Below are positions 1 through 64,000 of a DNA stretch of 64,000 nt, one piece after another. The position numbers and the translations under genes are program-made. Numbering within the stretch: position 1 is the first letter of the stretch; every line of letters begins with the position of its first letter. The stretch comes from Motilibacter rhizosphaerae (GTDB lineage: Bacteria; Actinomycetota; Actinomycetes; Motilibacterales; Motilibacteraceae). The stretch covers positions 186,001-250,000 of the forward strand of contig NZ_SGXD01000001.1 of the NCBI RefSeq assembly GCF_004216915.1, read 5' to 3'. The notes below the pieces were generated by a model. The model had not been told where the DNA came from. It worked only from the letters and a program-made list of their open reading frames with translations, and searched no databases.

Positions 1-1343
1 CGGCGCTGAGGTACGGCGTGCTCGCCCTCGGCGACTCGTCCTACGCGGACTTCTGCGGCTTCGGCCGCCGCGTCGACGAGCGGCTCGGCGCCCTCGGTGC
101 GACCCGGCTCGTGCCGAGGGTCGACTGCGAGCCGGACTACGAGGAGAGCGCCCTCGGCTGGCTCGAGTCCGTCACGGCGGCCCTGCGGACGACCGCGGCC
201 GTCCCGGCTCCGCGGCGCAGCGGCCCGACCAAGGCGCACCCGCACCTCGCCCGCCTCGCCGGCAACCGGCTGCTCAGCGCTCCCGGCTCCGGGAAGGAGG
301 TGCGCGAGTTCACCTTCGCCGTGGACCCGGCCGAGCTGGCCTACGAGCCGGGGGACGCGCTCGGCGTGTGGCCGACGAACTGCCCGTCGCTCGTCGACGA
401 GTGGCTTCGCGTGACCGGGCTACGCGCGGACGCGGAGGTCCTGCTCGACGGGCTGGACCCGCTGCCGTTCGCCGAGGCGCTGCGACACCACCTCGACATC
501 ACCCGCATCTCGCCCGACCTGCTGCGGGCCGTCGCGGCGGCCACCGAGGACCGCGAGCTGAAGCGGCTGCTGCGCCCGGACAACCGCAACGAGCTCGAGA
601 AGTGGCTGTGGGGACGGCAGAGCGCGGACCTCCTCGCGGAGTTCCCGGTCCGGATGAGCGCGCAGGAGTGGACCGAGCTGCTGAAGCGGCTGCAGCCTCG
701 GCTGTTCTCGATCTCGTCCACCCCGCTGAGCGACCCGGGCCAGGTGCGGCTCACGGTCTCGGTCGTGCGCTACGAGAGCCCGGCAGGAGCGGTACGCAAG
801 GGCGTCGCCTCGACGTTCCTCGCGGACGCGGCGCCCGACGCCGAGGTCCGGGTCTTCGTGCAGCGTACGCAGCACTTCCGCCCGCCGGCCGACGCCTCCA
901 CGCCCGCGATCATGGTCGGGCCCGGCACCGGTGTCGCGCCGTTCCTCGGCTTCCTCCAGCACAGGCGTGCCCTGGCGCACACGGCGCCGAACTGGCTGTT
1001 CTTCGGCGAGCAGCACGCGTCGACCGACCACTACTACCGCGACGAGCTCGACGAGCTGCACCGCGACGGGACGCTGTCGCGGCTGGACCTCGCCTTCTCG
1101 CGGGACCAGCGCGACAAGGTCTACGTGCAGGACCGGCTGCGCGAGCACGGCTCGCAGGTCTGGTCGTGGCTGCAGGAGGGCGCGTCCTTCTTCGTCTGCG
1201 GCGACGCGTCCCGCATGGCCCGCGACGTGGACCGCGCGCTGGTCGAGATCGCCCGGCTGCACGGCCGGCTCGACGAGGAGGCGGCCACCGCGTACGTCAA
1301 GGGGCTGGCGGCGGAGAAGCGGTACGTCCGCGACGTCTACTGA
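1..1343 (+). CDS. CysJ-like flavoprotein reductase, C-terminal part (5' end cut by window)
   Basis: The reading frame is open from the first bases of the window, and residues before the first in-frame GTG (18) still match the end of a flavodoxin domain ([20 protein letters not shown]), so the gene starts upstream. After it come an FAD-binding domain ([20 protein letters not shown]) and an NADPH-binding domain ([32 protein letters not shown]), ending in the typical VRDVY tail. Such proteins pass electrons from NADPH through FAD and FMN to sulfite reductase or to a molybdenum nitrate reductase. The adjacent molybdate uptake genes make a nitrate-reductase role, possibly as the tail of a fused polypeptide, plausible; this is inference because the partner domain lies outside the window. 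A perfect 23-bp inverted repeat follows the stop codon. Confidence 0.85.
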
Positions 1344-1344
1344 C

Positions 1345-1401
1345 CCCAACGTTGTGGCCCTGGTTCGGGACCATGGCGCGAACCAGGGCCACAACGTTGG
1401 G
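1345..1401. terminator. Perfect 23-bp inverted repeat after the flavoprotein gene
   Basis: Arms at 1345-1367 and 1379-1401 are exact reverse complements around an 11-nt loop; the left arm begins CCCAACGTTGTGG. It starts one base after the stop codon and could act as a terminator, although no T-run follows. Its length and perfection also fit a dispersed intergenic palindrome. It ends about 50 bp before the next promoter. Confidence 0.6.
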
Positions 1402-1452
1402 TACTGGGGCGCAGGTGCGGCTGATCCTTCGGACAGAGGCCGCAGGTGCGGC

Positions 1453-1458
1453 TAGGAT
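1453..1458 (+). promoter_or_regulatory. -10 hexamer TAGGAT, leaderless promoter of the HTH-Mop gene
   Basis: TAGGAT ends 6 nt before the GTG at 1465, so transcription should begin at or next to the start codon. No ribosome-binding site is visible. Confidence 0.6.
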
Positions 1459-1464
1459 CGGCGC

Positions 1465-1869
1465 GTGCCGACGTACCGGATGAGGGAGGCCGCCGAGCTG
1501 CTCGGCGTGTCCGACGACACCGTGCGCCGCTGGGCCGACTCGGGGCGGCTGCCCACCCATGACGAGGGCGGCCGCCGCGTCGTCGAGGGCACGGAGCTGG
1601 CGCGCGTCGCCTCGGAGCTGGGCGGGGGCTCCGAGTCGGGCGCGCCGCGGCCGATCGTCGCCGAGTCGGCGCGCAACCGCTTCACCGGCCTCGTGACCCG
1701 CGTCGTCCGCGACACGGTCATGGCCCAGGTCGAGATCCAGAGCGGACCGCACCGGCTCGTCTCGCTGATGAGCCGCGAGGCCGCCGACGAGCTCGGGCTC
1801 GAGCCCGGCGTGCTGGCCGTCGCCGCCGTCAAGTCCACCAACGTCGTCGTGGAGATCCCCGCCAGATGA
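1465..1869 (+). CDS. HTH-Mop (TOBE) molybdate-responsive regulator
   Basis: This 134-residue protein has an excisionase/MerR-like helix-turn-helix at the N-terminus (TYRMREAAELLGVSDDTVRRW, about residues 2-35). A single Mop/TOBE molybdate-binding domain follows at about residues 65-132 (RNRFTGLVTRVVRDTVMAQVEIQ and KSTNVVVEI). Mop domains bind molybdate or molybdopterin. The gene leads directly into modABC and overlaps modA at ATGA, so it probably senses molybdate and controls this operon, including itself. It is not a classical ModE, which has a winged HTH and two Mop domains. GTG start chosen from the leaderless -10 spacing. The regulatory role is inferred. Confidence 0.8.
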   Translation: MPTYRMREAAELLGVSDDTVRRWADSGRLPTHDEGGRRVVEGTELARVASELGGGSESGAPRPIVAESARNRFTGLVTRVVRDTVMAQVEIQSGPHRLVSLMSREAADELGLEPGVLAVAAVKSTNVVVEIPAR

Positions 1870-2660
1870 AGCGCGCCGTCCTCGTCCTCGCCTCGGCCGC
1901 GGTGCTCGCGGGCTGCGGCTCGTCCTCGGGCTCCCCGTCGTCCGCCCCCGCGCCCACCGGAGCGGGCAGCGCGGCGTCGGGGAAGGTGGCCGGCCGCATC
2001 ACGGTGCTCGCTGCGGCCTCCCTCAAGGAGTCGTTCACCGCACTGGGCAAGCAGTTCGAGGCCGCCAACCCCGGCACGAAGGTCGTCTTCTCCTTCGGCG
2101 CGAGCTCGGACCTCGCCGCGCAGGTCACGAACGGCGCCCCCGCCGACGTCTTCGCCTCGGCCAGTGCCAAGACCATGGACACCGTGGTCAAGGCCGGGAA
2201 GGCGACGTCACCGGAGGACTTCGCGACCAACTCGATGGAGATCGCCGTGCCGAGGGACAATCCTGCGCACGTGAAGACCGTCGCTGACCTGGCCAGGGCC
2301 GGAGTGAAGGTCGCCCTCTGCCAGGCCCAGGTGCCGTGCGGCGCGACGGCTGCGAAGGTCTTCACCAACGCCAAGGTGACGGTGGAGCCGGTGACGCTCG
2401 AGGCGGACGTCAAGGCGACGCTGACGAAGGTCTCGCTCGGCGAGGTCGATGCCGGCGTCGTCTACGTCACCGACGTCAAGGCCGCGGGCACCAAGGTGCT
2501 CGGCGTGCCGATCCCGGCCGCGACCAACGCGAGCACGGCGTACCCCCTCGCCGTGCTGAAGGGCGCGAAGAACCCCGGCACGGCCAAGGCCTTCGAGGAC
2601 TTCGTGCTCTCCGACGCCGGGCAGCAGGTGCTGGCGGCGGCGGGGTTCGAGAAGCCCTAG
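1866..2660 (+). CDS. modA: Molybdate ABC transporter substrate-binding lipoprotein
   Basis: A 264-residue lipoprotein with a type II signal peptide; the lipobox LAGC puts the lipidated cysteine at residue 17. It has the ModA fold signature: ITVLAAASLKESF near the start of the mature protein, FSFGASSDLAAQV and GAPADVFASA, then the late DAGVVYVTD segment. It captures molybdate (or tungstate) outside the cell for ModBC. The ATG at 1866 overlaps the preceding stop codon, and modB starts 3 bp after its stop, so the genes form one operon. Confidence 0.93.
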   Translation: MKRAVLVLASAAVLAGCGSSSGSPSSAPAPTGAGSAASGKVAGRITVLAAASLKESFTALGKQFEAANPGTKVVFSFGASSDLAAQVTNGAPADVFASASAKTMDTVVKAGKATSPEDFATNSMEIAVPRDNPAHVKTVADLARAGVKVALCQAQVPCGATAAKVFTNAKVTVEPVTLEADVKATLTKVSLGEVDAGVVYVTDVKAAGTKVLGVPIPAATNASTAYPLAVLKGAKNPGTAKAFEDFVLSDAGQQVLAAAGFEKP

Positions 2661-2663
2661 CCG

Positions 2664-3464
2664 GTGCGCCGGCGCTCCAGCGCGGGTACGCCGTGGCCCG
2701 TCGGGCTGCTGGCGCTGGTAGCCGTCGCGTTCCTCCTGCTGCCGCTGGTGGGGCTGGTCGTCCGAGCACCGTGGACGCGGCTCGGCCCGGCGCTCACCGA
2801 CGCGCAGGCCCTCCCCGCGCTGCGGCTCTCCCTCGAGACGGCGACGCTCGCCACCGCCGTCTGCCTCGTGCTCGGCGTGCCGCTCGCCTGGGTGCTCGCT
2901 CGCGTCCGCGTCCCCGGCCTGCGGGTGCTGCGCGCGCTCGTGCTGCTGCCGCTCGTGCTCCCGCCGGTGGTCGGGGGCGTCGCCCTGCTGCTGGCCTTCG
3001 GCCGCCGGGGGGTCGTGGGCCGCGGGCTCGACGCGTGGTTCGGGCTGACCCTGCCCTTCACCACGGCGGGAGCCGTCCTCGCCGAGGCCTTCGTGGCCCT
3101 GCCGTTCCTCGTGGTCACGGTCGAGGGAGCGCTGCGGAGCAGCGACCAGCGGCTCGAGGAGGCGGCCCGTACGCTCGGCGCCTCGCGCCTCACCGTCCTG
3201 CGCCGGGTGACCCTGCCCCTCGTCGCCCCGTCCGTCGTCGCCGGCACGGTGCTGTGCTGGGCGCGGGCACTGGGGGAGTTCGGCGCGACCATCACGTTCG
3301 CCGGCAACTTCCCGGGGCGCACCCAGACGATGCCGCTCGCGGTCTACCTCGCGCTGGAGAGCGACCCCGACGCGGCCGTCGCGCTGAGCCTCGTGCTGCT
3401 CGCCGTCTCCGTCGCCGTGCTCGCGCTGCTGCGCGACCGCTGGCTGCGGCCGGGCGCGACGTGA
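2664..3464 (+). CDS. modB: Molybdate ABC transporter permease
   Basis: A 266-residue integral membrane protein with about six hydrophobic segments. The permease coupling loop (EAARTLGASRLTVLRRVTLP) sits at about residues 168-188, followed by the ALGEFGATITFAGN motif typical of ModB/CysT permeases. It forms the channel for molybdate delivered by ModA and is powered by ModC. Start is GTG at 2664, and the stop overlaps the modC start. Confidence 0.92.
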   Translation: MRRRSSAGTPWPVGLLALVAVAFLLLPLVGLVVRAPWTRLGPALTDAQALPALRLSLETATLATAVCLVLGVPLAWVLARVRVPGLRVLRALVLLPLVLPPVVGGVALLLAFGRRGVVGRGLDAWFGLTLPFTTAGAVLAEAFVALPFLVVTVEGALRSSDQRLEEAARTLGASRLTVLRRVTLPLVAPSVVAGTVLCWARALGEFGATITFAGNFPGRTQTMPLAVYLALESDPDAAVALSLVLLAVSVAVLALLRDRWLRPGAT

Positions 3465-4522
3465 AGGGCCTCGCCGCCAAGGTCTCCGCGGAGCGCGGGG
3501 AGTTCCGCCTCGACGTCGACCTGTCCGTCGCACCGGGCGAGGTGCTCGCGGTGCTCGGCCCCAACGGCGCGGGCAAGACCACGCTGCTGCGCACGCTCTG
3601 CGGCCTCGACCCCCTGCGAGCAGGGCGGATCGAGCTGCGCGGCCGACTGCTCGACGATGGGCGCACGTCGCTCGCCCCCGAGCACCGGCGGGTGGGCGTC
3701 GTCTTCCAGGACTACCGGCTCTTCCCGCACCTCTCGGTCCGCGACAACGTGGCGTTCGGCCGGCGCAGCAGCGGTTCGTCACGTCACGAGGCTGCCCACA
3801 GCGCGCAGCACTGGCTGGAGCGCCTCGGCATCGCCGACCTCGCGGACCGGCGGCCCGGGGCGCTGTCGGGCGGGCAGGCCCAGCGCGTCGCGCTCGCCCG
3901 CGCGCTGGCCGGCGCACCCGACCTGCTCCTGCTCGACGAGCCGCTCGCCGCGCTCGACGCCGAGACCCGCCACGGCGTACGCGGTCAGCTGGCCGCGCAC
4001 CTGCGGGACCCGGCGCGCCCCGCTCTGCTCGTCACCCACGACCCGCTCGAGGCCATGGTGCTCGGCGACCGGCTGCTCGTGCTCGAGGGCGGCCGGGCCA
4101 CGCAGACCGGGCGCCCGGCGGAGGTCGCGCGGCGGCCCGCCACCGCGTACGTCGCTCGGCTGCTGGGGCTCAACCTCTACGCGGGCACCGTGACCGCGGA
4201 CGGCGTCGAGCTCGACGGCGGCGGGGTCCTGCACGCCGCCGGCTCCCCCGACCCCGGTACGCCCGCGCTCGTCGCGCTGCGGCCCAGCTCGGTGACCGTG
4301 TCGACGGAGCGGCCGAGCGGCACGAGCACGCGCAACGTCTGGCCCGCGGTCGTCGCCGGGATGGAGCTGCTGCACGACCGGGTCCGGCTCTCCGCCGAGG
4401 GCGCGCCGAGCGCGCTCGTCGACCTGACGCCGGGCGCGGTCGCCGAGCTGGGACTCCGGCCGGGTGCGGAGGTGTGGCTGTCAGCGAAGGCGACCGAGGT
4501 CGAGGCGTACCCCCGCGGGTGA
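3461..4522 (+). CDS. modC: Molybdate ABC transporter ATP-binding protein
   Basis: A 353-residue ATPase. Walker A GPNGAGKTT is at residues 33-41, the signature LSGGQ at 135-139 and Walker B LLLLDEP at 155-161, with the switch histidine in VTHD. A C-terminal Mop/TOBE domain (about 290-350) is typical of ModC and allows molybdate feedback. The GTG start at 3461 overlaps the modB stop in a GTGA; the open frame extends much further upstream, but that part is antisense-quality sequence over modA/modB. It drives molybdate import for the molybdenum enzymes encoded nearby. Confidence 0.92.
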   Translation: MKGLAAKVSAERGEFRLDVDLSVAPGEVLAVLGPNGAGKTTLLRTLCGLDPLRAGRIELRGRLLDDGRTSLAPEHRRVGVVFQDYRLFPHLSVRDNVAFGRRSSGSSRHEAAHSAQHWLERLGIADLADRRPGALSGGQAQRVALARALAGAPDLLLLDEPLAALDAETRHGVRGQLAAHLRDPARPALLVTHDPLEAMVLGDRLLVLEGGRATQTGRPAEVARRPATAYVARLLGLNLYAGTVTADGVELDGGGVLHAAGSPDPGTPALVALRPSSVTVSTERPSGTSTRNVWPAVVAGMELLHDRVRLSAEGAPSALVDLTPGAVAELGLRPGAEVWLSAKATEVEAYPRG

Positions 4523-4539
4523 CGTGCCACAGTGGCGGC

Positions 4540-5697
4540 ATGCACGCACCCGCGCGCCGCGTCCAGGGGCTCGGCACGACGATCTTCGCCGAGATGACCG
4601 CGCTGGCGGTCGAGACCGGCTCGGTCAACCTCGGGCAGGGCTTCCCCGACACCGACGGACCGGTGGAGATGGTGGCGGCCGCGGCGGAAGCGCTGCAGGG
4701 CGGCCAGAACCAGTACCCGCCCGGGCCCGGGATCCTGCCCCTGCGCGAGGCCGTGGCCGAGCACCAGCAGCGCTGCTACGGGCTGGTCTGGGACCCCGCC
4801 GACGAGGTGCTCATCACCACCGGGGCGACGGAGGCGGTGGCGGCCGCGCTGCTGGCCTTCGTCGAGCCGGGTGACGAGGTGGTCGCGCTCGAGCCGTTCT
4901 ACGACTCCTACGCGGCCTGCGTCCAGCTGGCCGGCGGCCGGCTCGTCCCCGTGACGCTGCGGGCGCCGGACTTCCGGCTCGATGTCGACGCACTCCGGAC
5001 GGCGGTGACCGAGAAGACCAAGCTGCTGCTGGTGAACTCCCCGCACAACCCCACGGGCACGGTGCTGACGCGCGCGGAGCTCGAGGCGGTCGCCGCGCTG
5101 GCCGTGGAGCGCGACCTGCTCGTCGTCACCGACGAGGTCTACGAGCACCTCGTCTACGACGACGCGGAGCACGTGCCGCTGGCGACGCTGCCCGGCATGC
5201 GCGAGCGAACGGTGTCGATCTCCAGCGCGGGCAAGACGTTCTCCTTCACCGGCTGGAAGATCGGCTGGGTGACCGCGGCCCCCGAGCTCGTCGCGGCGGT
5301 CCGGTCCGCGAAGCAGTTCCTCACCTACGTCTCCGGCGCGCCCTTCCAGCCCGCCGTCGCGACCGGGCTCAGGCTCGGCAGCGCTCCGCTGGAGCAGGTG
5401 CGGCTGGACCTGCAGCGCAAGCGCGACCTGCTCTGCGACGGGCTGGAAGCGCTGGGGCTGCAGACGTTCCGCCCTCAGGGCACCTACTTCGCCACGACCG
5501 ACATCGCGGGTCTCGCGCTCGGCGACGGTGTGGAGTTCTGCCGCACGCTCCCGCGCAAGCTCGGCGTCGTCGCGATCCCCAGCAGCGTCTTCTACGCCGA
5601 GCCGGAGCGCGGGCGCACGCTGGTGCGCTGGGCGTTCTGCAAGCGCGACGAGGTGCTCGAGGAGGCGCTGCGGCGGTTGGCCCCGCTCGCCCCCTGA
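4540..5697 (+). CDS. PLP-dependent class I aminotransferase (DapC/kynurenine aminotransferase-like)
   Basis: A 385-residue fold-type I aminotransferase. Visible motifs are GQGFPDTDGP near the N-terminus, NSPHNPTGT, TDEVYEHLVYD and the PLP-binding lysine K232 in SSAGKTFSFTGWK. This branch includes actinobacterial enzymes annotated as N-succinyldiaminopimelate aminotransferase and kynurenine/glutamine transaminases; the substrate cannot be fixed by reading. The ATG at 4540 fits the family N-terminus better than the upstream in-frame GTG. A CACAGT hexamer 6 nt upstream hints at a leaderless start. It follows modC by 17 bp but is functionally unrelated to it. Confidence 0.85.
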   Translation: MHAPARRVQGLGTTIFAEMTALAVETGSVNLGQGFPDTDGPVEMVAAAAEALQGGQNQYPPGPGILPLREAVAEHQQRCYGLVWDPADEVLITTGATEAVAAALLAFVEPGDEVVALEPFYDSYAACVQLAGGRLVPVTLRAPDFRLDVDALRTAVTEKTKLLLVNSPHNPTGTVLTRAELEAVAALAVERDLLVVTDEVYEHLVYDDAEHVPLATLPGMRERTVSISSAGKTFSFTGWKIGWVTAAPELVAAVRSAKQFLTYVSGAPFQPAVATGLRLGSAPLEQVRLDLQRKRDLLCDGLEALGLQTFRPQGTYFATTDIAGLALGDGVEFCRTLPRKLGVVAIPSSVFYAEPERGRTLVRWAFCKRDEVLEEALRRLAPLAP

Positions 5698-5699
5698 AC

Positions 5700-5749
5700 C
5701 CCCGTGATCATGCACGTCCTGGGTGCCCGGGATGTGCATGATCACGGGG
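5700..5749. repeat. Palindromic CGTGATCATGCAC repeat pair between convergent genes
   Basis: Arms at 5700-5715 (CCCCGTGATCATGCAC) and 5734-5749 are exact reverse complements around an 18-nt loop. It lies between the convergent aminotransferase and rpsD genes, where it could act as a bidirectional terminator. It belongs to the repeat family also found at 10724-10933 and 56821-56861. Confidence 0.75.
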
Positions 5750-5762
5750 AGGGGTGGGAGGG

Positions 5763-6371
5763 TCAGCGGCTGTAGAACTCCACCACCAGCTGCTCCTCGC
5801 ACACGACGGGCACCTCGCGCCGCTCGGGCAGCCGGAGCAGCTGCGCGCGCAGGTCCGCGAGCTCGACGGCGAGGTACGCGCGGTCCTCCGCCGCCCGGTG
5901 CGCCCCCGCCGCGGCCTCGAGGAAGGGCGACTTGGTCCGGCTGCGCGGGGCCACGGCGACGACGTCACCCGGGCGTACGCGGTACGACGGCCGGTCCACG
6001 CGGCGCCCGTTGACGACGACGTGGCGGTGCACCACGGCCTGGCGCGCCTGGTAGATCGTCCGGGCGAAGCCCGCGCGCAGCACCACGGCGTCGAGCCGGC
6101 TCTCGAGGTCGGCCACGAGCAGCTCCCCGGTCTTGCCGGGGCGGCGCGTCGCGTCCTGGAACGCCCGCCGCAGTTGCGCCTCGCTGACGTCGTACTGCGC
6201 GCGCAGCCGCTGCTTCTCGAGCAGCCGGCGCTTGTAGTCCGACTGCTGCTTGCGGCTGCGGCCGTGCTGGCCGGGTGGGTACGGCCGGGCCTCCAGGTAC
6301 TTCTGGCACTTCGGCGTCAGCGCGATGCCGAGCGCGCGGGAGAGCTTGGCCTTGGGACGAGGGGTGTTCAC
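5763..6371 (-). CDS. rpsD: 30S ribosomal protein S4 (stand-alone, zinc-ligand-poor form)
   Basis: A 202-residue S4 protein with the conserved ARPYPPGQHGR motif, SDYKRRLLEKQRLRAQYDVSE, an S4 RNA-binding domain (about residues 90-150: SRLDAVVLRAGFARTIYQARQAVVH) and the VCEEQLVVEFYSR tail. S4 nucleates 30S assembly on 16S rRNA. The N-terminus has one cysteine only, so it is not the zinc-binding (C+) version. It stands alone, away from other ribosomal genes. GTG start at 6371 with a GGAGG site at 6376-6380. A DtxR/IdeR-like box lies 20 bp upstream, shared with the divergent DUF2470 gene; whether this is the only rpsD in the genome is unknown. Confidence 0.93.
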   Translation of the reverse strand: MNTPRPKAKLSRALGIALTPKCQKYLEARPYPPGQHGRSRKQQSDYKRRLLEKQRLRAQYDVSEAQLRRAFQDATRRPGKTGELLVADLESRLDAVVLRAGFARTIYQARQAVVHRHVVVNGRRVDRPSYRVRPGDVVAVAPRSRTKSPFLEAAAGAHRAAEDRAYLAVELADLRAQLLRLPERREVPVVCEEQLVVEFYSR

Positions 6372-6390
6372 AGGACCTCCGAGGAGCGAC

Positions 6391-6409
6391 TAAGGTCAGC
6401 CTAACCTAA
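6391..6409. promoter_or_regulatory. Putative DtxR/IdeR iron box
   Basis: The 19 bp TAAGGTCAGCCTAACCTAA match the palindromic iron-box consensus TTAGGTTAGCCTAACCTAA at 17 of 19 positions. The site sits in the 65-bp divergent region between rpsD and the DUF2470 gene and overlaps possible -10 hexamers in both directions (TAAGGT or TAACCT on +, TAGGTT or TAGGCT on -). Binding of an iron-loaded repressor here would repress both genes when iron is plentiful. The match is direct; the regulation is inferred. Confidence 0.65.
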
Positions 6410-6436
6410 CTGCTCCTCGACCTCCGGAGGACCCGC

Positions 6437-7129
6437 GTGACCCGCTCGCTCCCCCACCCGACCGTCGCCGAGGCGGCCCGCAGCGTCGTCGCCTCCGCCG
6501 CCAGCCTCACGCTGGTCACCTCCCACCACCGGGCGCACCTCGAGGGCCGCCACCTCGTCGACGCGCGCGGCGGGCTGCGGCTCAGCCTGCCCGCGGACAG
6601 CGCCGTCGCGACCGCGCTGCGCCTCGAGGAGGACCTCGTCGCCACCGTCGAGCTGACCGACGTGGCGCCCGTGGCCGTCCGCGACCGCGTGCGCGCGCGG
6701 CTCGCGCTTACCGGCTGGCTCGAGCTGCTGGACGACGACGGGACGGACACCACCGCGTACCTCGTGCCGGGGAGCGTCGACCTCGACACCTGCGGCCGGC
6801 GCCACGAGATCGACCCGGAGGAGTACGCCGTGGCCGACCCCGACCCGCTCACCGGCGTGGAGGCGGAGGTCCTCACCCACCTCGACGCCGAGCACCGCGC
6901 GGAGCTCGACGCCCTGCTCAGCAGCTGCGATCCCGCGCTCGACGGCGGCCGGCGCACCCGTCCGCTGCGGCTCGACCGGCACGGGCTCACCGTCCGCGTC
7001 GAGCGGGCGAGCGGCGAGTGCGACGTGCGCCTCGCGTTCCCGGCACCGGTCCGCACCGTGGCCGAGGTCGGCGAGGCGGTCCGCTGCCTCGGTCGGGCGG
7101 CAGCACCGCGGACGCGCCGGGGCGGCTGA
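6437..7129 (+). CDS. DUF2470 domain protein (HugZ-like, possible heme/iron role)
   Basis: A 230-residue protein. The N-terminal half resembles the split-barrel FMN-binding fold of pyridoxamine phosphate oxidase/HugZ proteins. The C-terminal part (about residues 140-218) is a DUF2470 domain (EAEVLTHLDAEHRAEL ... RLDRHGLTVRV ... VRLAFPAPV). DUF2470 forms the C-terminus of HugZ heme oxygenases and is often associated with iron acquisition genes. GTG start at 6437 with GGAGG at 6426-6430. The iron box 28 bp upstream supports expression during iron limitation. Catalytic activity cannot be deduced. Confidence 0.75.
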   Translation: MTRSLPHPTVAEAARSVVASAASLTLVTSHHRAHLEGRHLVDARGGLRLSLPADSAVATALRLEEDLVATVELTDVAPVAVRDRVRARLALTGWLELLDDDGTDTTAYLVPGSVDLDTCGRRHEIDPEEYAVADPDPLTGVEAEVLTHLDAEHRAELDALLSSCDPALDGGRRTRPLRLDRHGLTVRVERASGECDVRLAFPAPVRTVAEVGEAVRCLGRAAAPRTRRGG

Positions 7130-7167
7130 GCGTTTCAGCCCGCGAGGACCGGGGAACGCGCGGCCGC

Positions 7168-7392
7168 ATGGCAGAGTCGCCCCGCACCACCCGTACTCGC
7201 TCCTGGCCCCACTGGCTCCTCGTGCTCCCCCTGCTCGGCGTGCTGATCCCGCCGGTCTACGACGTCCGGCACCCCGAGATCGGCGGCGTCCCGTTCTTCT
7301 ACTGGTGGCAGCTGCTCTGGGTGCCGATCAGCATGGCGGTCACCGTCCTGGTCTCGCGCATGACCGACCCGCGCCCCGAGGGGGACCGGTGA
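7168..7392 (+). CDS. DUF3311 small membrane protein, partner of the downstream symporter
   Basis: A 74-residue protein with two hydrophobic segments (WLLVLPLLGVLIPPVYD and WWQLLWVPISMAVTVLVS), matching DUF3311. DUF3311 genes typically sit directly before a sodium:solute symporter gene, as here, where the stop overlaps the next GTG start in GTGA. It may be a small subunit or assembly partner of the permease. ATG at 7168 chosen because the earlier in-frame codons overlap the DUF2470 gene. Confidence 0.8.
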   Translation: MAESPRTTRTRSWPHWLLVLPLLGVLIPPVYDVRHPEIGGVPFFYWWQLLWVPISMAVTVLVSRMTDPRPEGDR

Positions 7393-8987
7393 ACGGCGTC
7401 GACGGCGTCGCACTGACGGTCTTCATCCTGCTGTTCGTCCTCGTGACGGGGCTGGGCTTCGTCGCCTCCCGCTGGCACCGCGCCGAGTCGCTCGAGCACC
7501 TCGACGAGTGGGGCCTCGGCGGACGCAGCTTCGGCCCGTGGGTCACGTGGTTCCTGCTGGGCGGCGACCTCTACACGGCGTACACCTTCGTCGCGGTGCC
7601 CGCGCTGATGTACGGCGCCGGAGCGACCGGGTTCTTCGCCCTGCCCTACACGATCGTGCTCTACCCGCTGGCCTTCCTCGTCGCACCGCGGCTCTGGTCC
7701 GTCGCCCACCGCCACGGGTACGTGACGCCCGCGGACGTCGTGCGCGGGCGCCACGGCTCCGCCCTCCTCGCGCTGCTGGTCGCGCTCACGGGGATCGTCG
7801 CGACCATGCCGTACATCGCCCTGCAGCTCGTCGGCATCGAGGCGGTGCTCAAGGTCATGGGCGTCAAGGGCGAGTGGCCGCTCATCGTCGCGTTCGTCGT
7901 GCTCGCGGCCTACACGTACCAGGCGGGTCTGCGCGCACCGGCGCTCATCGCGTTCGTGAAGGACGCCCTCATCTACCTCGTCATCATCGTCGCGTTCATC
8001 GCGATCCCGATCCAGCTGCACGGCTTCGGCTCCATCTTCTCGGCGGCTGAAGCGAAGTTCGCGAAGACGCCGGCGCCGACGGACGGGATCCTGCTGTCGC
8101 ACGCGGGAGAGCTGGGCTACTCCACCCTGGCGCTGGGCTCCGCGATGGCGCTGTTCATCTACCCGCACTCCGTCACCGGGCTGCTCGCCTCCCGCAGCCG
8201 TCGGGTGATCCGGCGCAACATGTCGATGCTGCCGGCGTACAGCTTCGTGCTCGGGCTGCTGGCGCTGCTGGGCTTCATGGCGATCGCCGCCGGGGTGAAG
8301 CCGCTCGGCAAGGACACGGACACCGTCGTGCCGCTGCTGTTCGACAAGCAGTTCCCGAGCTGGTTCGCAGGCATCGCGTACGCCGCGATCGGGATCGGCG
8401 CGCTCGTCCCCGCCGCCATCATGTCGATCGCTGCGGCGAACCTGTTCACCCGCAACATCTACCGGGAGTTCGTCCGGCCCGACGCGACGCCGGCGGAGGA
8501 GGCCCGCGTCAGCAAGCTGATGTCCCTCGTGGTCAAGGCCGGGGCGGTCGTCGCGATCCTCGCGCTGGACCCGCAGTTCTCCATCGACCTGCAGCTCATC
8601 GGCGGGGTGCTCATCCTGCAGACGCTCCCCGCCCTCGTCGGAGAGCTGCTCACGCGCTGGTTCCACCGCTTCGCCCTCACCGCGGGCCTGGTCGTCGGGC
8701 TCGCGGTCGGCGTGTGGATGCTCTGGGTGACGCCGAACCCCGCCGCGAAGAAGGTGCACTTCGGCGGCTCGCAGTACGCGTTTGCCCACCTCGGCTTCGA
8801 CACGAAGGTCACGGTGTACACCGGCCTGGCGGCGCTGGTGGTGAACCTGCTGGTGGCGGTGGTCCTCACTCCGGTCCTGCGCGCGGCGCGGGTCGCCGAC
8901 GGCGCCGACCGGACGACCGAGGAGGACTACCTGGTGGAGGCGGGCGACCCGCGTGTCGCGCCGGTGGCCCCGGTGCCGGGGGTCTGA
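7389..8987 (+). CDS. Sodium:solute symporter, monocarboxylate permease type
   Basis: A 532-residue membrane protein with about 13 hydrophobic segments and sodium:solute symporter features: [27 protein letters not shown] near the N-terminus and [15 protein letters not shown] in the middle. Pairing with DUF3311 is typical of MctP-like permeases for lactate, pyruvate, acetate or propionate, although the exact substrate is not certain. GTG start at 7389 is translationally coupled to the upstream gene. A short GC-rich hairpin follows the stop. Confidence 0.85.
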
Positions 8988-8989
8988 GA

Positions 8990-9007
8990 CTCCGCCGTTC
9001 GGCGGAG
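8990..9007 (+). terminator. Hairpin terminator after the symporter gene
   Basis: Perfect 7-bp stem CTCCGCC (8990-8996) and GGCGGAG (9001-9007) with a GTTC tetraloop, three bases after the stop codon. No T-run, as is common in high-GC actinobacteria. Confidence 0.55.
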
Positions 9008-9052
9008 CAACGGCCGTATCTCGGCCGATCGCGCACAGTCCGCTGCCGGTCG

Positions 9053-9060
9053 GCCGATAG
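9053..9060 (+). promoter_or_regulatory. GCCGATAG, possible flagellar sigma -10 element
   Basis: GCCGATAG resembles the GCCGATAA -10 element of FliA-type (sigma-28) promoters that drive chemotaxis genes. It lies 43 bp before the chemoreceptor ATG. No convincing matching -35 is visible, so this is a weak call. Confidence 0.25.
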
Positions 9061-9103
9061 ATCCCCCGTAGGAGTCCAGCCGCCGCTCTTCCGGAGGTAC
9101 GCC

Positions 9104-10708
9104 ATGCTCGCCCCAGTCGTGCGCTTCGTCGCCAACCGCAAGGTGGGCACGCGCATCCTCGCCCTCGTCGCCGTCCTCGCGCTCGTGGCCCTCGCAGTCG
9201 GGATCGCCGGCCTGCGCGCGCTGTCCTCGACGGCGGCGGCTACCGGCAGCCTCTACTCCAACAACACCCGCGGGCTGGTGACGCTGGACGCCATCACCGC
9301 TGAGCAGTTCAACAACCGCCTGATGCTCGCCAACCACGTGATCTCGCAGGATCCGGCGACGATGGCGAAGTACGAGCAGAAGCTGCAGACCTCGGACGCA
9401 GCGCTCGACACGTCCGTGAGCGAGTACGAGAAGCTCGGCGTGAACCCGGCGGCGACGTCGCAGTGGCAGCTCTTCAAGACCGATCTCGCGAAGTACCGGC
9501 AGATCCGCCAGGAGCAGGCGCTACCCGCGAGCAAGCGCAACGACCTGGCGGGGTACATCGCCATCCGGGACAACACCATGCTGCCCGTCCTCACGGAGAT
9601 GGCCGGCGCTCTGGCCAAGGTGTCGTCGGCCGAGTCCGCCGAGGCGAAGGCCACGGTGGAGGCGAGCGCGTCGTCGTACCACCACGCACGTACGCAGGTG
9701 ATCCTCGTCCTCGTCGTCGGCCTCGCGCTCGCCGTCGCCCTGGCGCTCTTCGTCTCCCGCATGATCGTCGCGGCGGTCCACCGCGTGTCCCGCGCGCTGC
9801 AGGCTATGGCTGAGGGCGACCTGACGGTCGAGGTGGACGTGCACAGCACCGACGAGCTCGGCGCCATGGCCGCCGCGGTCCGCACCGCCCAGCAGGGCAT
9901 CGGGGACGCCGTCCGCACCATCGCCGCGTCCTCGCAGGCGCTGGCCGCCTCTTCGGAGGAGCTCAACAGCGTCTCCGCGCAGATCGCCTCGTCGGCCGAG
10001 GAGACCTCGGCGCAGGCGGGCGTCGTCGCGGCCGCGGCCAACCAGGTCTCGAGCAACGTGCAGACGGTCTCGGCCGCGACCGAGGAGATGACCTCGTCGA
10101 TCAGCGAGATCGCGCACAGCACCAACGAGGCCGCGCACGTGGCGGGCGAGGCCGTGGGCGTGGCCGAGGCGACGAACGCCACGATCGCCGCGCTCGGCGC
10201 GTCCTCGAACGAGATCGGCAACGTCGTCAAGGCCATCACTGCGATCGCCGAGCAGACCAACCTGCTGGCCCTCAACGCCACCATCGAGGCTGCGCGGGCC
10301 GGCGAGGCCGGCAAGGGCTTCGCTGTGGTCGCGAACGAGGTCAAGGACCTCGCGCAGGAGACGGCGCGGGCCACGGGCGACATCGTCACCCGCGTCGAGC
10401 GCATCCAGGGCGACACCTCGTCCGCGGTCGAGGCCATCGGCCGGATCGCCGCGATCATCGCCCGCATCAACGACTTCCAGACCACCATCGCCTCGGCGGT
10501 CGAGGAGCAGTCGGCCACGACCGGCGAGATGAGCCGCAACGTCTCCGACACCGCGACCGCCTCGAGCGAGATCGCCTCGACGATCAGTGGGGTCGCCCAG
10601 GCCGCCCAGGTGACCGCCGAGGGCGTGGTCCAGGCCCGCCAGGCCGCCGACGAGCTCGCCCGCATGTCGGGCGACCTGCAGTCCGTGGTGAGCCGCTTCC
10701 AGGTATGA
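9104..10708 (+). CDS. Methyl-accepting chemotaxis protein, membrane-bound
   Basis: A 534-residue chemoreceptor with two membrane segments (about residues 20-42 and 196-216) enclosing a four-helix-bundle type sensor domain. A HAMP domain (about 217-270) and a long methyl-accepting signalling domain follow, with the conserved tip [20 protein letters not shown] near residue 382. It should signal ligand occupancy to CheA/CheW and direct swimming; no che genes are in the window. ATG at 9104 has a GGAGG site 6 nt upstream, which decides the start; the open frame begins much earlier. The signalling domain closely resembles that of the receptor at 35008. Confidence 0.92.
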
Positions 10709-10723
10709 CTCCCGCTCGCCCCT

Positions 10724-10933
10724 CACGTGATCATGCAGATCTCGGGACCCGGGGGCCGGGCTCCCCGTGATCATGCAGTTCCTGGGGCTGGGGCCGCCGA
10801 CCCCCTCCCCGCGATCATGCAGATCCTGGAGCCGCGGCTCCCGAACCCCTCCTCGTGATCATGCAGATGGTGGGCCCAGGATGTGCATGATCACGGGCAG
10901 GTGTGGGTGGCCAGGACGTGCATGATCACGGGG
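10724..10933. repeat. Cluster of six CGTGATCATGCA-type repeats
   Basis: This 243-bp intergenic stretch (10709-10951) is built mostly of one repeat. Four copies lie on the + strand (near 10726, 10766, 10811 and 10854; core CGTGATCATGCAG followed by an ATCTCGGG/TTCCTGGGG-like tail). Two inverted copies (near 10875-10895 and 10911-10933; CCAGGACGTGCATGATCACG) face them. The copy at 10811 has GCGATCATGCA. The facing copies can form long hairpins and may terminate transcription of the chemoreceptor and selB genes, which converge here. Apart from these copies I see nothing in the gap. Confidence 0.85.
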
Positions 10934-10951
10934 TGAGGGGCGGCGGACTCG

Positions 10952-12673
10952 TCAGGGGCGGCGTACGGTCCGGCTGCTGTCCGGCGCACGCTTGGTCCAG
11001 CCGCGGCCGTCCAGGTGCTCGAGCAGCGGGACGACGACGCGCCGGCTGCTGCCCAGGGCCGTCCGCGCCTGGCTGACCGTGAACGGCTGCGGGAGTCCCG
11101 CCAGGACGCGCATCGCCCGGGCCGGGCCGTCCGGCAGCAGCAGTACCTCGCCCGGCAGCCGCAGCAGACGACCCGCCGTCGCGGCTGCCGCGAGCTCGCG
11201 GGGACCGAGGCCCGCTGACCGCAGCTCGTCGAGGTCGGGGGCGTCGAAGGCGCTGTTGCGCAGGCGGTCCTCGATCCGGCGTACGGCCTCCTCCGCCGCC
11301 CCCAGCGACGGACGCCACCCCGCTGTCCGCACGCGCCCCGACCCGCGCTCCAGCCCGGTGGCCGCCGCGAGCGGCGCCACGACCTCGGGGTCCGGTAGTC
11401 CCAGTGCCGCAGCAGCGGCCCCCTCCGGCAGACCGGGCGACAACGGCTCGGCCCGCTGGTGCTCGAGGCAGGCCGCCCGCAGCGCCTCCTGCCACTGCGC
11501 CCACCGCGACCGCGCGACCAGCCAGCCGCCCGCCTCCACGCCGTCGGCCGCCAACGAGCCCGCGGGCACGAAACCCCTGCGCTCGAGCACGTCCTGCGGC
11601 TGCTCGGGCCCCTGGCGCAGCGCCTCCGCCCTGCGTCGCGCGTCCCCGCGTCGGCGGAGCCGCTCCGGCGCAGTGTCGAGCACCGACAGCCCGACGATGC
11701 GCCCGTCGCCGGGGTCGCGCAGCAGGAGCCGCTCTCCCACGGCGAGGGGCAGCGGGTGCGCGAGCGACAGGCGGGCGACGTCGCCGTCCAGCGGGCGTAC
11801 GCGCGTGGGCACCGCTGCCGTCCCCGCGTGCAGGGTGAGCTCCGCGGGCAGCCGGTCCCCCGGGTCGAGCCGGACATCGACGAGCGCGCTCGGGCGCCAG
11901 GAACCCGGCGACAGCAGCGCGTCCCCGCGCCCGACCTCGTCGAGCTCGACGCCGCGCAGGTTGACCGCCACCCGTGCGGTCGCGGTGACGTGCTCGTGCG
12001 GCTCGCCGAGGCTCTGCAGCCCGCGGACGCGCACGTCCCGTCCGCGGAGCGAGAGCACGTCGTCCACGCGCAGGGTTCCTGCTGCGAGGGTGCCGGTCAC
12101 CACGGTCCCGGCACCGCGTACGGTGAACGCCCGGTCCACCCACAACCGCACAGCAGCAGCAGGATCAGGTGCAGGCAGCCGCGCGACGAGCGCGTCCAGG
12201 GCGGAGCGCAGCTCGTCCAGGCCCGCACCCGTGGCGCCGCTGACCTGCACGGCCGGCACCTGCCCGAGCGACGAGGACGCGATGCGCCGCAGGGCTTCCT
12301 CCGTCGCAGGACCCGGGTCCGCCAGGTCCGATCTGGTGACCGCGAGCAGGCCGTGCCGCAGCCGCAGCGCCTCCACCGCCGCCAGGTGCTCGGTGGACTG
12401 CTGGCGCCAGCCCTCGTCCGCGGCGACGACGACGAGCACCGCGGGCGCCGGGCCGATGCCGGCGAGCATGTTGCCGAGGAACCGCGCATGCCCTGGTACG
12501 TCGACGAAGCTGATCGTCTCCCCGCTCGGCAGCCGCGTCCACGCGTAGCCGAGGTCGATCGTCATGCCGCGCCGCCGCTCCTCCGCCCAGCGGTCCGGCT
12601 CCATGCCCGTCAGCGCGCGGACGAGCGTGGACTTCCCGTGGTCGACGTGACCCGCGGTCGCGACGACGTGCAT
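10952..12673 (-). CDS. selB: Selenocysteine-specific elongation factor SelB
   Basis: A 573-residue GTPase that binds selenocysteyl-tRNA and the SECIS hairpin, delivering selenocysteine at UGA. G-domain motifs are AGHVDHGKST (residues 7-16), the switch region MTIDLGYAW, DVPGH and TRSD. EF-Tu-like domains II and III follow (FTVRGAGTVVTGTL), then C-terminal winged helices that bind SECIS RNA (about residues 390-573). The ATG at 12673 overlaps the selA stop (TGATG), so selA and selB are coupled. Partners in the window are tRNA-Sec (13987-14079), selD (26203) and the UGA-containing formate dehydrogenase (18398). Confidence 0.95.
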   Translation of the reverse strand: MHVVATAGHVDHGKSTLVRALTGMEPDRWAEERRRGMTIDLGYAWTRLPSGETISFVDVPGHARFLGNMLAGIGPAPAVLVVVAADEGWRQQSTEHLAAVEALRLRHGLLAVTRSDLADPGPATEEALRRIASSSLGQVPAVQVSGATGAGLDELRSALDALVARLPAPDPAAAVRLWVDRAFTVRGAGTVVTGTLAAGTLRVDDVLSLRGRDVRVRGLQSLGEPHEHVTATARVAVNLRGVELDEVGRGDALLSPGSWRPSALVDVRLDPGDRLPAELTLHAGTAAVPTRVRPLDGDVARLSLAHPLPLAVGERLLLRDPGDGRIVGLSVLDTAPERLRRRGDARRRAEALRQGPEQPQDVLERRGFVPAGSLAADGVEAGGWLVARSRWAQWQEALRAACLEHQRAEPLSPGLPEGAAAAALGLPDPEVVAPLAAATGLERGSGRVRTAGWRPSLGAAEEAVRRIEDRLRNSAFDAPDLDELRSAGLGPRELAAAATAGRLLRLPGEVLLLPDGPARAMRVLAGLPQPFTVSQARTALGSSRRVVVPLLEHLDGRGWTKRAPDSSRTVRRP

Positions 12674-13950
12674 CAGCTGAGCGCCGCGAGGACCGCTTGC
12701 AGGACCGCGGGATCGTGTGTCTCCGGCACGCACCGCAGGTCGACCAGGCAACGGTCGCGCTCGACGCGCGCCACCACGGGCGGGGAGCCGTGGCGCAGCC
12801 GCTCCGCGACAGCGGGGGGCAGCGCGACCGCCCAGCCCGGCAGCTCGACACCGGGGCCGCCGCCACCACCGACGGCGCCAGCACTCGGCACGACGGTGGC
12901 GCCCGGCACGGCCGCAGCCAACCGCTCCGAGCGCTCACGCAGCACCTCCGCAGGCAGCCGGAGTGCCTGCCACACCGGCACGTCTGCTGCCCGCAGCGTC
13001 GCCTCGAGCGCGGCGAGCGTCAGCTTGTCGACGCGCAGCGCGCGGGCGAGCGGGTGCCGCCGCAGCCGCTCGACCACGTCGGCCGGCCCGAGCAGCAGAC
13101 CCGCCTGCGGTCCACCCAGCAGCTTGTCCGCACTCGCCGTGACGACAGAAGCGCCTGCCAGCAGCGCAGTCCGCACGTCCGGCTCATCAGGGAGCAGCGG
13201 ATCCGGGGCGAGCAGGCCGCTGCCGACGTCGGCGACCACCGGCACGCCGAGCCCGGCGAGCTCGGCCACCTCGACGCTGCTGGTGAAGCCCTCCACCCGG
13301 AAGTTGCTGGGGTGCACCTTGAGGATGCAGCCCGTCTCCGGCCCGACCGCGTGCGCGTAGTCGCCCAGGTGCGTGCGGTTCGTCGTCCCGACCTCGCGCA
13401 GGCGCGCGCCGGTCGAGGCGATGAGGTCGGGCAGGCGGAACCCGTCGCCGATCTCCACCATCTCGCCCCTACTGACGACGACCTCGCGGCCGGCCGCGAG
13501 CGCGGTCGTCGCGAGGACCAGCGCGGCGGCACCGTTGTTCAGCACCAGAGCGGCTCCCGCAGCGGGGACTCTGTCGAGCAGCGCCTGCAGCGTCCCGCGC
13601 CCGCGCCGGGCCCGGGTGCCGGTCGCCAGGTCGAACTCCACGTCGGTGGAGCCCGCTGCCGTCGCCAGCGCCTCGACCGCCGCAGCAGACAGGGGCGCGC
13701 GGCCGAGGTTCGTGTGCAGCACGACACCCGTCGCGTTGATCACCTGCTGCAGCGAGGTCCCGGACACCGGCAGGGCGTCCGCGGTCGCCGCCGCGCAGGC
13801 CTCGGGCGCGAGCTCGCCACGGCGTACGCGCTCCTGCTGGCGGACGACCTCCGCCTTCACCGCCTCCCGCCCCAGCCGCTCGAGCGCCGGCGCGAGCAGC
13901 GGGTCGGCGAGCAGCGCGTCGGTCCTGGGTACGCGGCGGCGCGGGTCCAC
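12673..13950 (-). CDS. selA: L-seryl-tRNA(Sec) selenium transferase SelA
   Basis: A 425-residue PLP enzyme that converts seryl-tRNA(Sec) to selenocysteyl-tRNA(Sec) using selenophosphate. Visible features are the N-terminal domain (VPRTDALLADPLL), VINATGVVLHTNLGRAPLS, HPSNFRVEGF and the PLP lysine K276 in ASADKLLGGPQAG. The stop overlaps the selB ATG. Two in-frame GTGs are possible (13956 and 13950). A TAGGTT hexamer at 13958-13963 is 7 nt from the second and only 1 nt from the first, so the second is chosen as a leaderless start. Confidence 0.95.
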   Translation of the reverse strand: MDPRRRVPRTDALLADPLLAPALERLGREAVKAEVVRQQERVRRGELAPEACAAATADALPVSGTSLQQVINATGVVLHTNLGRAPLSAAAVEALATAAGSTDVEFDLATGTRARRGRGTLQALLDRVPAAGAALVLNNGAAALVLATTALAAGREVVVSRGEMVEIGDGFRLPDLIASTGARLREVGTTNRTHLGDYAHAVGPETGCILKVHPSNFRVEGFTSSVEVAELAGLGVPVVADVGSGLLAPDPLLPDEPDVRTALLAGASVVTASADKLLGGPQAGLLLGPADVVERLRRHPLARALRVDKLTLAALEATLRAADVPVWQALRLPAEVLRERSERLAAAVPGATVVPSAGAVGGGGGPGVELPGWAVALPPAVAERLRHGSPPVVARVERDRCLVDLRCVPETHDPAVLQAVLAALS

Positions 13951-13957
13951 GAGCACG

Positions 13958-13963
13958 AACCTA
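13958..13963 (-). promoter_or_regulatory. -10 hexamer TAGGTT, leaderless promoter of selA
   Basis: On the minus strand TAGGTT ends 7 nt before the GTG at 13950, in the short gap between tRNA-Sec and selA. It would give selAB its own promoter, separate from the tRNA. Confidence 0.55.
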
Positions 13964-13986
13964 CCCGCGCCGCCCGCGACCGGCAG

Positions 13987-14079
13987 CGGAGGCGGACGGG
14001 AATCGAACCCGCCAGGACGAGGTGCTCGCCCTCACCGGTGTTGAAGACCGGGGCGCCCACCAGGAACGCGTACGCCTCC
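13987..14079 (-). tRNA. selC: tRNA-Sec (anticodon UCA)
   Basis: On the minus strand a 93-nt RNA begins GGAGGCGTACGCG and ends at CGCCTCC plus a G discriminator; CCA is not encoded. The acceptor arms GGAGGCG/CGCCTCC pair perfectly. The six-bp D stem GCGTTC/GGGCGC is typical of tRNA-Sec. The anticodon stem CCGGT/ACCGG encloses the loop CTTCAAC with anticodon TCA (14042-14044), there is a long variable arm, and the T arm is GCGGG-TTCGATT-CCCGT. It reads UGA as selenocysteine together with SelA and SelB, encoded just downstream on the same strand. It lies 10 bp after the stop of the oxidoreductase gene. Confidence 0.93.
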
Positions 14080-14089
14080 GCCGAGCACT

Positions 14090-15175
14090 CTAGCCAGCCC
14101 ACGCCTCGCGAGCCGTGGTCACCGGCCGCCCGCTCGACGCGGCCTCCTCGACCGCGAGCGCGACCAGGTGGTCCTGGCACGCCTCCGCGAGGGGGTACGG
14201 CGCGGGCCCGTCACCGCGTACCCACCGGCCGGTGGCGGCGAGGATGTCGGCCACCGCGACGTCGTCGTCGGACATCCGCGAGCCCGCGAACGGGTTCCGG
14301 TAGACGACCTCGCCGTCGAAGCTGATGAAGTCGAGGTCGACGCCCTCGAGGTCGAGGTCCACGCCGCGCTGGCGGCGCACGAGGTGCGACTGCACGGGCG
14401 AGCGGGGGTCGACGAGCCGCACCACGCTGTCGTCGACGATCTCACCGAGCGACCCGCGGACGACGATCCGGCGTGCACGCAGCGGGTTCCACCACTGGTT
14501 GTCGGTGAAGTCGTAGACCGCGGTGCGCCCGTCGCCGAAGTCGAGCAGTCCGATCGTCGTGCCGGCCTGCTGCGGCTCGAGCGACCCGGTCCAGCCGTCC
14601 TTCCCGAGCGGGTCGGCGAGCGGAGCGGTCGTGCGCTGACCGACGACGGTGACGGGGTCGAAGCCGGTGCCGAGGAACCCGCGGATGAGCGAGGTCGCGT
14701 GGTACATGTGCGTGCTCGAGACCTGGACGCCAGTGACCGTGCCGACCACCCCGCGCCGGGCGACGGCGAGGCGCGCGGCGTGGCCGGGCATGAGGAGGTA
14801 CTGCTCGGCGACCTGGACGCGTCCGCTCGCGCCGACGCGCGACCAGAGCGCGCGCAGCCCGTCGGCGTCAGCGGCCGGGGGCGTCTCGGCCAGCACGGCG
14901 TACCCCAGCTCCACGGCGCGCTCGGTCACCGCGGGCGTCTCCCCCCACGGCACGGAGGGCACGACGTACTCCGGGGCGGTGGCGGCGACCTCGTCCAGCG
15001 TGCGGAAGGTCGGGACGCCCCACTCGGCGGTGACCTGCTCGCCCCGCTCGGCCGTGCGCGTCACGACGGCACTGACCTGCAGCTGCTCGGGCGCCATGCG
15101 CGCCAGGCGCAGGAAGAACTGCGAGCGCCAGCCGCTGCCGACGACAGCGAACCGGACCGGCTCCTGGGTAGCCAC
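14090..15175 (-). CDS. Gfo/Idh/MocA family NAD(P)-dependent oxidoreductase
   Basis: A 361-residue protein with an N-terminal Rossmann fold (FAVVGSGWRSQFFLRLA) and the catalytic-region motif AETPPAADADGL, where many relatives have EKP; the key lysine is absent. The C-terminal alpha/beta domain spans about residues 130-350. Family members oxidise or reduce sugars and cyclitols. GTG at 15175 has a GAGGAGG site a few bases upstream. The gene immediately precedes tRNA-Sec on the same strand, but no link in function is evident. Loss of the EKP lysine makes the reaction uncertain. Confidence 0.75.
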   Translation of the reverse strand: MATQEPVRFAVVGSGWRSQFFLRLARMAPEQLQVSAVVTRTAERGEQVTAEWGVPTFRTLDEVAATAPEYVVPSVPWGETPAVTERAVELGYAVLAETPPAADADGLRALWSRVGASGRVQVAEQYLLMPGHAARLAVARRGVVGTVTGVQVSSTHMYHATSLIRGFLGTGFDPVTVVGQRTTAPLADPLGKDGWTGSLEPQQAGTTIGLLDFGDGRTAVYDFTDNQWWNPLRARRIVVRGSLGEIVDDSVVRLVDPRSPVQSHLVRRQRGVDLDLEGVDLDFISFDGEVVYRNPFAGSRMSDDDVAVADILAATGRWVRGDGPAPYPLAEACQDHLVALAVEEAASSGRPVTTAREAWAG

Positions 15176-15233
15176 GACGTCCTCCTCGACTCGGTGCGCG
15201 CACGCTACCCGAGCAGGCGGACCAGCAGGCGGA

Positions 15234-18200
15234 TCAGGTACGCGCCGCCGCCCGCAGGCCCGGTGCCCACGACGAGGTGTCGATGCCGGTGACGAGGAGC
15301 TCGGCGAGCTCGGCGGCCGGCGCGGGCCGCGCGAACAGGTAGCCCTGGCCCATCGGGCAGCCGAGCGCGCGCAGCCGCAGCGGCTGCTCCGGCGTCTCGA
15401 TGCCCTCGGCGATGACCTCCATGCCGAGGCTGCGGCCCATCGCCGTGATCGCGCGGATGATCTCACGGCCGCGGGCGAGGTGCAGCCGGCCCACGAACGA
15501 GCGGTCGATCTTCAGCGCGTCGATGGGGAAGCTGTGCAGCGCCTCGAGGGAGGAGTAGCCCGTCCCGAAGTCGTCGATGTGGAGGTTGACCCCGCGGCCG
15601 TGGAGCTCGCCGAGCAGCGAGGCGGCCTCGGCGGCGTTGTCCATGACGACGCCCTCGGTGATCTCGAGGGAGAGCCGCGAGGCGACCGCGCCCGGCAGGG
15701 CCAGCTCGGCGTCGAGCACGTCGAGCAGGTCCCGGTGCCAGAACTCCCGGTGCGACAGGTTGACCGAGAGCGAGAGGTCGGAGTCGGCGACGCCTGCGGC
15801 ACGCCAGGCCAGCAGCTGGCGCCAGCTCTCGCGCAGCACGAGCTGGCCGAGCGGCACGATGAGCCCGGTCTCCTCGGCGACCGGCAGGAAGTCCGCCGGG
15901 CTGACGAGCCGCCCCGCGGAGTTCCGCCAGCGGACCAGCGCCTCCAGCGCCGCGATCCGCCCCGTGGAGAGGCGCACGATCGGCTGGTAGTGGACCTCGA
16001 TGCCCGACCCGTCGCCGGAGCCCTCGATCGCGCGCCGCAGCTCGCCCTCGAGGCGCAGCCGGTCGACGGCGCGGTCGTGCATGGCGACCTGGAAGACCGC
16101 GGTGGAGCCGCGCTCGCGGGCCTTCGCGGCGTACATCGCGATGTCGGCGTCGCGGACGATCTGCTCCGCCCCGGTGTAGGCGGGCGCGCCGTGCGCGATG
16201 CCGATCGCGGCCGTGGCGACCACCGGGTGCCCCTGGACGTCGTACGGCCGGGCGAGCTCGGCCTGCAGGCGCTCGACCACGGCCTCGACGACCTCGGGCT
16301 CGGCGTCGCGCAGCAGCACCGCGAACTCGTCGCCGCCGAAGCGCGCCGCGACGTCCCCGGCGCGGATGCAGGACAGCAGCCGCGAGGCCACCTGCGTCAG
16401 CAGGTCGTCGCCGGCGAGGTGGCCGAGCCCGTCGTTGACGAGCTTGAAGCCGTCGAGGTCGAGGAAGAGCATCGCGAACGGCTCGTCGCCGGCCCGCCCC
16501 ACGGCCTCCTGCAGCTGCTCGTTGAAGTACGCCCGGTTGGGCAGCCCGGTCAGCTCGTCGAACAGCGCGCGACGGCGCAGCTGCTCCTCGAGGCGGACGC
16601 GCTCGGCCTGCGACTCGCGCTGCTCGAGCGCGACGGCGAGCAGCGCCGACCACTGGAAGTACGTCTCGCGCCCCGTCGCCGTCGCGAGCTCGGGCTTGCC
16701 GACGAGCGCGAGCAGCCCCCAGTCGCGCGTCGCGGTCCGCACCGGCAGCACGAAGGCGAGCTCGCCGGCCTCCGGGTCGACGAGGTCGAGCAGCGTGCGC
16801 GGCGGGAACTCCTCCACGCGCTGGAGCCCGCGCGCCTCGGTGCCGAGGCTGCCGAACGACTGGACGAGGTGGAGCGTGTGCCCGACCTCGGCCGGCGCGC
16901 TCCACAGCCCGACGCAGCCGGCCCGGCACCGCGTACGCGCCAGCCAGCGCAGGGACGAGGGGTCGTCGTGGGGAGCGCGGAGCAGCTCCATGCTGATGTC
17001 GTACTCGCTGCGCAGCTCGTCGCGCAGGTGGCGGGTGGCCTCGTGCGCGTCGCTGGTGCGGGCGTCGGCGAGGCACATGGCGAGCTCGCGCACGAGCTCG
17101 TCGGCGATGTCGCGCGGGCAGCCGCGGTCGCGCAGCTCGGCCTGGATCTCGCGCAGCAGCCCGGTCATCGTCTCGCGGCGGGGGCGCAGCGCGAAGACGT
17201 GCCGGACCGCCTGCTCGACCTGGGCGGGCTCGAGCGGGGCGGCGCCCTCGCTGGCGACGGCGAGCGCCGTCGTGAGCGCGGTGCCCGCGGAGCCGAGCTC
17301 GGCGTGCGCGGGGCTGCCCGGGGCGACCTCGGGGAACAGCGCCGCCAGCCGGTCGGCGAAGGCCAGCCCGACGCTGCCGCCGCGACCCACGAGCGCGAGG
17401 CCGTCGCAGCCGCACGACGCCCGGGGGACGTAGGACGTGGGCACCCGGTGGGTCACCGGCTCCAGCGGGCCCTCGAGCCCGGCGAGGGCCAGCCGCGCGG
17501 CGAGCTCGCCGAGCCGCTCGAACGGCTGCCCCACGGAGGCCAGCGCGGGGCTCTGCGCGCCGGCCCGGGCGGTGTCGTCGAAGCCGACGACCGCCATCTC
17601 CAGGGGCAGGCGGAGGCCCGCCTCCTGCAGCGCACGGCTCAGCCCGATCGCCGTGTTGTCGTTGGCGCAGACGACGGCGGTGGCCGGGAGCCCGTCGGCG
17701 AGCAGCGCGCGCCCGGCGGCCTCGCCGCCCCAGTCCATGAGGTTGTCGACCTCGTAGCGCAGGCGCGGGTCGGGCTCGATGCCGTGCTCGCGGAGGACCT
17801 GCTCGTACGCGGCGTGCCGCTCGCGCGTGTCCTGGTTCTCGAGGCTCCCGACCCACGCGATCCGGCGGTGGCCGTGGCGGAGCAGGTGCTCGACGACCTC
17901 CCGGCCGCCGGTCGTGTTGTCGGCGAGCACGCTGGGGAAGCCCGCCACCTCGCGGGAGACCATGACGACGGGCTTGCCGGTGGCGCGCACCGCCGCCAGG
18001 TGCTCGTCGTCCAGGGCGAAGGTCAGCGACACGACCGCGTCGTAGCGGTCGGACGAGAGCCCGCCCGGCACGTCGGGGAAGTCCTTGAACTCGTCCCCCA
18101 CCGCGGGGTGCAGCGTCTGCACCGCCAGCAGCCGGGCGCCGCGCGCAGCGCACTCGCGCTGGAGGCCGCGCAGGATCACGCCGAAGAAGGGCCCGGCGAC

Positions 18201-18239
18201 GAGCGGCGTGAAGAACGCGACGGTGGGTCTGCGGCCCAT
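15234..18239 (-). CDS. LacI-type ligand-binding domain fused to GGDEF and EAL domains
   Basis: A 1001-residue protein with no signal peptide or membrane segment. Residues 1-265 form a LacI/periplasmic-binding-protein fold without an HTH (RPTVAFFTPLVAGPFFG; HGHRRIAWVG; VVCANDNTAIGLSRAL; VVGFDDTA), followed by a SCGC motif near residue 275. A helical/GAF-like region runs to about 530. A GGDEF domain follows (FDELTGLPNR; GGDEF at about 635), then an EAL domain (EAL at about 766; DDFGTGYSS; EGIET). It probably senses a small intracellular ligand and makes or breaks down cyclic di-GMP. Both catalytic signatures look intact. ATG at 18239 has GAGGAGGG upstream. A paralogue of the same architecture is at 46348. 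Confidence 0.88.
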   Translation of the reverse strand: MGRRPTVAFFTPLVAGPFFGVILRGLQRECAARGARLLAVQTLHPAVGDEFKDFPDVPGGLSSDRYDAVVSLTFALDDEHLAAVRATGKPVVMVSREVAGFPSVLADNTTGGREVVEHLLRHGHRRIAWVGSLENQDTRERHAAYEQVLREHGIEPDPRLRYEVDNLMDWGGEAAGRALLADGLPATAVVCANDNTAIGLSRALQEAGLRLPLEMAVVGFDDTARAGAQSPALASVGQPFERLGELAARLALAGLEGPLEPVTHRVPTSYVPRASCGCDGLALVGRGGSVGLAFADRLAALFPEVAPGSPAHAELGSAGTALTTALAVASEGAAPLEPAQVEQAVRHVFALRPRRETMTGLLREIQAELRDRGCPRDIADELVRELAMCLADARTSDAHEATRHLRDELRSEYDISMELLRAPHDDPSSLRWLARTRCRAGCVGLWSAPAEVGHTLHLVQSFGSLGTEARGLQRVEEFPPRTLLDLVDPEAGELAFVLPVRTATRDWGLLALVGKPELATATGRETYFQWSALLAVALEQRESQAERVRLEEQLRRRALFDELTGLPNRAYFNEQLQEAVGRAGDEPFAMLFLDLDGFKLVNDGLGHLAGDDLLTQVASRLLSCIRAGDVAARFGGDEFAVLLRDAEPEVVEAVVERLQAELARPYDVQGHPVVATAAIGIAHGAPAYTGAEQIVRDADIAMYAAKARERGSTAVFQVAMHDRAVDRLRLEGELRRAIEGSGDGSGIEVHYQPIVRLSTGRIAALEALVRWRNSAGRLVSPADFLPVAEETGLIVPLGQLVLRESWRQLLAWRAAGVADSDLSLSVNLSHREFWHRDLLDVLDAELALPGAVASRLSLEITEGVVMDNAAEAASLLGELHGRGVNLHIDDFGTGYSSLEALHSFPIDALKIDRSFVGRLHLARGREIIRAITAMGRSLGMEVIAEGIETPEQPLRLRALGCPMGQGYLFARPAPAAELAELLVTGIDTSSWAPGLRAAART

Positions 18240-18397
18240 GCCCCGGTCCCTCCTCACCCGCTCGTGCGGCGGCGCCGTGCCGCCCGCTCCCTCTCCATCG
18301 GCAGGGCGGGCCCGAGCCTGACACGTACGGCGCGCCCGGGTGGGCCGTTCGCGCGTCCCGGTGTTTGACCTGCGCAGGAGAGTGGCAGAGTGGGCCC

Positions 18398-21300
18398 GTG
18401 GGCGTGCGCACCTTCCTCGAGGGCTGGCCGGTCTACCGGCAGCTGACCGGTGACGACCCCCTGGGCCGCGGTGCCGCCGCGAAGTCCGCCGGCTCGAAGG
18501 CGCTCGTCGCCCGGACCGAGACCGCGGACCGCGTCGTGAAGTCCATCTGCCCCTACTGCGCGGTCGGCTGCGGGCAGCGCGTCTACGTCAAGGACGAGCG
18601 GGTCGTCCAGATCGAGGGCGACCCGGACAGCCCGATCTCCCGCGGGCGGCTCTGCCCCAAGGGCTCCGCCTCGCTGGGCCTGGTCAACGGCCCGCTGCGC
18701 GAGACCAGGGTGAAGTACCGGAGGCCGTACTCCACCCAGTGGGAGGAGCTCGACCTCGACACGGCGATGGACATGATCACCGACCGGGTGATCGAGGCCC
18801 GCCGCAAGGGGTGGCAAGACAAGGACGAGCAGGGCCGCCGGCTGCGCCGCACGATGGGCATCGCGAGCCTCGGCGGCGCCACGCTGGACAACGAGGAGAA
18901 CTACCTCATCAAGAAGCTCTTCACCGCGATGGGTGCCATCCAGGTGGAGAACCAGGCGCGCATTTGACACAGCGCCACGGTGCCCGGTCTGGGTGCCTCG
19001 TTCGGACGCGGAGGCGCGACCACCTCGCTGCAGGACCTGGCGAACGCCGACTGCATCGTCATCCAGGGCTCGAACATGGCCGAGTGCCACCCGGTCGGGT
19101 TCCAGTGGGTGATGGAGGCGAAGGCGCGCGGCGCCAAGGTCGTGCACATCGACCCCCGCTTCACCCGGACGAGCGCGCAGGCGGACACCTACGTCCCCAT
19201 CCGCTCGGGCAGTGACATCGTCCTGCTCGGCGCGGTGATCAAGCAGGTCCTCGAGCGGGACCTCTGGTTTGAGGACTACGTCCGCGCGTACACCAACGCG
19301 GCGTGGATCGTGTCCGAGGACTTCGAGGACACCGAGGACCTCGACGGGCTGTTCTCCGGCTTTGACCAGGAGAAGCGCGCCTACGACACGACCTCGTGGC
19401 AGTACGCCGGCCAGGAGGAGGCCTCAGGGGACGAGTCGCACGAGGGCGACCGCGCGAGCAGCTCCGAGAAGGGCCAGCGGACGGGCGCGGCCGGGGCGAG
19501 CATCGAGACCCACGAGGTCGAGAAGGACGAGACGCTGCAGCACCCGCACTGCGTCTTCCAGATCCTCAAGCGCCACTTCGCGCGCTACACCCCGGAGATG
19601 GTCGAGGAGATGTGCGGCATCAGCCGCGACCTCTTCGACGAGATCGTGGACGCGTTCACGCAGAACAGCGGGCGGGAGCGCACCACGGCGCTGGTCTACA
19701 GCGTCGGCTGGACCCAGCGCGGCACCGGCGTGCAGTACATCCGCACCGGCGCGATCCTCCAGCTGCTGCTGGGCAACATGGGGCGCCCGGGCGGCGGCAT
19801 CATGGCACTGCGCGGCCACGCGAGCATCCAGGGGTCGACCGACATCCCCACGCTCTACAACCTGCTGCCGGGCTACCTCGAGATGCCGCACGTCGACGAG
19901 CACGACACGCTGCAGGACTACATCGAGAAGATCAAGGGCTCCAACCAGAAGGGCTTCTGGGGCAAGGCCGACACCTACGTCGTCAGCCTGCTGAAGGCCT
20001 ACTTCGGCGACAACGCGACCGCGGACAACGACTACTGCTTCGACTACCTGCCCCGGATCAACGGCGACCACGGCACCTACAGCCAGGTCATGGACATGAT
20101 CGAGGGCGGGAAGATCTTCGGCTACTTCCTGCTCGGGCAGAACCCCGCGGTCGGCTCGGCCAACGGCCGGGCCCAGCGGCTCGGGCTGGCCAACCTCGAC
20201 TGGCTGGTCGTCCGCGACCTCGTGATGATCGAGAGCGCGACCTTCTGGCAGAACGCCCCGGAGATCGAGACGGGCGAGATCGTGGCGGAGGAGTGCCGCA
20301 CGGAGGTCTTCTTCATGCCGGCGGCGACGCACGTGGAGAAGAAGGGCACCTTCACCCAGACCCAGCGGCTGCTGCAGTGGCGCGAGCAGGCGACCGAGCC
20401 GCCGGGCGACTGCACGAGCGACCTGTGGTTCATCTACCACCTGGGCCGGAAGATGCGCGAGAAGCTCGCCGCGTCCACCGACGAGCGCGACCGCCCGCTG
20501 CTGGAGGTCGCGTGGGACTACCCGCTCGAGGGCGAGAAGGGCGACCCCGACGGCGAGGCCGTGCTCAAGGAGATCAACGGCTACGACCTCACGACGGGCA
20601 AGACCCTGTCCGCCTTCACCGAGCTGAAGGCCGACGGCTCCACGTCCGCGGGCTGCTGGATCTACACCGGTGTCTACGCCGACGGGGTCAACCAGGCCGC
20701 GCGCCGCAAGCCGGCGAAGGAGCAGAACTGGCTCGGCCTGGAGTGGGGCTGGGCGTGGCCGGCCAACCGCCGCGTGCTCTACAACCGCGCCTCCGCCGAC
20801 CCCGACGGCAAGCCGTGGAGCGAGCGCAAGGCGCTGGTGTGGTGGGACGAGGACGCCCAGGAGTGGACAGGGCACGACGTGCCCGACTTCCAGAAGACCA
20901 AGTCGCCGCACTTCCGGCCGGAGCCCGGGGCCAGCGGTCCCGACGCCCTCGCCGGCGACGACGCCTTCATCATGCAGGCGGACGGCAAGGCCTGGCTGTA
21001 CGCGCCGAAGGGCGCCGTCGACGGGCCGCTCCCCACGCACTACGAGCCGGGCGAGTCGCCCGTGCGCAACGGGCTCTACACCCAGCAGCAGAACCCCACG
21101 CGCGAGGTCTACACGGCGCCGTTCAACGAGATGCACCCGTCCCCGCCCGAGCCCGGGTCCTCGCTGTTCCCGTACGTCTGGACCACGTCCCGGCTCACCG
21201 AGCACCACACCGCCGGCGGCATGAGCCGCTACCTGCCCTACCTCGCGGAGCTCCAGCCGGAGCTCTTCATGGAGGTCTCGCCGGAGCTGGCGGCGGAGCG

Positions 21301-21730
21301 GGGGCTCCGGCACCTGGAGTTCGCGCACGTCATCACCGCCCGCGCGGTGGTCGAGGCGCGGGTGCTGGTGACCGACAGGCTGACGCCGCTGCGCGTGCAG
21401 GGGCAGGTCATCCACCAGGTCTGGCTCCCCTACCACTGGGGGCCGGGCGGCCTCACGACCGGTGACGTCGTCAACGACCTGCCGCACCTCACGCTCGACC
21501 CCAACGTGCACATCCAGGAGTGCAAGGCGGGGACGTGCGACGTGCGCCCCGGCCGCCGCCCGCGCGGACCCGCGGTGCTGGACCTCATGGCGAGCTACCG
21601 CAGCGAGGCCGGCGTGACCGAGGAGACCGGGACCGTCGCGATGACGACGACGCTGATCGCGCACCGCGGTGACGCGCACGAGGCGCAGGCGGCCGTCGAC
21701 GCCGCAGCAGCCCACGGCCAGGAGGGCTGA
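18398..21730 (+). CDS. Formate dehydrogenase catalytic subunit, selenoprotein (UGA = Sec190)
   Basis: A 1110-residue molybdopterin enzyme read through an in-frame TGA at 18965-18967. It oxidises formate to CO2. The N-terminal [4Fe-4S] cysteines are C51, C54, C58 and C86. The family motif continues across the TGA (VENQARI-U-HSATVPGLGASFGRGG), with Sec at residue 190 where relatives have Sec or Cys. The bis-MGD domains follow, with the C-terminal dinucleotide-binding domain after about residue 900. No Tat signal, so it is cytoplasmic. A hydrophilic insert is present near residues 335-370. GTG at 18398 chosen: a CAGAGT hexamer lies 6 nt upstream. Beta and membrane subunits follow directly. Confidence 0.95.
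18968..18997 (+). promoter_or_regulatory. Bacterial SECIS element directing selenocysteine insertion
   Basis: After the UGA, 18 nt lead to the loop GGUCU (18986-18990), closed by a 7-bp stem GGTGCCC (18979-18985) and GGGTGCC (18991-18997) with two G-U pairs. As I recall it, the E. coli fdhF SECIS has the same GGUCU loop sequence at the same 18-nt distance. SelB should bind here and deliver Sec-tRNA. Confidence 0.88.
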
Positions 21731-21731
21731 G

Positions 21732-22811
21732 ATGGTCTCGAGCAACAGCCTGTACGGACCGCTGCAGGACCCGGCGGCCGACGCGGGCTACGAAGAACCG
21801 CCGAAGCGGCTGGGGTTCTTCACCGACACGAGCATCTGCATCGGGTGCAAGGCGTGCGAGGTGGCCTGCAAGGAGTGGAACGCCGTCCCCGAGGACGGGC
21901 TGAACCTCCTCGGCTACTCCTACGACAACACCGGCGGCCTCGGGGCCGACTCGTGGCGGGCGGTGCACTTCATCGAGCAGCCGCTGCCGATCGGGACGCG
22001 GACGCCGCCCTTCGAGCACACGCCGACCGGCCCCTCCGGCGTGGGTCCGACCTTCGACGTGGTGGCAGCGGGTTCTCGCGCAGCCGACGCCTCCCGGCTC
22101 GGCACCGCGGGGCCGGGGTCCGTCCCCGTCGCCGAGACCGCGGCGCAGGCTGCCCGCGAAGCCGGTGTGGACACGGCGTTCCTCGGCATGCCGGGGTCCC
22201 AGCCTCCCGGCAACGAGACGGGCCTCGAGGAGCGGACCGACTTCCGCTGGCTCATGATGAGCAACGTCTGCAAGCACTGCACCCACGCGGCCTGCCTCGA
22301 CGTCTGCCCCACCGGGTCGCTGTTCCGCACGGAGTTCGGCACCGTCGTCGTGCAGCAGGACATCTGCAACGGCTGCGGCTACTGCGTCTCCGCGTGCCCC
22401 TACGGCGTCATCGACAAGCGCGAGGACGACGGCCGGGCGTGGAAGTGCACGCTCTGCTACGACCGCCTCGGCGCGGACATGACCCCGGCGTGCGCGAAGG
22501 CATGCCCCACCGAGTCGATCCAGTTCGGCGAGCTCGAGGAGCTGCGCGAGCGGGCCGAGGCGCGGGTCGAGCAGCTGCACGCCAACGGCGTCCCCGAGGC
22601 ACGGCTCTACGGCAACGACCCGGACGACGGGGTCGGCGGCGACGGCGCGTTCTTCCTCCTGCTCGACGAGCCGGAGGTCTACGGCCTGCCGCCGGACCCG
22701 GTCGTCACCACCCGGGACCTGCCGGACATGTGGAAGCACGCCGGTGCCGCCGCCGCGCTCATGGTCCTCGGCGCAGCCGCGTCCTTCCTGCGCACGGGCC
22801 GGCGCCGGTGA
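21732..22811 (+). CDS. Formate dehydrogenase iron-sulfur (beta) subunit
   Basis: A 359-residue protein carrying four [4Fe-4S] cluster motifs. The first is CIGCKACEVACK (C36, C39, C42, C46) and the second CKHCTHAACLDVCP (C180, C183, C188, C192). CNGCGYCVSACP and CTLCYDRLGADMTPACAKACP follow. One hydrophobic helix at the C-terminus (about residues 333-352) can anchor it in the membrane. It transfers electrons from the catalytic subunit to the membrane subunit. A flexible Ala/Pro/Gly-rich linker at about residues 86-168 separates the first two motifs. ATG at 21732 with GGAGGG just upstream; the stop overlaps the next start. Confidence 0.93.
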   Translation: MVSSNSLYGPLQDPAADAGYEEPPKRLGFFTDTSICIGCKACEVACKEWNAVPEDGLNLLGYSYDNTGGLGADSWRAVHFIEQPLPIGTRTPPFEHTPTGPSGVGPTFDVVAAGSRAADASRLGTAGPGSVPVAETAAQAAREAGVDTAFLGMPGSQPPGNETGLEERTDFRWLMMSNVCKHCTHAACLDVCPTGSLFRTEFGTVVVQQDICNGCGYCVSACPYGVIDKREDDGRAWKCTLCYDRLGADMTPACAKACPTESIQFGELEELRERAEARVEQLHANGVPEARLYGNDPDDGVGGDGAFFLLLDEPEVYGLPPDPVVTTRDLPDMWKHAGAAAALMVLGAAASFLRTGRRR

Positions 22812-23947
22812 GCGTCCCCGGAGAGCCCGAGGTCGGCGCCACCCCGCTGCGCGCGGACGGCCGGTCCAACGACGAGGGGGCCGGTCGGCGCCCGCACGGA
22901 GACCAGGCCGCGCTGTCGTGGTCGCAGGGGCGCGCCGAGCCCGGCCGCGGCACGGGGCGGCGGCGCAAGCAGCGCGACGAGCACCAGATGGTGCCCGACG
23001 TCGAGTTCCAGTCGTACTACGGCCGCGCCGTGCTCAAGCCCCCGGTGTGGACGCACGACATCGCGTTCTACCTGTTCACCGGTGGGCTGGCTGCCGGCTC
23101 CTCGCTGCTCGCTGCGGGAGCGGACCTGACCGGCGCGCCCGCACTGCGCCGCGGGGCCCGGGCGACCTCGATGGGCGCGCTGCTCGCCAGCACGTACTTC
23201 CTCATCAACGACCTGGGCGTGAAGACGCGCTTCCACCACATGCTGCGCGTCGCCAAGCCGACCTCGCCGATGTCGGTGGGCACGTGGATCCTCGCCGCGT
23301 ACGGCCCGCTGGCCGGCGCCGCCGCGACCGCCGAGCTGGCCCCGCTGCTGCCTGAGCGCGGCGTGCTCGGCCTGGTGCGCAAGCTCGCCCCGTGGGGCGG
23401 GCGCGCCGCGGGGCTCGGCGCGGCTGCGGTCGCGCCGGCGCTCGCGACGTACACCGCCGTCCTCTTCGCCGACACCGCGGTCCCGAGCTGGCACGAGGGC
23501 TACCGCGAGCTGCCGTTCCTGTTCTCCGGCTCGGCGCTCGCCGCGGGTGCCGGGGCCGGGCTCGTGCTCGCCCCGCCGACGCAGACCGCGTCGGCGCGCC
23601 GCCTGGCGGTCGCCGGCGCCGCCGTGGAGCTCGCCGCCGGGCAGCGCCTCGAGAAGGGCCACGGGCTGCTGAGCGAGCCGTACGAGACCGGCCGCCCCGG
23701 CACGCAGCTCAAGGCCGCCCGGGCCCTCACCGCCGTCGGTGCGGTCGGGGCCGCGCTGAGCCGCCGGTCGCGGCTGCTGTCGATCGCGTCCGGCAGCTGC
23801 CTGCTCGCCGGGTCGCTGCTCACGCGCTTCGGCGTCTTCGAGGCGGGCGTGATGTCCTCCAAGGACCCGAAGTACGTCGTGGTGCCCCAGCGCGAGCGGC
23901 TCGAGCGGCGCGCTGACGGCGGCGCGAAGACCAACGCGCCGGGATAG
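22808..23947 (+). CDS. NrfD/PsrC-type membrane subunit of formate dehydrogenase
   Basis: A 379-residue protein with a charged N-terminal region of about 60 residues followed by about eight hydrophobic segments, as in NrfD/PsrC quinone-reactive subunits. Family features include SYYGRAVLKPPVWTHDIAFYLFTGGLAAGSS and the closing VFEAGVMSSKDPKYVVVPQR. It replaces the cytochrome b gamma subunit and probably passes electrons to menaquinone. GTG at 22808 overlaps the beta subunit stop. The long open frame upstream of it is a shadow of the beta subunit gene. Confidence 0.88.
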   Translation: MSVPGEPEVGATPLRADGRSNDEGAGRRPHGDQAALSWSQGRAEPGRGTGRRRKQRDEHQMVPDVEFQSYYGRAVLKPPVWTHDIAFYLFTGGLAAGSSLLAAGADLTGAPALRRGARATSMGALLASTYFLINDLGVKTRFHHMLRVAKPTSPMSVGTWILAAYGPLAGAAATAELAPLLPERGVLGLVRKLAPWGGRAAGLGAAAVAPALATYTAVLFADTAVPSWHEGYRELPFLFSGSALAAGAGAGLVLAPPTQTASARRLAVAGAAVELAAGQRLEKGHGLLSEPYETGRPGTQLKAARALTAVGAVGAALSRRSRLLSIASGSCLLAGSLLTRFGVFEAGVMSSKDPKYVVVPQRERLERRADGGAKTNAPG

Positions 23948-23951
23948 CCGC

Positions 23952-25268
23952 ATGCGCCAGAGGACCTGGCTGCTGGGTGCAGCGCTCCTGGCGGCTCTGC
24001 TCCCGGCCCTGCCCGCGCGAGCCGACGGTGCGCAGCTGACCGTCGTGTCCGCACCGGCCGAGGTGCACCGCGGGCTGCCGAGCTCGGTCACCGCGGTGCT
24101 GCACGACGCGACCGGCGCGCCGCTCGCGGGCGCGGAGGTCGTCCTCGAGCGCACGCCGGGCACCGGCAGACCTGCGTGGCAGCAGGCCGGACTGGCGACG
24201 AGCGCAGCGGACGGGTCGGTGTCGGTGGCCTTCACCCCGGTCGGCTCCGCGCTCTACCGGCTGCGCAGCGGCGACGCGGTCAGCGCGACCTTCGTCGTCC
24301 GCACCACGGCCGCGCCCAGCACGCTGACCGTCCGGGCGGCGCGCTCCGTGCGCTACGACGCCACCTGGTCCGTCCGCGTCTCCTGGGACACCTCCGACGG
24401 ACTGCCCGTGACGGGACCGGTCCTGCTGCAGCGCAAGGAGGGCTCGCGCTGGGTGACGGTCTCGCGCGGCACGACGAGCGCCGCGGGCACCGCCCTGCTC
24501 CGCACGCCCGCGGTCGAGGCGGGGGCCTTCCGGGTCGCCGCCGCCGCCGTCCCGAGCGCGACCGGGACGGTCAGCGGCACCCTCGCGCTCGCGGTGCCAC
24601 CTGCCTACGCCCTGGTGCCCGACCCGGCAGGAGCACCTCGCCCGACGCGGGTCCTCGTGCAGCCGCGCGCGACGACGCCGGGGCTCGACGCCCGGGTCGA
24701 GCCCATCCCCGACGACGTCTGGCGGCAGATGGTCGGCCGCACCTGGCACTCCGGCTGCCCGGTGGGCCGCGCGCAGCTCGCGCTGGTGACGATGAACTAC
24801 TACGGCTTCGACGGCTACCGCCACCGAGGTGAGCTGGTCGTGGCTGCCCGCGTCGCGCCGGCGGTCGTCCGTGCTTTCACGCGGATCTACGCCGCGGCGT
24901 ACCCGATCCGGCTGATGGTGCGCGAGGACGTGTTCGGCTGGAGCGCGAAGCTCCATGGTGCCAACGACTACGCGTCCATGGCGGCCGACAACACCTCGGG
25001 CTTCAACTGCCGCGGCGTGGTCGGCCAGCCGCACGTGCGCAGCCCCCACGCCTACGGCATCGCGATCGACGTCAACACCCTGGAGAACCCGGACGTGGCC
25101 CGCGACGGCACCTGGCCCTCCGCGCACTACGCCGACCGCAGCCTCGCCCACCCCGCGCTGATCCGTCCGGGCGACGCCGTGGTGCGTGCCTTCGCCTCGG
25201 TCGGCTGGCGCTGGGGCGCATCGTTCCGCGACTACCAGCACTTCGACACCGCACGCGGCCATGACTGA
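23952..25268 (+). CDS. Secreted M15 family peptidase with N-terminal repeat domains
   Basis: A 438-residue secreted protein with a signal peptide ending near residue 24 (ALPARA). Two Ig-like or fibronectin-like domains occupy about residues 28-215. A C-terminal M15C-like zinc peptidase follows (about 285-435) with the ligand motif SPHAYGIAIDVN and the last histidine in DYQHFD. Such enzymes cleave peptidoglycan cross-links or stem peptides. The ATG starts 4 bp after the formate dehydrogenase operon, so it may be co-transcribed, though no functional link is apparent. Confidence 0.85.
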   Translation: MRQRTWLLGAALLAALLPALPARADGAQLTVVSAPAEVHRGLPSSVTAVLHDATGAPLAGAEVVLERTPGTGRPAWQQAGLATSAADGSVSVAFTPVGSALYRLRSGDAVSATFVVRTTAAPSTLTVRAARSVRYDATWSVRVSWDTSDGLPVTGPVLLQRKEGSRWVTVSRGTTSAAGTALLRTPAVEAGAFRVAAAAVPSATGTVSGTLALAVPPAYALVPDPAGAPRPTRVLVQPRATTPGLDARVEPIPDDVWRQMVGRTWHSGCPVGRAQLALVTMNYYGFDGYRHRGELVVAARVAPAVVRAFTRIYAAAYPIRLMVREDVFGWSAKLHGANDYASMAADNTSGFNCRGVVGQPHVRSPHAYGIAIDVNTLENPDVARDGTWPSAHYADRSLAHPALIRPGDAVVRAFASVGWRWGASFRDYQHFDTARGHD

Positions 25269-25322
25269 CACCCGTGCGCAGGGGCATGACTGAGGCACCT
25301 GCGGACAGTTGAGGAGCGAACG

Positions 25323-26222
25323 ATGCCGTTCAAGACACCGGACCAGATAGCTGTGGCGGCGGTGGCCTCGGGCGAGAAGAAGGCCCTGCTCACCGTGGAC
25401 CGGATGCTCGTCGGGGGCTTCCTGGCCGGGGCGTACATCGCCTTCGGCGGCCTGCTCGCGATCGTGGTCACCAGCGGGCTCAAGGCCGAGACGTGGGGCG
25501 GGCTCATCACGCTGTTCAACGGCGCGGTGTTCAGCCTCGGCCTCATCCTCGTGGTGCTGGCCGGCGCGGAGCTGCTCACCGGCAACATGGCGCTGGTCCC
25601 GCTGGCCCTGCTGCAGAAGCGCATCCCGGTCGCGCGCCTCGGCATCAACTTCGGCGTCGTGCTCGTCGCGAACCTCCTGGGCTCGCTGTTCGTCGCCTAC
25701 TTCCTGGCCCTCAAGACCGGCGTCATCGGCACGCCCTCGTCGCCGGCGGCGAGCACGGCGCACGCGGCGTACGAGCGGCTGGCTGCGACGGCGACCGGCA
25801 AGGCGGTCACGGAGTCCAACTGGCAGATCTTCCTGCGAGCCATGGGGTGCAACTGGCTCGTCTGCCTGGCGGTCTGGCTCGCGATGGCCAGCGACGAGAT
25901 CAGCGGCAAGATCCTCGGGATCTTCTTCCCCATCATGGCCTTCGTCGCCCTCGGCTTCGACCACGTCGTCGCCAACATGTTCTTCCTGCCGGCGGCGCAC
26001 TGGGCCGGCGTCCCGGGCATCACGTGGGGGCAGATCCTCGACAACTGGGTGTTCGCCGGGATCGGGAACCTCGTGGGAGCAGCGGTCTTCGTCGCCGGCG
26101 CCTACTGGTGGGTCTACCTGCGCGGCACCGAGGGCGCCGTGCAGAGCGCGGGGTCGGACCCCAGCGGCACCGCGGGTGCCCCCGCGGCGAAGGAGGCGCC
26201 GGTCAGGCGAGCGCGACGGTGA
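25323..26222 (+). CDS. Formate/nitrite transporter family channel (FocA-like)
   Basis: A 299-residue membrane protein of the FNT family, with six expected helices and family motifs ITLFNGAVFSLGLILVVLAGAELLTGN, NWLVCLAVW and FDHVVANMFF. FNT proteins carry formate, nitrite or hydrosulfide. Position beside the formate dehydrogenase operon, selD and fdhD points to formate. ATG at 25323 has a GGAG sequence 10 nt upstream. Its 3' end overlaps the convergent selD gene by 20 bp. Confidence 0.9.
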   Translation: MPFKTPDQIAVAAVASGEKKALLTVDRMLVGGFLAGAYIAFGGLLAIVVTSGLKAETWGGLITLFNGAVFSLGLILVVLAGAELLTGNMALVPLALLQKRIPVARLGINFGVVLVANLLGSLFVAYFLALKTGVIGTPSSPAASTAHAAYERLAATATGKAVTESNWQIFLRAMGCNWLVCLAVWLAMASDEISGKILGIFFPIMAFVALGFDHVVANMFFLPAAHWAGVPGITWGQILDNWVFAGIGNLVGAAVFVAGAYWWVYLRGTEGAVQSAGSDPSGTAGAPAAKEAPVRRARR

Positions 26223-27204
26223 CGCCCGCGCGGGCGGGGACCAGCTCCCCCACCACGGGGTAGCCCAGGACCTCGCCCGCGACGAGCAGGCCGCCGGAGG
26301 TCTGCGCGTCGGCGAGGAGGAGCTGCTCGTCCTCGCCGACGCTCCCGGCGTCCAGGAACGGCTGCACCCACGCGAGGTTGCGGCGCGTACCCCCGGACAC
26401 GTAGCCGTCGCGGAGCGCGTCCCGTGCGCCGTCGAGGTAGGGCACGGCGGCGGTGTCGACCACCGCGGTGACGCCCGACGCGCGAGCGAGCTTGTGCAGG
26501 TGGCCGAGCAGCCCGAAGCCGGTGACGTCCGTGGCGCAGACCGCTCCGGCGGCGACAGCCGCGACCGAAGCCGCGGCGTTGAGGGTCGTCATCGCCTCGA
26601 CCGCCTGGGCGAAGCGCTCCCCCGTCGACTTGTGGCGCGAGTTGAGCACCCCGATGCCGAGCGGCTTGGTGAGGGTGAGCGGGACGCCCGCGACGCCCTT
26701 GTCGTTGCGCAGCAGGCGGTCCGGGTCGACCAGACCCGTCACGGCCATGCCGTACTTCGGCTCCGGGTCGTCGACGCTGTGCCCGCCGCCGACGTGGGTC
26801 CCCGCAGCGCTCGCGACGTCGAGCCCACCGCGCAGCACCTCGGCGGCGAGCTCGAACGGCAGCAGGTCGCGGGGCCAGCTGAGCAGGTTGACCGCGACGA
26901 CGGGGCGCCCGCCCATGGCGTAGACGTCGGAGAGCGCATTGGTCGCGGCGATCCGCCCCCAGTCGTACGCGTCGTCCACCACGGGCGTGAAGAAGTCCGC
27001 GGTGACGACGAGGCCCTGGCCCGGCCCGATCCGCACGACAGCGGCGTCGTCGCCCGTGTCGAGGCCGACGACGAGCTCGTCGGGGAACGTGCCGCTGGGC
27101 CGGAGGCCGGCGACGACGGACTCGAGCTCGCCCGGGGGGATCTTGCAGGCGCAGCCGCCGCCGTGCGCGTAGCCCGTGAGCCGGCGCTCCTCGGTGGCGG
27201 TCAC
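26203..27204 (-). CDS. selD: Selenide, water dikinase (selenophosphate synthetase)
   Basis: A 333-residue enzyme making selenophosphate from selenide and ATP for SelA. The active-site loop YAHGGGCACK has cysteine at residue 18 (no selenocysteine) and the essential lysine at 21. LDTGDDAAVVR, TADFFTPVVDD and TDVTGFGLLGHL are typical. GTG at 27204 overlaps the stop of the upstream YqeY gene (GTGA), so the two are coupled; the open frame further upstream is a shadow. Completes the Sec set with selA, selB and selC. Confidence 0.95.
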   Translation of the reverse strand: MTATEERRLTGYAHGGGCACKIPPGELESVVAGLRPSGTFPDELVVGLDTGDDAAVVRIGPGQGLVVTADFFTPVVDDAYDWGRIAATNALSDVYAMGGRPVVAVNLLSWPRDLLPFELAAEVLRGGLDVASAAGTHVGGGHSVDDPEPKYGMAVTGLVDPDRLLRNDKGVAGVPLTLTKPLGIGVLNSRHKSTGERFAQAVEAMTTLNAAASVAAVAAGAVCATDVTGFGLLGHLHKLARASGVTAVVDTAAVPYLDGARDALRDGYVSGGTRRNLAWVQPFLDAGSVGEDEQLLLADAQTSGGLLVAGEVLGYPVVGELVPARAGVTVALA

Positions 27205-27653
27205 GACGCCAGCTGCCTGCGCACCTCGGCCGAGACGCGGCCGCCGTCGGCGCGCCCGGTGGTCCGCGGCGTCACGGCCTTCATGACCTGCCCCATCGCG
27301 CCCATGCCGGAGACGCCCAGCTCGGCGATCGCCTCGCGCACGAGGCCCGCCACCTCGTCGTCGCTGAGCGGTGTCGGCAGGTAGCGCGCCAGCACCCCGC
27401 CCTCGGCCCGCTCGCGCTCGGCGAGCTCGGTGCGGGACGCGGCGTCGAACGCCTCGGCCGCCTCGCGCCGCTTCTTGGCCTCGCGGGTGAGGACCTGCAG
27501 CACCTCGGCGTCGGAGAGCTCGCGCGCCGTCCTGCCGGAGACCGCCTCGGTCTGCACCGCGGTGAGGGTCATCCGCAGCGTCGCCGTGGTGAGCTCGTCG
27601 CGGGCGCGCATCGCGGCGGTGAGGTCCTCCCGCAGCTGGTGCTCGAGACTCAT
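27201..27653 (-). CDS. GatB/YqeY domain protein
   Basis: A 150-residue YqeY-type protein (SLEHQLREDLTAAMRARDELTTATLRM; KKRREAAEAF; LPTPLSDDEVAGLVREAI; GQVMKAV), related to the C-terminal tRNA-binding tail of GatB. Family members are thought to bind tRNA; the function is not established. ATG at 27653 with a GGGAGGG site nearby. It is coupled to selD and divergent from fdhD, so it may share regulation with the selenium genes. Confidence 0.85.
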   Translation of the reverse strand: MSLEHQLREDLTAAMRARDELTTATLRMTLTAVQTEAVSGRTARELSDAEVLQVLTREAKKRREAAEAFDAASRTELAERERAEGGVLARYLPTPLSDDEVAGLVREAIAELGVSGMGAMGQVMKAVTPRTTGRADGGRVSAEVRRQLAS

Positions 27654-27677
27654 GCGGCCCTCCCAGGGGTACGTGCC

Positions 27678-27683
27678 TAGGGT
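27678..27683 (+). promoter_or_regulatory. -10 hexamer TAGGGT, leaderless promoter of fdhD
   Basis: TAGGGT ends 6 nt before the ATG at 27690, in the 36-bp divergent gap with the YqeY gene. No Shine-Dalgarno sequence is visible. Confidence 0.6.
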
Positions 27684-27689
27684 GACTGT

Positions 27690-28514
27690 ATGTCCCGCGT
27701 GACGGCACGCCGACCGGTGACCCGGCTCGGCGGAGCGACCCCCCTGCAGCGTCCTGACACCCTCGTGGTCGAGGAGCCGCTCGAGCTGCGCGTCGGCGGC
27801 CGCGCCCTGGCCGTCACCATGCGCACGCCCGGCGACGACATGGACCTCGCCGGCGGGTTCCTCGTCAGCGAGGGCGTGGTCTCGGCACCGGAGCAGCTGC
27901 GGGCCATGCGCTACTGCGCCGGTGTCGACGACGACGGGCAGAACAACTACAACGTCCTCGACCTCGACCTCGCCCCCGGTGTCGCGCCGCCGGACCCCTC
28001 GGTCGAGCGCAACTTCTACACGACCTCCTCGTGCGGCGTCTGCGGCAAGGCCAGCCTCGACGCCGTCCGCACGTCGTCGGCGTTCTCCGTCGCCGAGGAC
28101 CCGCTGCGGGTGGCGGCGTCCCTGCTCGGGACGCTCCCCGACCGGCTGCGCGAGGCGCAGAAGGTCTTCGACCGCACCGGCGGGCTGCACGCGGCCGGGC
28201 TGTTCTCCGCGGACGGGACGCTGCACTGCGTACGCGAGGACGTGGGGCGGCACAACGCCGTCGACAAGGTCGTGGGCTGGGCCCTGCGCGAGGGCCTGCT
28301 GCCGCTGCGCGAGACCGTGCTCGTCGTCAGCGGTCGGGCCTCCTTCGAGCTGGCGCAGAAGGCGCTGATGGCGGGCATCCCGATGCTGGCTGCGGTGAGC
28401 GCGCCGTCGTCGCTGGCCGTGGACCTGGCGGTCGAGTCGGGCATGACGCTGGCCGGCTTCGTGCGCGGCGCCACCATGAACGTGTACGCCGGGGCTGAGC
28501 GCGTCACGACCTGA
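27690..28514 (+). CDS. fdhD: Formate dehydrogenase accessory sulfurtransferase FdhD
   Basis: A 274-residue protein. FdhD moves sulfur from cysteine desulfurase to the molybdenum cofactor of formate dehydrogenase, a step needed for activity. The catalytic pair is in the CGVCGK motif (C115 and C118). Other conserved parts are [41 protein letters not shown] and [13 protein letters not shown]. It serves the selenoprotein formate dehydrogenase encoded at 18398. Confidence 0.95.
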
Positions 28515-28560
28515 CGGTCAGCCGCGCGGCACGGTCCCCCGGTGAGTAGTGCGGGGCGAG

Positions 28561-28581
28561 GTTGAGCAACGGCTGCTCATC
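28561..28581. promoter_or_regulatory. HAIR-like inverted repeat before a secreted protein gene
   Basis: GTTGAGC-N7-GCTCATC resembles the HspR operator (CTTGAGT-N7-ACTCAAG); the arms pair except at one position. It lies about 90 bp before the GTG at 28673, the same distance as the clpB site from its start. May be chance. Confidence 0.3.
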
Positions 28582-28672
28582 CGCCGGGACGGTGCGCGGA
28601 CGAGGGTGGGCGCAGACGCGAACCCCGCCCTCACCGCGCTGCGGTGACGGCCTCCCGAGAAGGACCTGCACC

Positions 28673-29464
28673 GTGGTCGAGACCCGTACCGTCGCCACTG
28701 CCCGCCGCGCCCGCCGCAGCGCGGCCCGCCGCCGCGCCCTCGCCGCCGGGCTGGGCGGCCTCACGACCGTCGCCGTGGCCGCGCCGCTCGCTCCCGCGCA
28801 CGCGGCGAGCACGCCCCCCACCGCCCGGGCCGTGGTGGCGGCGCTCGCCCGCCAGGGGCTGGACGTGCGCCACGCGCGCGACGAGGGGCCGCGGACCGTC
28901 GTCCGCGGCGGCACGTGCGTGACGCTCGCGCGCCTCGGCTGCGAGCAGATGGTCTCGACGCTCGACGCCTCCGTCATCGGCTTCCGCACGACGGCGCAGG
29001 CGGCGGCGTACGTCGGGGGCGCGGACGACACCGCCGCCCGGGTCGGCCGCGTGGTGCTGTCGTACGGCAGCCCGGCCCGCGTGGTGCCCTCCCGGCGTCC
29101 GGCGTACGAGCGGGCGCTGCGGGCCCTGCTGCGCGAGACGCCCACCGCGACCGACGCCGTCCGCATCACCGTCCAGCTCGCCGCGGAGGGCCTGCTGATG
29201 CGGCACGCCCGCGACGAGGGGCCGGACGGCGTACGCCTCGGCGCGGCCGCGGAGATCCCCGGCGCGGTCGACATGGTCGCGACCGACGGCCCGGCCGTCA
29301 TCCGCTTCGCCAGCCCGCGGGCTGCGGCGGACTACGTCGGCGGGGCCGACGACGAGGCCGCCCGGGTGGGGAGCTGGGTGCTCTCCTTCGGCGCACCGGA
29401 GCGCGTCGCGCGCGCGCAGCAGCCGGTGTACGTGGCGGCGCTGCGGCGGGTCGTCCTCCGCTGA
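28673..29464 (+). CDS. Secreted protein of unknown function with two similar halves
   Basis: A 263-residue protein with an Arg-rich N-terminus and a long hydrophobic signal segment ending near APAHA (about residue 44), possibly Tat-like (RRRALAAGLGG). The mature part is two related units of about 95 residues. Both contain LxxxGLxxRHARDEGP, a YVGGADDxAARVG block and a SYGSP/SFGAP strand ending in PxYxxALR. The first unit has two cysteines (TCVTLARLGC) that the second lacks. I recognise no family. GTG at 28673 follows an AGAAGGA sequence. A HAIR-like repeat lies upstream. Confidence 0.6.
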   Translation: MVETRTVATARRARRSAARRRALAAGLGGLTTVAVAAPLAPAHAASTPPTARAVVAALARQGLDVRHARDEGPRTVVRGGTCVTLARLGCEQMVSTLDASVIGFRTTAQAAAYVGGADDTAARVGRVVLSYGSPARVVPSRRPAYERALRALLRETPTATDAVRITVQLAAEGLLMRHARDEGPDGVRLGAAAEIPGAVDMVATDGPAVIRFASPRAAADYVGGADDEAARVGSWVLSFGAPERVARAQQPVYVAALRRVVLR

Positions 29465-29528
29465 GGCTGCCGCCTGCTGCTCGGGAGGGCGCTCCGGCAC
29501 CGGCGGAGGGGGCCGGCGCGGGAGCGCC

Positions 29529-30068
29529 CTACAGGCGGGCGAGCAGCTCGGCGAAGGCCCCGTCCACCCGCGCGGCGTCCCCCGTCGCATCGAGGTCGAG
29601 GAGCAGCCCGCGGACCACGGCGAGCACGAGCGTCGCGAGCTCCGGGCCGGCGTCCGCCCCCAGCCCGTCGGCGAGCGGCCCGAGCCAGTCGGTGGTCGCC
29701 CGGCGGGCGAAGTCCGCACCCCTCAGCTGCGGGGACGTGTCCCGCCACTGCCCGAACAGCCGCAGGTAGCGCTCGCCGTCCGGGCCGCTGATCGCCGCCC
29801 ACGCCCGTGCCAGCGTGACGGGGTACGCCTCGCCCTCCCGCGCCCGCAGCAGCCCGCCCCACGCCTCGAGCTGGCGCTCGCGAGCCCGCTGGAGCACGGC
29901 TCGCAGCAGGGCGTCGCGGGTGCCGAAGTGGTAGAGCAGCATCCGCGCCGAGGTCCCGGTGGCCGCGACGAGCGGCTCGAGCCGATCGGGGAGCCCGTGC
30001 TCGAGGACGTGCTCGGTGCAGAGGTCGAGCAGCCGCTCCTTGATCTGCGGCTGCGCCCGGCGTCCCAT
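29529..30068 (-). CDS. TetR family transcriptional regulator
   Basis: A 179-residue protein with an N-terminal TetR-type HTH (KERLLDLCTEHVLEHGL ... TGTSARMLLYHFGTRDALLRAVL) and a helical ligand-binding domain. It is divergent from the hydrolase gene at 30136 across 67 bp, so it probably represses that gene. ATG at 30068; an AAGCAT hexamer 6 nt upstream suggests a leaderless start. The ligand is unknown. Confidence 0.82.
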   Translation of the reverse strand: MGRRAQPQIKERLLDLCTEHVLEHGLPDRLEPLVAATGTSARMLLYHFGTRDALLRAVLQRARERQLEAWGGLLRAREGEAYPVTLARAWAAISGPDGERYLRLFGQWRDTSPQLRGADFARRATTDWLGPLADGLGADAGPELATLVLAVVRGLLLDLDATGDAARVDGAFAELLARL

Positions 30069-30135
30069 GCCCCGATGCTTTCGCGTAATCGTCGCTACGT
30101 CTACCGTCGGGGGGAGTCGACGGGAGGGGCGGGAC

Positions 30136-30834
30136 ATGCGGGTCGTGTTCGTGCACGGGGCGTGCGTGGCGGACGGGGCGTGGTGGTGGCAACGGACGGC
30201 CGCCCTGCTCGCCGAGCGGGGCACCAGCAGCGCGACCCCCGCGCTGCCGAGCTGCGGGGAGGGCCCGCGACCGGCCGGGCACGGCGGGCCCGGGCTGGAC
30301 GACGACGTCGCCGCCGTGCGCGCGGTGCTGGAGGACGGCGACGAGCCCACCGTGGTCGTGGCCCACAGCTACGGCGGGATCGTCACCGCCGAGGCCGCGG
30401 CGGGGGTGCGGTCCGTACGCCACCTCCTGCTGGTCTCGAGCTACCTGCCCGAGGTCGGCCAGGCGCTCGCGGACTTCGGCCCGGCCGACGGGCCGGCGCC
30501 GTTCCTCGACGTCGACGCCGGCGCGGGGACCTTCGGGGTCCGGCCCGAGCTGCTCGTGCCCACCTTCCTCCAGGACTGCGACCAGCAGGTGCAGGCGGAG
30601 GCGCCGGACCGCCTGGCCCGGCAGGGCGTGGCGGTCCTCACCCAGCCGGTGCGGGCCGCGGCCTGGCAGGAGGTGCCGAGCACGTACCTCGTCTGCGCGC
30701 GGGACCTGGGCACTCCCGCTTCCCTGCAGCGCGGGTTCGCGCGCCGGGCCGGCGCGGTCGTCGAGCTCGACGCGGGCCACCACCCGTTCCTGTCCCAGCC
30801 GGAGGCGGTGCGCGACCTGCTGCTCGACCTCTAG
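30136..30834 (+). CDS. Alpha/beta hydrolase
   Basis: A 232-residue alpha/beta hydrolase. The oxyanion region is VFVHGACVADGAWWW, the nucleophile serine is in VAHSYGG (about residue 81), and the catalytic histidine is probably in the late DAGHHPFLSQPE motif. Relatives include esterases and salicylate-esterase-like proteins; the substrate is unknown. ATG at 30136 with a GGGAGGGGCGGG purine run upstream. Probably controlled by the divergent TetR regulator. Confidence 0.8.
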   Translation: MRVVFVHGACVADGAWWWQRTAALLAERGTSSATPALPSCGEGPRPAGHGGPGLDDDVAAVRAVLEDGDEPTVVVAHSYGGIVTAEAAAGVRSVRHLLLVSSYLPEVGQALADFGPADGPAPFLDVDAGAGTFGVRPELLVPTFLQDCDQQVQAEAPDRLARQGVAVLTQPVRAAAWQEVPSTYLVCARDLGTPASLQRGFARRAGAVVELDAGHHPFLSQPEAVRDLLLDL

Positions 30835-30838
30835 CCGC

Positions 30839-31273
30839 TCAGTCGAGGCAGAACTCGTTGCCCTCGACGTCCTGCATGACGAGGCAGGACTCGTCGAAGC
30901 CGTCCGCCCGCAGCAGCTGGACCCGCCGGGCACCGAGCGCCTCGAGCCGCGCGCACTCGGCCTCGAGCGCCGCGACGCGCTCGTCGCCGCGCAGGCCCGT
31001 GCCGACACGGACGTCGAGGTGGACGCGGTTCTTCACGACCTTGCCCTCGGGCACCCGTTGGAAGAACAGCCGCGGGCCGACGCCGTCGGGGTCCTGGCAG
31101 GCGAACGCCGACCCCTGCCGCTCCGGCGGCAGCGATCGGTCGAACTCCTCCCATGACGCGGAGCCGGGCGGCGGCGGGGGCACGACGTAGCCGAGCACCT
31201 CGCACCAGAACCGCGCCACCCGCTCGGGCTCTGCGCAGTCGAACGTCACCTGGACCTGCCGGACCGATGCCAC
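30839..31273 (-). CDS. VOC (glyoxalase/bleomycin-resistance fold) protein
   Basis: A 144-residue two-module VOC protein ([23 protein letters not shown] ... [11 protein letters not shown] ... [13 protein letters not shown]). This actinobacterial subgroup is mostly uncharacterised. GTG at 31273 has TAGGGT six bases upstream, which supports the start. It converges on the hydrolase gene with a 4-bp gap. Confidence 0.8.
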
Positions 31274-31279
31274 CGCCCC

Positions 31280-31285
31280 ACCCTA
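31280..31285 (-). promoter_or_regulatory. -10 hexamer TAGGGT, leaderless promoter of the VOC gene
   Basis: On the minus strand TAGGGT ends 6 nt before the GTG at 31273; no ribosome-binding site is seen. Confidence 0.55.
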
Positions 31286-31333
31286 GGGGCGGCCGGAGCC
31301 CCCGTGGAGGTCCCGCTCTGCGAGGCTGGCCCC

Positions 31334-32665
31334 GTGGACGACGCCGTCGACTGGACCGACCTCACCCGCCCCACCCCCGCGTGGTTCCCCGCGGCCCGGC
31401 TCGGGATCTTCGTGCACTGGGGCGCCTACTCGGTGCCCGCCTGGGCGGAGCCGACGGGCGAGCTCGGCACCATCGACGAGGCGACGTGGGTCCGGCACAA
31501 CCCCTACGCCGAGTGGTACTGGCACACCATCCAGCTGCCCGGCGCACCGGCCCGCGAGCACCACCGCACGGTCTGGGGCGACCGGCCCTACGACGACTTC
31601 CTCGACCTGTGGAAGGCGGAGTCGTTCGACGCCGCCGCCTGGGCGCGGCTGTTCCGGCAGGCCGGTGCGCGCTACGTCGTGCTCGTGACCAAGCACCACG
31701 ACGGCATCGCGCTCTGGGACGCCCCCGGCACCGGCACCCGCAACACCGTGCACCGCGGGCCGCAGCGCGACCTCGTCGCCGAGCTCGCTGCGGCGGTGCG
31801 CGCCGAGGGGCTGCGCTTCGGGACCTACTACTCCGGTGGCCTCGACTGGTCCGTCACGGGCTTCCTCGACCCCGAGCAGCCGCTGCTCCGCCCGAACGAC
31901 GCGGCGTACGCGGCCTACGCCGCCGTCCACGTGCGCGACCTCGTCGACCGCTACGCCCCCGACGTGCTGTGGAACGACATCGAGTGGCCCGACGCGGGCA
32001 AGCACCGCGGCCGGCTCGGCCTGCACGAGCTGTTCCGGCACTACTACGACGCCGTCGCCGAGGGCGTGGTCAACGACCGCTGGGGCGAGACGCACTGGGA
32101 CTACCGCACGAGCGAGTACCAGCACGCGCGCGAGAACGAGTCCGCCGCGGTGTGGGAGAACAACCGCGGCATCGGGCTCTCGTTCGGCTACAACCAGGTC
32201 GAGGGCCCCGAGCACTCGCTCGACGCGCACGCCGCCGTGCGCCACCTGGTCGACGTCGTCTCCCGCGGCGGCAACCTCCTGCTCGACGTCGGCCCGACCG
32301 CGGCGGGCGAGATCCCCGAGCTGCAGCGCCGGACCCTCGAGGGGCTGGGCGCGTGGCTCGCGGCCAACGGCGGCGCGGTGCACGGCGCCGCGCCGCTATC
32401 GCCCGCGGTGGCGACCGCGAGCGACGAGCCCTGGGTGCGCTGGACCGCCACCCCCACCACCGCGTACGCCGTGGTCGACGCCGCCGGCGACGTGACCGTC
32501 CGCGCGGACCACGACGCTGTGGACTGGGCCGCGTCGCGCACGCCTGCCGGGACGGCCGTCGAGGCGCAGCCCGTCGACGGCGGCCTCGCGCTCCGCCTCC
32601 CGCCCGCGGACGGTCCGGCCGTCGTGGGGTTCCCCCTGGCGGGGACCGTCGGCCCACGGGCGTAG
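31334..32665 (+). CDS. GH29 family alpha-L-fucosidase, intracellular
   Basis: A 443-residue glycoside hydrolase ([66 protein letters not shown]). The nucleophile is most likely D215 in VLWNDIEWP, and [20 protein letters not shown] is the typical C-terminal strand. It releases L-fucose from glycans. No signal peptide, so the substrate must be imported. GTG at 31334 preferred. An aldo/keto reductase and a ROK regulator follow on the same strand, suggesting a small fucoside-use cluster. Confidence 0.88.
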
Positions 32666-32703
32666 GTTGCCGGGAGAGCGCTCACCCCCCGCAGGAGGAC
32701 CCC

Positions 32704-33678
32704 ATGCAGCACCGCCCCCTCGGCCGCACCGGCCTGCAGGTCTCGGAGATCGGCTACGGCGCCTGGGGGCTCGGCGGCAGCATGTGGATCGGCGCCGAGG
32801 AGGACGAGTCCGTCCGCGCGCTGCACCGCGCGATCGAGCTCGGCGTGGACTTCATCGACACCGCCCGCGGCTACGGTGAGAGCGAGCGCATCGTCGGGCG
32901 GGTGCTGCGCGAGCACGGCGGCGACGACGTGCACGTCGCCACGAAGGTGCCGCCGAAGAACGGCCAGTGGCCGGCGCCGTCCGGGATCGACCCGAGCGAG
33001 GCGTTCCCCGGCGACCACATCCGCGAGAGCCTCGAGACCAGCCTGCGGGCCAGCGGCCTCGAGGCCTTCGACCTCGTGCAGTTCCACGTGTGGAGCGACG
33101 AGTGGGTCGGGCGCGGCGACTGGCTCGAGACGGTCGAGGCGCTCAAGCGCGAGGGCAAGATGCGCGCCTTCGGCATCTCCATCAACGACCACCAGCCGTC
33201 CAACGGCATCGAGCTCGTCCGCAGCGGCGTCGTCGACTCCGTGCAGGTCATCTACAACGTCTTCCACCAGGAGCCCGCCGAGGCGCTCTTCCCCGCCTGC
33301 GAGGAGAACGGCGTCGGCGTCATCGTCCGCGTCGCGCTCGACGAGGGCGGGCTGACCGGGCGCATCACGCCGGAGACGACGTTCCCGGACGGCGACTGGC
33401 GCAACGGCTACTTCGGCGGCGACCGGAAGGCGCAGGTCGCGCAGCACGTCGACGCGCTGCTGGCCGACCTCGGCATCGAGCGCGACGAGCTCCCCGCACT
33501 CGCGCTGCGGTACGCGCTGGCCCCCGCCGCCGTCTCCACGGTGATCCCCGGCATGCGCACGGTGCGCAACGTCGAGCGCAACGCCGCCCTCAGCGACGGC
33601 ACCCGGCTGGGCGACGACGTGGTGGCCGCGCTCGCGGCGCACCGCTGGGAGCGCAACTTCTACCAGCCCGCGGAGTGA
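32704..33678 (+). CDS. Aldo/keto reductase
   Basis: A 324-residue (beta/alpha)8 NADPH-dependent reductase. Catalytic residues appear in [12 protein letters not shown] (Asp, Tyr), ATKVPP (Lys) and QFHVWSD (His); the cofactor-binding region is near the end ([19 protein letters not shown]). It probably acts on a sugar or sugar-derived aldehyde given the flanking fucosidase and ROK genes. ATG at 32704 with GCAGGAGGA upstream decides the start; the longer open frame is a shadow of the fucosidase. Confidence 0.88.
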
Positions 33679-33685
33679 GGGTCAC

Positions 33686-33691
33686 TACACT
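33686..33691 (+). promoter_or_regulatory. -10 hexamer TACACT, leaderless promoter of the ROK gene
   Basis: TACACT ends 7 nt before the GTG at 33699, giving the regulator its own promoter just after the aldo/keto reductase stop. Confidence 0.6.
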
Positions 33692-33698
33692 CGGCTCC

Positions 33699-34961
33699 GT
33701 GGCGACGCACGATCACGCGGCCGCGCGGGTCGAGGGCGTACGCCGTCGCAACCTCGCGCTGGCGGTGCGCGTCATCTCCGCGGAGCCCGGGCCGGTGTCG
33801 CGCGCGCACATCGCGGCGCGTACGGGCATGACGCGGTCCACCGCCTCCTCGCTGGTCGACGACCTCGTCGGAGCGGGCTTCGTGCAGGAGACGGGCACGG
33901 CGTCGCGCACGGGGTCGGGGCGTCCGGCCACCACGCTGGAGCTCGCCACCCACCGCTTCGCGGGCCTCGGCATCGAGGTCAACGTCGACTACCTCGCCGC
34001 CTCGCTGCTCGACCTCTCGGGCACCGTGCGCCACCGCGCCTCCGAGGCGCGCGACCTGCGGGGCAGCTCGCCGGAGGACGTGCTGGGCCACGTCGGGGAG
34101 ATCGTCGAGGACGTCGCGGCGGAGGCCCGGCGCCAGGACCTCGAGCTGGTGGGCGCCTGCCTCGCCGTCCCCGGGCTCGTGGGTCCCTCGGACGGCCACC
34201 TCACGCTCGCGCCCAACCTCGGCTGGGAGGACGTGGACCTCGTCCCCCGCCTCGAGCGGATGCCCGCGCTCGCCGGCCTCGAGCTGAGGGTCGGCAACGA
34301 GGCCAACCTCGCCGCGCTGACCGAGCGCACCGCCATCCGTGACCGCGAGAGCTTCGTCTACGTCTCCGGCGAGATCGGCGTCGGGGCCGCCGTCGTCATC
34401 GACGGGCGGGTCTCGGCCGGCCGGCACGGGTGGGCGGGGGAGATCGGGCACAACCCGGTCGACCTCACGGGCCCGTCGTGCAGCTGCGGGGGCCGCGGCT
34501 GCCTCGAGCAGTACGCCGGGCTCGACGCGATCCTGCGTGCCTCGGGCTCGACCGAGCCGCTGGTCACCCCGCTCGGCGGGGAGTCGACGACCGAGCGCAT
34601 CGTCGCCCGCGCCCGCAGCGGCGACATGGCCACGCGGCGCGCGCTGCAGCAGGCCGGCTCGGCACTGGGCGTGGTCCTCGCCGGCACGCTCAACGTGCTC
34701 GACCTGGACCGGGTCGTGCTCGGGGGCACCTACCGCGTGCTGGCGCCCTGGGTCTCGCCGCCGCTCGAGGAGCAGCTCAGCAGCCGGGTCATCGGCGCGC
34801 GCTGGTCGCCCGTCCGGGTGGGGGTCGCGAGCGTGCCCGGCGAGGCGCCGGTGCTGGGAGCCGCGCTCTCCGTCGTCGACCGGGTGCTCGCCGACCCGCT
34901 GCCGTGGGTGGAGCGGGAGCGCCGGAGCCCTCAGGTGCGCCAGCTCGCGGCCGACCTCTAG
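33699..34961 (+). CDS. ROK family transcriptional regulator
   Basis: A 420-residue protein with an N-terminal winged HTH (about residues 15-80: [26 protein letters not shown]) and a ROK sugar-kinase-like domain. The latter has the zinc motif [14 protein letters not shown], and the ATP/sugar-site segments [13 protein letters not shown] and [13 protein letters not shown] repressors of the NagC/XylR/Mlc type respond to sugars or sugar phosphates. It probably controls the preceding fucosidase and reductase genes. Confidence 0.87.
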
Positions 34962-34969
34962 GGAGATCG

Positions 34970-34990
34970 GCACGCCTCCGTCGGCGTGCC
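34970..34990 (+). terminator. Hairpin after the ROK gene
   Basis: An 8-bp stem of the form GGCACGCC / GGCGTGCC with a short loop lies just after the ROK stop codon and about 20 bp before the next ATG. It probably separates the regulator from the chemoreceptor gene. Confidence 0.45.
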
Positions 34991-35007
34991 CAGCCCAGGG
35001 GGACAGG

Positions 35008-36600
35008 ATGGCGAAGGTGTCGAGCAGGGGCGCCGGCGTGCGTACCCGCATCGTCGCGGCGCTCGCCGCGGTGGCCGTGGTGACGCTCGGCGTCGGGGCG
35101 TTCGGCGTGGAGCGCATGTCGGTGCTCAGCGGCCAGGCGCACAACGTCTACTCGCGTGGCACCGTGCCGCTCGGCCAGCTGCAGGGCCTGCGCGCCGCGT
35201 GGTGGGAGTACCAGGCCGACAGCGCCCGCTCCGCCATCCCCACCCTGCCCAAGGAGCAGCTCGCCGCCGTCGCCACGGCGGCGCAGGCCGCGCGTACGGC
35301 GCTGCAGCAGCAGACCGAGCAGGCGGCCGCCGCCGACCTCGAGCCGGAGGCGCGCACGCAGGTCGCGGCCTTCGCTGCGGCGGAGAAGTCGTACTTCGCC
35401 ACGATGGACCAGCTCGTGGCGCTCGGCGCCACGCCGGACCTGGCGAAGCTGCAGCAGCTCATCGGCCAGCTGGGCCAGGCCGAGGCCGCCGCGATCGCGA
35501 GCGTCACGAAGGCCGCCCAGCTCCAGGGCACCATCGCCGCGCGCACCTCGACGCAGGCCCACGCGGCGTACACCGCGGCCCGGCTGCTCACCTGGGGCGC
35601 CGTCGCCCTCGGCCTGCTCCTCTCCCTCGCCCTCGCGCTGCTCACCGCCCGCGGCATCACGCGCCCGGTCGAGGCCATCCGCCGCGCGCTCGACTCCGCT
35701 GCCGACGGCGACCTGCGCGTGCGCGTCGGCCGGGTCGGCGGCGGCGAGCTCGCCGCTGCCGCGGAGGCGCTGGACCGTACGCTCGACACCCTCGCGGGCG
35801 TCATCGACCTCGTCGGCGGCTCGGCGACCCGGCTCGCCGGCGCCTCCCAGGAGCTCAGCACCGGGGCCGCGGCCATCGCGGACAACGCCCGCGGTGCCGC
35901 CGAGCGCGCCGACCGCGTGGTCGCCTCGGCCGACGACGTGACGGCCAGCGTGGCCACGGTCTCCGACGGCTCGCAGCAGATGGAGGCCGCGATCCGCGAG
36001 ATCGCGCACAACGCCACCGAGGCCGCGCACGTCGCCGGCTCCGCCGTCGGCATCGCCGAGGAGACGACGCGCACCGTCGGCAAGCTCGGCGACTCCTCGC
36101 AGGAGATCGCTGCCGTCGTCAAGCTCATCAACGGCATCGCCGAGCAGACCAACCTGCTCGCGCTCAACGCCACCATCGAGGCCGCGCGCGCCGGGGAGGC
36201 CGGCAAGGGCTTCGCGGTCGTCGCCAACGAGGTCAAGGAGCTCGCGCAGGAGACCGCCCGCGCCACGGGTGACATCTCCCAGCGGGTCGCCACCATCCAG
36301 GAGGACACGGCCGGGGCGGTCGCGGCGATCCGCCGCATCAGCGACGTCATCGGCGAGATCAACCAGTTCCAGGCCACGATCGCCGCGGCTGTCGAGGAGC
36401 AGAGCGCCACGACGAACGACATGAACCGCAACGTCGTCGGGGCGGCCTCCGCCTCGCGCAGCATCTCGGCAGAGATCAGCGGCCTCGCCGCCGGCGCCGC
36501 GGAGACGAGCGCCCGGGTGGAGGCGACCGAGCAGGCCGCCGCCGACCTGGCACGGATGAGCGACGAGCTGCAGACCGCGGTGGGCCGCTTCCGCCGCTAG
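35008..36600 (+). CDS. Methyl-accepting chemotaxis protein, membrane-bound
   Basis: A 530-residue chemoreceptor with an N-terminal membrane helix (about residues 11-34) and an Ala-rich helical sensor domain of about 155 residues (CHASE3/4HB-like). A second membrane helix (about 192-214), HAMP and a signalling domain with the [20 protein letters not shown] tip follow. ATG at 35008 is preceded by a GGGGGACAGG sequence. The signalling half is close to that of the receptor at 9104; the sensor half differs, implying a different stimulus. No chemotaxis kinase genes are nearby. Confidence 0.92.
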
Positions 36601-36629
36601 CGGCAGCAGGTCAGCAGGTCAGGGCACGC

Positions 36630-36662
36630 AGAGGGGCCGGTCGCCAGACGACCGGCCCCTCT
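36630..36662. terminator. Strong bidirectional hairpin terminator
   Basis: A perfect 14-bp stem, 36630-36643 (AGAGGGGCCGGTCG) with 36649-36662, closes a 5-nt loop. It lies between the convergent chemoreceptor and clpB genes and can serve both. Confidence 0.8.
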
Positions 36663-36669
36663 GCCGTGC

Positions 36670-39279
36670 TCAGCCGGTGCGCTCGACCGCCAGCGGCCGC
36701 TCCGCGGCGACCGTCAGCCGGTTGCCCGGCACGTCGACGTCGATGCGCACGGTGTCCCCGTCGCGCACGTCGCCGCCGAGCAGCGCCCGGGCGAGGTTGT
36801 CGCCGATCTCCTTCTGCACCAGGCGGCGCAGCGGACGCGCGCCGTACACCGGGTCGAACCCGCTCAGCGCCAGCCAGTCCCGGGCCGCGGGCGTCACGTC
36901 GAGCGTGAGCCGGCGGCCGTCGAGGCGCCGCTGGAGCGCAGCGATCTGCAGCTCGACGATGCGGCCGAGCTCCTCCGTGCCGAGCGCGTCGAAGACCACG
37001 ACCTCGTCGAGCCGGTTGAGGAACTCCGGCCGGAAGGTCCCGCGCACGACCCCCATCACGGCCTCGCGCTTGGCCTCCTCGGACATCGTCGAGTCGACCA
37101 GGTAGACCGACCCGAGGTTCGAGGTCAGCACGAGGATGACGTTGCGGAAGTCGACCGTGCGGCCCTGCCCGTCGGTGAGGCGGCCGTCGTCGAGCACCTG
37201 CAGGAGGACGTCGAACACCTCGGGGTGCGCCTTCTCGACCTCGTCGAGCAGCACGACGGAGTACGGACGCCGGCGCACCGCCTCGGTGAGCTGGCCGCCC
37301 TCCTCGTAGCCGACGTAGCCGGGGGGCGCGCCGACGAGCCGGGAGACCGAGTGCTTCTCGGCGTACTCGCTCATGTCGATGCGCACCATCGCGCGCTCGT
37401 CGTCGAAGAGGAAGTCCGCCAGGGCCTTCGCGAGCTCGGTCTTGCCGACGCCCGTCGGGCCGAGGAAGAGGAACGACCCGGTGGGGCGGTTCGGGTCGGA
37501 GATGCCGGCCCGGGCACGGCGTACGGCGTCGGAGACGGCCTGCACCGCCTGGCGCTGGCCGATGAGGCGGCGGCCCAGCTCCTCCTCCATCCGCAGCAGC
37601 TTCGCGGTCTCGCCCTCGAGCAGCCGGCCGGCGGGGATGCCGGTCCAGGCCGCCACGACGTCGGCGACGTCGTCCGGGCCGACCTCCTCCTTGACCATGA
37701 CGTCGGTGTGGCGCTCGGCGTCCTGGGCCGCGGCGAGGTCCCGCTCCAGGGCGGGGATCTCGGCGTACATCAGCCGCGAGGCGGACTCGAAGTCCCCGTC
37801 GCGCTGGGCGCGCTCGGCCTGCCCGCGCAGGTCGTCGAGCCGCTCCTTCAGCGCGCCGACCTTGTTGAGCCCGGACTTCTCCTGCTCCCAGCGCAGGTTC
37901 AGCGCGGTCAGCCGCTCGTTGTCGTCGGCCAGCCTCTTGCGCAGGGCAGCCAACCGCTCCTGCGACGCCGGGTCGTCCTCGCGCTCGAGGGCCATCTCCT
38001 CCATGCGCAGCCGGTCGACCGCGCGCTGCAGCTCGTCGATCTCGACGGGCTTCGAGTCGATCTCCATGCGCAGCCGCGACCCCGCCTCGTCGACGAGGTC
38101 GATCGCCTTGTCGGGCAGGAAGCGGGAGGTGATGTAGCGGTCGGACAGCGTCGCGGCGGCGACGAGGGCGGCGTCGCTGATGGCCACCTTGTGGTGCGCC
38201 TCGTAGCGCCCGCGCAGGCCGCGGAGGATGCCGATGGTGTCCTCCACGCTCGGCTCGCCGACCAGCACCTGCTGGAAGCGGCGCTCGAGCGCGGGGTCCT
38301 TCTCGATGTGCTCGCGGTACTCGTCGAGCGTCGTCGCGCCGACGAGCCGGAGCTCGCCGCGCGCGAGCATCGGCTTGAGCATGTTGCCCGCGTCCATCGC
38401 GCCCTCGCCGCCGGCACCCGCGCCGACGACCGTGTGCAGCTCGTCGATGAAGGTGACGACCTGGCCCTCGGACTGCTGGATCTCGGCGAGGACGGCCTTG
38501 AGCCGCTCCTCGAACTCGCCGCGGTACTTCGCACCCGCGACCATCGCCGCGAGGTCGAGCGCCACGAGCTTCTTGCCCTTGAGGCTCTCCGGGACGTCGC
38601 CGGCGACGATCCGCTGCGCGAGCCCCTCGACGACGGCGGTCTTGCCGACGCCGGGCTCGCCGATGAGGACCGGGTTGTTCTTGGTGCGCCGGGAGAGCAC
38701 CTGCACGACCCGGCGGATCTCGCTGTCGCGGCCGATGACGGGGTCGAGCTCGCCGCCGCGCGCGCGGGCGGTGAGGTCCACGCCGTACTTCTCCAGGGCC
38801 TGGTAGGTCGCCTCCGGGTCCTTCGAGCTCACCTTGGTGGCGCCGCGCACGCCGGCGAAGCCGTCGAGCAGGCCCTCCGGGGTCGCGCCGAGCGTGGTCA
38901 GCAGCGTCGCGACCTCCCCGCCGCTGCGGGCCAGGCCGACGAGCAGGTGCTCGGTGGAGACGAAGGTGTCACCGAGGTGGCGGGCAGCCTCGCCGGCGCT
39001 GGAGAGCGCGTCGTAGGTCGGCCGGCTGATCTGCGGGGCGGCCACGCTGGAGCCGCTGGCGCTCGGGATCCGGGCGGCGAGCTGCTCCGCGCGGGCGCGC
39101 ACGGTGCCGGGGTCCGCGCCCACCGCGGTCAGCAGCGGGGGCACGACGGTGCCGTCCTGCGCCAGCAGCGCGAGGAGGACGTGGACCGGCTCGACCTGGG
39201 CCGAGCCGGCGGCGGAGGCGCGGCGGACGGCGTCCGCGAGCGCTTCCTCGCTGCGGGTGGTGAACGAGCTGGTGTCCAT
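36670..39279 (-). CDS. clpB: ATP-dependent disaggregase ClpB
   Basis: An 869-residue Hsp100 chaperone that pulls apart protein aggregates with DnaK. It has an N-terminal Clp repeat domain (about 1-145), a first AAA module (Walker [14 protein letters not shown] near residue 205), a coiled-coil middle domain (about 405-525) and a second AAA module ([13 protein letters not shown] near 605). There is no ClpP-binding loop hint. ATG at 39279. An HspR-type inverted repeat at 39372-39392 upstream indicates heat-shock repression by HspR, encoded at 41634. Confidence 0.96.
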
Positions 39280-39371
39280 CGTGGTGGGGGGTCTCCGGCG
39301 TCTCGAGGGTCCGTCAGGGCTGCCAGGAGGCGGCGGCGAGCGTGCCTCCTGGCACTCCCAACGTACCCAGA

Positions 39372-39392
39372 GTTGAGTGCATTCCGCTCAAC
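39372..39392. promoter_or_regulatory. HAIR operator (HspR site) upstream of clpB
   Basis: GTTGAGT-N7-GCTCAAC matches the HAIR consensus CTTGAGT-N7-ACTCAAG in both arms apart from end positions. It lies 93 bp before the clpB ATG, just after the stop of the glycosidase gene. HspR with DnaK would repress clpB here. Confidence 0.75.
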
Positions 39393-39404
39393 TCTGCCGG
39401 AGCG

Positions 39405-41237
39405 CTACTTGAGCAGCTGCGCGCCCGCCCAGTCGGCGTGGTCGTAGTCCTTGCTGTCGCCGCCGGTGCTGACGACGAGGCGCAGCGTGCTGACGCCCGC
39501 CAGCGAGGCGGTCAGCACCTTGCCGCCGTCGGTGCCGCGGACCAGGCCGGAGTCGGCGAGCAGCGTGCTGCCGTTGAACAGCTGGAAGCGGACGCTGCCG
39601 TGGGCGCCCACCTCGTCGTCGACGCCGACGACGGTGGTGAAGGTCTTCGCCCCGCCCGTCGGGACGGTGATCTCCGAGGGCGCGTGCACGCCGAGGCCCA
39701 TGCTGTACGCCGAGCCCCCGACCGTGATCTGGCGCCCGTCCTGCGCGCCCGCCTCACCGACGCTGCGGTCGCGCTCGACCGGACCCCACCCGTTGCTCAC
39801 GGCCTTCCACGAGGTGGCGTCCGAGACCCAGGTGCGCTGCACGGTCGCGGTGGGAGTGGGCGTGGGGGTCGAGGCGGCCGGGGTCGTCGCGGCCGGCGTG
39901 GACACCGGCGGCGTCGACGTGGTGGGAGTCGAGGTGGTCGGGGTCGAGGTGGTGGGGGTCGAGCCGCCGCCGATGCGCAGGAGGGTCGGCTCGGTCGAGG
40001 ACTCGAACGAGACGGTCGACGTGCCGGACGAGGACGACTGCGCCGCGGTCCCGAGCGTGGGCCGGTAGACCGTCACGCCCGCAGCGCCACCGAGGGACAA
40101 GGTGACCTGGCGCTTCGGCGAGGTGAGGACGTTCTTGCCGTCGAACTCCTTCTGCTGCTCCCACACCGCGAGCCAGTACGAGCCGTCGCGCTTCTGCAGC
40201 AGCAGCTGGCGGGTCTGCGGCCCCGTCCCCGCGAGGTCGTAGCCCAGCGAGCCGGGCGTGAACGCCGCCCCCTTGTCGGAGAGCAGCGAGATCATGCTCT
40301 GCAGCGCGGTGAACTGCGGCTTGGGGGTCCCGTCGTTGCGCACGAGGCCGTAGTTGGACTCGTACAGGTCGTTGGGGAACTGGTCCATCAGCTCGTAGGC
40401 GAACGTCCGCGCGTAGCCGTTGGCGTAGTGCTCGAGGAACAACCGGTCGAGGGCGTTCGGGACCTGCGCCGCCGGCAGCACGGTGTAGGGCGAGCCGTGC
40501 GAGCTGCTCGAGAACCCCGTCTCCGTGGCGACGAGGGGCTTCCCGGGAGCGATGACCCCGGAGTTCTGCTTGGCAGTGCGCATGATCTCGTCGGTCATCT
40601 GGTACTGGTAGCCCGGGTAGTCGTGCGTCGTCCCGTAGTCGACGTACGACCCGAGGTTGCCGACCGCCTGGTAGCGCGTGGGTTCGTTGGTGTCGGCCAT
40701 CGAGGGGGCCAGCACGGGAACGCCCCTGAGGGCGGAGTTCCCGCGCACCGCCTGGGAGAGCTGGATCGTCCAGTTCCGCGCGTACGACGCCCAGCCGTCG
40801 CCCTGCGTGTCCCACTCGTTGAGCGGCTCCACCGCGTCGACCGCGGGCATCAGCCGGGAGCCCAGCATCGACGCAGCAGCAGCGGGTGTGGTGCCCGTGC
40901 GCGGGTCGACGACGAACGTGATGCCGATGCCGAGGTCGTGCAGCCGACCGCGCACCAGGGTGTCGGCGTAGGGCGAGCCCGTGCCCCAGCCGTCACGGAT
41001 GTGCCGGACTCCCAGCTGCTGCAGGCGCTGCACGACGAGGTCGTGGTTGCCGTACGCCGTGTTGAGGTAGGTCAGGTGGGTCACGACGCCGATGGAGTCG
41101 ACGAACCCGTCGGCAGGACGCGCCTGGTGCGGGGTCACGGCGGCCGCGGACGCGCTGGGCTGGACGAGGGTCGCGCCGGAGGCGGCTGCGAGGGCGAGGC
41201 CGGCGACGGCCGTCAGCGAGCGGAGGGAGCGGTTCAC
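39405..41237 (-). CDS. Secreted glycoside hydrolase (clan GH-A like) with C-terminal NPCBM domain
   Basis: A 610-residue secreted protein with a signal peptide ending near residue 32 (SASA). The TIM-barrel-like catalytic region (about 45-350) shows candidate acid/base and nucleophile glutamates in VEPLNEWD and LVATETGFSSSS. A beta domain follows, then a Thr/Pro linker of STPTT repeats (about 430-470) and a C-terminal NPCBM carbohydrate-binding module (about 475-610; GLGVHAPSEI, VGVDDEVGAHGSVRFQLF). The substrate is unknown; it does not match one well-known GH family by eye. GTG at 41237 with AGGAGA upstream. Confidence 0.75.
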   Translation of the reverse strand: MNRSLRSLTAVAGLALAAASGATLVQPSASAAAVTPHQARPADGFVDSIGVVTHLTYLNTAYGNHDLVVQRLQQLGVRHIRDGWGTGSPYADTLVRGRLHDLGIGITFVVDPRTGTTPAAAASMLGSRLMPAVDAVEPLNEWDTQGDGWASYARNWTIQLSQAVRGNSALRGVPVLAPSMADTNEPTRYQAVGNLGSYVDYGTTHDYPGYQYQMTDEIMRTAKQNSGVIAPGKPLVATETGFSSSSHGSPYTVLPAAQVPNALDRLFLEHYANGYARTFAYELMDQFPNDLYESNYGLVRNDGTPKPQFTALQSMISLLSDKGAAFTPGSLGYDLAGTGPQTRQLLLQKRDGSYWLAVWEQQKEFDGKNVLTSPKRQVTLSLGGAAGVTVYRPTLGTAAQSSSSGTSTVSFESSTEPTLLRIGGGSTPTTSTPTTSTPTTSTPPVSTPAATTPAASTPTPTPTATVQRTWVSDATSWKAVSNGWGPVERDRSVGEAGAQDGRQITVGGSAYSMGLGVHAPSEITVPTGGAKTFTTVVGVDDEVGAHGSVRFQLFNGSTLLADSGLVRGTDGGKVLTASLAGVSTLRLVVSTGGDSKDYDHADWAGAQLLK

Positions 41238-41633
41238 GAGGGGGGATCTCCTGGGTCCGGCGGCGAGCGCGCGCGAGCGCGCCTGCTGCCAGGCGTGGGC
41301 GGCGCACGGCGGCGCCTCGGACTGGACGGACCGGCCTGCTCCACGCCGTGCCCTGCGGCACAGCACGGCCCCCCCGGACCTCGTCGTCCACGGCCTGCCG
41401 CGCACACTACCGACTCCGCTTCGCGGCGCAAGGGTCGAGTTCTCCCTTCTGCGCCGCTTGTTCCGGTCTGGGTGGGAAGGTCGTCGAGTGTTCGTCCGCT
41501 GGTCACGGGCTGGTTGGTCGACTCCTCGTCGTGCCCGTCCGAGCACGGCGCGTCGCCTCTCGGTGTGAGGAGCCCCACACGCAGTCGAGCCCGTGCCTCC
41601 AGGGGAGGCACGGGCTCGGCAGCGCTGGACCGC
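41238..41633. other. Gene-free stretch between the glycosidase and hspR
   Basis: About 400 bp without a convincing gene. It should contain the glycosidase promoter. The segment near 41390-41530 has slightly more A+T than the surroundings but no motif I recognise. The hspR terminator hairpin lies at its right end. Confidence 0.6.
41586..41618 (-). terminator. Terminator of the dnaK-grpE-dnaJ-hspR operon
   Basis: A perfect 14-bp stem, 41586-41599 (CGAGCCCGTGCCTC) with 41605-41618, encloses a 5-nt loop, 15 bp after the hspR stop codon on the minus strand. Confidence 0.75.
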
Positions 41634-42079
41634 TCAGCGGCCCGGCGGTCGCCACACGACGAGGGCCGTGGCGCTGCGGTCGAAGGGGACGAGGTCGCGG
41701 CGCACCGCCCGGACCGCCTCCGACGCGGCCTGGCGCACCCGCGAGTCCGTGCTGGCCCGGCTCGCGTCGAGCTCGGCCTGCAGCTCGGCCACCCGCGCGC
41801 GCAGCGCGTCGACCTGCAGCTCGAGCTCGAGGATCCGCTTCACCCCCGCCAGGTTGACGCCGTCGGCCGTCAGCCGCTGCACCTCGCGCAGCGCGGCGAT
41901 GTCGCGCGCGCTGTAGCGACGGCCGCGACCCGTGGCCCGGCCCGGGGAGACCAGGCCGAGCCGGTCGTACTGCCGCAGGGTCTGCGGGTGCAGCCCGGAC
42001 AGCTCGGCCGCCACGGAGATGACGTAGACCGCGGCATCGGCGTCGAAGGGCGCACCCGTCCCGCCCAGCCCCGCCCCGC

Positions 42080-42083
<4 letters not shown>
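41634..42083 (-). CDS. hspR: HspR, MerR-type heat-shock repressor
   Basis: A 149-residue repressor with a MerR-type winged HTH at about residues 17-90 (YVISVAAELSGLHPQTLRQYDRLGLVSPGR, then RRYSARDIAALREVQRL) and a coiled-coil region (LELELQVDALRARVAELQAEL). HspR binds HAIR repeats and uses DnaK as co-repressor. It is the last gene of the dnaK operon; its GTG at 42083 overlaps the dnaJ stop (GTGA). Likely targets in the window are clpB and its own operon. Confidence 0.93.
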
Positions 42084-43240
<1,157 letters not shown>

Positions 43241-43256
43241 CCGGCGTCCCCTCCTC

Positions 43257-43852
43257 TCAGCTGCTCGGCTCGGCGACGGCCACCCGCGCCGGGCGGACGA
43301 CCCGCTCGCCGATCCGGAAGCCCGGCTGCAGGACGGTGACCGCGGTCGCGACCTCCACCTCGTCCGACTCCTCGTGCATCAGCGCCTCGTGGACGTTGGG
43401 GTCGAACGGGTCGCCGGGGGTGCCGAAGCGCTGCAGCCCGAGCTTCTCGACGACCGCGACCAGCGCGTCCGCGACGGCCTTGAACCCGCCGACGAGCTCG
43501 CCGTGCGCTGCCGCGCGGTCCAGGTCGTCGAGGACCGGGAGCAGCGAGGTCAGCACGTTGGCGAGCGCGGTCTCCTTGACGACCTCGCGGTCGCGGTCGA
43601 CGCGCCGCCGGTAGTTGGCGTACTCGGCCTGCAGGCGCTGGAGGTCGGCGGTGCGCTCGGCCAGCTGGGCCTGCAGCGCGGCGAGCGCCTCGTCGCCCGG
43701 GGCGCTCCCGGCGGCCGCGCCGCCGAGGTCGTCCACGGCCGGCTCGCCGGGAGCCGGCGTGTCCGCCGGCTCCCGGAGGGCGCCCGTCTCGGGGTCGATG
43801 CGCCGCTTGTCGCGGACCACCGGCTCCTGCTCGGGGCGAGCGGTCCCCTCGC

Positions 43853-43856
<4 letters not shown>
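43257..43856 (-). CDS. grpE: Nucleotide exchange factor GrpE
   Basis: A 199-residue protein that releases ADP from DnaK. A charged N-terminal part is followed by a long coiled coil (about 55-95), then the conserved [17 protein letters not shown] and [16 protein letters not shown] segments and the C-terminal beta domain ([19 protein letters not shown]). GTG at 43856 overlaps the dnaK stop (GTGA). Confidence 0.95.
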
Positions 43857-45700
<1,844 letters not shown>

Positions 45701-45766
45701 GGTGGTGTTCCTCCGACTGTCAGTGCTGGTGATCTGCTGGTGGGTGCTGCGCGGGTCCTGCGGGAC

Positions 45767-45787
45767 CTTGAGCCTCCTGGGCTCAAG
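45767..45787. promoter_or_regulatory. HAIR operator 1 upstream of dnaK
   Basis: CTTGAGC-N7-GCTCAAG is a perfect 7-bp inverted repeat with the 7-nt spacer of HspR sites, 67 bp before the dnaK ATG. Confidence 0.85.
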
Positions 45788-45819
45788 GATCTCGACTGGT
45801 CCAACGGGCGTCAAGCCGA

Positions 45820-45840
45820 GTTGATTCCCCCCGGCTCAAC
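45820..45840. promoter_or_regulatory. HAIR operator 2 upstream of dnaK
   Basis: GTTGATT-N7-GCTCAAC has the same spacing as operator 1 with one arm degenerate. Centre-to-centre distance from operator 1 is 53 bp, about five helical turns, so both would lie on one face of the DNA. Confidence 0.65.
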
Positions 45841-45980
45841 TCTCCTCCGTCGGGGTGACGCACCCCTCCCCGCGCCGCCCGCGGGTGCGTGCACGTCCGC
45901 GGGCGGGGCATGATCCCGCGCGCCGACCGGGGTGGCAGGATCGCGGCGGGACGGGCACGAGCACGAGACGGGAGCACGCG

Positions 45981-46274
45981 ATGGCGAAGCAGGGCGGCGG
46001 GGTCGGGTTCAAGCTGCTGACGGCCGGGGGGACGGTCGCGGCCGCCTGGGTGGCCCGCAAGTCCGTCACCACGGCGTGGAAGCTCGTCACCGGCAACGAG
46101 CCGCCGGCCAACCCCGAGGACCCCGAGGTGGAGTGGGCCGAGGCCGTCGGCTGGGCGCTGCTCTCCGGCGCGGTGATCGGCCTCGCCCGCCTCGCCGCCA
46201 GCCGCCAGTCGGCCGTCGTCTACCGCCGCGTCACCGGCGTCCAGCCGGCCGACGCGAACGCCGCCGCGAGCTGA
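45981..46274 (+). CDS. DUF4235 small membrane protein
   Basis: A 97-residue protein with two hydrophobic segments (FKLLTAGGTVAAAWVARKSVTTAWKLVTG start; GWALLSGAVIGLARLAASR) separated by a PxNPEDPEVEWAEA loop, as in DUF4235. The function is unknown. ATG at 45981 with a GGGAG sequence upstream. It is divergent from dnaK. Confidence 0.8.
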   Translation: MAKQGGGVGFKLLTAGGTVAAAWVARKSVTTAWKLVTGNEPPANPEDPEVEWAEAVGWALLSGAVIGLARLAASRQSAVVYRRVTGVQPADANAAAS

Positions 46275-46335
46275 GCCCCCCTCCTCCCGGAGGGCCGCGG
46301 CAGTAGCGCAGAGCGATCGCGCGGTCACGGGGGCG

Positions 46336-46341
46336 TACCCT
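46336..46341 (+). promoter_or_regulatory. -10 hexamer TACCCT, leaderless promoter
   Basis: TACCCT ends 6 nt before the GTG at 46348 of the LacI-like-GGDEF-EAL gene. Confidence 0.6.
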
Positions 46342-46347
46342 GGTGGC

Positions 46348-49860
<3,513 letters not shown>

Positions 49861-49867
49861 GCCGCGC

Positions 49868-50986
49868 TCAGCCCTCGACGCGGTGGAGCAGCGCGCCGGC
49901 CTGCGCCTCCGACTCCCGCGCCGGGTCGGACCGCCGGCCGAGCCCGAGCCCGTCGAGCACGACGTGGGCGAAGTCCTTGCGCCCGGTCGCGACCATCTTC
50001 GCGCCGGCGTACGCGGCGGAGGCGAGGTTGACGACCGCGGCCACCGCCCAGGGCCCGCGCTGCAGCTCCCACTGCAGCGAGCGCGGCTTGGCCTGGTCGT
50101 CGAAGGAGCCGTGCGCGCCGAAGTCCTCGCCCTCGGGGCCGTCCGCCGGCTCCCAGAGGTTGGCCGGGCGGTCCGGGCGCGCCGGCTCGCCCGTCTGCTG
50201 CGAGGTCCAGCCGGTGCGGCCGAGGTAGCGGTCGAGCAGGCCGGGCAGCAGCTTGTCGCCGAAGATCGTCGCGACGGCGCTGGAGCCGACGTAGTACTCG
50301 CGCCGCTCGGGGTGCTCGGCGGCCCAGACGATCGCCTCGGCCGCCACCTCCGGCTGGTAGATCGGCGGCACGGGCTGGGGGTGGTGCGGCAGCTTCGAGA
50401 GCACCCAGTCGAACTGCGGGGTGTTCACCGCCGGCAGCTGCACCATCGTGACGCGCACGCGGGTGCCGTCGTGGAGGAGCTCGGAGCGGACCGAGTCGTG
50501 GAACCCCTGGATCGCGTGCTTCGCCCCGCAGTACGCGCTCTGCAGCGGGATCCCACGGTAGGCGAGGGCCGACCCGACCTGCACGACCACGCCGCTGTCG
50601 CGGGGGAGCATGCGGTCGAGCGCCGCCTTGGTGCCGTGGACGACGCCGAGGTAGGTCACCTGCGTCGCGCGGGTGAACTCCTCGATGGAGGTCTCGGCGA
50701 AGGGCGCGAACACCGAGCTGAACGCGACGTTGACCCAGACGTCGATCGGGCCGAGCTCGTCCTCGACCCGCTGGGCCGCCCGCTCGACGGCCTCGTAGTC
50801 CGCCACGTCCGTCGGGACCTCGAGAGGCGTGCCCCCGCAGCGGCGCACGTCGTCGGCAGCTCCGGCCAGCCCCTTCTCGCCGCGGGCGAGCAGGCCGACC
50901 TTCGCCCCGCGGGAGGCGTACGCGCGGGCGACCGCCCGCCCGACCCCTCCGCTGGCACCCGACACCACGACGACCTGTGCGGCCAC
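49868..50986 (-). CDS. Short-chain dehydrogenase/reductase with C-terminal extension
   Basis: A 372-residue SDR. The cofactor motif VSGASGGVGRAVA is at residues 8-20 and the catalytic serine in QVGSALAYRG. Tyr and Lys are in SAYCGAKHA (about 152-160), followed by PAVNTPQFDW. The last 115 or so residues form an extension beyond the usual SDR core, with a hydrophobic stretch (AVAAVVNLASAAYAGAKMV) that may touch the membrane. The substrate is unknown. GTG at 50986. Divergent from a cupin gene across a 55-bp gap holding a TGCAC-TT-GTGCA palindrome. Confidence 0.82.
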   Translation of the reverse strand: MAAQVVVVSGASGGVGRAVARAYASRGAKVGLLARGEKGLAGAADDVRRCGGTPLEVPTDVADYEAVERAAQRVEDELGPIDVWVNVAFSSVFAPFAETSIEEFTRATQVTYLGVVHGTKAALDRMLPRDSGVVVQVGSALAYRGIPLQSAYCGAKHAIQGFHDSVRSELLHDGTRVRVTMVQLPAVNTPQFDWVLSKLPHHPQPVPPIYQPEVAAEAIVWAAEHPERREYYVGSSAVATIFGDKLLPGLLDRYLGRTGWTSQQTGEPARPDRPANLWEPADGPEGEDFGAHGSFDDQAKPRSLQWELQRGPWAVAAVVNLASAAYAGAKMVATGRKDFAHVVLDGLGLGRRSDPARESEAQAGALLHRVEG

Positions 50987-51009
50987 GACGCCCGACCTCC
51001 TCCATCAGT

Positions 51010-51021
51010 TGCACTTGTGCA
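51010..51021. promoter_or_regulatory. Palindrome TGCACTTGTGCA, possible operator
   Basis: A 5-bp inverted repeat with 2-bp centre in the divergent gap between the SDR and cupin genes, 8 bp before the cupin -10 hexamer, where a regulator could block it. No regulator gene is adjacent. Confidence 0.4.
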
Positions 51022-51029
51022 CATACCAG

Positions 51030-51035
51030 TACCCT
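51030..51035 (+). promoter_or_regulatory. -10 hexamer TACCCT, leaderless promoter of a cupin gene
   Basis: TACCCT ends 6 nt before the ATG at 51042; no ribosome-binding site is seen. Confidence 0.6.
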
Positions 51036-51041
51036 GCGGGC

Positions 51042-51512
51042 ATGGACCCACTCGCCCCGCTCGTGCTGCCGCCCGACGACGCCGAGCGCATCGAGATCGG
51101 TGGGGTGGAGCACGTCTTCCGGCTCAGCGCCCGTCACGGGGAGGGGCGGCTCGGCATCGAGGAGTTCGTGCTGCCCCCCGGCACCACGGGCGCCCGGCCG
51201 CACGTGCACGAGGCCCACGACGAGTACTTCTACGTCCTGTCGGGGGCGCTCACCCTGCACACCGGTCCGGGCGGGGAGCTCGAGGCGGGGCCGGGCGGCC
51301 TCGTCGCAGCGCTGCGCGGCTCGGTCCACGGCTTCCGCAACGCCGGCGCCGACCCGGTCACCGGCCTCGTGCTCTACACCCCTGCGGGCTACGAGCAGTT
51401 CTTCCGCGACGTGCACGAGGCGGTCGCGGGCGGGGAGCCGCTCAGCGACGAGCTGATGGCGTCCCTCCGCCCGCGCCACGCGACGCGCATGTGGACCGCG
51501 GACGAGGCCTGA
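51042..51512 (+). CDS. Cupin domain protein
   Basis: A 156-residue single-cupin protein; metal-ligand candidates are in RPHVHEAHDEYFYVLSG (two His and a Glu) and the late histidine in GSVHGFRNAG. It may be a sugar isomerase or dioxygenase-like or non-enzymatic protein; the family is too broad to assign. The last 35 residues form a helical tail. It ends 4 bp before the convergent second cupin gene. Confidence 0.75.
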   Translation: MDPLAPLVLPPDDAERIEIGGVEHVFRLSARHGEGRLGIEEFVLPPGTTGARPHVHEAHDEYFYVLSGALTLHTGPGGELEAGPGGLVAALRGSVHGFRNAGADPVTGLVLYTPAGYEQFFRDVHEAVAGGEPLSDELMASLRPRHATRMWTADEA

Positions 51513-51515
51513 GGC

Positions 51516-51908
51516 TCAGCTCTGCGGCGGCTCGTCCTTGCCGCTCTCCTCGGCCTCGTCGGCCTCCTCCTTCGTCGCGTGCACGGCGCCCTCGGCGTGC
51601 TCCGGGGGCCCGTAGACCGTGTAGAGCACGAGCGGGTTCGGGCCGGTGTTGACGAAGTTGTGCTTGGTGCCGGCGGGGACGGCGACGAGGTCGCCCTGCG
51701 TGACCTTGCGCTTCGACCCGGCAACGCGCGCCTCGCCGGTGCCGCTGACGAAGGTCAGCACCTGGTCGGTGTCCTCGTGGACCTCCTCGCCGATCTCGCC
51801 GCCCGGCGGGATGGTCATGATGACGAGCTGCGAGTGCTCCCCGGTCCAGAGGACCCGCCGGAAGTCCGCGCTCTGCTCGGCGACGGTCGCGATGTCGAAG
51901 TGCTCCAT
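51516..51908 (-). CDS. Cupin domain protein
   Basis: A 130-residue small cupin (RVLWTGEHSQLVIMTIPPGGEIGEEVHEDTDQVLTFVSGTGEA; VPAGTKHNFVNTG; LYTVYGPPEHAEGAVH), typical of a widespread uncharacterised family. Metal ligands are probably His and Glu in EVHEDTDQ and His in KHNF. A charged tail follows. ATG at 51908 chosen over an in-frame TTG 33 nt upstream. It lies downstream of dcd on the same strand. Confidence 0.78.
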   Translation of the reverse strand: MEHFDIATVAEQSADFRRVLWTGEHSQLVIMTIPPGGEIGEEVHEDTDQVLTFVSGTGEARVAGSKRKVTQGDLVAVPAGTKHNFVNTGPNPLVLYTVYGPPEHAEGAVHATKEEADEAEESGKDEPPQS

Positions 51909-51953
51909 GATCGCGTGCTGCCCGCCGGCGACCGGCCCCAACCGCGGGTGCGC

Positions 51954-52526
51954 TCAGGAGGGGCGGGTGTTCGCCTGGTACTGCGAGGCGACCGGGCCCT
52001 GCTGCCCGACGTACTTCGAGCCGAGGTCGGGGTGGCCGTACGGCCGCTCGGCCGGCGCGTCGAGGGTGTGGAAGGACAGCTGGCCGATCCGCATGCCCGG
52101 CCACAGCTTGATCGGCAGGGTCGCGACGTTGGACAGCTCCAGGGTGATCTGCCCGCGCGTCCAGCCCGGGTCGACGAAGCCGGCCGTCGCGTGGATGAGC
52201 AGGCCGAGCCGGCCCAGGCTGCTCTTGCCCTCCACCCGCGCGACGAGGTCGTCGGGCAGCCCGATCGCCTCGAGCGTGGTGCCGAGCACGAACTCCCCGG
52301 GGTGCAGGACGAACGCGTCGCCCGCCGCGACCGCGACCTTCTCCATGAGGTCCGCCCGCCGGTCGTACGGGTCGATGACCTCCGCGGTGTGGTTGCGGAA
52401 GACGAGGAACTCGTCGCCGAGCCGGACGTCGACGCTCGCGGGCTGCACCTGGCTGGGCTCGATGGGCTCGACGACGAGCCGCCCCTCGGCGAGCAGGCGG
52501 CGGATCGTGCCGTCCGACAGGATCAC
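51954..52526 (-). CDS. dcd: dCTP deaminase, probably bifunctional (dUMP-forming)
   Basis: A 190-residue trimeric nucleotide hydrolase (MILSDGTIRRLL; QPASVDVRLGDEF; EGKSSLGRLGLLIHATAGFVDPGW; ITLELSNVATLPIKLWPGMRIGQL). It deaminates dCTP on the route to dTMP. Actinobacterial enzymes of this type can also cleave the dUTP formed to dUMP, and this sequence looks like that group, but the second activity is inferred. GTG at 52526 has TAGGGT 7 nt upstream. Confidence 0.93.
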   Translation of the reverse strand: MILSDGTIRRLLAEGRLVVEPIEPSQVQPASVDVRLGDEFLVFRNHTAEVIDPYDRRADLMEKVAVAAGDAFVLHPGEFVLGTTLEAIGLPDDLVARVEGKSSLGRLGLLIHATAGFVDPGWTRGQITLELSNVATLPIKLWPGMRIGQLSFHTLDAPAERPYGHPDLGSKYVGQQGPVASQYQANTRPS

Positions 52527-52533
52527 GCGCGCG

Positions 52534-52539
52534 ACCCTA
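52534..52539 (-). promoter_or_regulatory. -10 hexamer TAGGGT, leaderless promoter of dcd
   Basis: On the minus strand TAGGGT ends 7 nt before the GTG at 52526. The divergent permease gene starts at 52577, so the two promoters overlap. Confidence 0.55.
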
Positions 52540-52576
52540 TCCCGCCAGCTGCGCCGCCCAGTGCGAGGATCCGCCC

Positions 52577-53326
52577 GTGGACGCCCCGACCGCCGGCCTG
52601 CTCGTGCTCGCCGGGCTCGGCGCCGGGCTCACCGGGAGCGTCGCCGGCCTCGCCTCGCTGGTGAGCTACCCGGCGCTGCTCGCCGCCGGGCTCGGCCCGG
52701 TGGGCGCCAACGTCACCAACACCGTCGCCCTGGTCGGCAGCGCCGTCGGCTCCGGGCTGGGCTCGCGCCCGGAGCTCGCCGGGCAGGGGCCGCGGCTGCG
52801 CCGGCTCTGCGCGATCGGGGCTGCCGGCGGCCTGCTCGGCGGCGCGCTGCTGCTCGTCACGCCCGCGGGGGGCTTCGCCCGCGTCGTGCCGTGGCTCATC
52901 GGCGGAGCCTCCGTCGCGATCCTGCTGCGCCCGCAGCGCGCCGCGCGCGAGCTGCACCCGGACCGGCCGCACCCCCGCGCGCTCGACGTCGCCGTCCTGC
53001 TCGTCGGGGCGTACGGCGGCTACTTCGGTGCGGCCGCGGGCGTGCTCATGCTCGCCGTCCTGCTGGCCGTGACCGGCGAGCCGCTGCCGCGGAGCAACGC
53101 GGTCAAGAACGTCGTGCTCGGCGTGGCCAACGGCGTCGCCGCCATCGCCTTCGCCGTGCTCGGGCCCGTCCACTGGGCGGCGGCCGTGCCGCTCGGCGCC
53201 GGCTTCCTCGCGGGCGGGCGGCTCGGTCCGGTGGTGGTGCGCCACGCGCCGGTGGGGGTGCTGCGTACGGTGATCGCCGGAGCGGGGCTGGTGCTCGCGG
53301 TCCGGCTGGGGCTGCAGGCGTACTGA
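52577..53326 (+). CDS. TauE/SafE family membrane transporter
   Basis: A 249-residue membrane protein with about eight hydrophobic segments and TauE/SafE features (GSVAGLASLVSYPALLAAGLGPVGANVTNTVAL; YGGYFGAAAGVLMLAVL; SNAVKNVVLGVANGVAAI). Members export or import sulfite, sulfonates or related anions; the substrate is not defined. GTG at 52577 with a GAGGAT hexamer 6 nt upstream, probably leaderless. Divergent from dcd. Confidence 0.85.
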   Translation: MDAPTAGLLVLAGLGAGLTGSVAGLASLVSYPALLAAGLGPVGANVTNTVALVGSAVGSGLGSRPELAGQGPRLRRLCAIGAAGGLLGGALLLVTPAGGFARVVPWLIGGASVAILLRPQRAARELHPDRPHPRALDVAVLLVGAYGGYFGAAAGVLMLAVLLAVTGEPLPRSNAVKNVVLGVANGVAAIAFAVLGPVHWAAAVPLGAGFLAGGRLGPVVVRHAPVGVLRTVIAGAGLVLAVRLGLQAY

Positions 53327-53338
53327 GCGGAGGCGGGC

Positions 53339-53719
53339 ATGGGGCTGTTCACGCTCGAGGAGGCGCGCGCGGAGCTCGCGGCGCTGCGGCCGGTGCTCGA
53401 CGAGGTGGTCGCGCTGCGCGCGGACGCCGCGGAGCTCGCCACCGCGGTCGCGCCCGGCGGCCGACCCAGCCCGCTCGGCGGTCTGCCCGAGCTGAAGGCC
53501 GCGCAGGCACGGCTCGACGAGCTGCTCACCCAGGTGCAGCAGACCGGCGCGGAGCTCAAGGGGCTCGCGCCGCTGCTCCTCGACTTCGCCGCCGACCTCG
53601 ACGGCGAGCCGGTCCTGCTGTGCTGGCTCGAGGGCGAGACGGCCCTCGAGTGGTACCACCGACCGGAGCTCGGCGTGGCGGGCCGGCGCCGGCTGCCCCC
53701 GGACGCCCGGACGTCGTGA
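53339..53719 (+). CDS. DUF2203 family protein
   Basis: A 126-residue helical protein (LFTLEEARAELAALRPVLDEVVALR; KAAQARLDELLTQVQQTGAELKGL; LLDFAADLDGEPVLLCWLEGETALEWYHRPE) matching DUF2203; its function is unknown. ATG at 53339 with GGAGG upstream. It follows the TauE-like gene by 12 bp and may be co-transcribed. Confidence 0.82.
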   Translation: MGLFTLEEARAELAALRPVLDEVVALRADAAELATAVAPGGRPSPLGGLPELKAAQARLDELLTQVQQTGAELKGLAPLLLDFAADLDGEPVLLCWLEGETALEWYHRPELGVAGRRRLPPDARTS

Positions 53720-53771
53720 CGGGCCGCGGGGTACGTTGGCCCGGTCCCCGGCCCCCTGACGAACGGCTCCC

Positions 53772-54875
53772 GTGACTCCCAGCACCCCGGCCGCTGCCGA
53801 GCCCGCGACCCGCCCCGCACCGCAGCGCCCCCGCGAGCGCGCGGTGAGCGACTACGCCGAGCTCTCCCGCCGCATCCAGGAGGCGGGGCTGCTGCGCCGG
53901 GCCCACGCGTACTACTGGTCGCGCATCGCCTTCTACGGGGTGGCCTTCGCCGGGGCCTGGGCGACCCTCGTGCTCGTGGGCGACTCGTGGTGGCAGCTGC
54001 TCGTCGCGGTCTGGGTCTCGCTCGTCGTCGTGCAGGTGACGTTCCTCGGGCACGACGCCGCCCACCGGCAGGTCTTCGCCTCGCACGCGTGGAACGAGTG
54101 GTCGGCGCGCATCTTCGCCGGCGGCATCGCCGGGCTGAGCTACCGGTGGTGGACGAGCAAGCACAACCGCCACCACAGCGGCCCCAACCAGGTCGGCCGC
54201 GACCCCGACATCGAGTCCGCGGTGCTCGCCTTCACGCTCGAGTCGGCGGCCGAGCGCCACGGCCTCCGCGCGTGGTTCGCCCGCCGGCAGGGCTGGGCGT
54301 TCTTCCCGCTGCTCCTGCTCGAGGGCGTCAACCTCCACGCGCAGGGCGTCATCGAGCTCGTCGGCAAGCGGGGCGCGCAGGCGCCGCACCGCGTCGTCGA
54401 GCTCGCCCTGCTGGTCACCCGCCTCGCGGCCAACCTCGCCGTCGTCGTCCTCGTGCTCCCGCCGGGCAAGGCCGCCGCCTTCCTCGCGGTGCAGCTCGGG
54501 CTGACCGGCCTGCTGCTGGGCGGGTCGTTCGCGCCCAATCACAAGGGCATGCCGGTCGTCCCGCGCGAGATGCGGGTCGACTTCCTGCGCCGCCAGGTGC
54601 TCATGTCGCGCAACGTGCGCGGCGGGCGGCTCGTGGACTGGGCGATGGGCGGGCTCAACTACCAGGTCGAGCACCACCTGTTCCCGAGCATGCCGCGCCC
54701 GCACCTGCGCCGGGCCAAGCCGCTCGTCGAGGCGTTCTGCGCGGAGCGCGGCGTGACCTACACGGAGACGGGGCTGTTCGAGTCGTACGGCATCGTCGTG
54801 CGCTACCTCAACGCCGTCGGCCTGCGCGCCCGGGACCCGTTCACCTGCCCGCTGGTCTCGGTGTACCGCGGCTAG
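53772..54875 (+). CDS. Membrane fatty acid desaturase
   Basis: A 367-residue membrane di-iron desaturase with three histidine boxes: HDAAH (94-98), HNRHH (131-135) and QVEHH (298-302). The QxxHH third box is typical of front-end or linoleoyl-type acyl desaturases. Four or more hydrophobic segments. It introduces a double bond into membrane lipid acyl chains using O2 and a ferredoxin or similar donor. GTG at 53772 is adopted, though a later GTG before SDYAELSRR is possible. Convergent with the MarR gene. Confidence 0.88.
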   Translation: MTPSTPAAAEPATRPAPQRPRERAVSDYAELSRRIQEAGLLRRAHAYYWSRIAFYGVAFAGAWATLVLVGDSWWQLLVAVWVSLVVVQVTFLGHDAAHRQVFASHAWNEWSARIFAGGIAGLSYRWWTSKHNRHHSGPNQVGRDPDIESAVLAFTLESAAERHGLRAWFARRQGWAFFPLLLLEGVNLHAQGVIELVGKRGAQAPHRVVELALLVTRLAANLAVVVLVLPPGKAAAFLAVQLGLTGLLLGGSFAPNHKGMPVVPREMRVDFLRRQVLMSRNVRGGRLVDWAMGGLNYQVEHHLFPSMPRPHLRRAKPLVEAFCAERGVTYTETGLFESYGIVVRYLNAVGLRARDPFTCPLVSVYRG

Positions 54876-54898
54876 GTAGCGGTCGCGCCAGCGGCTGG

Positions 54899-55447
54899 CT
54901 AGCGGTCCCGCCAGCGCATCCACGCGGCGTAGGCGCGGAGCTCCTCCGCCTGCGCCGGGGTGAGCTCCCCGACGGCCTCCTCCGGTCCCGGCTCGGGCAC
55001 GCGGTACGGCCGCACCGGCACCCCCAGCGCGGCGCGCACGGCGGCGTCGACCTGCTGCAGCGCCCAGCGCGCCTCGGCGTCCCCGTCCCCGAGCTGGTCC
55101 TGCACCCGTCCCAGCGCAGCGCCGAGCGCGGGGAGCGCCGCGTCGTACGCCTCGCGGCCCCGGGGCGTCAGCTCGACGAGCATGCTGCGCCGGTCTGCCG
55201 GGCTGGGTGTCCGGACCAGCTCCCCCCGCGCCTCGCAGCGGCGCAGCAGCGCGGAGACGGTCGTCGCGGACAGGCCGGTCCACTGCCCCAGCTGCGTCGC
55301 CGTCACCGGGCCGAGGTCCTGCACGAGGCCGTAGACGGCGAACTCGTCGACGGAGAGCGTGCTGCCCGCCAGCTCGCGCCCTACGAGCGCGGTCGCGACC
55401 GAGGACAGCAGCCACACGTCGACGAGGAGGTTCTTCAGCGGCGGCAC
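54899..55447 (-). CDS. MarR family transcriptional regulator
   Basis: A 182-residue MarR-type winged-helix protein (STLSVDEFAVYGLVQDLGPVTATQLGQWTGLSATTVSALLRRCEARGELVRTPSPADRR is split over residues 29-88). The C-terminal dimerisation region is long. It is divergent from a membrane protein gene, with a perfect palindromic site at 55466-55481 between them, so it probably represses both. GTG at 55447 has TAGGAT 6 nt upstream. Confidence 0.87.
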   Translation of the reverse strand: MPPLKNLLVDVWLLSSVATALVGRELAGSTLSVDEFAVYGLVQDLGPVTATQLGQWTGLSATTVSALLRRCEARGELVRTPSPADRRSMLVELTPRGREAYDAALPALGAALGRVQDQLGDGDAEARWALQQVDAAVRAALGVPVRPYRVPEPGPEEAVGELTPAQAEELRAYAAWMRWRDR

Positions 55448-55453
55448 AGCCGG

Positions 55454-55459
55454 ATCCTA
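55454..55459 (-). promoter_or_regulatory. -10 hexamer TAGGAT, leaderless promoter of the MarR gene
   Basis: On the minus strand TAGGAT ends 6 nt before the GTG at 55447. The operator palindrome begins 6 bp further upstream, in the promoter spacer. Confidence 0.6.
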
Positions 55460-55465
55460 CCGGGT

Positions 55466-55481
55466 GTTGCGAGATCGCAAC
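55466..55481. promoter_or_regulatory. Palindromic MarR-type operator
   Basis: GTTGCGA-GA-TCGCAAC is a perfect 7-bp inverted repeat in the 78-bp divergent gap between the MarR regulator and the membrane protein gene. Size and position fit a MarR dimer site controlling both directions. Confidence 0.7.
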
Positions 55482-55525
55482 GTCTAGTGCGAGAGTGCAG
55501 GTGTTCCCTCGACCAAGGAGCCCCT

Positions 55526-56116
55526 GTGACCACGTCCGCCCCTCCCGTCCGCGTCCTCCCACTGCGCCCCGCCGCCGGCACCGCCGGGCTGCTCAGCGCC
55601 GCCGTCCTCGTCGTCAACGCCGCTAAGCGCGCGCACGTCATCCCCTCCACCGCCGCGACGCAGCTCGTCGCGCCCCTCGCGGAGATCCTCGCCCTCGCCC
55701 TCGTGGTGGCGCTCTACCTCGCCTGCGCCCCGCGCCTCGGGGCCCTCGCCCGCGTGGCCTTCGCGGTGGACTTCGTCGCGCTCGCTGCCCTCGTCGGGGT
55801 CGAGGCCGTGGTCAACCTCGTCTTCGCGCGGCTCGACCCCGCTGAGGTCACCGACCTGCGCTCGGGCCCGCTCGGGGTGTTCCTCGTGCTCGCGTCGCTG
55901 CTGTTCCTCGCCGGGACGCTCGGCACCACCGCCGCCCTGGCGCGGACGGGCCTCCCGCCGCGCGCCGCCCTGGCGCTGTACGCGGCCGGCGCGGTGCCCG
56001 TCGCGCTGCGCGCGGCGGTGCCCGAGGCCGTGCTCGACGCCGGGCTGCTCGTGCTGGCCGCCGGCGTCGGCTGGCTCGGGGCGTGGCTGCTGCGCGGGGC
56101 GACCGCCTCCCGCTGA
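55526..56116 (+). CDS. Integral membrane protein of unknown function, likely MarR target
   Basis: A 196-residue protein with about six hydrophobic segments and few charged residues. I recognise no specific family. GTG at 55526 with AAGGAG at 55515-55520, one of the clearest ribosome-binding sites here. It is divergent from the MarR gene and downstream of its palindrome, so it is probably derepressed by the MarR ligand. The long open frame upstream of this start is a shadow of the desaturase and MarR genes. Confidence 0.75.
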   Translation: MTTSAPPVRVLPLRPAAGTAGLLSAAVLVVNAAKRAHVIPSTAATQLVAPLAEILALALVVALYLACAPRLGALARVAFAVDFVALAALVGVEAVVNLVFARLDPAEVTDLRSGPLGVFLVLASLLFLAGTLGTTAALARTGLPPRAALALYAAGAVPVALRAAVPEAVLDAGLLVLAAGVGWLGAWLLRGATASR

Positions 56117-56123
56117 GCCCCGC

Positions 56124-56819
56124 TCAGCCCGCGGTCAGTGCGGCGAAGCGGTCGAACGCCGCTACCGCGTGCGGCCGGAGCGCCGCGAGCGCGTCCGGGG
56201 CCCGGTCGCGGATCTCCTGCCCGACCGGGCCCGGCGCCTCGTCCGCGAACTCGGTGACGAACGCATCCACGCCCGCCCCGTCGACCTCGAGGTGCGCCTG
56301 CAGACCCCATGCGCTGCGCCCGACCCGGAACGCCTGCTGCTCGTACGCCGCGCTGCCCGCCAGCCGCACCGCGCCCGGGGGCAGCGCGTACGTGTCGCCG
56401 TGCCAGTGCAGCGGCTCGACCACCTCGGGCAGCCCGCCGAGCAGCGGGTCGTCCGCCGCCTCCGCGGTCAGCGTGACTGGCGCCCAGCCGACCTCGAGCC
56501 CGGTGCCCGGGAAGGCCGAGCCGCCGGCGGCGACCGCGAGCAGCTGGGCCCCCAGGCAGACGCCGAGCGTCGGCACGCCGCGCTCCACCGCGTCGGCCAG
56601 CAGCGCCAGCTCGGCGCGCCGGGTCGGGAACCCCTCGTCGCTGTGCGCGCCCATCGGGCCGCCCATGACGACGAGGCCGCTCAGCCCGGCCGCGTCCGCC
56701 GGGACCTCGGCCCCGGCGTAGACCCGGCGCACGTCGAGCGGGCGCCCGGCGCGGACGAGCGCGGAGCCGAGGAGGTACGGGCCCTCGATCGGCATGTGCT
56801 GGACGACGAGCACGGTCAT
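56124..56819 (-). CDS. Class I glutamine amidotransferase-like protein
   Basis: A 231-residue GATase1 domain protein. The nucleophile cysteine is in GVCLGAQLLA (about residue 88) and catalytic His/Glu are in GLQAHLEVD (about 174-176). VVMGGPMGAHSDEG and LHWHGDTYALP are also typical. Similar stand-alone proteins are annotated as GMP synthase-like or gamma-glutamyl hydrolases; the substrate is unknown. ATG at 56819, with GGAGG about 12 nt upstream. Confidence 0.83.
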   Translation of the reverse strand: MTVLVVQHMPIEGPYLLGSALVRAGRPLDVRRVYAGAEVPADAAGLSGLVVMGGPMGAHSDEGFPTRRAELALLADAVERGVPTLGVCLGAQLLAVAAGGSAFPGTGLEVGWAPVTLTAEAADDPLLGGLPEVVEPLHWHGDTYALPPGAVRLAGSAAYEQQAFRVGRSAWGLQAHLEVDGAGVDAFVTEFADEAPGPVGQEIRDRAPDALAALRPHAVAAFDRFAALTAG

Positions 56820-56820
56820 G

Positions 56821-56861
56821 CCGTGATCATCCCCTCCCTCGTGATCATGCACGTCCTGGGG
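56821..56861. repeat. CGTGATCATGCACGTCC repeat copy in a divergent promoter region
   Basis: A truncated copy (CCGTGATCAT, 56821-56830) and a full copy (56840-56861, CGTGATCATGCACGTCCTGG) of the family seen at 5700 and 10724. It occupies almost the whole gap between the amidotransferase and exonuclease genes, which start on either side of it, so here it lies in promoter rather than terminator context. Confidence 0.75.
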
Positions 56862-56874
56862 CAGGGTGGGGTCC

Positions 56875-57654
56875 GTGCGCCTCGCCACCTGGAACGTCAA
56901 CTCCGTCGCCGCCCGCGAGCCCCGGCTGCTCGCCTGGCTCGAGCAGGTGCGGCCCGACGTCGTCGCGCTGCAGGAGACCAAGTGCGCGGCCGACGCCTTC
57001 CCGCGCAGCGTCGAGCAGCTGGGCTACGAGGTCGCCGCGCACGGCGACGGGCGCTGGAACGGCGTCGCCCTGCTCTCGCGCGTCGGCCTCGAGGACGTGC
57101 GGCGGGGGTTCCCCGGCGACCCGGGCTTCCCCGACGCGTCGACGCTGGAGCCCCGGGCGGTCAGCGCGACCTGCGGCGGCGTACGGGTCTGGTCGGTCTA
57201 CGTGCCCAACGGCCGCGAGCCCGGGCACGAGCACTACGCGTACAAGCTGGCCTGGCTCGACGCCCTCCGCCCCGCGCTCGCGGCCGACCTCGAGGCGTCC
57301 CCGCTCGTCATCACCGGCGACTTCAACGTCGCCCCCACCGACACCGACGTCTGGGACATCTCGGTCTTCGCCCACGCCACCCACGTCACCCCGCCCGAGC
57401 GCGCGGCGCTCGCCCGGCTGCGCGAGCTCGGCCTGCGCGACGTGGTGCCGCGGGCGCTGAAGTACGACACGCCGTACACGTACTGGGACTACCGGGCCGG
57501 GATGTTCCACAAGAACCTCGGCATGCGCATCGACCTCGTCTACGCCTCCGACGCGCTCGCCGACCGGGTCACCGACGCGTACGTCGACCGGGAGGCGCGC
57601 AAGGGCACCGGCCCCTCGGACCACGCCCCGGTCGTCGTCGACCTGGCCGACTGA
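56875..57654 (+). CDS. xthA: Exodeoxyribonuclease III / AP endonuclease
   Basis: A 259-residue EEP-fold nuclease that repairs abasic sites and 3' blocked ends. Motifs are LATWNVNSVAAREP, ALQETKCAADAFP (metal-binding Glu), SVYVPNGRE, VITGDFNVAPTDTDVWD, RIDLVYAS and SDHAPVVVDL. GTG at 56875 is the likely start; an in-frame GTG at 56866 would add three residues. A hairpin (57707-57726) lies 52 bp after the stop. Confidence 0.92.
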   Translation: MRLATWNVNSVAAREPRLLAWLEQVRPDVVALQETKCAADAFPRSVEQLGYEVAAHGDGRWNGVALLSRVGLEDVRRGFPGDPGFPDASTLEPRAVSATCGGVRVWSVYVPNGREPGHEHYAYKLAWLDALRPALAADLEASPLVITGDFNVAPTDTDVWDISVFAHATHVTPPERAALARLRELGLRDVVPRALKYDTPYTYWDYRAGMFHKNLGMRIDLVYASDALADRVTDAYVDREARKGTGPSDHAPVVVDLAD

Positions 57655-57706
57655 GGGCCTGCCGGTCCCCCGCCGTTCACCGGATTCACAGGTTTCGCTG
57701 CTCCGG

Positions 57707-57726
57707 TCGGCACAACCCCGTGCCGA
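57707..57726. terminator. Small hairpin between xthA and the lysozyme gene
   Basis: Perfect 7-bp stem TCGGCAC/GTGCCGA with an AACCCC loop. It may end xthA transcription or lie in the lysozyme leader. Nothing else was recognised in the 196-bp gap. Confidence 0.4.
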
Positions 57727-57850
57727 GAGTGGTGTCTCCACCAGGATGAGCAGCGCACCCCGCCCGGCCACGACCCGACTCCTCCGTGCTGCTCCGGAGG
57801 GCGTGGAGCACGGCGTCCAGCGGCGCCCCAGCACGACCGAGGAGCACCGC

Positions 57851-59245
57851 ATGGCCCTGCACCGCCCACTCCCGCCTGCCCGACGACGGTTGCGCCGGGC
57901 CGCAGCGGCGCTCGCCGCCCTGCTCGCCCTCGGCGCCGCGGGCACGGCGCAGGCCGCGCTGACCGGCCCGGACGTCTCCTCCCACCAGCACCCCTCGGGC
58001 TACACCATCGACTGGAGCGCGGTCCACGCGTCGGGTGCGGCGTTCGCGTTCGTCAAGGCGAGCGAGGGCTCGACGTACACCAACCCGTACTTCGCGGCGG
58101 ACTGGGCGGCGCTGGGCGCGAACGCCACGATCCGCGGGGCGTACCACTTCGCCCGGCCCAACGCCGTCCCCGGCTCCGCCGTCGCGCAGGCGCAGCACTT
58201 CGTGGCCGTCGCCGGCACCAGCACCGACGCCGGCGACCTCGCCCCGGTGCTCGACCTCGAGGTGACCGGCGGGCTCGCTCCGGCGGACCTCACGGCCTGG
58301 GCGCAGACCTGGCTGGCGACGGTCGCGGCCCTCACCGGGCGCACGCCGATCATCTACACCTATCCGTACTTCTGGAAGACCGCGATGGCCGGGAGCGCGG
58401 CGTTCACCGCGTACCCGCTGTGGATCGCGAGCTACAGCTCGAAGCAGCCGGGCCAGATCGGCGGCTGGCCGACGTGGACGTTCTGGCAGTACACCGACGC
58501 GGGCACCGTCGCCGGGGTCCCCACCAAGGTCGACGTCTCCACCTTCAACGGCACGCAGGACCAGCTGCGCGCGATGGCCGGCCTGCCGGCGACGGGGCCG
58601 GTCCCCACCACTCCGGTGCCGGACGCGGCGTCGCACCGCCCGACCGGGCGCTGGACGTCAGCGGCAGCGGCACCCGGCGGCGTGCGCGTCACCGCGTGGG
58701 CCGCCGACCCCGACAGCGTGGGTGCCGCCGTCCCCGTCCGCGTCAGCGTCGACGGCAGCGTCGTCGGTACGCCGACGGCCGGCGCCGCCCGCCCCGACCT
58801 CGCGGTGAGCGTGCCCGCCCTCGGCGCGGGGCACGGTCTGGACGTGACGCTGCCGCTCACGCCCGGGAAGCACCAGGTCTGCCTCACCGCGCTCGGCGCC
58901 GCCAGCACGAAGAGCAAGGACCTGGGCTGCCGGACGGTCAGCGTCCGCGAGGACCCCCGCGGCTCCGCCACCGTGACCCGCAAGGGCGACCGCATCTGGG
59001 CCACCGGCTGGGCCGTCGACCCGCAGGGCGCCGGACCCGTCACCGTCCGCCTCACCATCAACGGCAGGCTCATCCGCACCTTCGCCGCCCAGGCGCAGAC
59101 GCCGCTGCCCACCGGCTCGTGGGCCGGCTGGGGGCCGGGGCACGGCTACGCCACGACGTACCCGGTCCACGGCAAGGCGCGGGTCTGCCTGAGCCTGGTC
59201 AACCAGGGGTACGGCTCCACCACCACCTCCTGCTGGGCCCGGTGA
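57851..59245 (+). CDS. Secreted GH25 lysozyme with C-terminal beta domains
   Basis: A 464-residue secreted muramidase with a signal peptide ending near residue 35 (GTAQA). The GH25 domain spans about 39-245 (GPDVSSHQHPSGYTIDWSAV; AFAFVKASEGSTYTNPYFAADW; GAYHFARP; PVLDLEVTGG; WTFWQYTDAG), including the expected Asp/Glu catalytic residues. A Pro linker and two beta-rich Ig-like units (about 265-464) follow, each with a late Cys pair or CLSL/CLTA strand. It cleaves peptidoglycan glycan chains. ATG at 57851 with GGAG upstream. The stop overlaps the next start. Confidence 0.9.
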   Translation: MALHRPLPPARRRLRRAAAALAALLALGAAGTAQAALTGPDVSSHQHPSGYTIDWSAVHASGAAFAFVKASEGSTYTNPYFAADWAALGANATIRGAYHFARPNAVPGSAVAQAQHFVAVAGTSTDAGDLAPVLDLEVTGGLAPADLTAWAQTWLATVAALTGRTPIIYTYPYFWKTAMAGSAAFTAYPLWIASYSSKQPGQIGGWPTWTFWQYTDAGTVAGVPTKVDVSTFNGTQDQLRAMAGLPATGPVPTTPVPDAASHRPTGRWTSAAAAPGGVRVTAWAADPDSVGAAVPVRVSVDGSVVGTPTAGAARPDLAVSVPALGAGHGLDVTLPLTPGKHQVCLTALGAASTKSKDLGCRTVSVREDPRGSATVTRKGDRIWATGWAVDPQGAGPVTVRLTINGRLIRTFAAQAQTPLPTGSWAGWGPGHGYATTYPVHGKARVCLSLVNQGYGSTTTSCWAR

Positions 59246-59913
59246 CCACCATGCGCAAGCTGCTCGCCCTCGCTCCCCTGGCCCTGCTCGCGGCCGGGTG
59301 CGCGTCCTCGTCGTCCTCGTCGTCCTCGTCGTCCTCGTCGGGTGCTCCGGCGGCGTCGTCGGCGCCCGTACCAGCCTCGGCGGCGTCGACGGCCGCCCCG
59401 TCGGCGGTCCCGTCGCAGGCCGCCCCCTCCGACGCCCCGGCCGCGAGCTCGCCCGCGTCCGCTGCCACGAGTGCGCCCGCGTCCACGGCCTGCCGGGTGG
59501 GCGACCTGAGCGCCAAGGTGGCCGCCGGCTCGCCCGGCGCCGGCCAGCGGTACGCCGAGATCGTGCTGACGAACACCTCGACGTCGACCTGCACCATCCA
59601 CGGGTACGGCGGCGGCCAGCTCCTCGACGCCGCAGGCGGGCCGGTGCCCACGCGCTTCGTCCGCGGTTCCGGCGACGTCCCCACCGTGCGGCTGGCTCCG
59701 GGTGCGGTCGCCTCCTCGCTCGTCCACTGGACCGTGATCGCGACCGGCGACGAGCCGGCCGACGGCGAGTGCGAGCCCACGCCCGCGACCCTGCTCGTCA
59801 CCCCACCCGGCGAGCGGGCCTCGCTGCGCGCGGCGTGGACGCTGGGCCCGGTGTGCGGCAGCGGGCGGCTGGAGCAGCGCGCGTACGTCGCTGGTCCTGG
59901 CGACGCGGGGTAG
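59242..59913 (+). CDS. DUF4232 lipoprotein
   Basis: A 223-residue lipoprotein: signal sequence with lipobox LAAGC (Cys about residue 20), then 12 serines and a long Ala/Ser/Pro linker (about 22-86). The DUF4232 domain follows (about 87-218) with CRVGDLSAKV, LTNTSTSTCTIHGYGGGQL and a late VCGSG. DUF4232 proteins are cell-surface proteins of unknown role. The GTG at 59242 overlaps the lysozyme stop in GTGA; an ATG at 59251 is an alternative. Co-expression with the lysozyme suggests a cell-envelope role. Confidence 0.82.
   Translation: MTTMRKLLALAPLALLAAGCASSSSSSSSSSSSGAPAASSAPVPASAASTAAPSAVPSQAAPSDAPAASSPASAATSAPASTACRVGDLSAKVAAGSPGAGQRYAEIVLTNTSTSTCTIHGYGGGQLLDAAGGPVPTRFVRGSGDVPTVRLAPGAVASSLVHWTVIATGDEPADGECEPTPATLLVTPPGERASLRAAWTLGPVCGSGRLEQRAYVAGPGDAG
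59305..59340 (+). repeat. Four tandem 9-bp repeats encoding Ser
   Basis: The unit TCCTCGTCG occurs four times in a row inside the lipoprotein gene, giving the 12-serine run right after the lipobox. Gain or loss of units keeps the frame, so linker length could vary between strains. Confidence 0.85.
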
Positions 59914-60042
59914 GCCGAGCCCGCGCGACACGCGCCGTGGGGACCAGGACCAGGCCGCGGGGAGCGCGTGCGGTCCCCCGGGCACGGCTCTGCTCCCCCC
60001 GGCGCGTGTCCCGGCCGACGCCGTACGCGCTGCCGCCGGGCG

Positions 60043-61578
60043 TCAGTCCCGCTCGACGAGCCGCCGCGCCACGCCGGACTGCTCCTCGAGCACGGCGAGC
60101 ACCTCGGCCTGCATGCCACGGATCGTCGTGACCGTGCCGGCGATGCCGTCCATCACGGTCGTCACGTCGGCGACGCTGCCCTGGATGGCGGCGATCTTGG
60201 CGCCCACGTCCTGCGTCGCGGCGGCGGTCTCCTGGGCGAGCTGCTTGACCTCGCCCGCGACGACCGCGAAGCCCCGCCCGGCGTCACCCGCGCGGGCGGC
60301 CTCGATGGTGGCGTTGAGCGCGAGCAGGTTCGTCTGGCCGGCGATGCCGTTGATGAGCTTGACGATGTGGCCGATCGCGTCCGTGCTCTCGCCCAGCCCG
60401 GCGACGATCTCGACCGCGCCGGTGACGCTCGCGACGGCCTGGTCGGCGATCCCCGCGGCCTGGGCCGCGCTGCCGGAGAGCTGCGTGATGGAGCTCGTGA
60501 GCAGCTGGGCGCCCTCGAGGTCGCGCTGGTGGCGGCGGATGCGGCCGACGGCCTGGCTGATGAGCGAGGCGACGTGGGCGAGCGCCGCGAGCCGGCCCTC
60601 GCTGAGCGAGATCGAGCGGGTGACGAAGAAGTCGAGCGTGCCGGTGACGTGGCCGTCGACGACGACGGGCATCGCGATGCCGGACCGTACGCCGGCGGTG
60701 CGCGCCGCGGGTGCGCGGACGCAGTCGGTGACCTGCGCGAGGTCGGGCACGAAGACGAGGGAGCCCTGCTCCCACGCGCGCCCGGCGAGGCCGACGCCCC
60801 GCGTGAACGACGCCTCCCGGCTGACGCGGGCGAACTCCGGGCTGACCGTGCCGGAGTCGAGCAGGAACCGCAGGTGGTCGTCGTCGCCGCGGCGCCAGGC
60901 GGAGGCGTACTCCCAGCCGAAGGCGTCGCGCGTCGCGTCGAGCCCGCGCTGCAGCGCCTCGTCGACGTCGTCGCACTCGGTGAGGGCGACGAGCACGGCG
61001 GCGACCGCGGCGCTGTCCCGGGCGGCCTCCGCCTCGGCCTCGACCTGGGCGAAGCGCTGCAGGGCCTGGGCGAGCAGCCGGCCGACGAGCCAGAGCGCGG
61101 CGAGCCGCTCGGCGCCCAGCGCGACCCGCTCGAGCACGAAGAAGTCCATCGTCGCGACGACCTCGCCGTCGACGAGGAGGGGGAAGCAGACGCCGGACTG
61201 CACGCCGGCGCGCCGGGCGGCGGGGGCGCGGACACAGTCGGTGACCTCCGCGAGGTCCGGCACGGCGACGAGCTCGCGGGCCTCCCACGCACGGCCGGAG
61301 AGGCCGACGCCCCTGGCGAACGAGGCCTCCAGCGTCACCTGCCGGAACTCCGGGGTGGCGGCGCCGGAGTCGAGCCCGAAGCGCAGCACGCCGGCAGCGC
61401 GGTCGAGCGGCCAGTACGACCCGTACGCCCAGCCGAACGCCTCGCGCACCGCCTCCAGCACCGCCCGGACCGCGGAGTCGCGGTCGGTCGCCGTGCCGAG
61501 CGCCGCCACGACCTGCGTCAGGGCCGCGAGGTCAGCGCTCTCGCCGCGCTCGGCGGGGACGGGACGGGCAAGCCACAT
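60043..61578 (-). CDS. Soluble chemoreceptor with two tandem GAF domains
   Basis: A 511-residue protein with no membrane segment. Two closely similar GAF domains (about residues 18-160 and 175-330) share the pattern FGWxYxSxW, LDSGxxxPEF, ASFxRGVGLxGRAWE, [20 protein letters not shown] and DFFV. A shortened methyl-accepting signalling domain follows (about 345-505; tip [30 protein letters not shown]). It should sense a cytoplasmic signal and feed it to the chemotaxis kinase. ATG at 61578 with GGAG upstream. The open frame extending far upstream is a shadow of the GH15 gene. Confidence 0.88.
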
Positions 61579-61728
61579 CGGGGCGCTCCAGCGGACCGGG
61601 GCCCGGCGACGACGCCGGGCACGACACCTGTCCATCGGCAGGCGGGCGACCACCTCGACCAGGAGCCGGAGGCGCCACCCGCGCGGGCGATGCGCTTCAC
61701 TGACGATCTTGAGGGGGAAGGGGCCAGC

Positions 61729-63630
61729 ATGAGCCGAGCCCGCACCAGCGCCGAGGCCACGGACGTCGCCCCGCCGGCGACGACCACGGCGTCGCCGTTC
61801 CCGCCGATCGGCGACTACGGCTTCCTCTCCGACGGCGAGGTCACCGCACTGGTCGCACCCGGCGGGGCGGTCGAGTGGATGAGCGTCCCGCGGATGGACT
61901 CCGCGAGCATCTTCGGCGCCCTCCTCGGCCGCCACGCCGGGTCCTTCCGGCTGGGGCCGAGCGACAGGGAGGTGCCGGACGCGCGGCGCTACCTGCCCGG
62001 CACGATGGTGCTGGAGACGAGCTGGGGCACCTCCAGCGGCTGGGTCATCGTGCGCGACGTGCTGCTCATCGGCCCCTGGCGCCACGACCGGGAGCGCTCG
62101 GCGACGCACCGGCGCCCGCCGACGGACTACGACGCCGAGCACGTGCTGCTGCGGACCGTGCGCTGCGTCTCGGGCGAGGTGCAGGTCGTCCTCGACTGCG
62201 AGCCGGTCGCGGACTACGGGCGCGAGCGCCTCAGCTGGGCCTACACCGAGGACGGCTACTACCAGGGCCGCGCGCAGACGGGCGACGGTGTCGAGCTCAC
62301 GCTCTCGAGCGACATGCGGCTGGGGTTCGAGGGCGGGCGCGCCACCGCGCGCACGCTGCTCAAGGAGGGCGACCAGCGCTTCGTGGCGCTGTCGTGGGGC
62401 GAGGTCGCGCCGCCGCGCACCTACGACGAGGCCTACGAGCGGCTGGTCTGGACGGCGCACCACTGGCAGCACTGGCTGGCGCGCGGGACCTTCCCCGACC
62501 ACCCGTGGCGCAGCTTCCTCCAGCGCAGCGCGCTCACGCTCAAGGGCTTGATGTACGCGCCGACCGGCGCCGTCATGGCCGCCGCCACGACCTCCCTGCC
62601 GGAGACGCCGGGCGGGGCGCGCAACTACGACTACCGCTACACGTGGATCCGCGACTCGACGTTCGCGCTGTGGGCGCTCTACACCCTCGGCTTCGACTGG
62701 GAGGGCGTGGACTTCTTCTCCTTCATCACCGAGGTCGCCTCCGACGACGGCCTGCAGATCATGTACGGCATCGGTGGCGAGCGCGAGCTGCCCGAGCGCG
62801 AGCTCGACTGGCTGCCGGGCTACGCCGGCGCCCGCCCCGTGCGCGTGGGCAACGCGGCGTACCAGCAGAACCAGCACGACGTGTGGGGCGCGCTGCTCGA
62901 CTCGGTCTACCTGCACGGCAAGGTGCACGAGCACCTGGACGAGCGGATCTGGCCGCTGCTCGACCGGGTCACGCAGGAGGCGATGGACCACTGGCGGGAC
63001 CCGGACCGCGGCATCTGGGAGGTGCGCGGCGAACCGCAGCACTTCGTCTCCTCGAAGATCATGTGCTGGGTCGCGCTCGACCGCAGTGCGCGCATCGCGC
63101 GGATCTGGGGGCAGGACGAGGCGGCGCGGACCTGGGCGGCCGTCGCGGAGGAGATCCGGCAGGACGTGCTGGCGCACGGGGTCGACGAGCGGGGCGCGCT
63201 CGTCGCGCACTACGGCACCGACCAGCTGGACGCCTCCGTGCTGCTGGCGGTGCTCGTCCGCTTCCTGCCCAAGGGCGACCCCCGGCTGCGCGCCACCGTG
63301 CTCGCCATCGCCGACGAGCTGACCGTGGACGGGCTGGTGCTGCGCTACAAGCCAGAGTCCACCGACGACGGCTTCGAGGGCGAGGAGGGGACGTTCACCA
63401 TCTGCTCGTTCTGGCTCGTCTCGGCGCTCGTGGAGATCGGCGAGCTCGAGCGGGCGCGGTTCCTCTGCGAGAAGCTGCTCTCGCTCGCGGGCGACCTCCA
63501 GCTCTACGCCGAGGAGCTCGACCCGCGCACCGGCCAGCACCTGGGCAACTTCCCGCAGGCCTTCACCCACCTCGCGCTGGTCAACGCGGTGATGCACGTG
63601 ATCCGCGCCGAGACCCAGGAGGCGCCGTGA
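61729..63630 (+). CDS. GH15 family glycoside hydrolase (glucoamylase/trehalase-like)
   Basis: A 633-residue protein with an N-terminal beta domain ([36 protein letters not shown]) and an (alpha/alpha)6 barrel ([26 protein letters not shown]; candidate acid in [41 protein letters not shown]). Actinobacterial members of this group include GH15 trehalases; glucoamylase activity is also possible. No signal peptide, so intracellular. ATG at 61729 has a GAGGGGGAAGGGG purine run upstream. Confidence 0.87.
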
Positions 63631-63670
63631 GCGCCGGCACCGGAGCGTGAGGAGCGGCGTACCGGCTGGT

Positions 63671-63676
63671 TAGCAT
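63671..63676 (+). promoter_or_regulatory. -10 hexamer TAGCAT, leaderless promoter
   Basis: TAGCAT ends 6 nt before the GTG at 63683 of the HisC-like gene. Confidence 0.6.
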
Positions 63677-63682
63677 CAGAGG

Positions 63683-64000
63683 GTGACGGCGACCTCCCCC
63701 CGGCTGCGCGCGGTGCTCGGCGCGCTTCCGGCCTACGTGCCCGGCCGGTCGGTGATGCGGCCCGACGGGTCGCCGGCCTACAAGCTGTCCAGCAACGAGA
63801 ACCCCTACCCGCCGCTGCCCGCGGTGCAGAAGGTCCTCACGGACGCCCTCTCCGGCGTCAACCGCTACCCCGACCTCGCCGCCACCGGGCTCGTCACCGC
63901 CCTCGCCGCCGCGCACCAGGTCGAGCCGACGCAGATCGCGACGGGGACCGGCAGCGTGGGGGTGCTGCAGCAGATCGTCCAGGCCACCTGCGACGCCGAC
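63683..64000 (+). CDS. HisC-like aminotransferase (3' end cut by window)
   Basis: The first 106 residues of a class I/II aminotransferase (LRAVLGALPAYVPGRSV; YKLSSNENPYPPLPAVQKVL; NRYPDLAATGLVTALA; IATGTGSVGVLQQIVQA). This matches histidinol-phosphate aminotransferase and the closely related actinobacterial aromatic aminotransferases (Pat). The lysine and the rest of the protein lie outside the window. GTG chosen from the leaderless promoter spacing. Confidence 0.85.
   Translation, partial: MTATSPRLRAVLGALPAYVPGRSVMRPDGSPAYKLSSNENPYPPLPAVQKVLTDALSGVNRYPDLAATGLVTALAAAHQVEPTQIATGTGSVGVLQQIVQATCDAD

Follow-up and report, generated by a model that had tools for sequence, protein, structure and literature searches.

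The locus raises two questions: what might be sensed by a LacI-type effector domain that is joined to GGDEF and EAL domains in a protein lacking a helix-turn-helix (HTH) domain, and what part is played by the SCGC motif found at its exit. The gene of this protein (protein A) was identified by ORF and Pfam reading of the window, which is the whole 64,000-nucleotide stretch of Motilibacter rhizosphaerae DNA analysed here. It occupies positions 15234-18239 of the minus strand and encodes 1001 amino acids from an ATG. The ORF is open over 15234-18257 (−), 1007 codons when counted from the first GTG, and the 110 in-frame codons upstream hold no start codon. A Shine-Dalgarno-like AGGAGG lies just past this GTG and ahead of the ATG (Table 1). 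The ATG is therefore the better start, which confirms the coordinates of the original prediction. Residue numbers refer below to the 1007-residue frame; numbering from the ATG is obtained by subtracting 6.

Architecture and cellular location of protein A

Protein A is composed of a LacI-type periplasmic-binding domain, the SCGC motif, a helical and GAF-like linker, GGDEF and EAL. Pfam matches were found to Peripla_BP_3 (residues 122-282, E 3e-31), Peripla_BP_1, GGDEF (7e-44) and EAL (3e-65). Among PDB sequences the sensor matches the LacI family. An AlphaFold model of residues 1-558, run as a monomer with 45 relatives, has a mean pLDDT of 91 and a pTM of 0.91. Structure prediction of the sensor had been proposed as a check, and it returned a LacI/CcpA/PurR-type core: residues 10-284 match the cores of LacI, CcpA, PurR and RbsR with Z of 24-26 over 250-279 aligned residues. 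Model confidence drops at the Cys-x-Cys (CxC) of the SCGC motif and beyond (mean 74 for residues 281-290, below 50 at 290-296). With respect to the LacI/GalR family, protein A has the effector domain and lacks the N-terminal LacI-type HTH. An HTH profile built from LacI regulators of the same genome matched 29 of 29 control LacI proteins and none of the 46 family proteins described below, 27 of which have fewer than 60 open codons ahead of the sensor match. Pfam domains, fold model and HTH profile thus agree with the proposal of a LacI effector domain without HTH on GGDEF-EAL.

No signal peptide was detected by hydropathy and in the model, nor any membrane helix between the sensor and the enzymes, as had been predicted. 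The most hydrophobic 19-mer (residues 11-29) reaches a Kyte-Doolittle value of 1.71, which is borderline with respect to the usual membrane-segment rule of 1.6. In the model this segment makes up strand 1 of the LacI fold (E12-17) and the beginning of helix 1 (H25-38). A membrane or exported sensor was ruled out, the sole borderline stretch being part of that fold. By hydropathy and by the model, protein A is cytosolic.

The fusion of sensor and enzymes stated in the original prediction is real but not direct, as the two are separated by a helical bundle and a GAF-like domain of about 280 residues in total. The linker is modelled as a helical bundle (residues 300-427, including a long helix at 382-427), followed by a GAF-like domain (437-520) and a closing helix (532-557). 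No Pfam match was found between sensor and GGDEF of protein A, and none of the 46 members matches any Pfam model at 0.01 in the GAF-like core. This core has the GAF fold and no match to the Pfam GAF model: modelled alone it reaches a pLDDT of 92, and its Foldseek/VIA matches are mainly GAF domains. The best fold match is the Mycobacterium smegmatis DevS GAF-B domain (2vjw, 2vks; Z 12.0, rmsd 2.7, 113 residues, 20% identity); no common function is implied by this match.

The GGDEF motif of protein A is preceded by an RxxD, and its EAL domain has all of the EAL, N, E, DDFGTGYS, K, E and QG motifs, which we take to be the catalytic ones. An inactive GGDEF and EAL pair with no ligand effect would have spoken against the original prediction; judged by their motifs, both domains appear intact. 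In the family, an exact GGDEF is found in 39 of 42 proteins (38 of these 39 with RxxD) and EAL or EVL in 21 of 21.

Table 1. Coordinates of features of protein A and related elements in the window.
Feature	Position	Strand	Basis or remark
Gfo/Idh/MocA-type oxidoreductase	14090-15175	−	next gene downstream of protein A, same strand
EAL domain	15324-16040	−	residues 740-978; Pfam and motifs
GGDEF domain	16110-16568	−	residues 564-716; GGDEF at 641, inhibitory-site RxxD (RAGD) before it
GAF-like domain and outgoing signalling helix	16587-16949	−	residues 437-557; fold only, no Pfam model
Loop (low confidence 290-296) and helical bundle	16950-17405	−	AlphaFold model
SCGC, residues 281-284	17406-17417	−	exit of effector domain
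LacI-type periplasmic-binding (effector) domain	17418-18230	−	residues 10-280; Pfam, PDB-sequence matches, model
Shine-Dalgarno-like AGGAGG	18249-18254	−	sequence; precedes ATG at 18239
Paralogue B	46348-49860	+	LacI-type sensor, SCGC, linker, GAF, GGDEF (no RxxD site), EAL
SCGC of paralogue B	47254-47265	+	sequence

Relatives, outputs and genome context

The same sensor and linker were found in 46 proteins scattered over Actinomycetota, Dormibacterota and one Chloroflexi assembly. A collection scan yielded 18 loci, from Actinotalea, Actinoplanes, Catenuloplanes, Dactylosporangium, Plantactinospora, Micromonospora, Kineosporia, Isoptericola and other Actinomycetota, from Dormibacterota and from the Chloroflexi assembly. 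A profile of the GAF-like core, which does not contain the CxC, was run over the 17 genomes holding these loci and gave 45 matches in the 17 genomes, 10 of them in one assembly. The latter, an assembly of Actinomycetales (G449; loci L042, L046, L131, L137, L139, L142, L145, L151 and L152), has one CAC in place of CGC. A wide spread in Actinomycetota was not found: of 296 genomes sampled in one search and 396 in another, the linker matched one each, both times the source genome itself; these large searches scored no more than the top 8 or 9 candidates of a genome and may have missed some.

The sensor is present in 46 of the 48 collected proteins. The domain orders that follow sensor and GAF-like core, read with profiles built from these same proteins, are PAS-GGDEF (12), GGDEF-EAL (10), PAS-GGDEF-EAL (10), GGDEF (8), histidine kinase (4), GGDEF-EAL with a split core match (1) and PAS only (1). 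A recognised GGDEF, EAL or kinase thus ends 45 of the 46 sensor-bearing proteins. The presence of one sensor-linker on GGDEF, GGDEF-EAL or histidine kinase is as expected of a sensor module. The two proteins without sensor have the orders core-PAS-GGDEF and core-kinase; in the second (L141:2365-3699, −) the GAF-like core and histidine kinase have no LacI-type sensor in frame.

The source genome has 39 Peripla_BP_3 matches. Five of these proteins are fused to GGDEF, namely A, B (46348), C (L033), D (L034) and E (L031). SCGC is found in A, B, C and D, and SSGA in E. The linker is common to A, C and D, while B, in which Pfam recognises Peripla_BP_3, GAF, GGDEF and EAL, and E are unmatched by the linker-core profile. 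In a tree of 111 sensors, built without the tail columns, the sensor of protein A groups with 44 others (clade of 45, support 1.0). B, E and a Deinococcus protein (L094) form a separate clade (support 0.98), whose grouping with the HTH-bearing LacI proteins L072 and L086 is unsupported (0.19-0.43). The tree includes L050, which has CGC although an insertion ends its profile match early. It is rooted at its midpoint, and the order of HTH loss is thus one that we infer. The original prediction named the protein at 46348 as paralogue of A. It is indeed a LacI-sensor GGDEF-EAL protein with SCGC, but it belongs to a different branch and was rejected as nearest paralogue, C and D being nearer. One or both cysteines are lost in the kin of B (SCGT in L094, SSGA in E, RGST in L155). 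The linker of B matched 2 of the 198 genomes searched, the second through L155, whose RGST tail has no cysteine.

The gene neighbourhood did not reveal a common pathway. The Gfo/Idh, SelA and formate dehydrogenase neighbours of protein A have no match in 44 loci around family members, and 20 neighbours hand-picked in 9 family loci have mixed functions. An arginine-deiminase-like gene is found directly behind the family member in both Actinotalea loci (L040:4082-4855 and L041:7706-8617), and a cellulase gene and an HTH LacI gene are near L045. In the window, the formate dehydrogenase-like (molybdopterin oxidoreductase) gene at 18365-21730 (+) has an in-frame TGA (18965-18967) that likely codes selenocysteine. 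A tRNA-Sec (13986-14079, −) and SelA (12673-13956, −) are encoded near it, with the genes of protein A and the Gfo/Idh oxidoreductase in between.

The cysteine pair at the sensor exit

Residue 284 of the model, the second cysteine of SCGC, aligns with LacI residue 331, which we take to be the start of the C-terminal extension of LacI itself. Both cysteines are invariant in the 46 sensor-bearing proteins (CGC 45, CAC 1), in which 11 to 161 residues separate the motif from the GAF-like core. The 45 relatives are 29-41% identical to protein A, and only 9 columns are invariant across about 560 residues, the two cysteines among them. The collection-scan pattern contained SCGC, and the presence of CxC in all of its 18 loci is therefore not free evidence. 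A set collected without cysteine pattern comprises 30 proteins, 28 of them with sensor (L138 runs off its contig and L141 has none in frame), and CxC is present in 28 of 28 (27 CGC, 1 CAC). This set includes A, C, D and L037, the last obtained with a query that held SCGC; without these four the count is 24 of 24.

The motif is also found in ordinary LacI proteins. CGC is present in 3 of 95 readable tails (1/28, 1/28 and 1/39) and SCG or TCG in 3 more, as counted by eye, with tails taken as readable when the profile match extends at least to position 281. The samples are 28 readable of 33 distinct non-fused proteins of the same genome (the second frame of L022 was dropped as a copy of L026), 28 of 29 from the class, and 39 of 40 in a further sample taken irrespective of HTH; the class sample and the further sample come from the top-scoring matches and are not random. 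SCGC ends the plain LacI-type repressors L012 (same genome), L072 and L176. The L012 protein terminates directly after SCGC and L176 one residue later. The motif therefore belongs to the end of the sensor and became fixed in the fusions without having arisen in them: as read from sequence comparison, SCGC is a variant of the LacI C-terminal tail. The original prediction was right that SCGC is shared by A and the protein at 46348 and lies at the exit of the sensor domain, but the motif is part of the domain's own tail and is special neither to this pair nor to cyclic di-GMP fusions.

The cysteines would most likely fix or bridge the sensor exit, by packing or as a thiolate site shared in a dimer, and not contact the ligand. 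Alternatively, the pair itself could be the input: the CxC of two subunits would share a Cys4 site for zinc or iron-sulfur, or act as a disulfide switch, and redox state or metal would be read together with, or instead of, a sugar. The invariance of both cysteines, with the glycine between them changed to alanine once, and the conservation of the motif at every spacer length are consistent with such an input. So is the absence of a third cysteine common to the 24 sensor regions listed, since four could only be brought together by a dimer. We consider it unlikely, nevertheless, as CGC ends the ordinary repressors L012 and L176 without any further domain, and as paralogue E, which is also a LacI-sensor GGDEF protein, has the cysteine-less SSGA (L031:1612-3570, −), a natural variant. 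It is quite unlikely that SCGC has no function of its own and is the frozen tail of a founding LacI repressor. The CGC or [ST]CG tails of 6 of the 95 ordinary proteins and the grouping of the fusions as one clade would fit this origin, but at this divergence both cysteines are among so few invariant columns.

Ligand pocket, proposed mechanism and known systems

Pocket columns were assigned by alignment of protein A with a Lac repressor. D143, R147 and D227 align with LacI S193, R197 and D274, respectively, which we take to be pocket residues under this numbering. D143 and R147 are found in 45 of 45 family sensors (one row is short at its N-terminus) and D227 in 46 of 46. D200 is also invariant (46/46) and Q244 is present in 36 of 46. 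LacI-type ligand residues are thus kept, and the invariance of those matching R197 and D274 makes ligand sensing by the LacI-type domain likely. The position of LacI N246 is occupied by threonine in 33 of the 46 sensors, and the pocket is therefore not plainly that of LacI. One ligand type for the whole family is plausible from this conservation. Binding of a protein partner in place of a small molecule is very unlikely: CcpA, which binds HPr-Ser-P, is among the best fold matches, but invariant polar pocket residues would be unneeded for a partner. That sensing was lost, leaving a mere dimer scaffold for a constitutive enzyme, is the least probable reading, given a pocket invariant in 45-46 such divergent sequences and a sensor module swapped among unlike outputs.

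We consider it fairly probable that protein A acts on cyclic di-GMP turnover as a cytosolic one-component sensor, in which a LacI-type domain moved by its ligand would act through a relay on the GGDEF-EAL balance. A small polar, most likely sugar-like, metabolite would bind between the two lobes of the domain and shift its exit strand, which ends in the invariant CxC where the C-terminal extension of LacI begins. The movement would travel through helical bundle, GAF-like domain and signalling helix into the paired GGDEF-EAL, and the balance of cyclic di-GMP synthesis and breakdown would be altered. The dimeric nature of this relay and the direction of control are inferred parts of this reading, as are ligand binding and the role of the cysteines.

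The family is a defined case: the mechanics of its fold are known, its pocket is invariant, its cysteine pair is fixed and its outputs are swapped. Study of it could reveal directly how cyclic di-GMP levels are set by a metabolite of the cytosol, and whether the tail motif of LacI serves as a metal or redox joint; the answer would bear on the plain LacI repressors that have it as well. A broader proposal, rather unlikely as a whole, would be a sensor family of three phyla with one metabolite, exchangeable outputs and a common Cys4 metal, iron-sulfur or disulfide joint coupling it to redox or metal, a joint that a few plain LacI repressors would share.

A search of the open-access literature returned nothing on a family with sensor, CxC and GAF-like linker; within that literature, LacI-type sensors that combine an invariant CxC with interchangeable outputs appear not to have been described as a family. 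The kind of protein is already known: in the parts consulted, PMC8846402 notes LacI-like periplasmic-binding domains on cyclic di-GMP proteins, which may bind solutes such as sugars, and places those on GGDEF/EAL proteins among the domains without validated roles. The proteins of that account have the same kind of domain as protein A, but these parts name no family with CxC and GAF-like linker, which appears to be what is new. The LacI/GalR repressors (LacI, CcpA, PurR, RbsR, AscG) resemble protein A in effector fold and sequence, in the R197/D274-type pocket and, for some, in the SCGC tail, whereas protein A differs from them by the absence of HTH, the GGDEF-EAL output and the long helical and GAF-like linker. 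The Deinococcus peraridilitoris protein WP_015231178.1 (L094) similarly combines a LacI-type sensor with GGDEF-EAL and has no HTH, but its SCGT tail has a single cysteine and it lies outside the clade of A. In RmcA of P. aeruginosa, as given in the parts of PMC8846402 consulted, a sensor of periplasmic-binding fold (SBP_bac_3, arginine) also controls cyclic di-GMP breakdown; unlike protein A, it has a binding domain of another family, whose clan is called periplasmic in that source.

Follow-up and report, generated by a model that had tools for sequence, protein, structure and literature searches.

The results suggested that the frame at 18398-21730 (forward strand) in the 64-kb stretch of the Motilibacter rhizosphaerae genome examined here (hereafter the window) is almost certainly a single gene, fdhA (fdnG), encoding an FdnG-type formate dehydrogenase alpha subunit with a SECIS-directed selenocysteine (Sec) at residue 190. 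Only one internal TGA (codon 190, 18965-18967) is present in this frame, which ends with a terminal TGA at 21728-21730. It is very likely that Sec is inserted at the internal UGA, as supported by the full-length similarity of the protein, conservation of the UGA, a covarying hairpin that is lost in Cys homologs, and the sel genes in the window. The initial annotation had placed both the frame and the TGA correctly. It had also stated that the TGA splits the gene into two open frames and that family similarity crosses it; mechanical ORF finding reproduced the split, and the read-through protein matched the NCBIfam family NF041513 (formate_DH_Act) over residues 6-1069. Since gene callers split fdhA, the enzyme would be overlooked in routine annotation of this genome.

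The NF041513 match was full length and scored 1955 bits (cut-off 1400), and only one copy above this cut-off was found in the M. rhizosphaerae genome. The read-through protein also matched TIGR01553 (formate dehydrogenase-N alpha; 946 bits), and the Molybdop_Fe4S4, Molybdopterin and Molydop_binding (dinucleotide-binding) domains could all be identified. Residue 190 was found to align with position 158 of 1h0h_A, a formate dehydrogenase of solved structure; this position is printed as X, and we take it to be the selenocysteine of the Desulfovibrio gigas enzyme. The in-frame UGA thus falls at the metal-ligand position of the family.

Downstream of the UGA, a hairpin was located at 18979-18997 (forward strand), in which GGUGCCC (18979-18985) pairs with GGGUGCC (18991-18997) around a GGUCU loop (18986-18990). 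Its stem has seven pairs, two of them G-U; the hairpin begins 11 nt and the loop 18 nt after the UGA, so that the loop, its distance and the two G-U pairs described in the initial annotation were recovered at these positions. Of the checks proposed there, the SECIS search returned a match to Rfam SECIS_3 (RF01989) at the site (18962-19020, forward strand; 33.1 bits, with E 8.9e-6 when 401 bases were searched), but it did not reach the gathering score of 63 and the region was not filed as a member. In single-sequence folding, the energies of hairpin pieces of 33-46 nt were not above those of shuffles (z 0.04 to 0.48), and a different fold won over the hairpin in 80- and 140-nt contexts. Folding energy is uninformative for the hairpin in such GC-rich sequence.

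Comparison of relatives, rather than folding energy, indicates that the hairpin is conserved beyond chance. The comparison set comprised 80 relatives found on genome contigs, additional loci taken from 396 phylum genomes and from 98 genomes of a single genus, and divergent members. One stem pair joins the third bases of a Val codon and a Gly codon and is free of protein constraint. All 82 distinct close 42-nt sequences had a standard pair at this place, compared with a mean of 61.8 and a maximum of 71 in 20,000 shuffles, which ignore relatedness. The pair was also standard in each of the 94 distinct close 51-nt sequences (CG 52, TA 27, TG 10, GT 3 and GC 2), and ranked first among 903 third-position pairs for excess pairing when all TGA rows were considered, a ranking that, like the slid registers below, corrects for kinship in part. 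In addition, five sequences had G-C in place of C-G as the loop-closing pair. After thinning to 31 sequences, pairing stood at 94.9% and the covariation score was 0.376 (shuffled mean 0.170), every slid register scored far lower, and unconstrained RNAalifold returned the same six inner pairs.

Apical loops in 141 close loci were GGUCU (126), AGUCU (12) or AGUUU (3), all of which contain the G in a small apical loop that is described for bacterial SECIS elements (PMC1088965). Judged by covariation, a conserved stem-loop lies directly 3' of the UGA. We also looked for relatives that carry the same UGA and lack the hairpin, and the Sec reading held among close relatives. In divergent members, pairing in the register of the window dropped to about 54-64% at several pairs, which indicates hairpins of another register or loop; because of this variation, we claim covariation for close relatives only. 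A separate observation concerns one divergent homolog, which has TGT (Cys) at the Sec site and retains GGTTCCCGGCCTGGCCGGT, a hairpin-like sequence that may be left over from a SECIS.

The suggested comparison of Sec and Cys proteins agreed with the Sec reading: close UGA-bearing relatives had the hairpin, whereas three close Cys homologs (L016, L017 and L124) no longer have the GGUCU loop or several of the stem pairs. Two of the three corresponding genomes were checked for tRNA-Sec, and neither has a convincing one (no match in G038 and only a weak match, E 7.6e-5, in G361). A tRNA-Sec match above the cut-off was found in many UGA-bearing genomes. Some fragmented genomes with the UGA (for example, G013, G042 and G017) had no strong match, which we assume, without proof, to be due to draft gaps.

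The Sec machinery is complete within the window, which encodes tRNA-Sec, SelA, SelB and SelD. On the reverse strand, selC (13986-14079; ARAGORN; RF01852, 72.8 bits) specifies a tRNA-Sec with anticodon UCA, and is accompanied by genes for selenocysteine synthase (selA, 12673-13956; TIGR00474, 423 bits) and the Sec-specific elongation factor (selB, 10952-12673; TIGR00475, 274 bits), the latter with a C-terminal winged helix (SelB-wing_3, PF09107). Selenophosphate synthase is encoded by selD (26203-27207, reverse strand; TIGR00476, 377 bits). The possibility that selD has its own UGA was checked and ruled out, as it is a Cys form (motif GGGCACK). When the whole genome was scanned with a SECIS model that we constructed, no second element of the fdhA kind emerged (next best E 3.0), and hence no further selenoprotein with an fdhA-type SECIS was found. 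It is most improbable that the UGA is instead decoded without selenium by a near-cognate tRNA, for example one for Trp or Cys. Such decoding would likewise give an in-frame UGA flanked by regions under selection, but it would leave unexplained why a covarying hairpin accompanies the UGA and is lost with Cys codons, and why sel genes adjoin.

The codon itself is also conserved. The aligned codon was TGA in 170 of the 181 loci compared (the window itself and its copy L009 are counted here), and the loci without TGA were mostly distant paralogs. Within the same family, each of the four relatives sampled carried the gene with one internal TGA, although it was broken across contigs in one of them. 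Some distant relatives seemed to have a second in-frame stop, which turned out to be the normal gene end in the three cases examined. In comparisons with four Kineococcus and three other relatives, dN was clearly lower than dS, and the values upstream of the UGA resembled those downstream. For one relative (L045), dN and dS were 0.147 and 0.47 upstream, 0.121 and 0.48 just downstream, and 0.156 and 0.48 further on. The low dN relative to dS downstream of the UGA implies that the 3' part of fdhA is translated and constrained. TGA is only one base from TGC or TGT, and a few homologs do have TGC or TGT, which might point to a sequencing error or a recent nonsense mutation in what is really a Cys gene or a pseudogene; however, the same TGA is shared by more than 100 loci across many genera and the downstream constraint persists, and conservation in independent genomes already refutes this explanation, which we regard as having a negligible chance of being correct. 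Mechanical ORF calling does yield both a 189-residue N-terminal piece and a second frame from GTG 18980, but that these are two separate proteins is hardly credible, as the break would interrupt the catalytic domain at the metal-ligand residue and sever the Fe4S4 motif from the remaining molybdopterin domain. As a side observation, the match in one relative (G475, contig C94, 74055-75257) was interrupted at the Sec site (profile positions 185-187); this copy is probably decaying, since the length separating the pieces is not divisible by three.

On the basis of the Sec reading, SelB with Sec-tRNA(UCA) would bind the hairpin that starts 11 nt past UGA 18965 and deliver selenocysteine at the metal-ligand residue, and translation would run on to the real stop at 21728. 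The product would be the alpha subunit of an FdnG-type formate dehydrogenase that is membrane-associated and contains molybdenum or tungsten. Further genes of interest lie downstream on the forward strand. The iron-sulfur beta subunit gene fdhB (21732-22811; Fer4_11; TIGR01582, 182 bits, below the cut-off of 334.7) has its ATG at 21732, right after the fdhA stop, and is followed by genes for an NrfD-family membrane subunit (22988-23947; PF03916, 50 bits), a formate/nitrite family transporter (25323-26222; PF01226, 246 bits) and the formate dehydrogenase accessory sulfurtransferase FdhD (27690-28514; NF001943, 393 bits). In an active enzyme, electrons from formate may pass to FdhB, then to the NrfD-type subunit and probably to quinone.

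Some other features of the window were also observed. A YqeY-like gene (27201-27653, reverse strand) shares 7 bases with the start of selD, which lies on the same strand. Between tRNA-Sec and fdhA, the reverse strand encodes a protein (15234-18257) with a LacI-type periplasmic-binding domain and GGDEF and EAL domains, possibly a ligand-sensing cyclic-di-GMP enzyme. A dispersed repeat, GTGATCATGCAGNTC, occurs at 10721-10932 and also at 5704-5745 and 56841-56855. With at most one mismatch, 314 copies were counted in the genome (0 for the reversed control), 1 in a genome of the same genus and 29 in one genome of the same family. The copies are clustered, about 44 nt apart in the window, and include inverted ones; the repeat has the appearance of a REP-like element that expanded recently.

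Few bacterial selenoproteins are as widespread as FdhA, which is often encoded beside sel genes (PMC1794560; PMC5029168). Sec-containing formate dehydrogenases beside sel genes have already been described in other actinobacteria and are not new; the M. rhizosphaerae gene is one more member of a known group. Streptomyces incarnatus NRRL8089 has a Sec-containing formate dehydrogenase-O with selABCD (PMC4498112), and shares with the present case a SECIS directly after the in-frame UGA, a selABCD cluster near the gene and a GC-rich actinobacterial genome, although it belongs to another genus and the likeness noted for the SECIS is one of position. In Corynebacterium aurimucosum, a UGA likewise occurs in fdnG and sel genes adjoin (PMC2830990), again in a different genus. 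A further parallel is FDH1 of Actinomycetospora chiangmaiensis, in which formate removal is selenium-dependent and the Sec formate dehydrogenase was detected by proteomics (PMC7176365). FdhA, FdhB, FdhC and a permease are listed there with SelA and SelB, Sec is in FdhA and the subunit sizes are similar. The selenium dependence and the protein detection are experimental results in A. chiangmaiensis, which has three Sec systems (PMC7176365), whereas we found one in M. rhizosphaerae, read from sequence.

With regard to Escherichia coli fdhF, the loop and spacing given in the initial annotation proved right, as GGTCT lies at the same distance in that gene (the sequence used was verified at 100% identity in annotated fdhF). 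The likeness to an fdhF-type SECIS held for loop and spacing but not for the upper stem: the E. coli element has a bulged U (U17) in the upper stem as well as a lower stem, whereas the M. rhizosphaerae hairpin has an uninterrupted stem of 6-7 bp and a 5-nt loop, without a bulge or a conserved lower stem, and the stem is gapless in close relatives as well. The bulged U is important in the E. coli SECIS. This unbulged continuous stem without a conserved lower stem is the sole departure of note, and a mild one. We tentatively consider, as a minority view, that actinobacterial formate dehydrogenases might use a shortened SECIS (unbulged 6-7 bp stem, RGUYU loop and no lower stem) recognized by SelB in a manner somewhat unlike that of E. 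coli SelB. The synonymous covarying stem positions define a compact actinobacterial SECIS, and a model based on them could be better suited to searching GC-rich genomes than the general one from Rfam.
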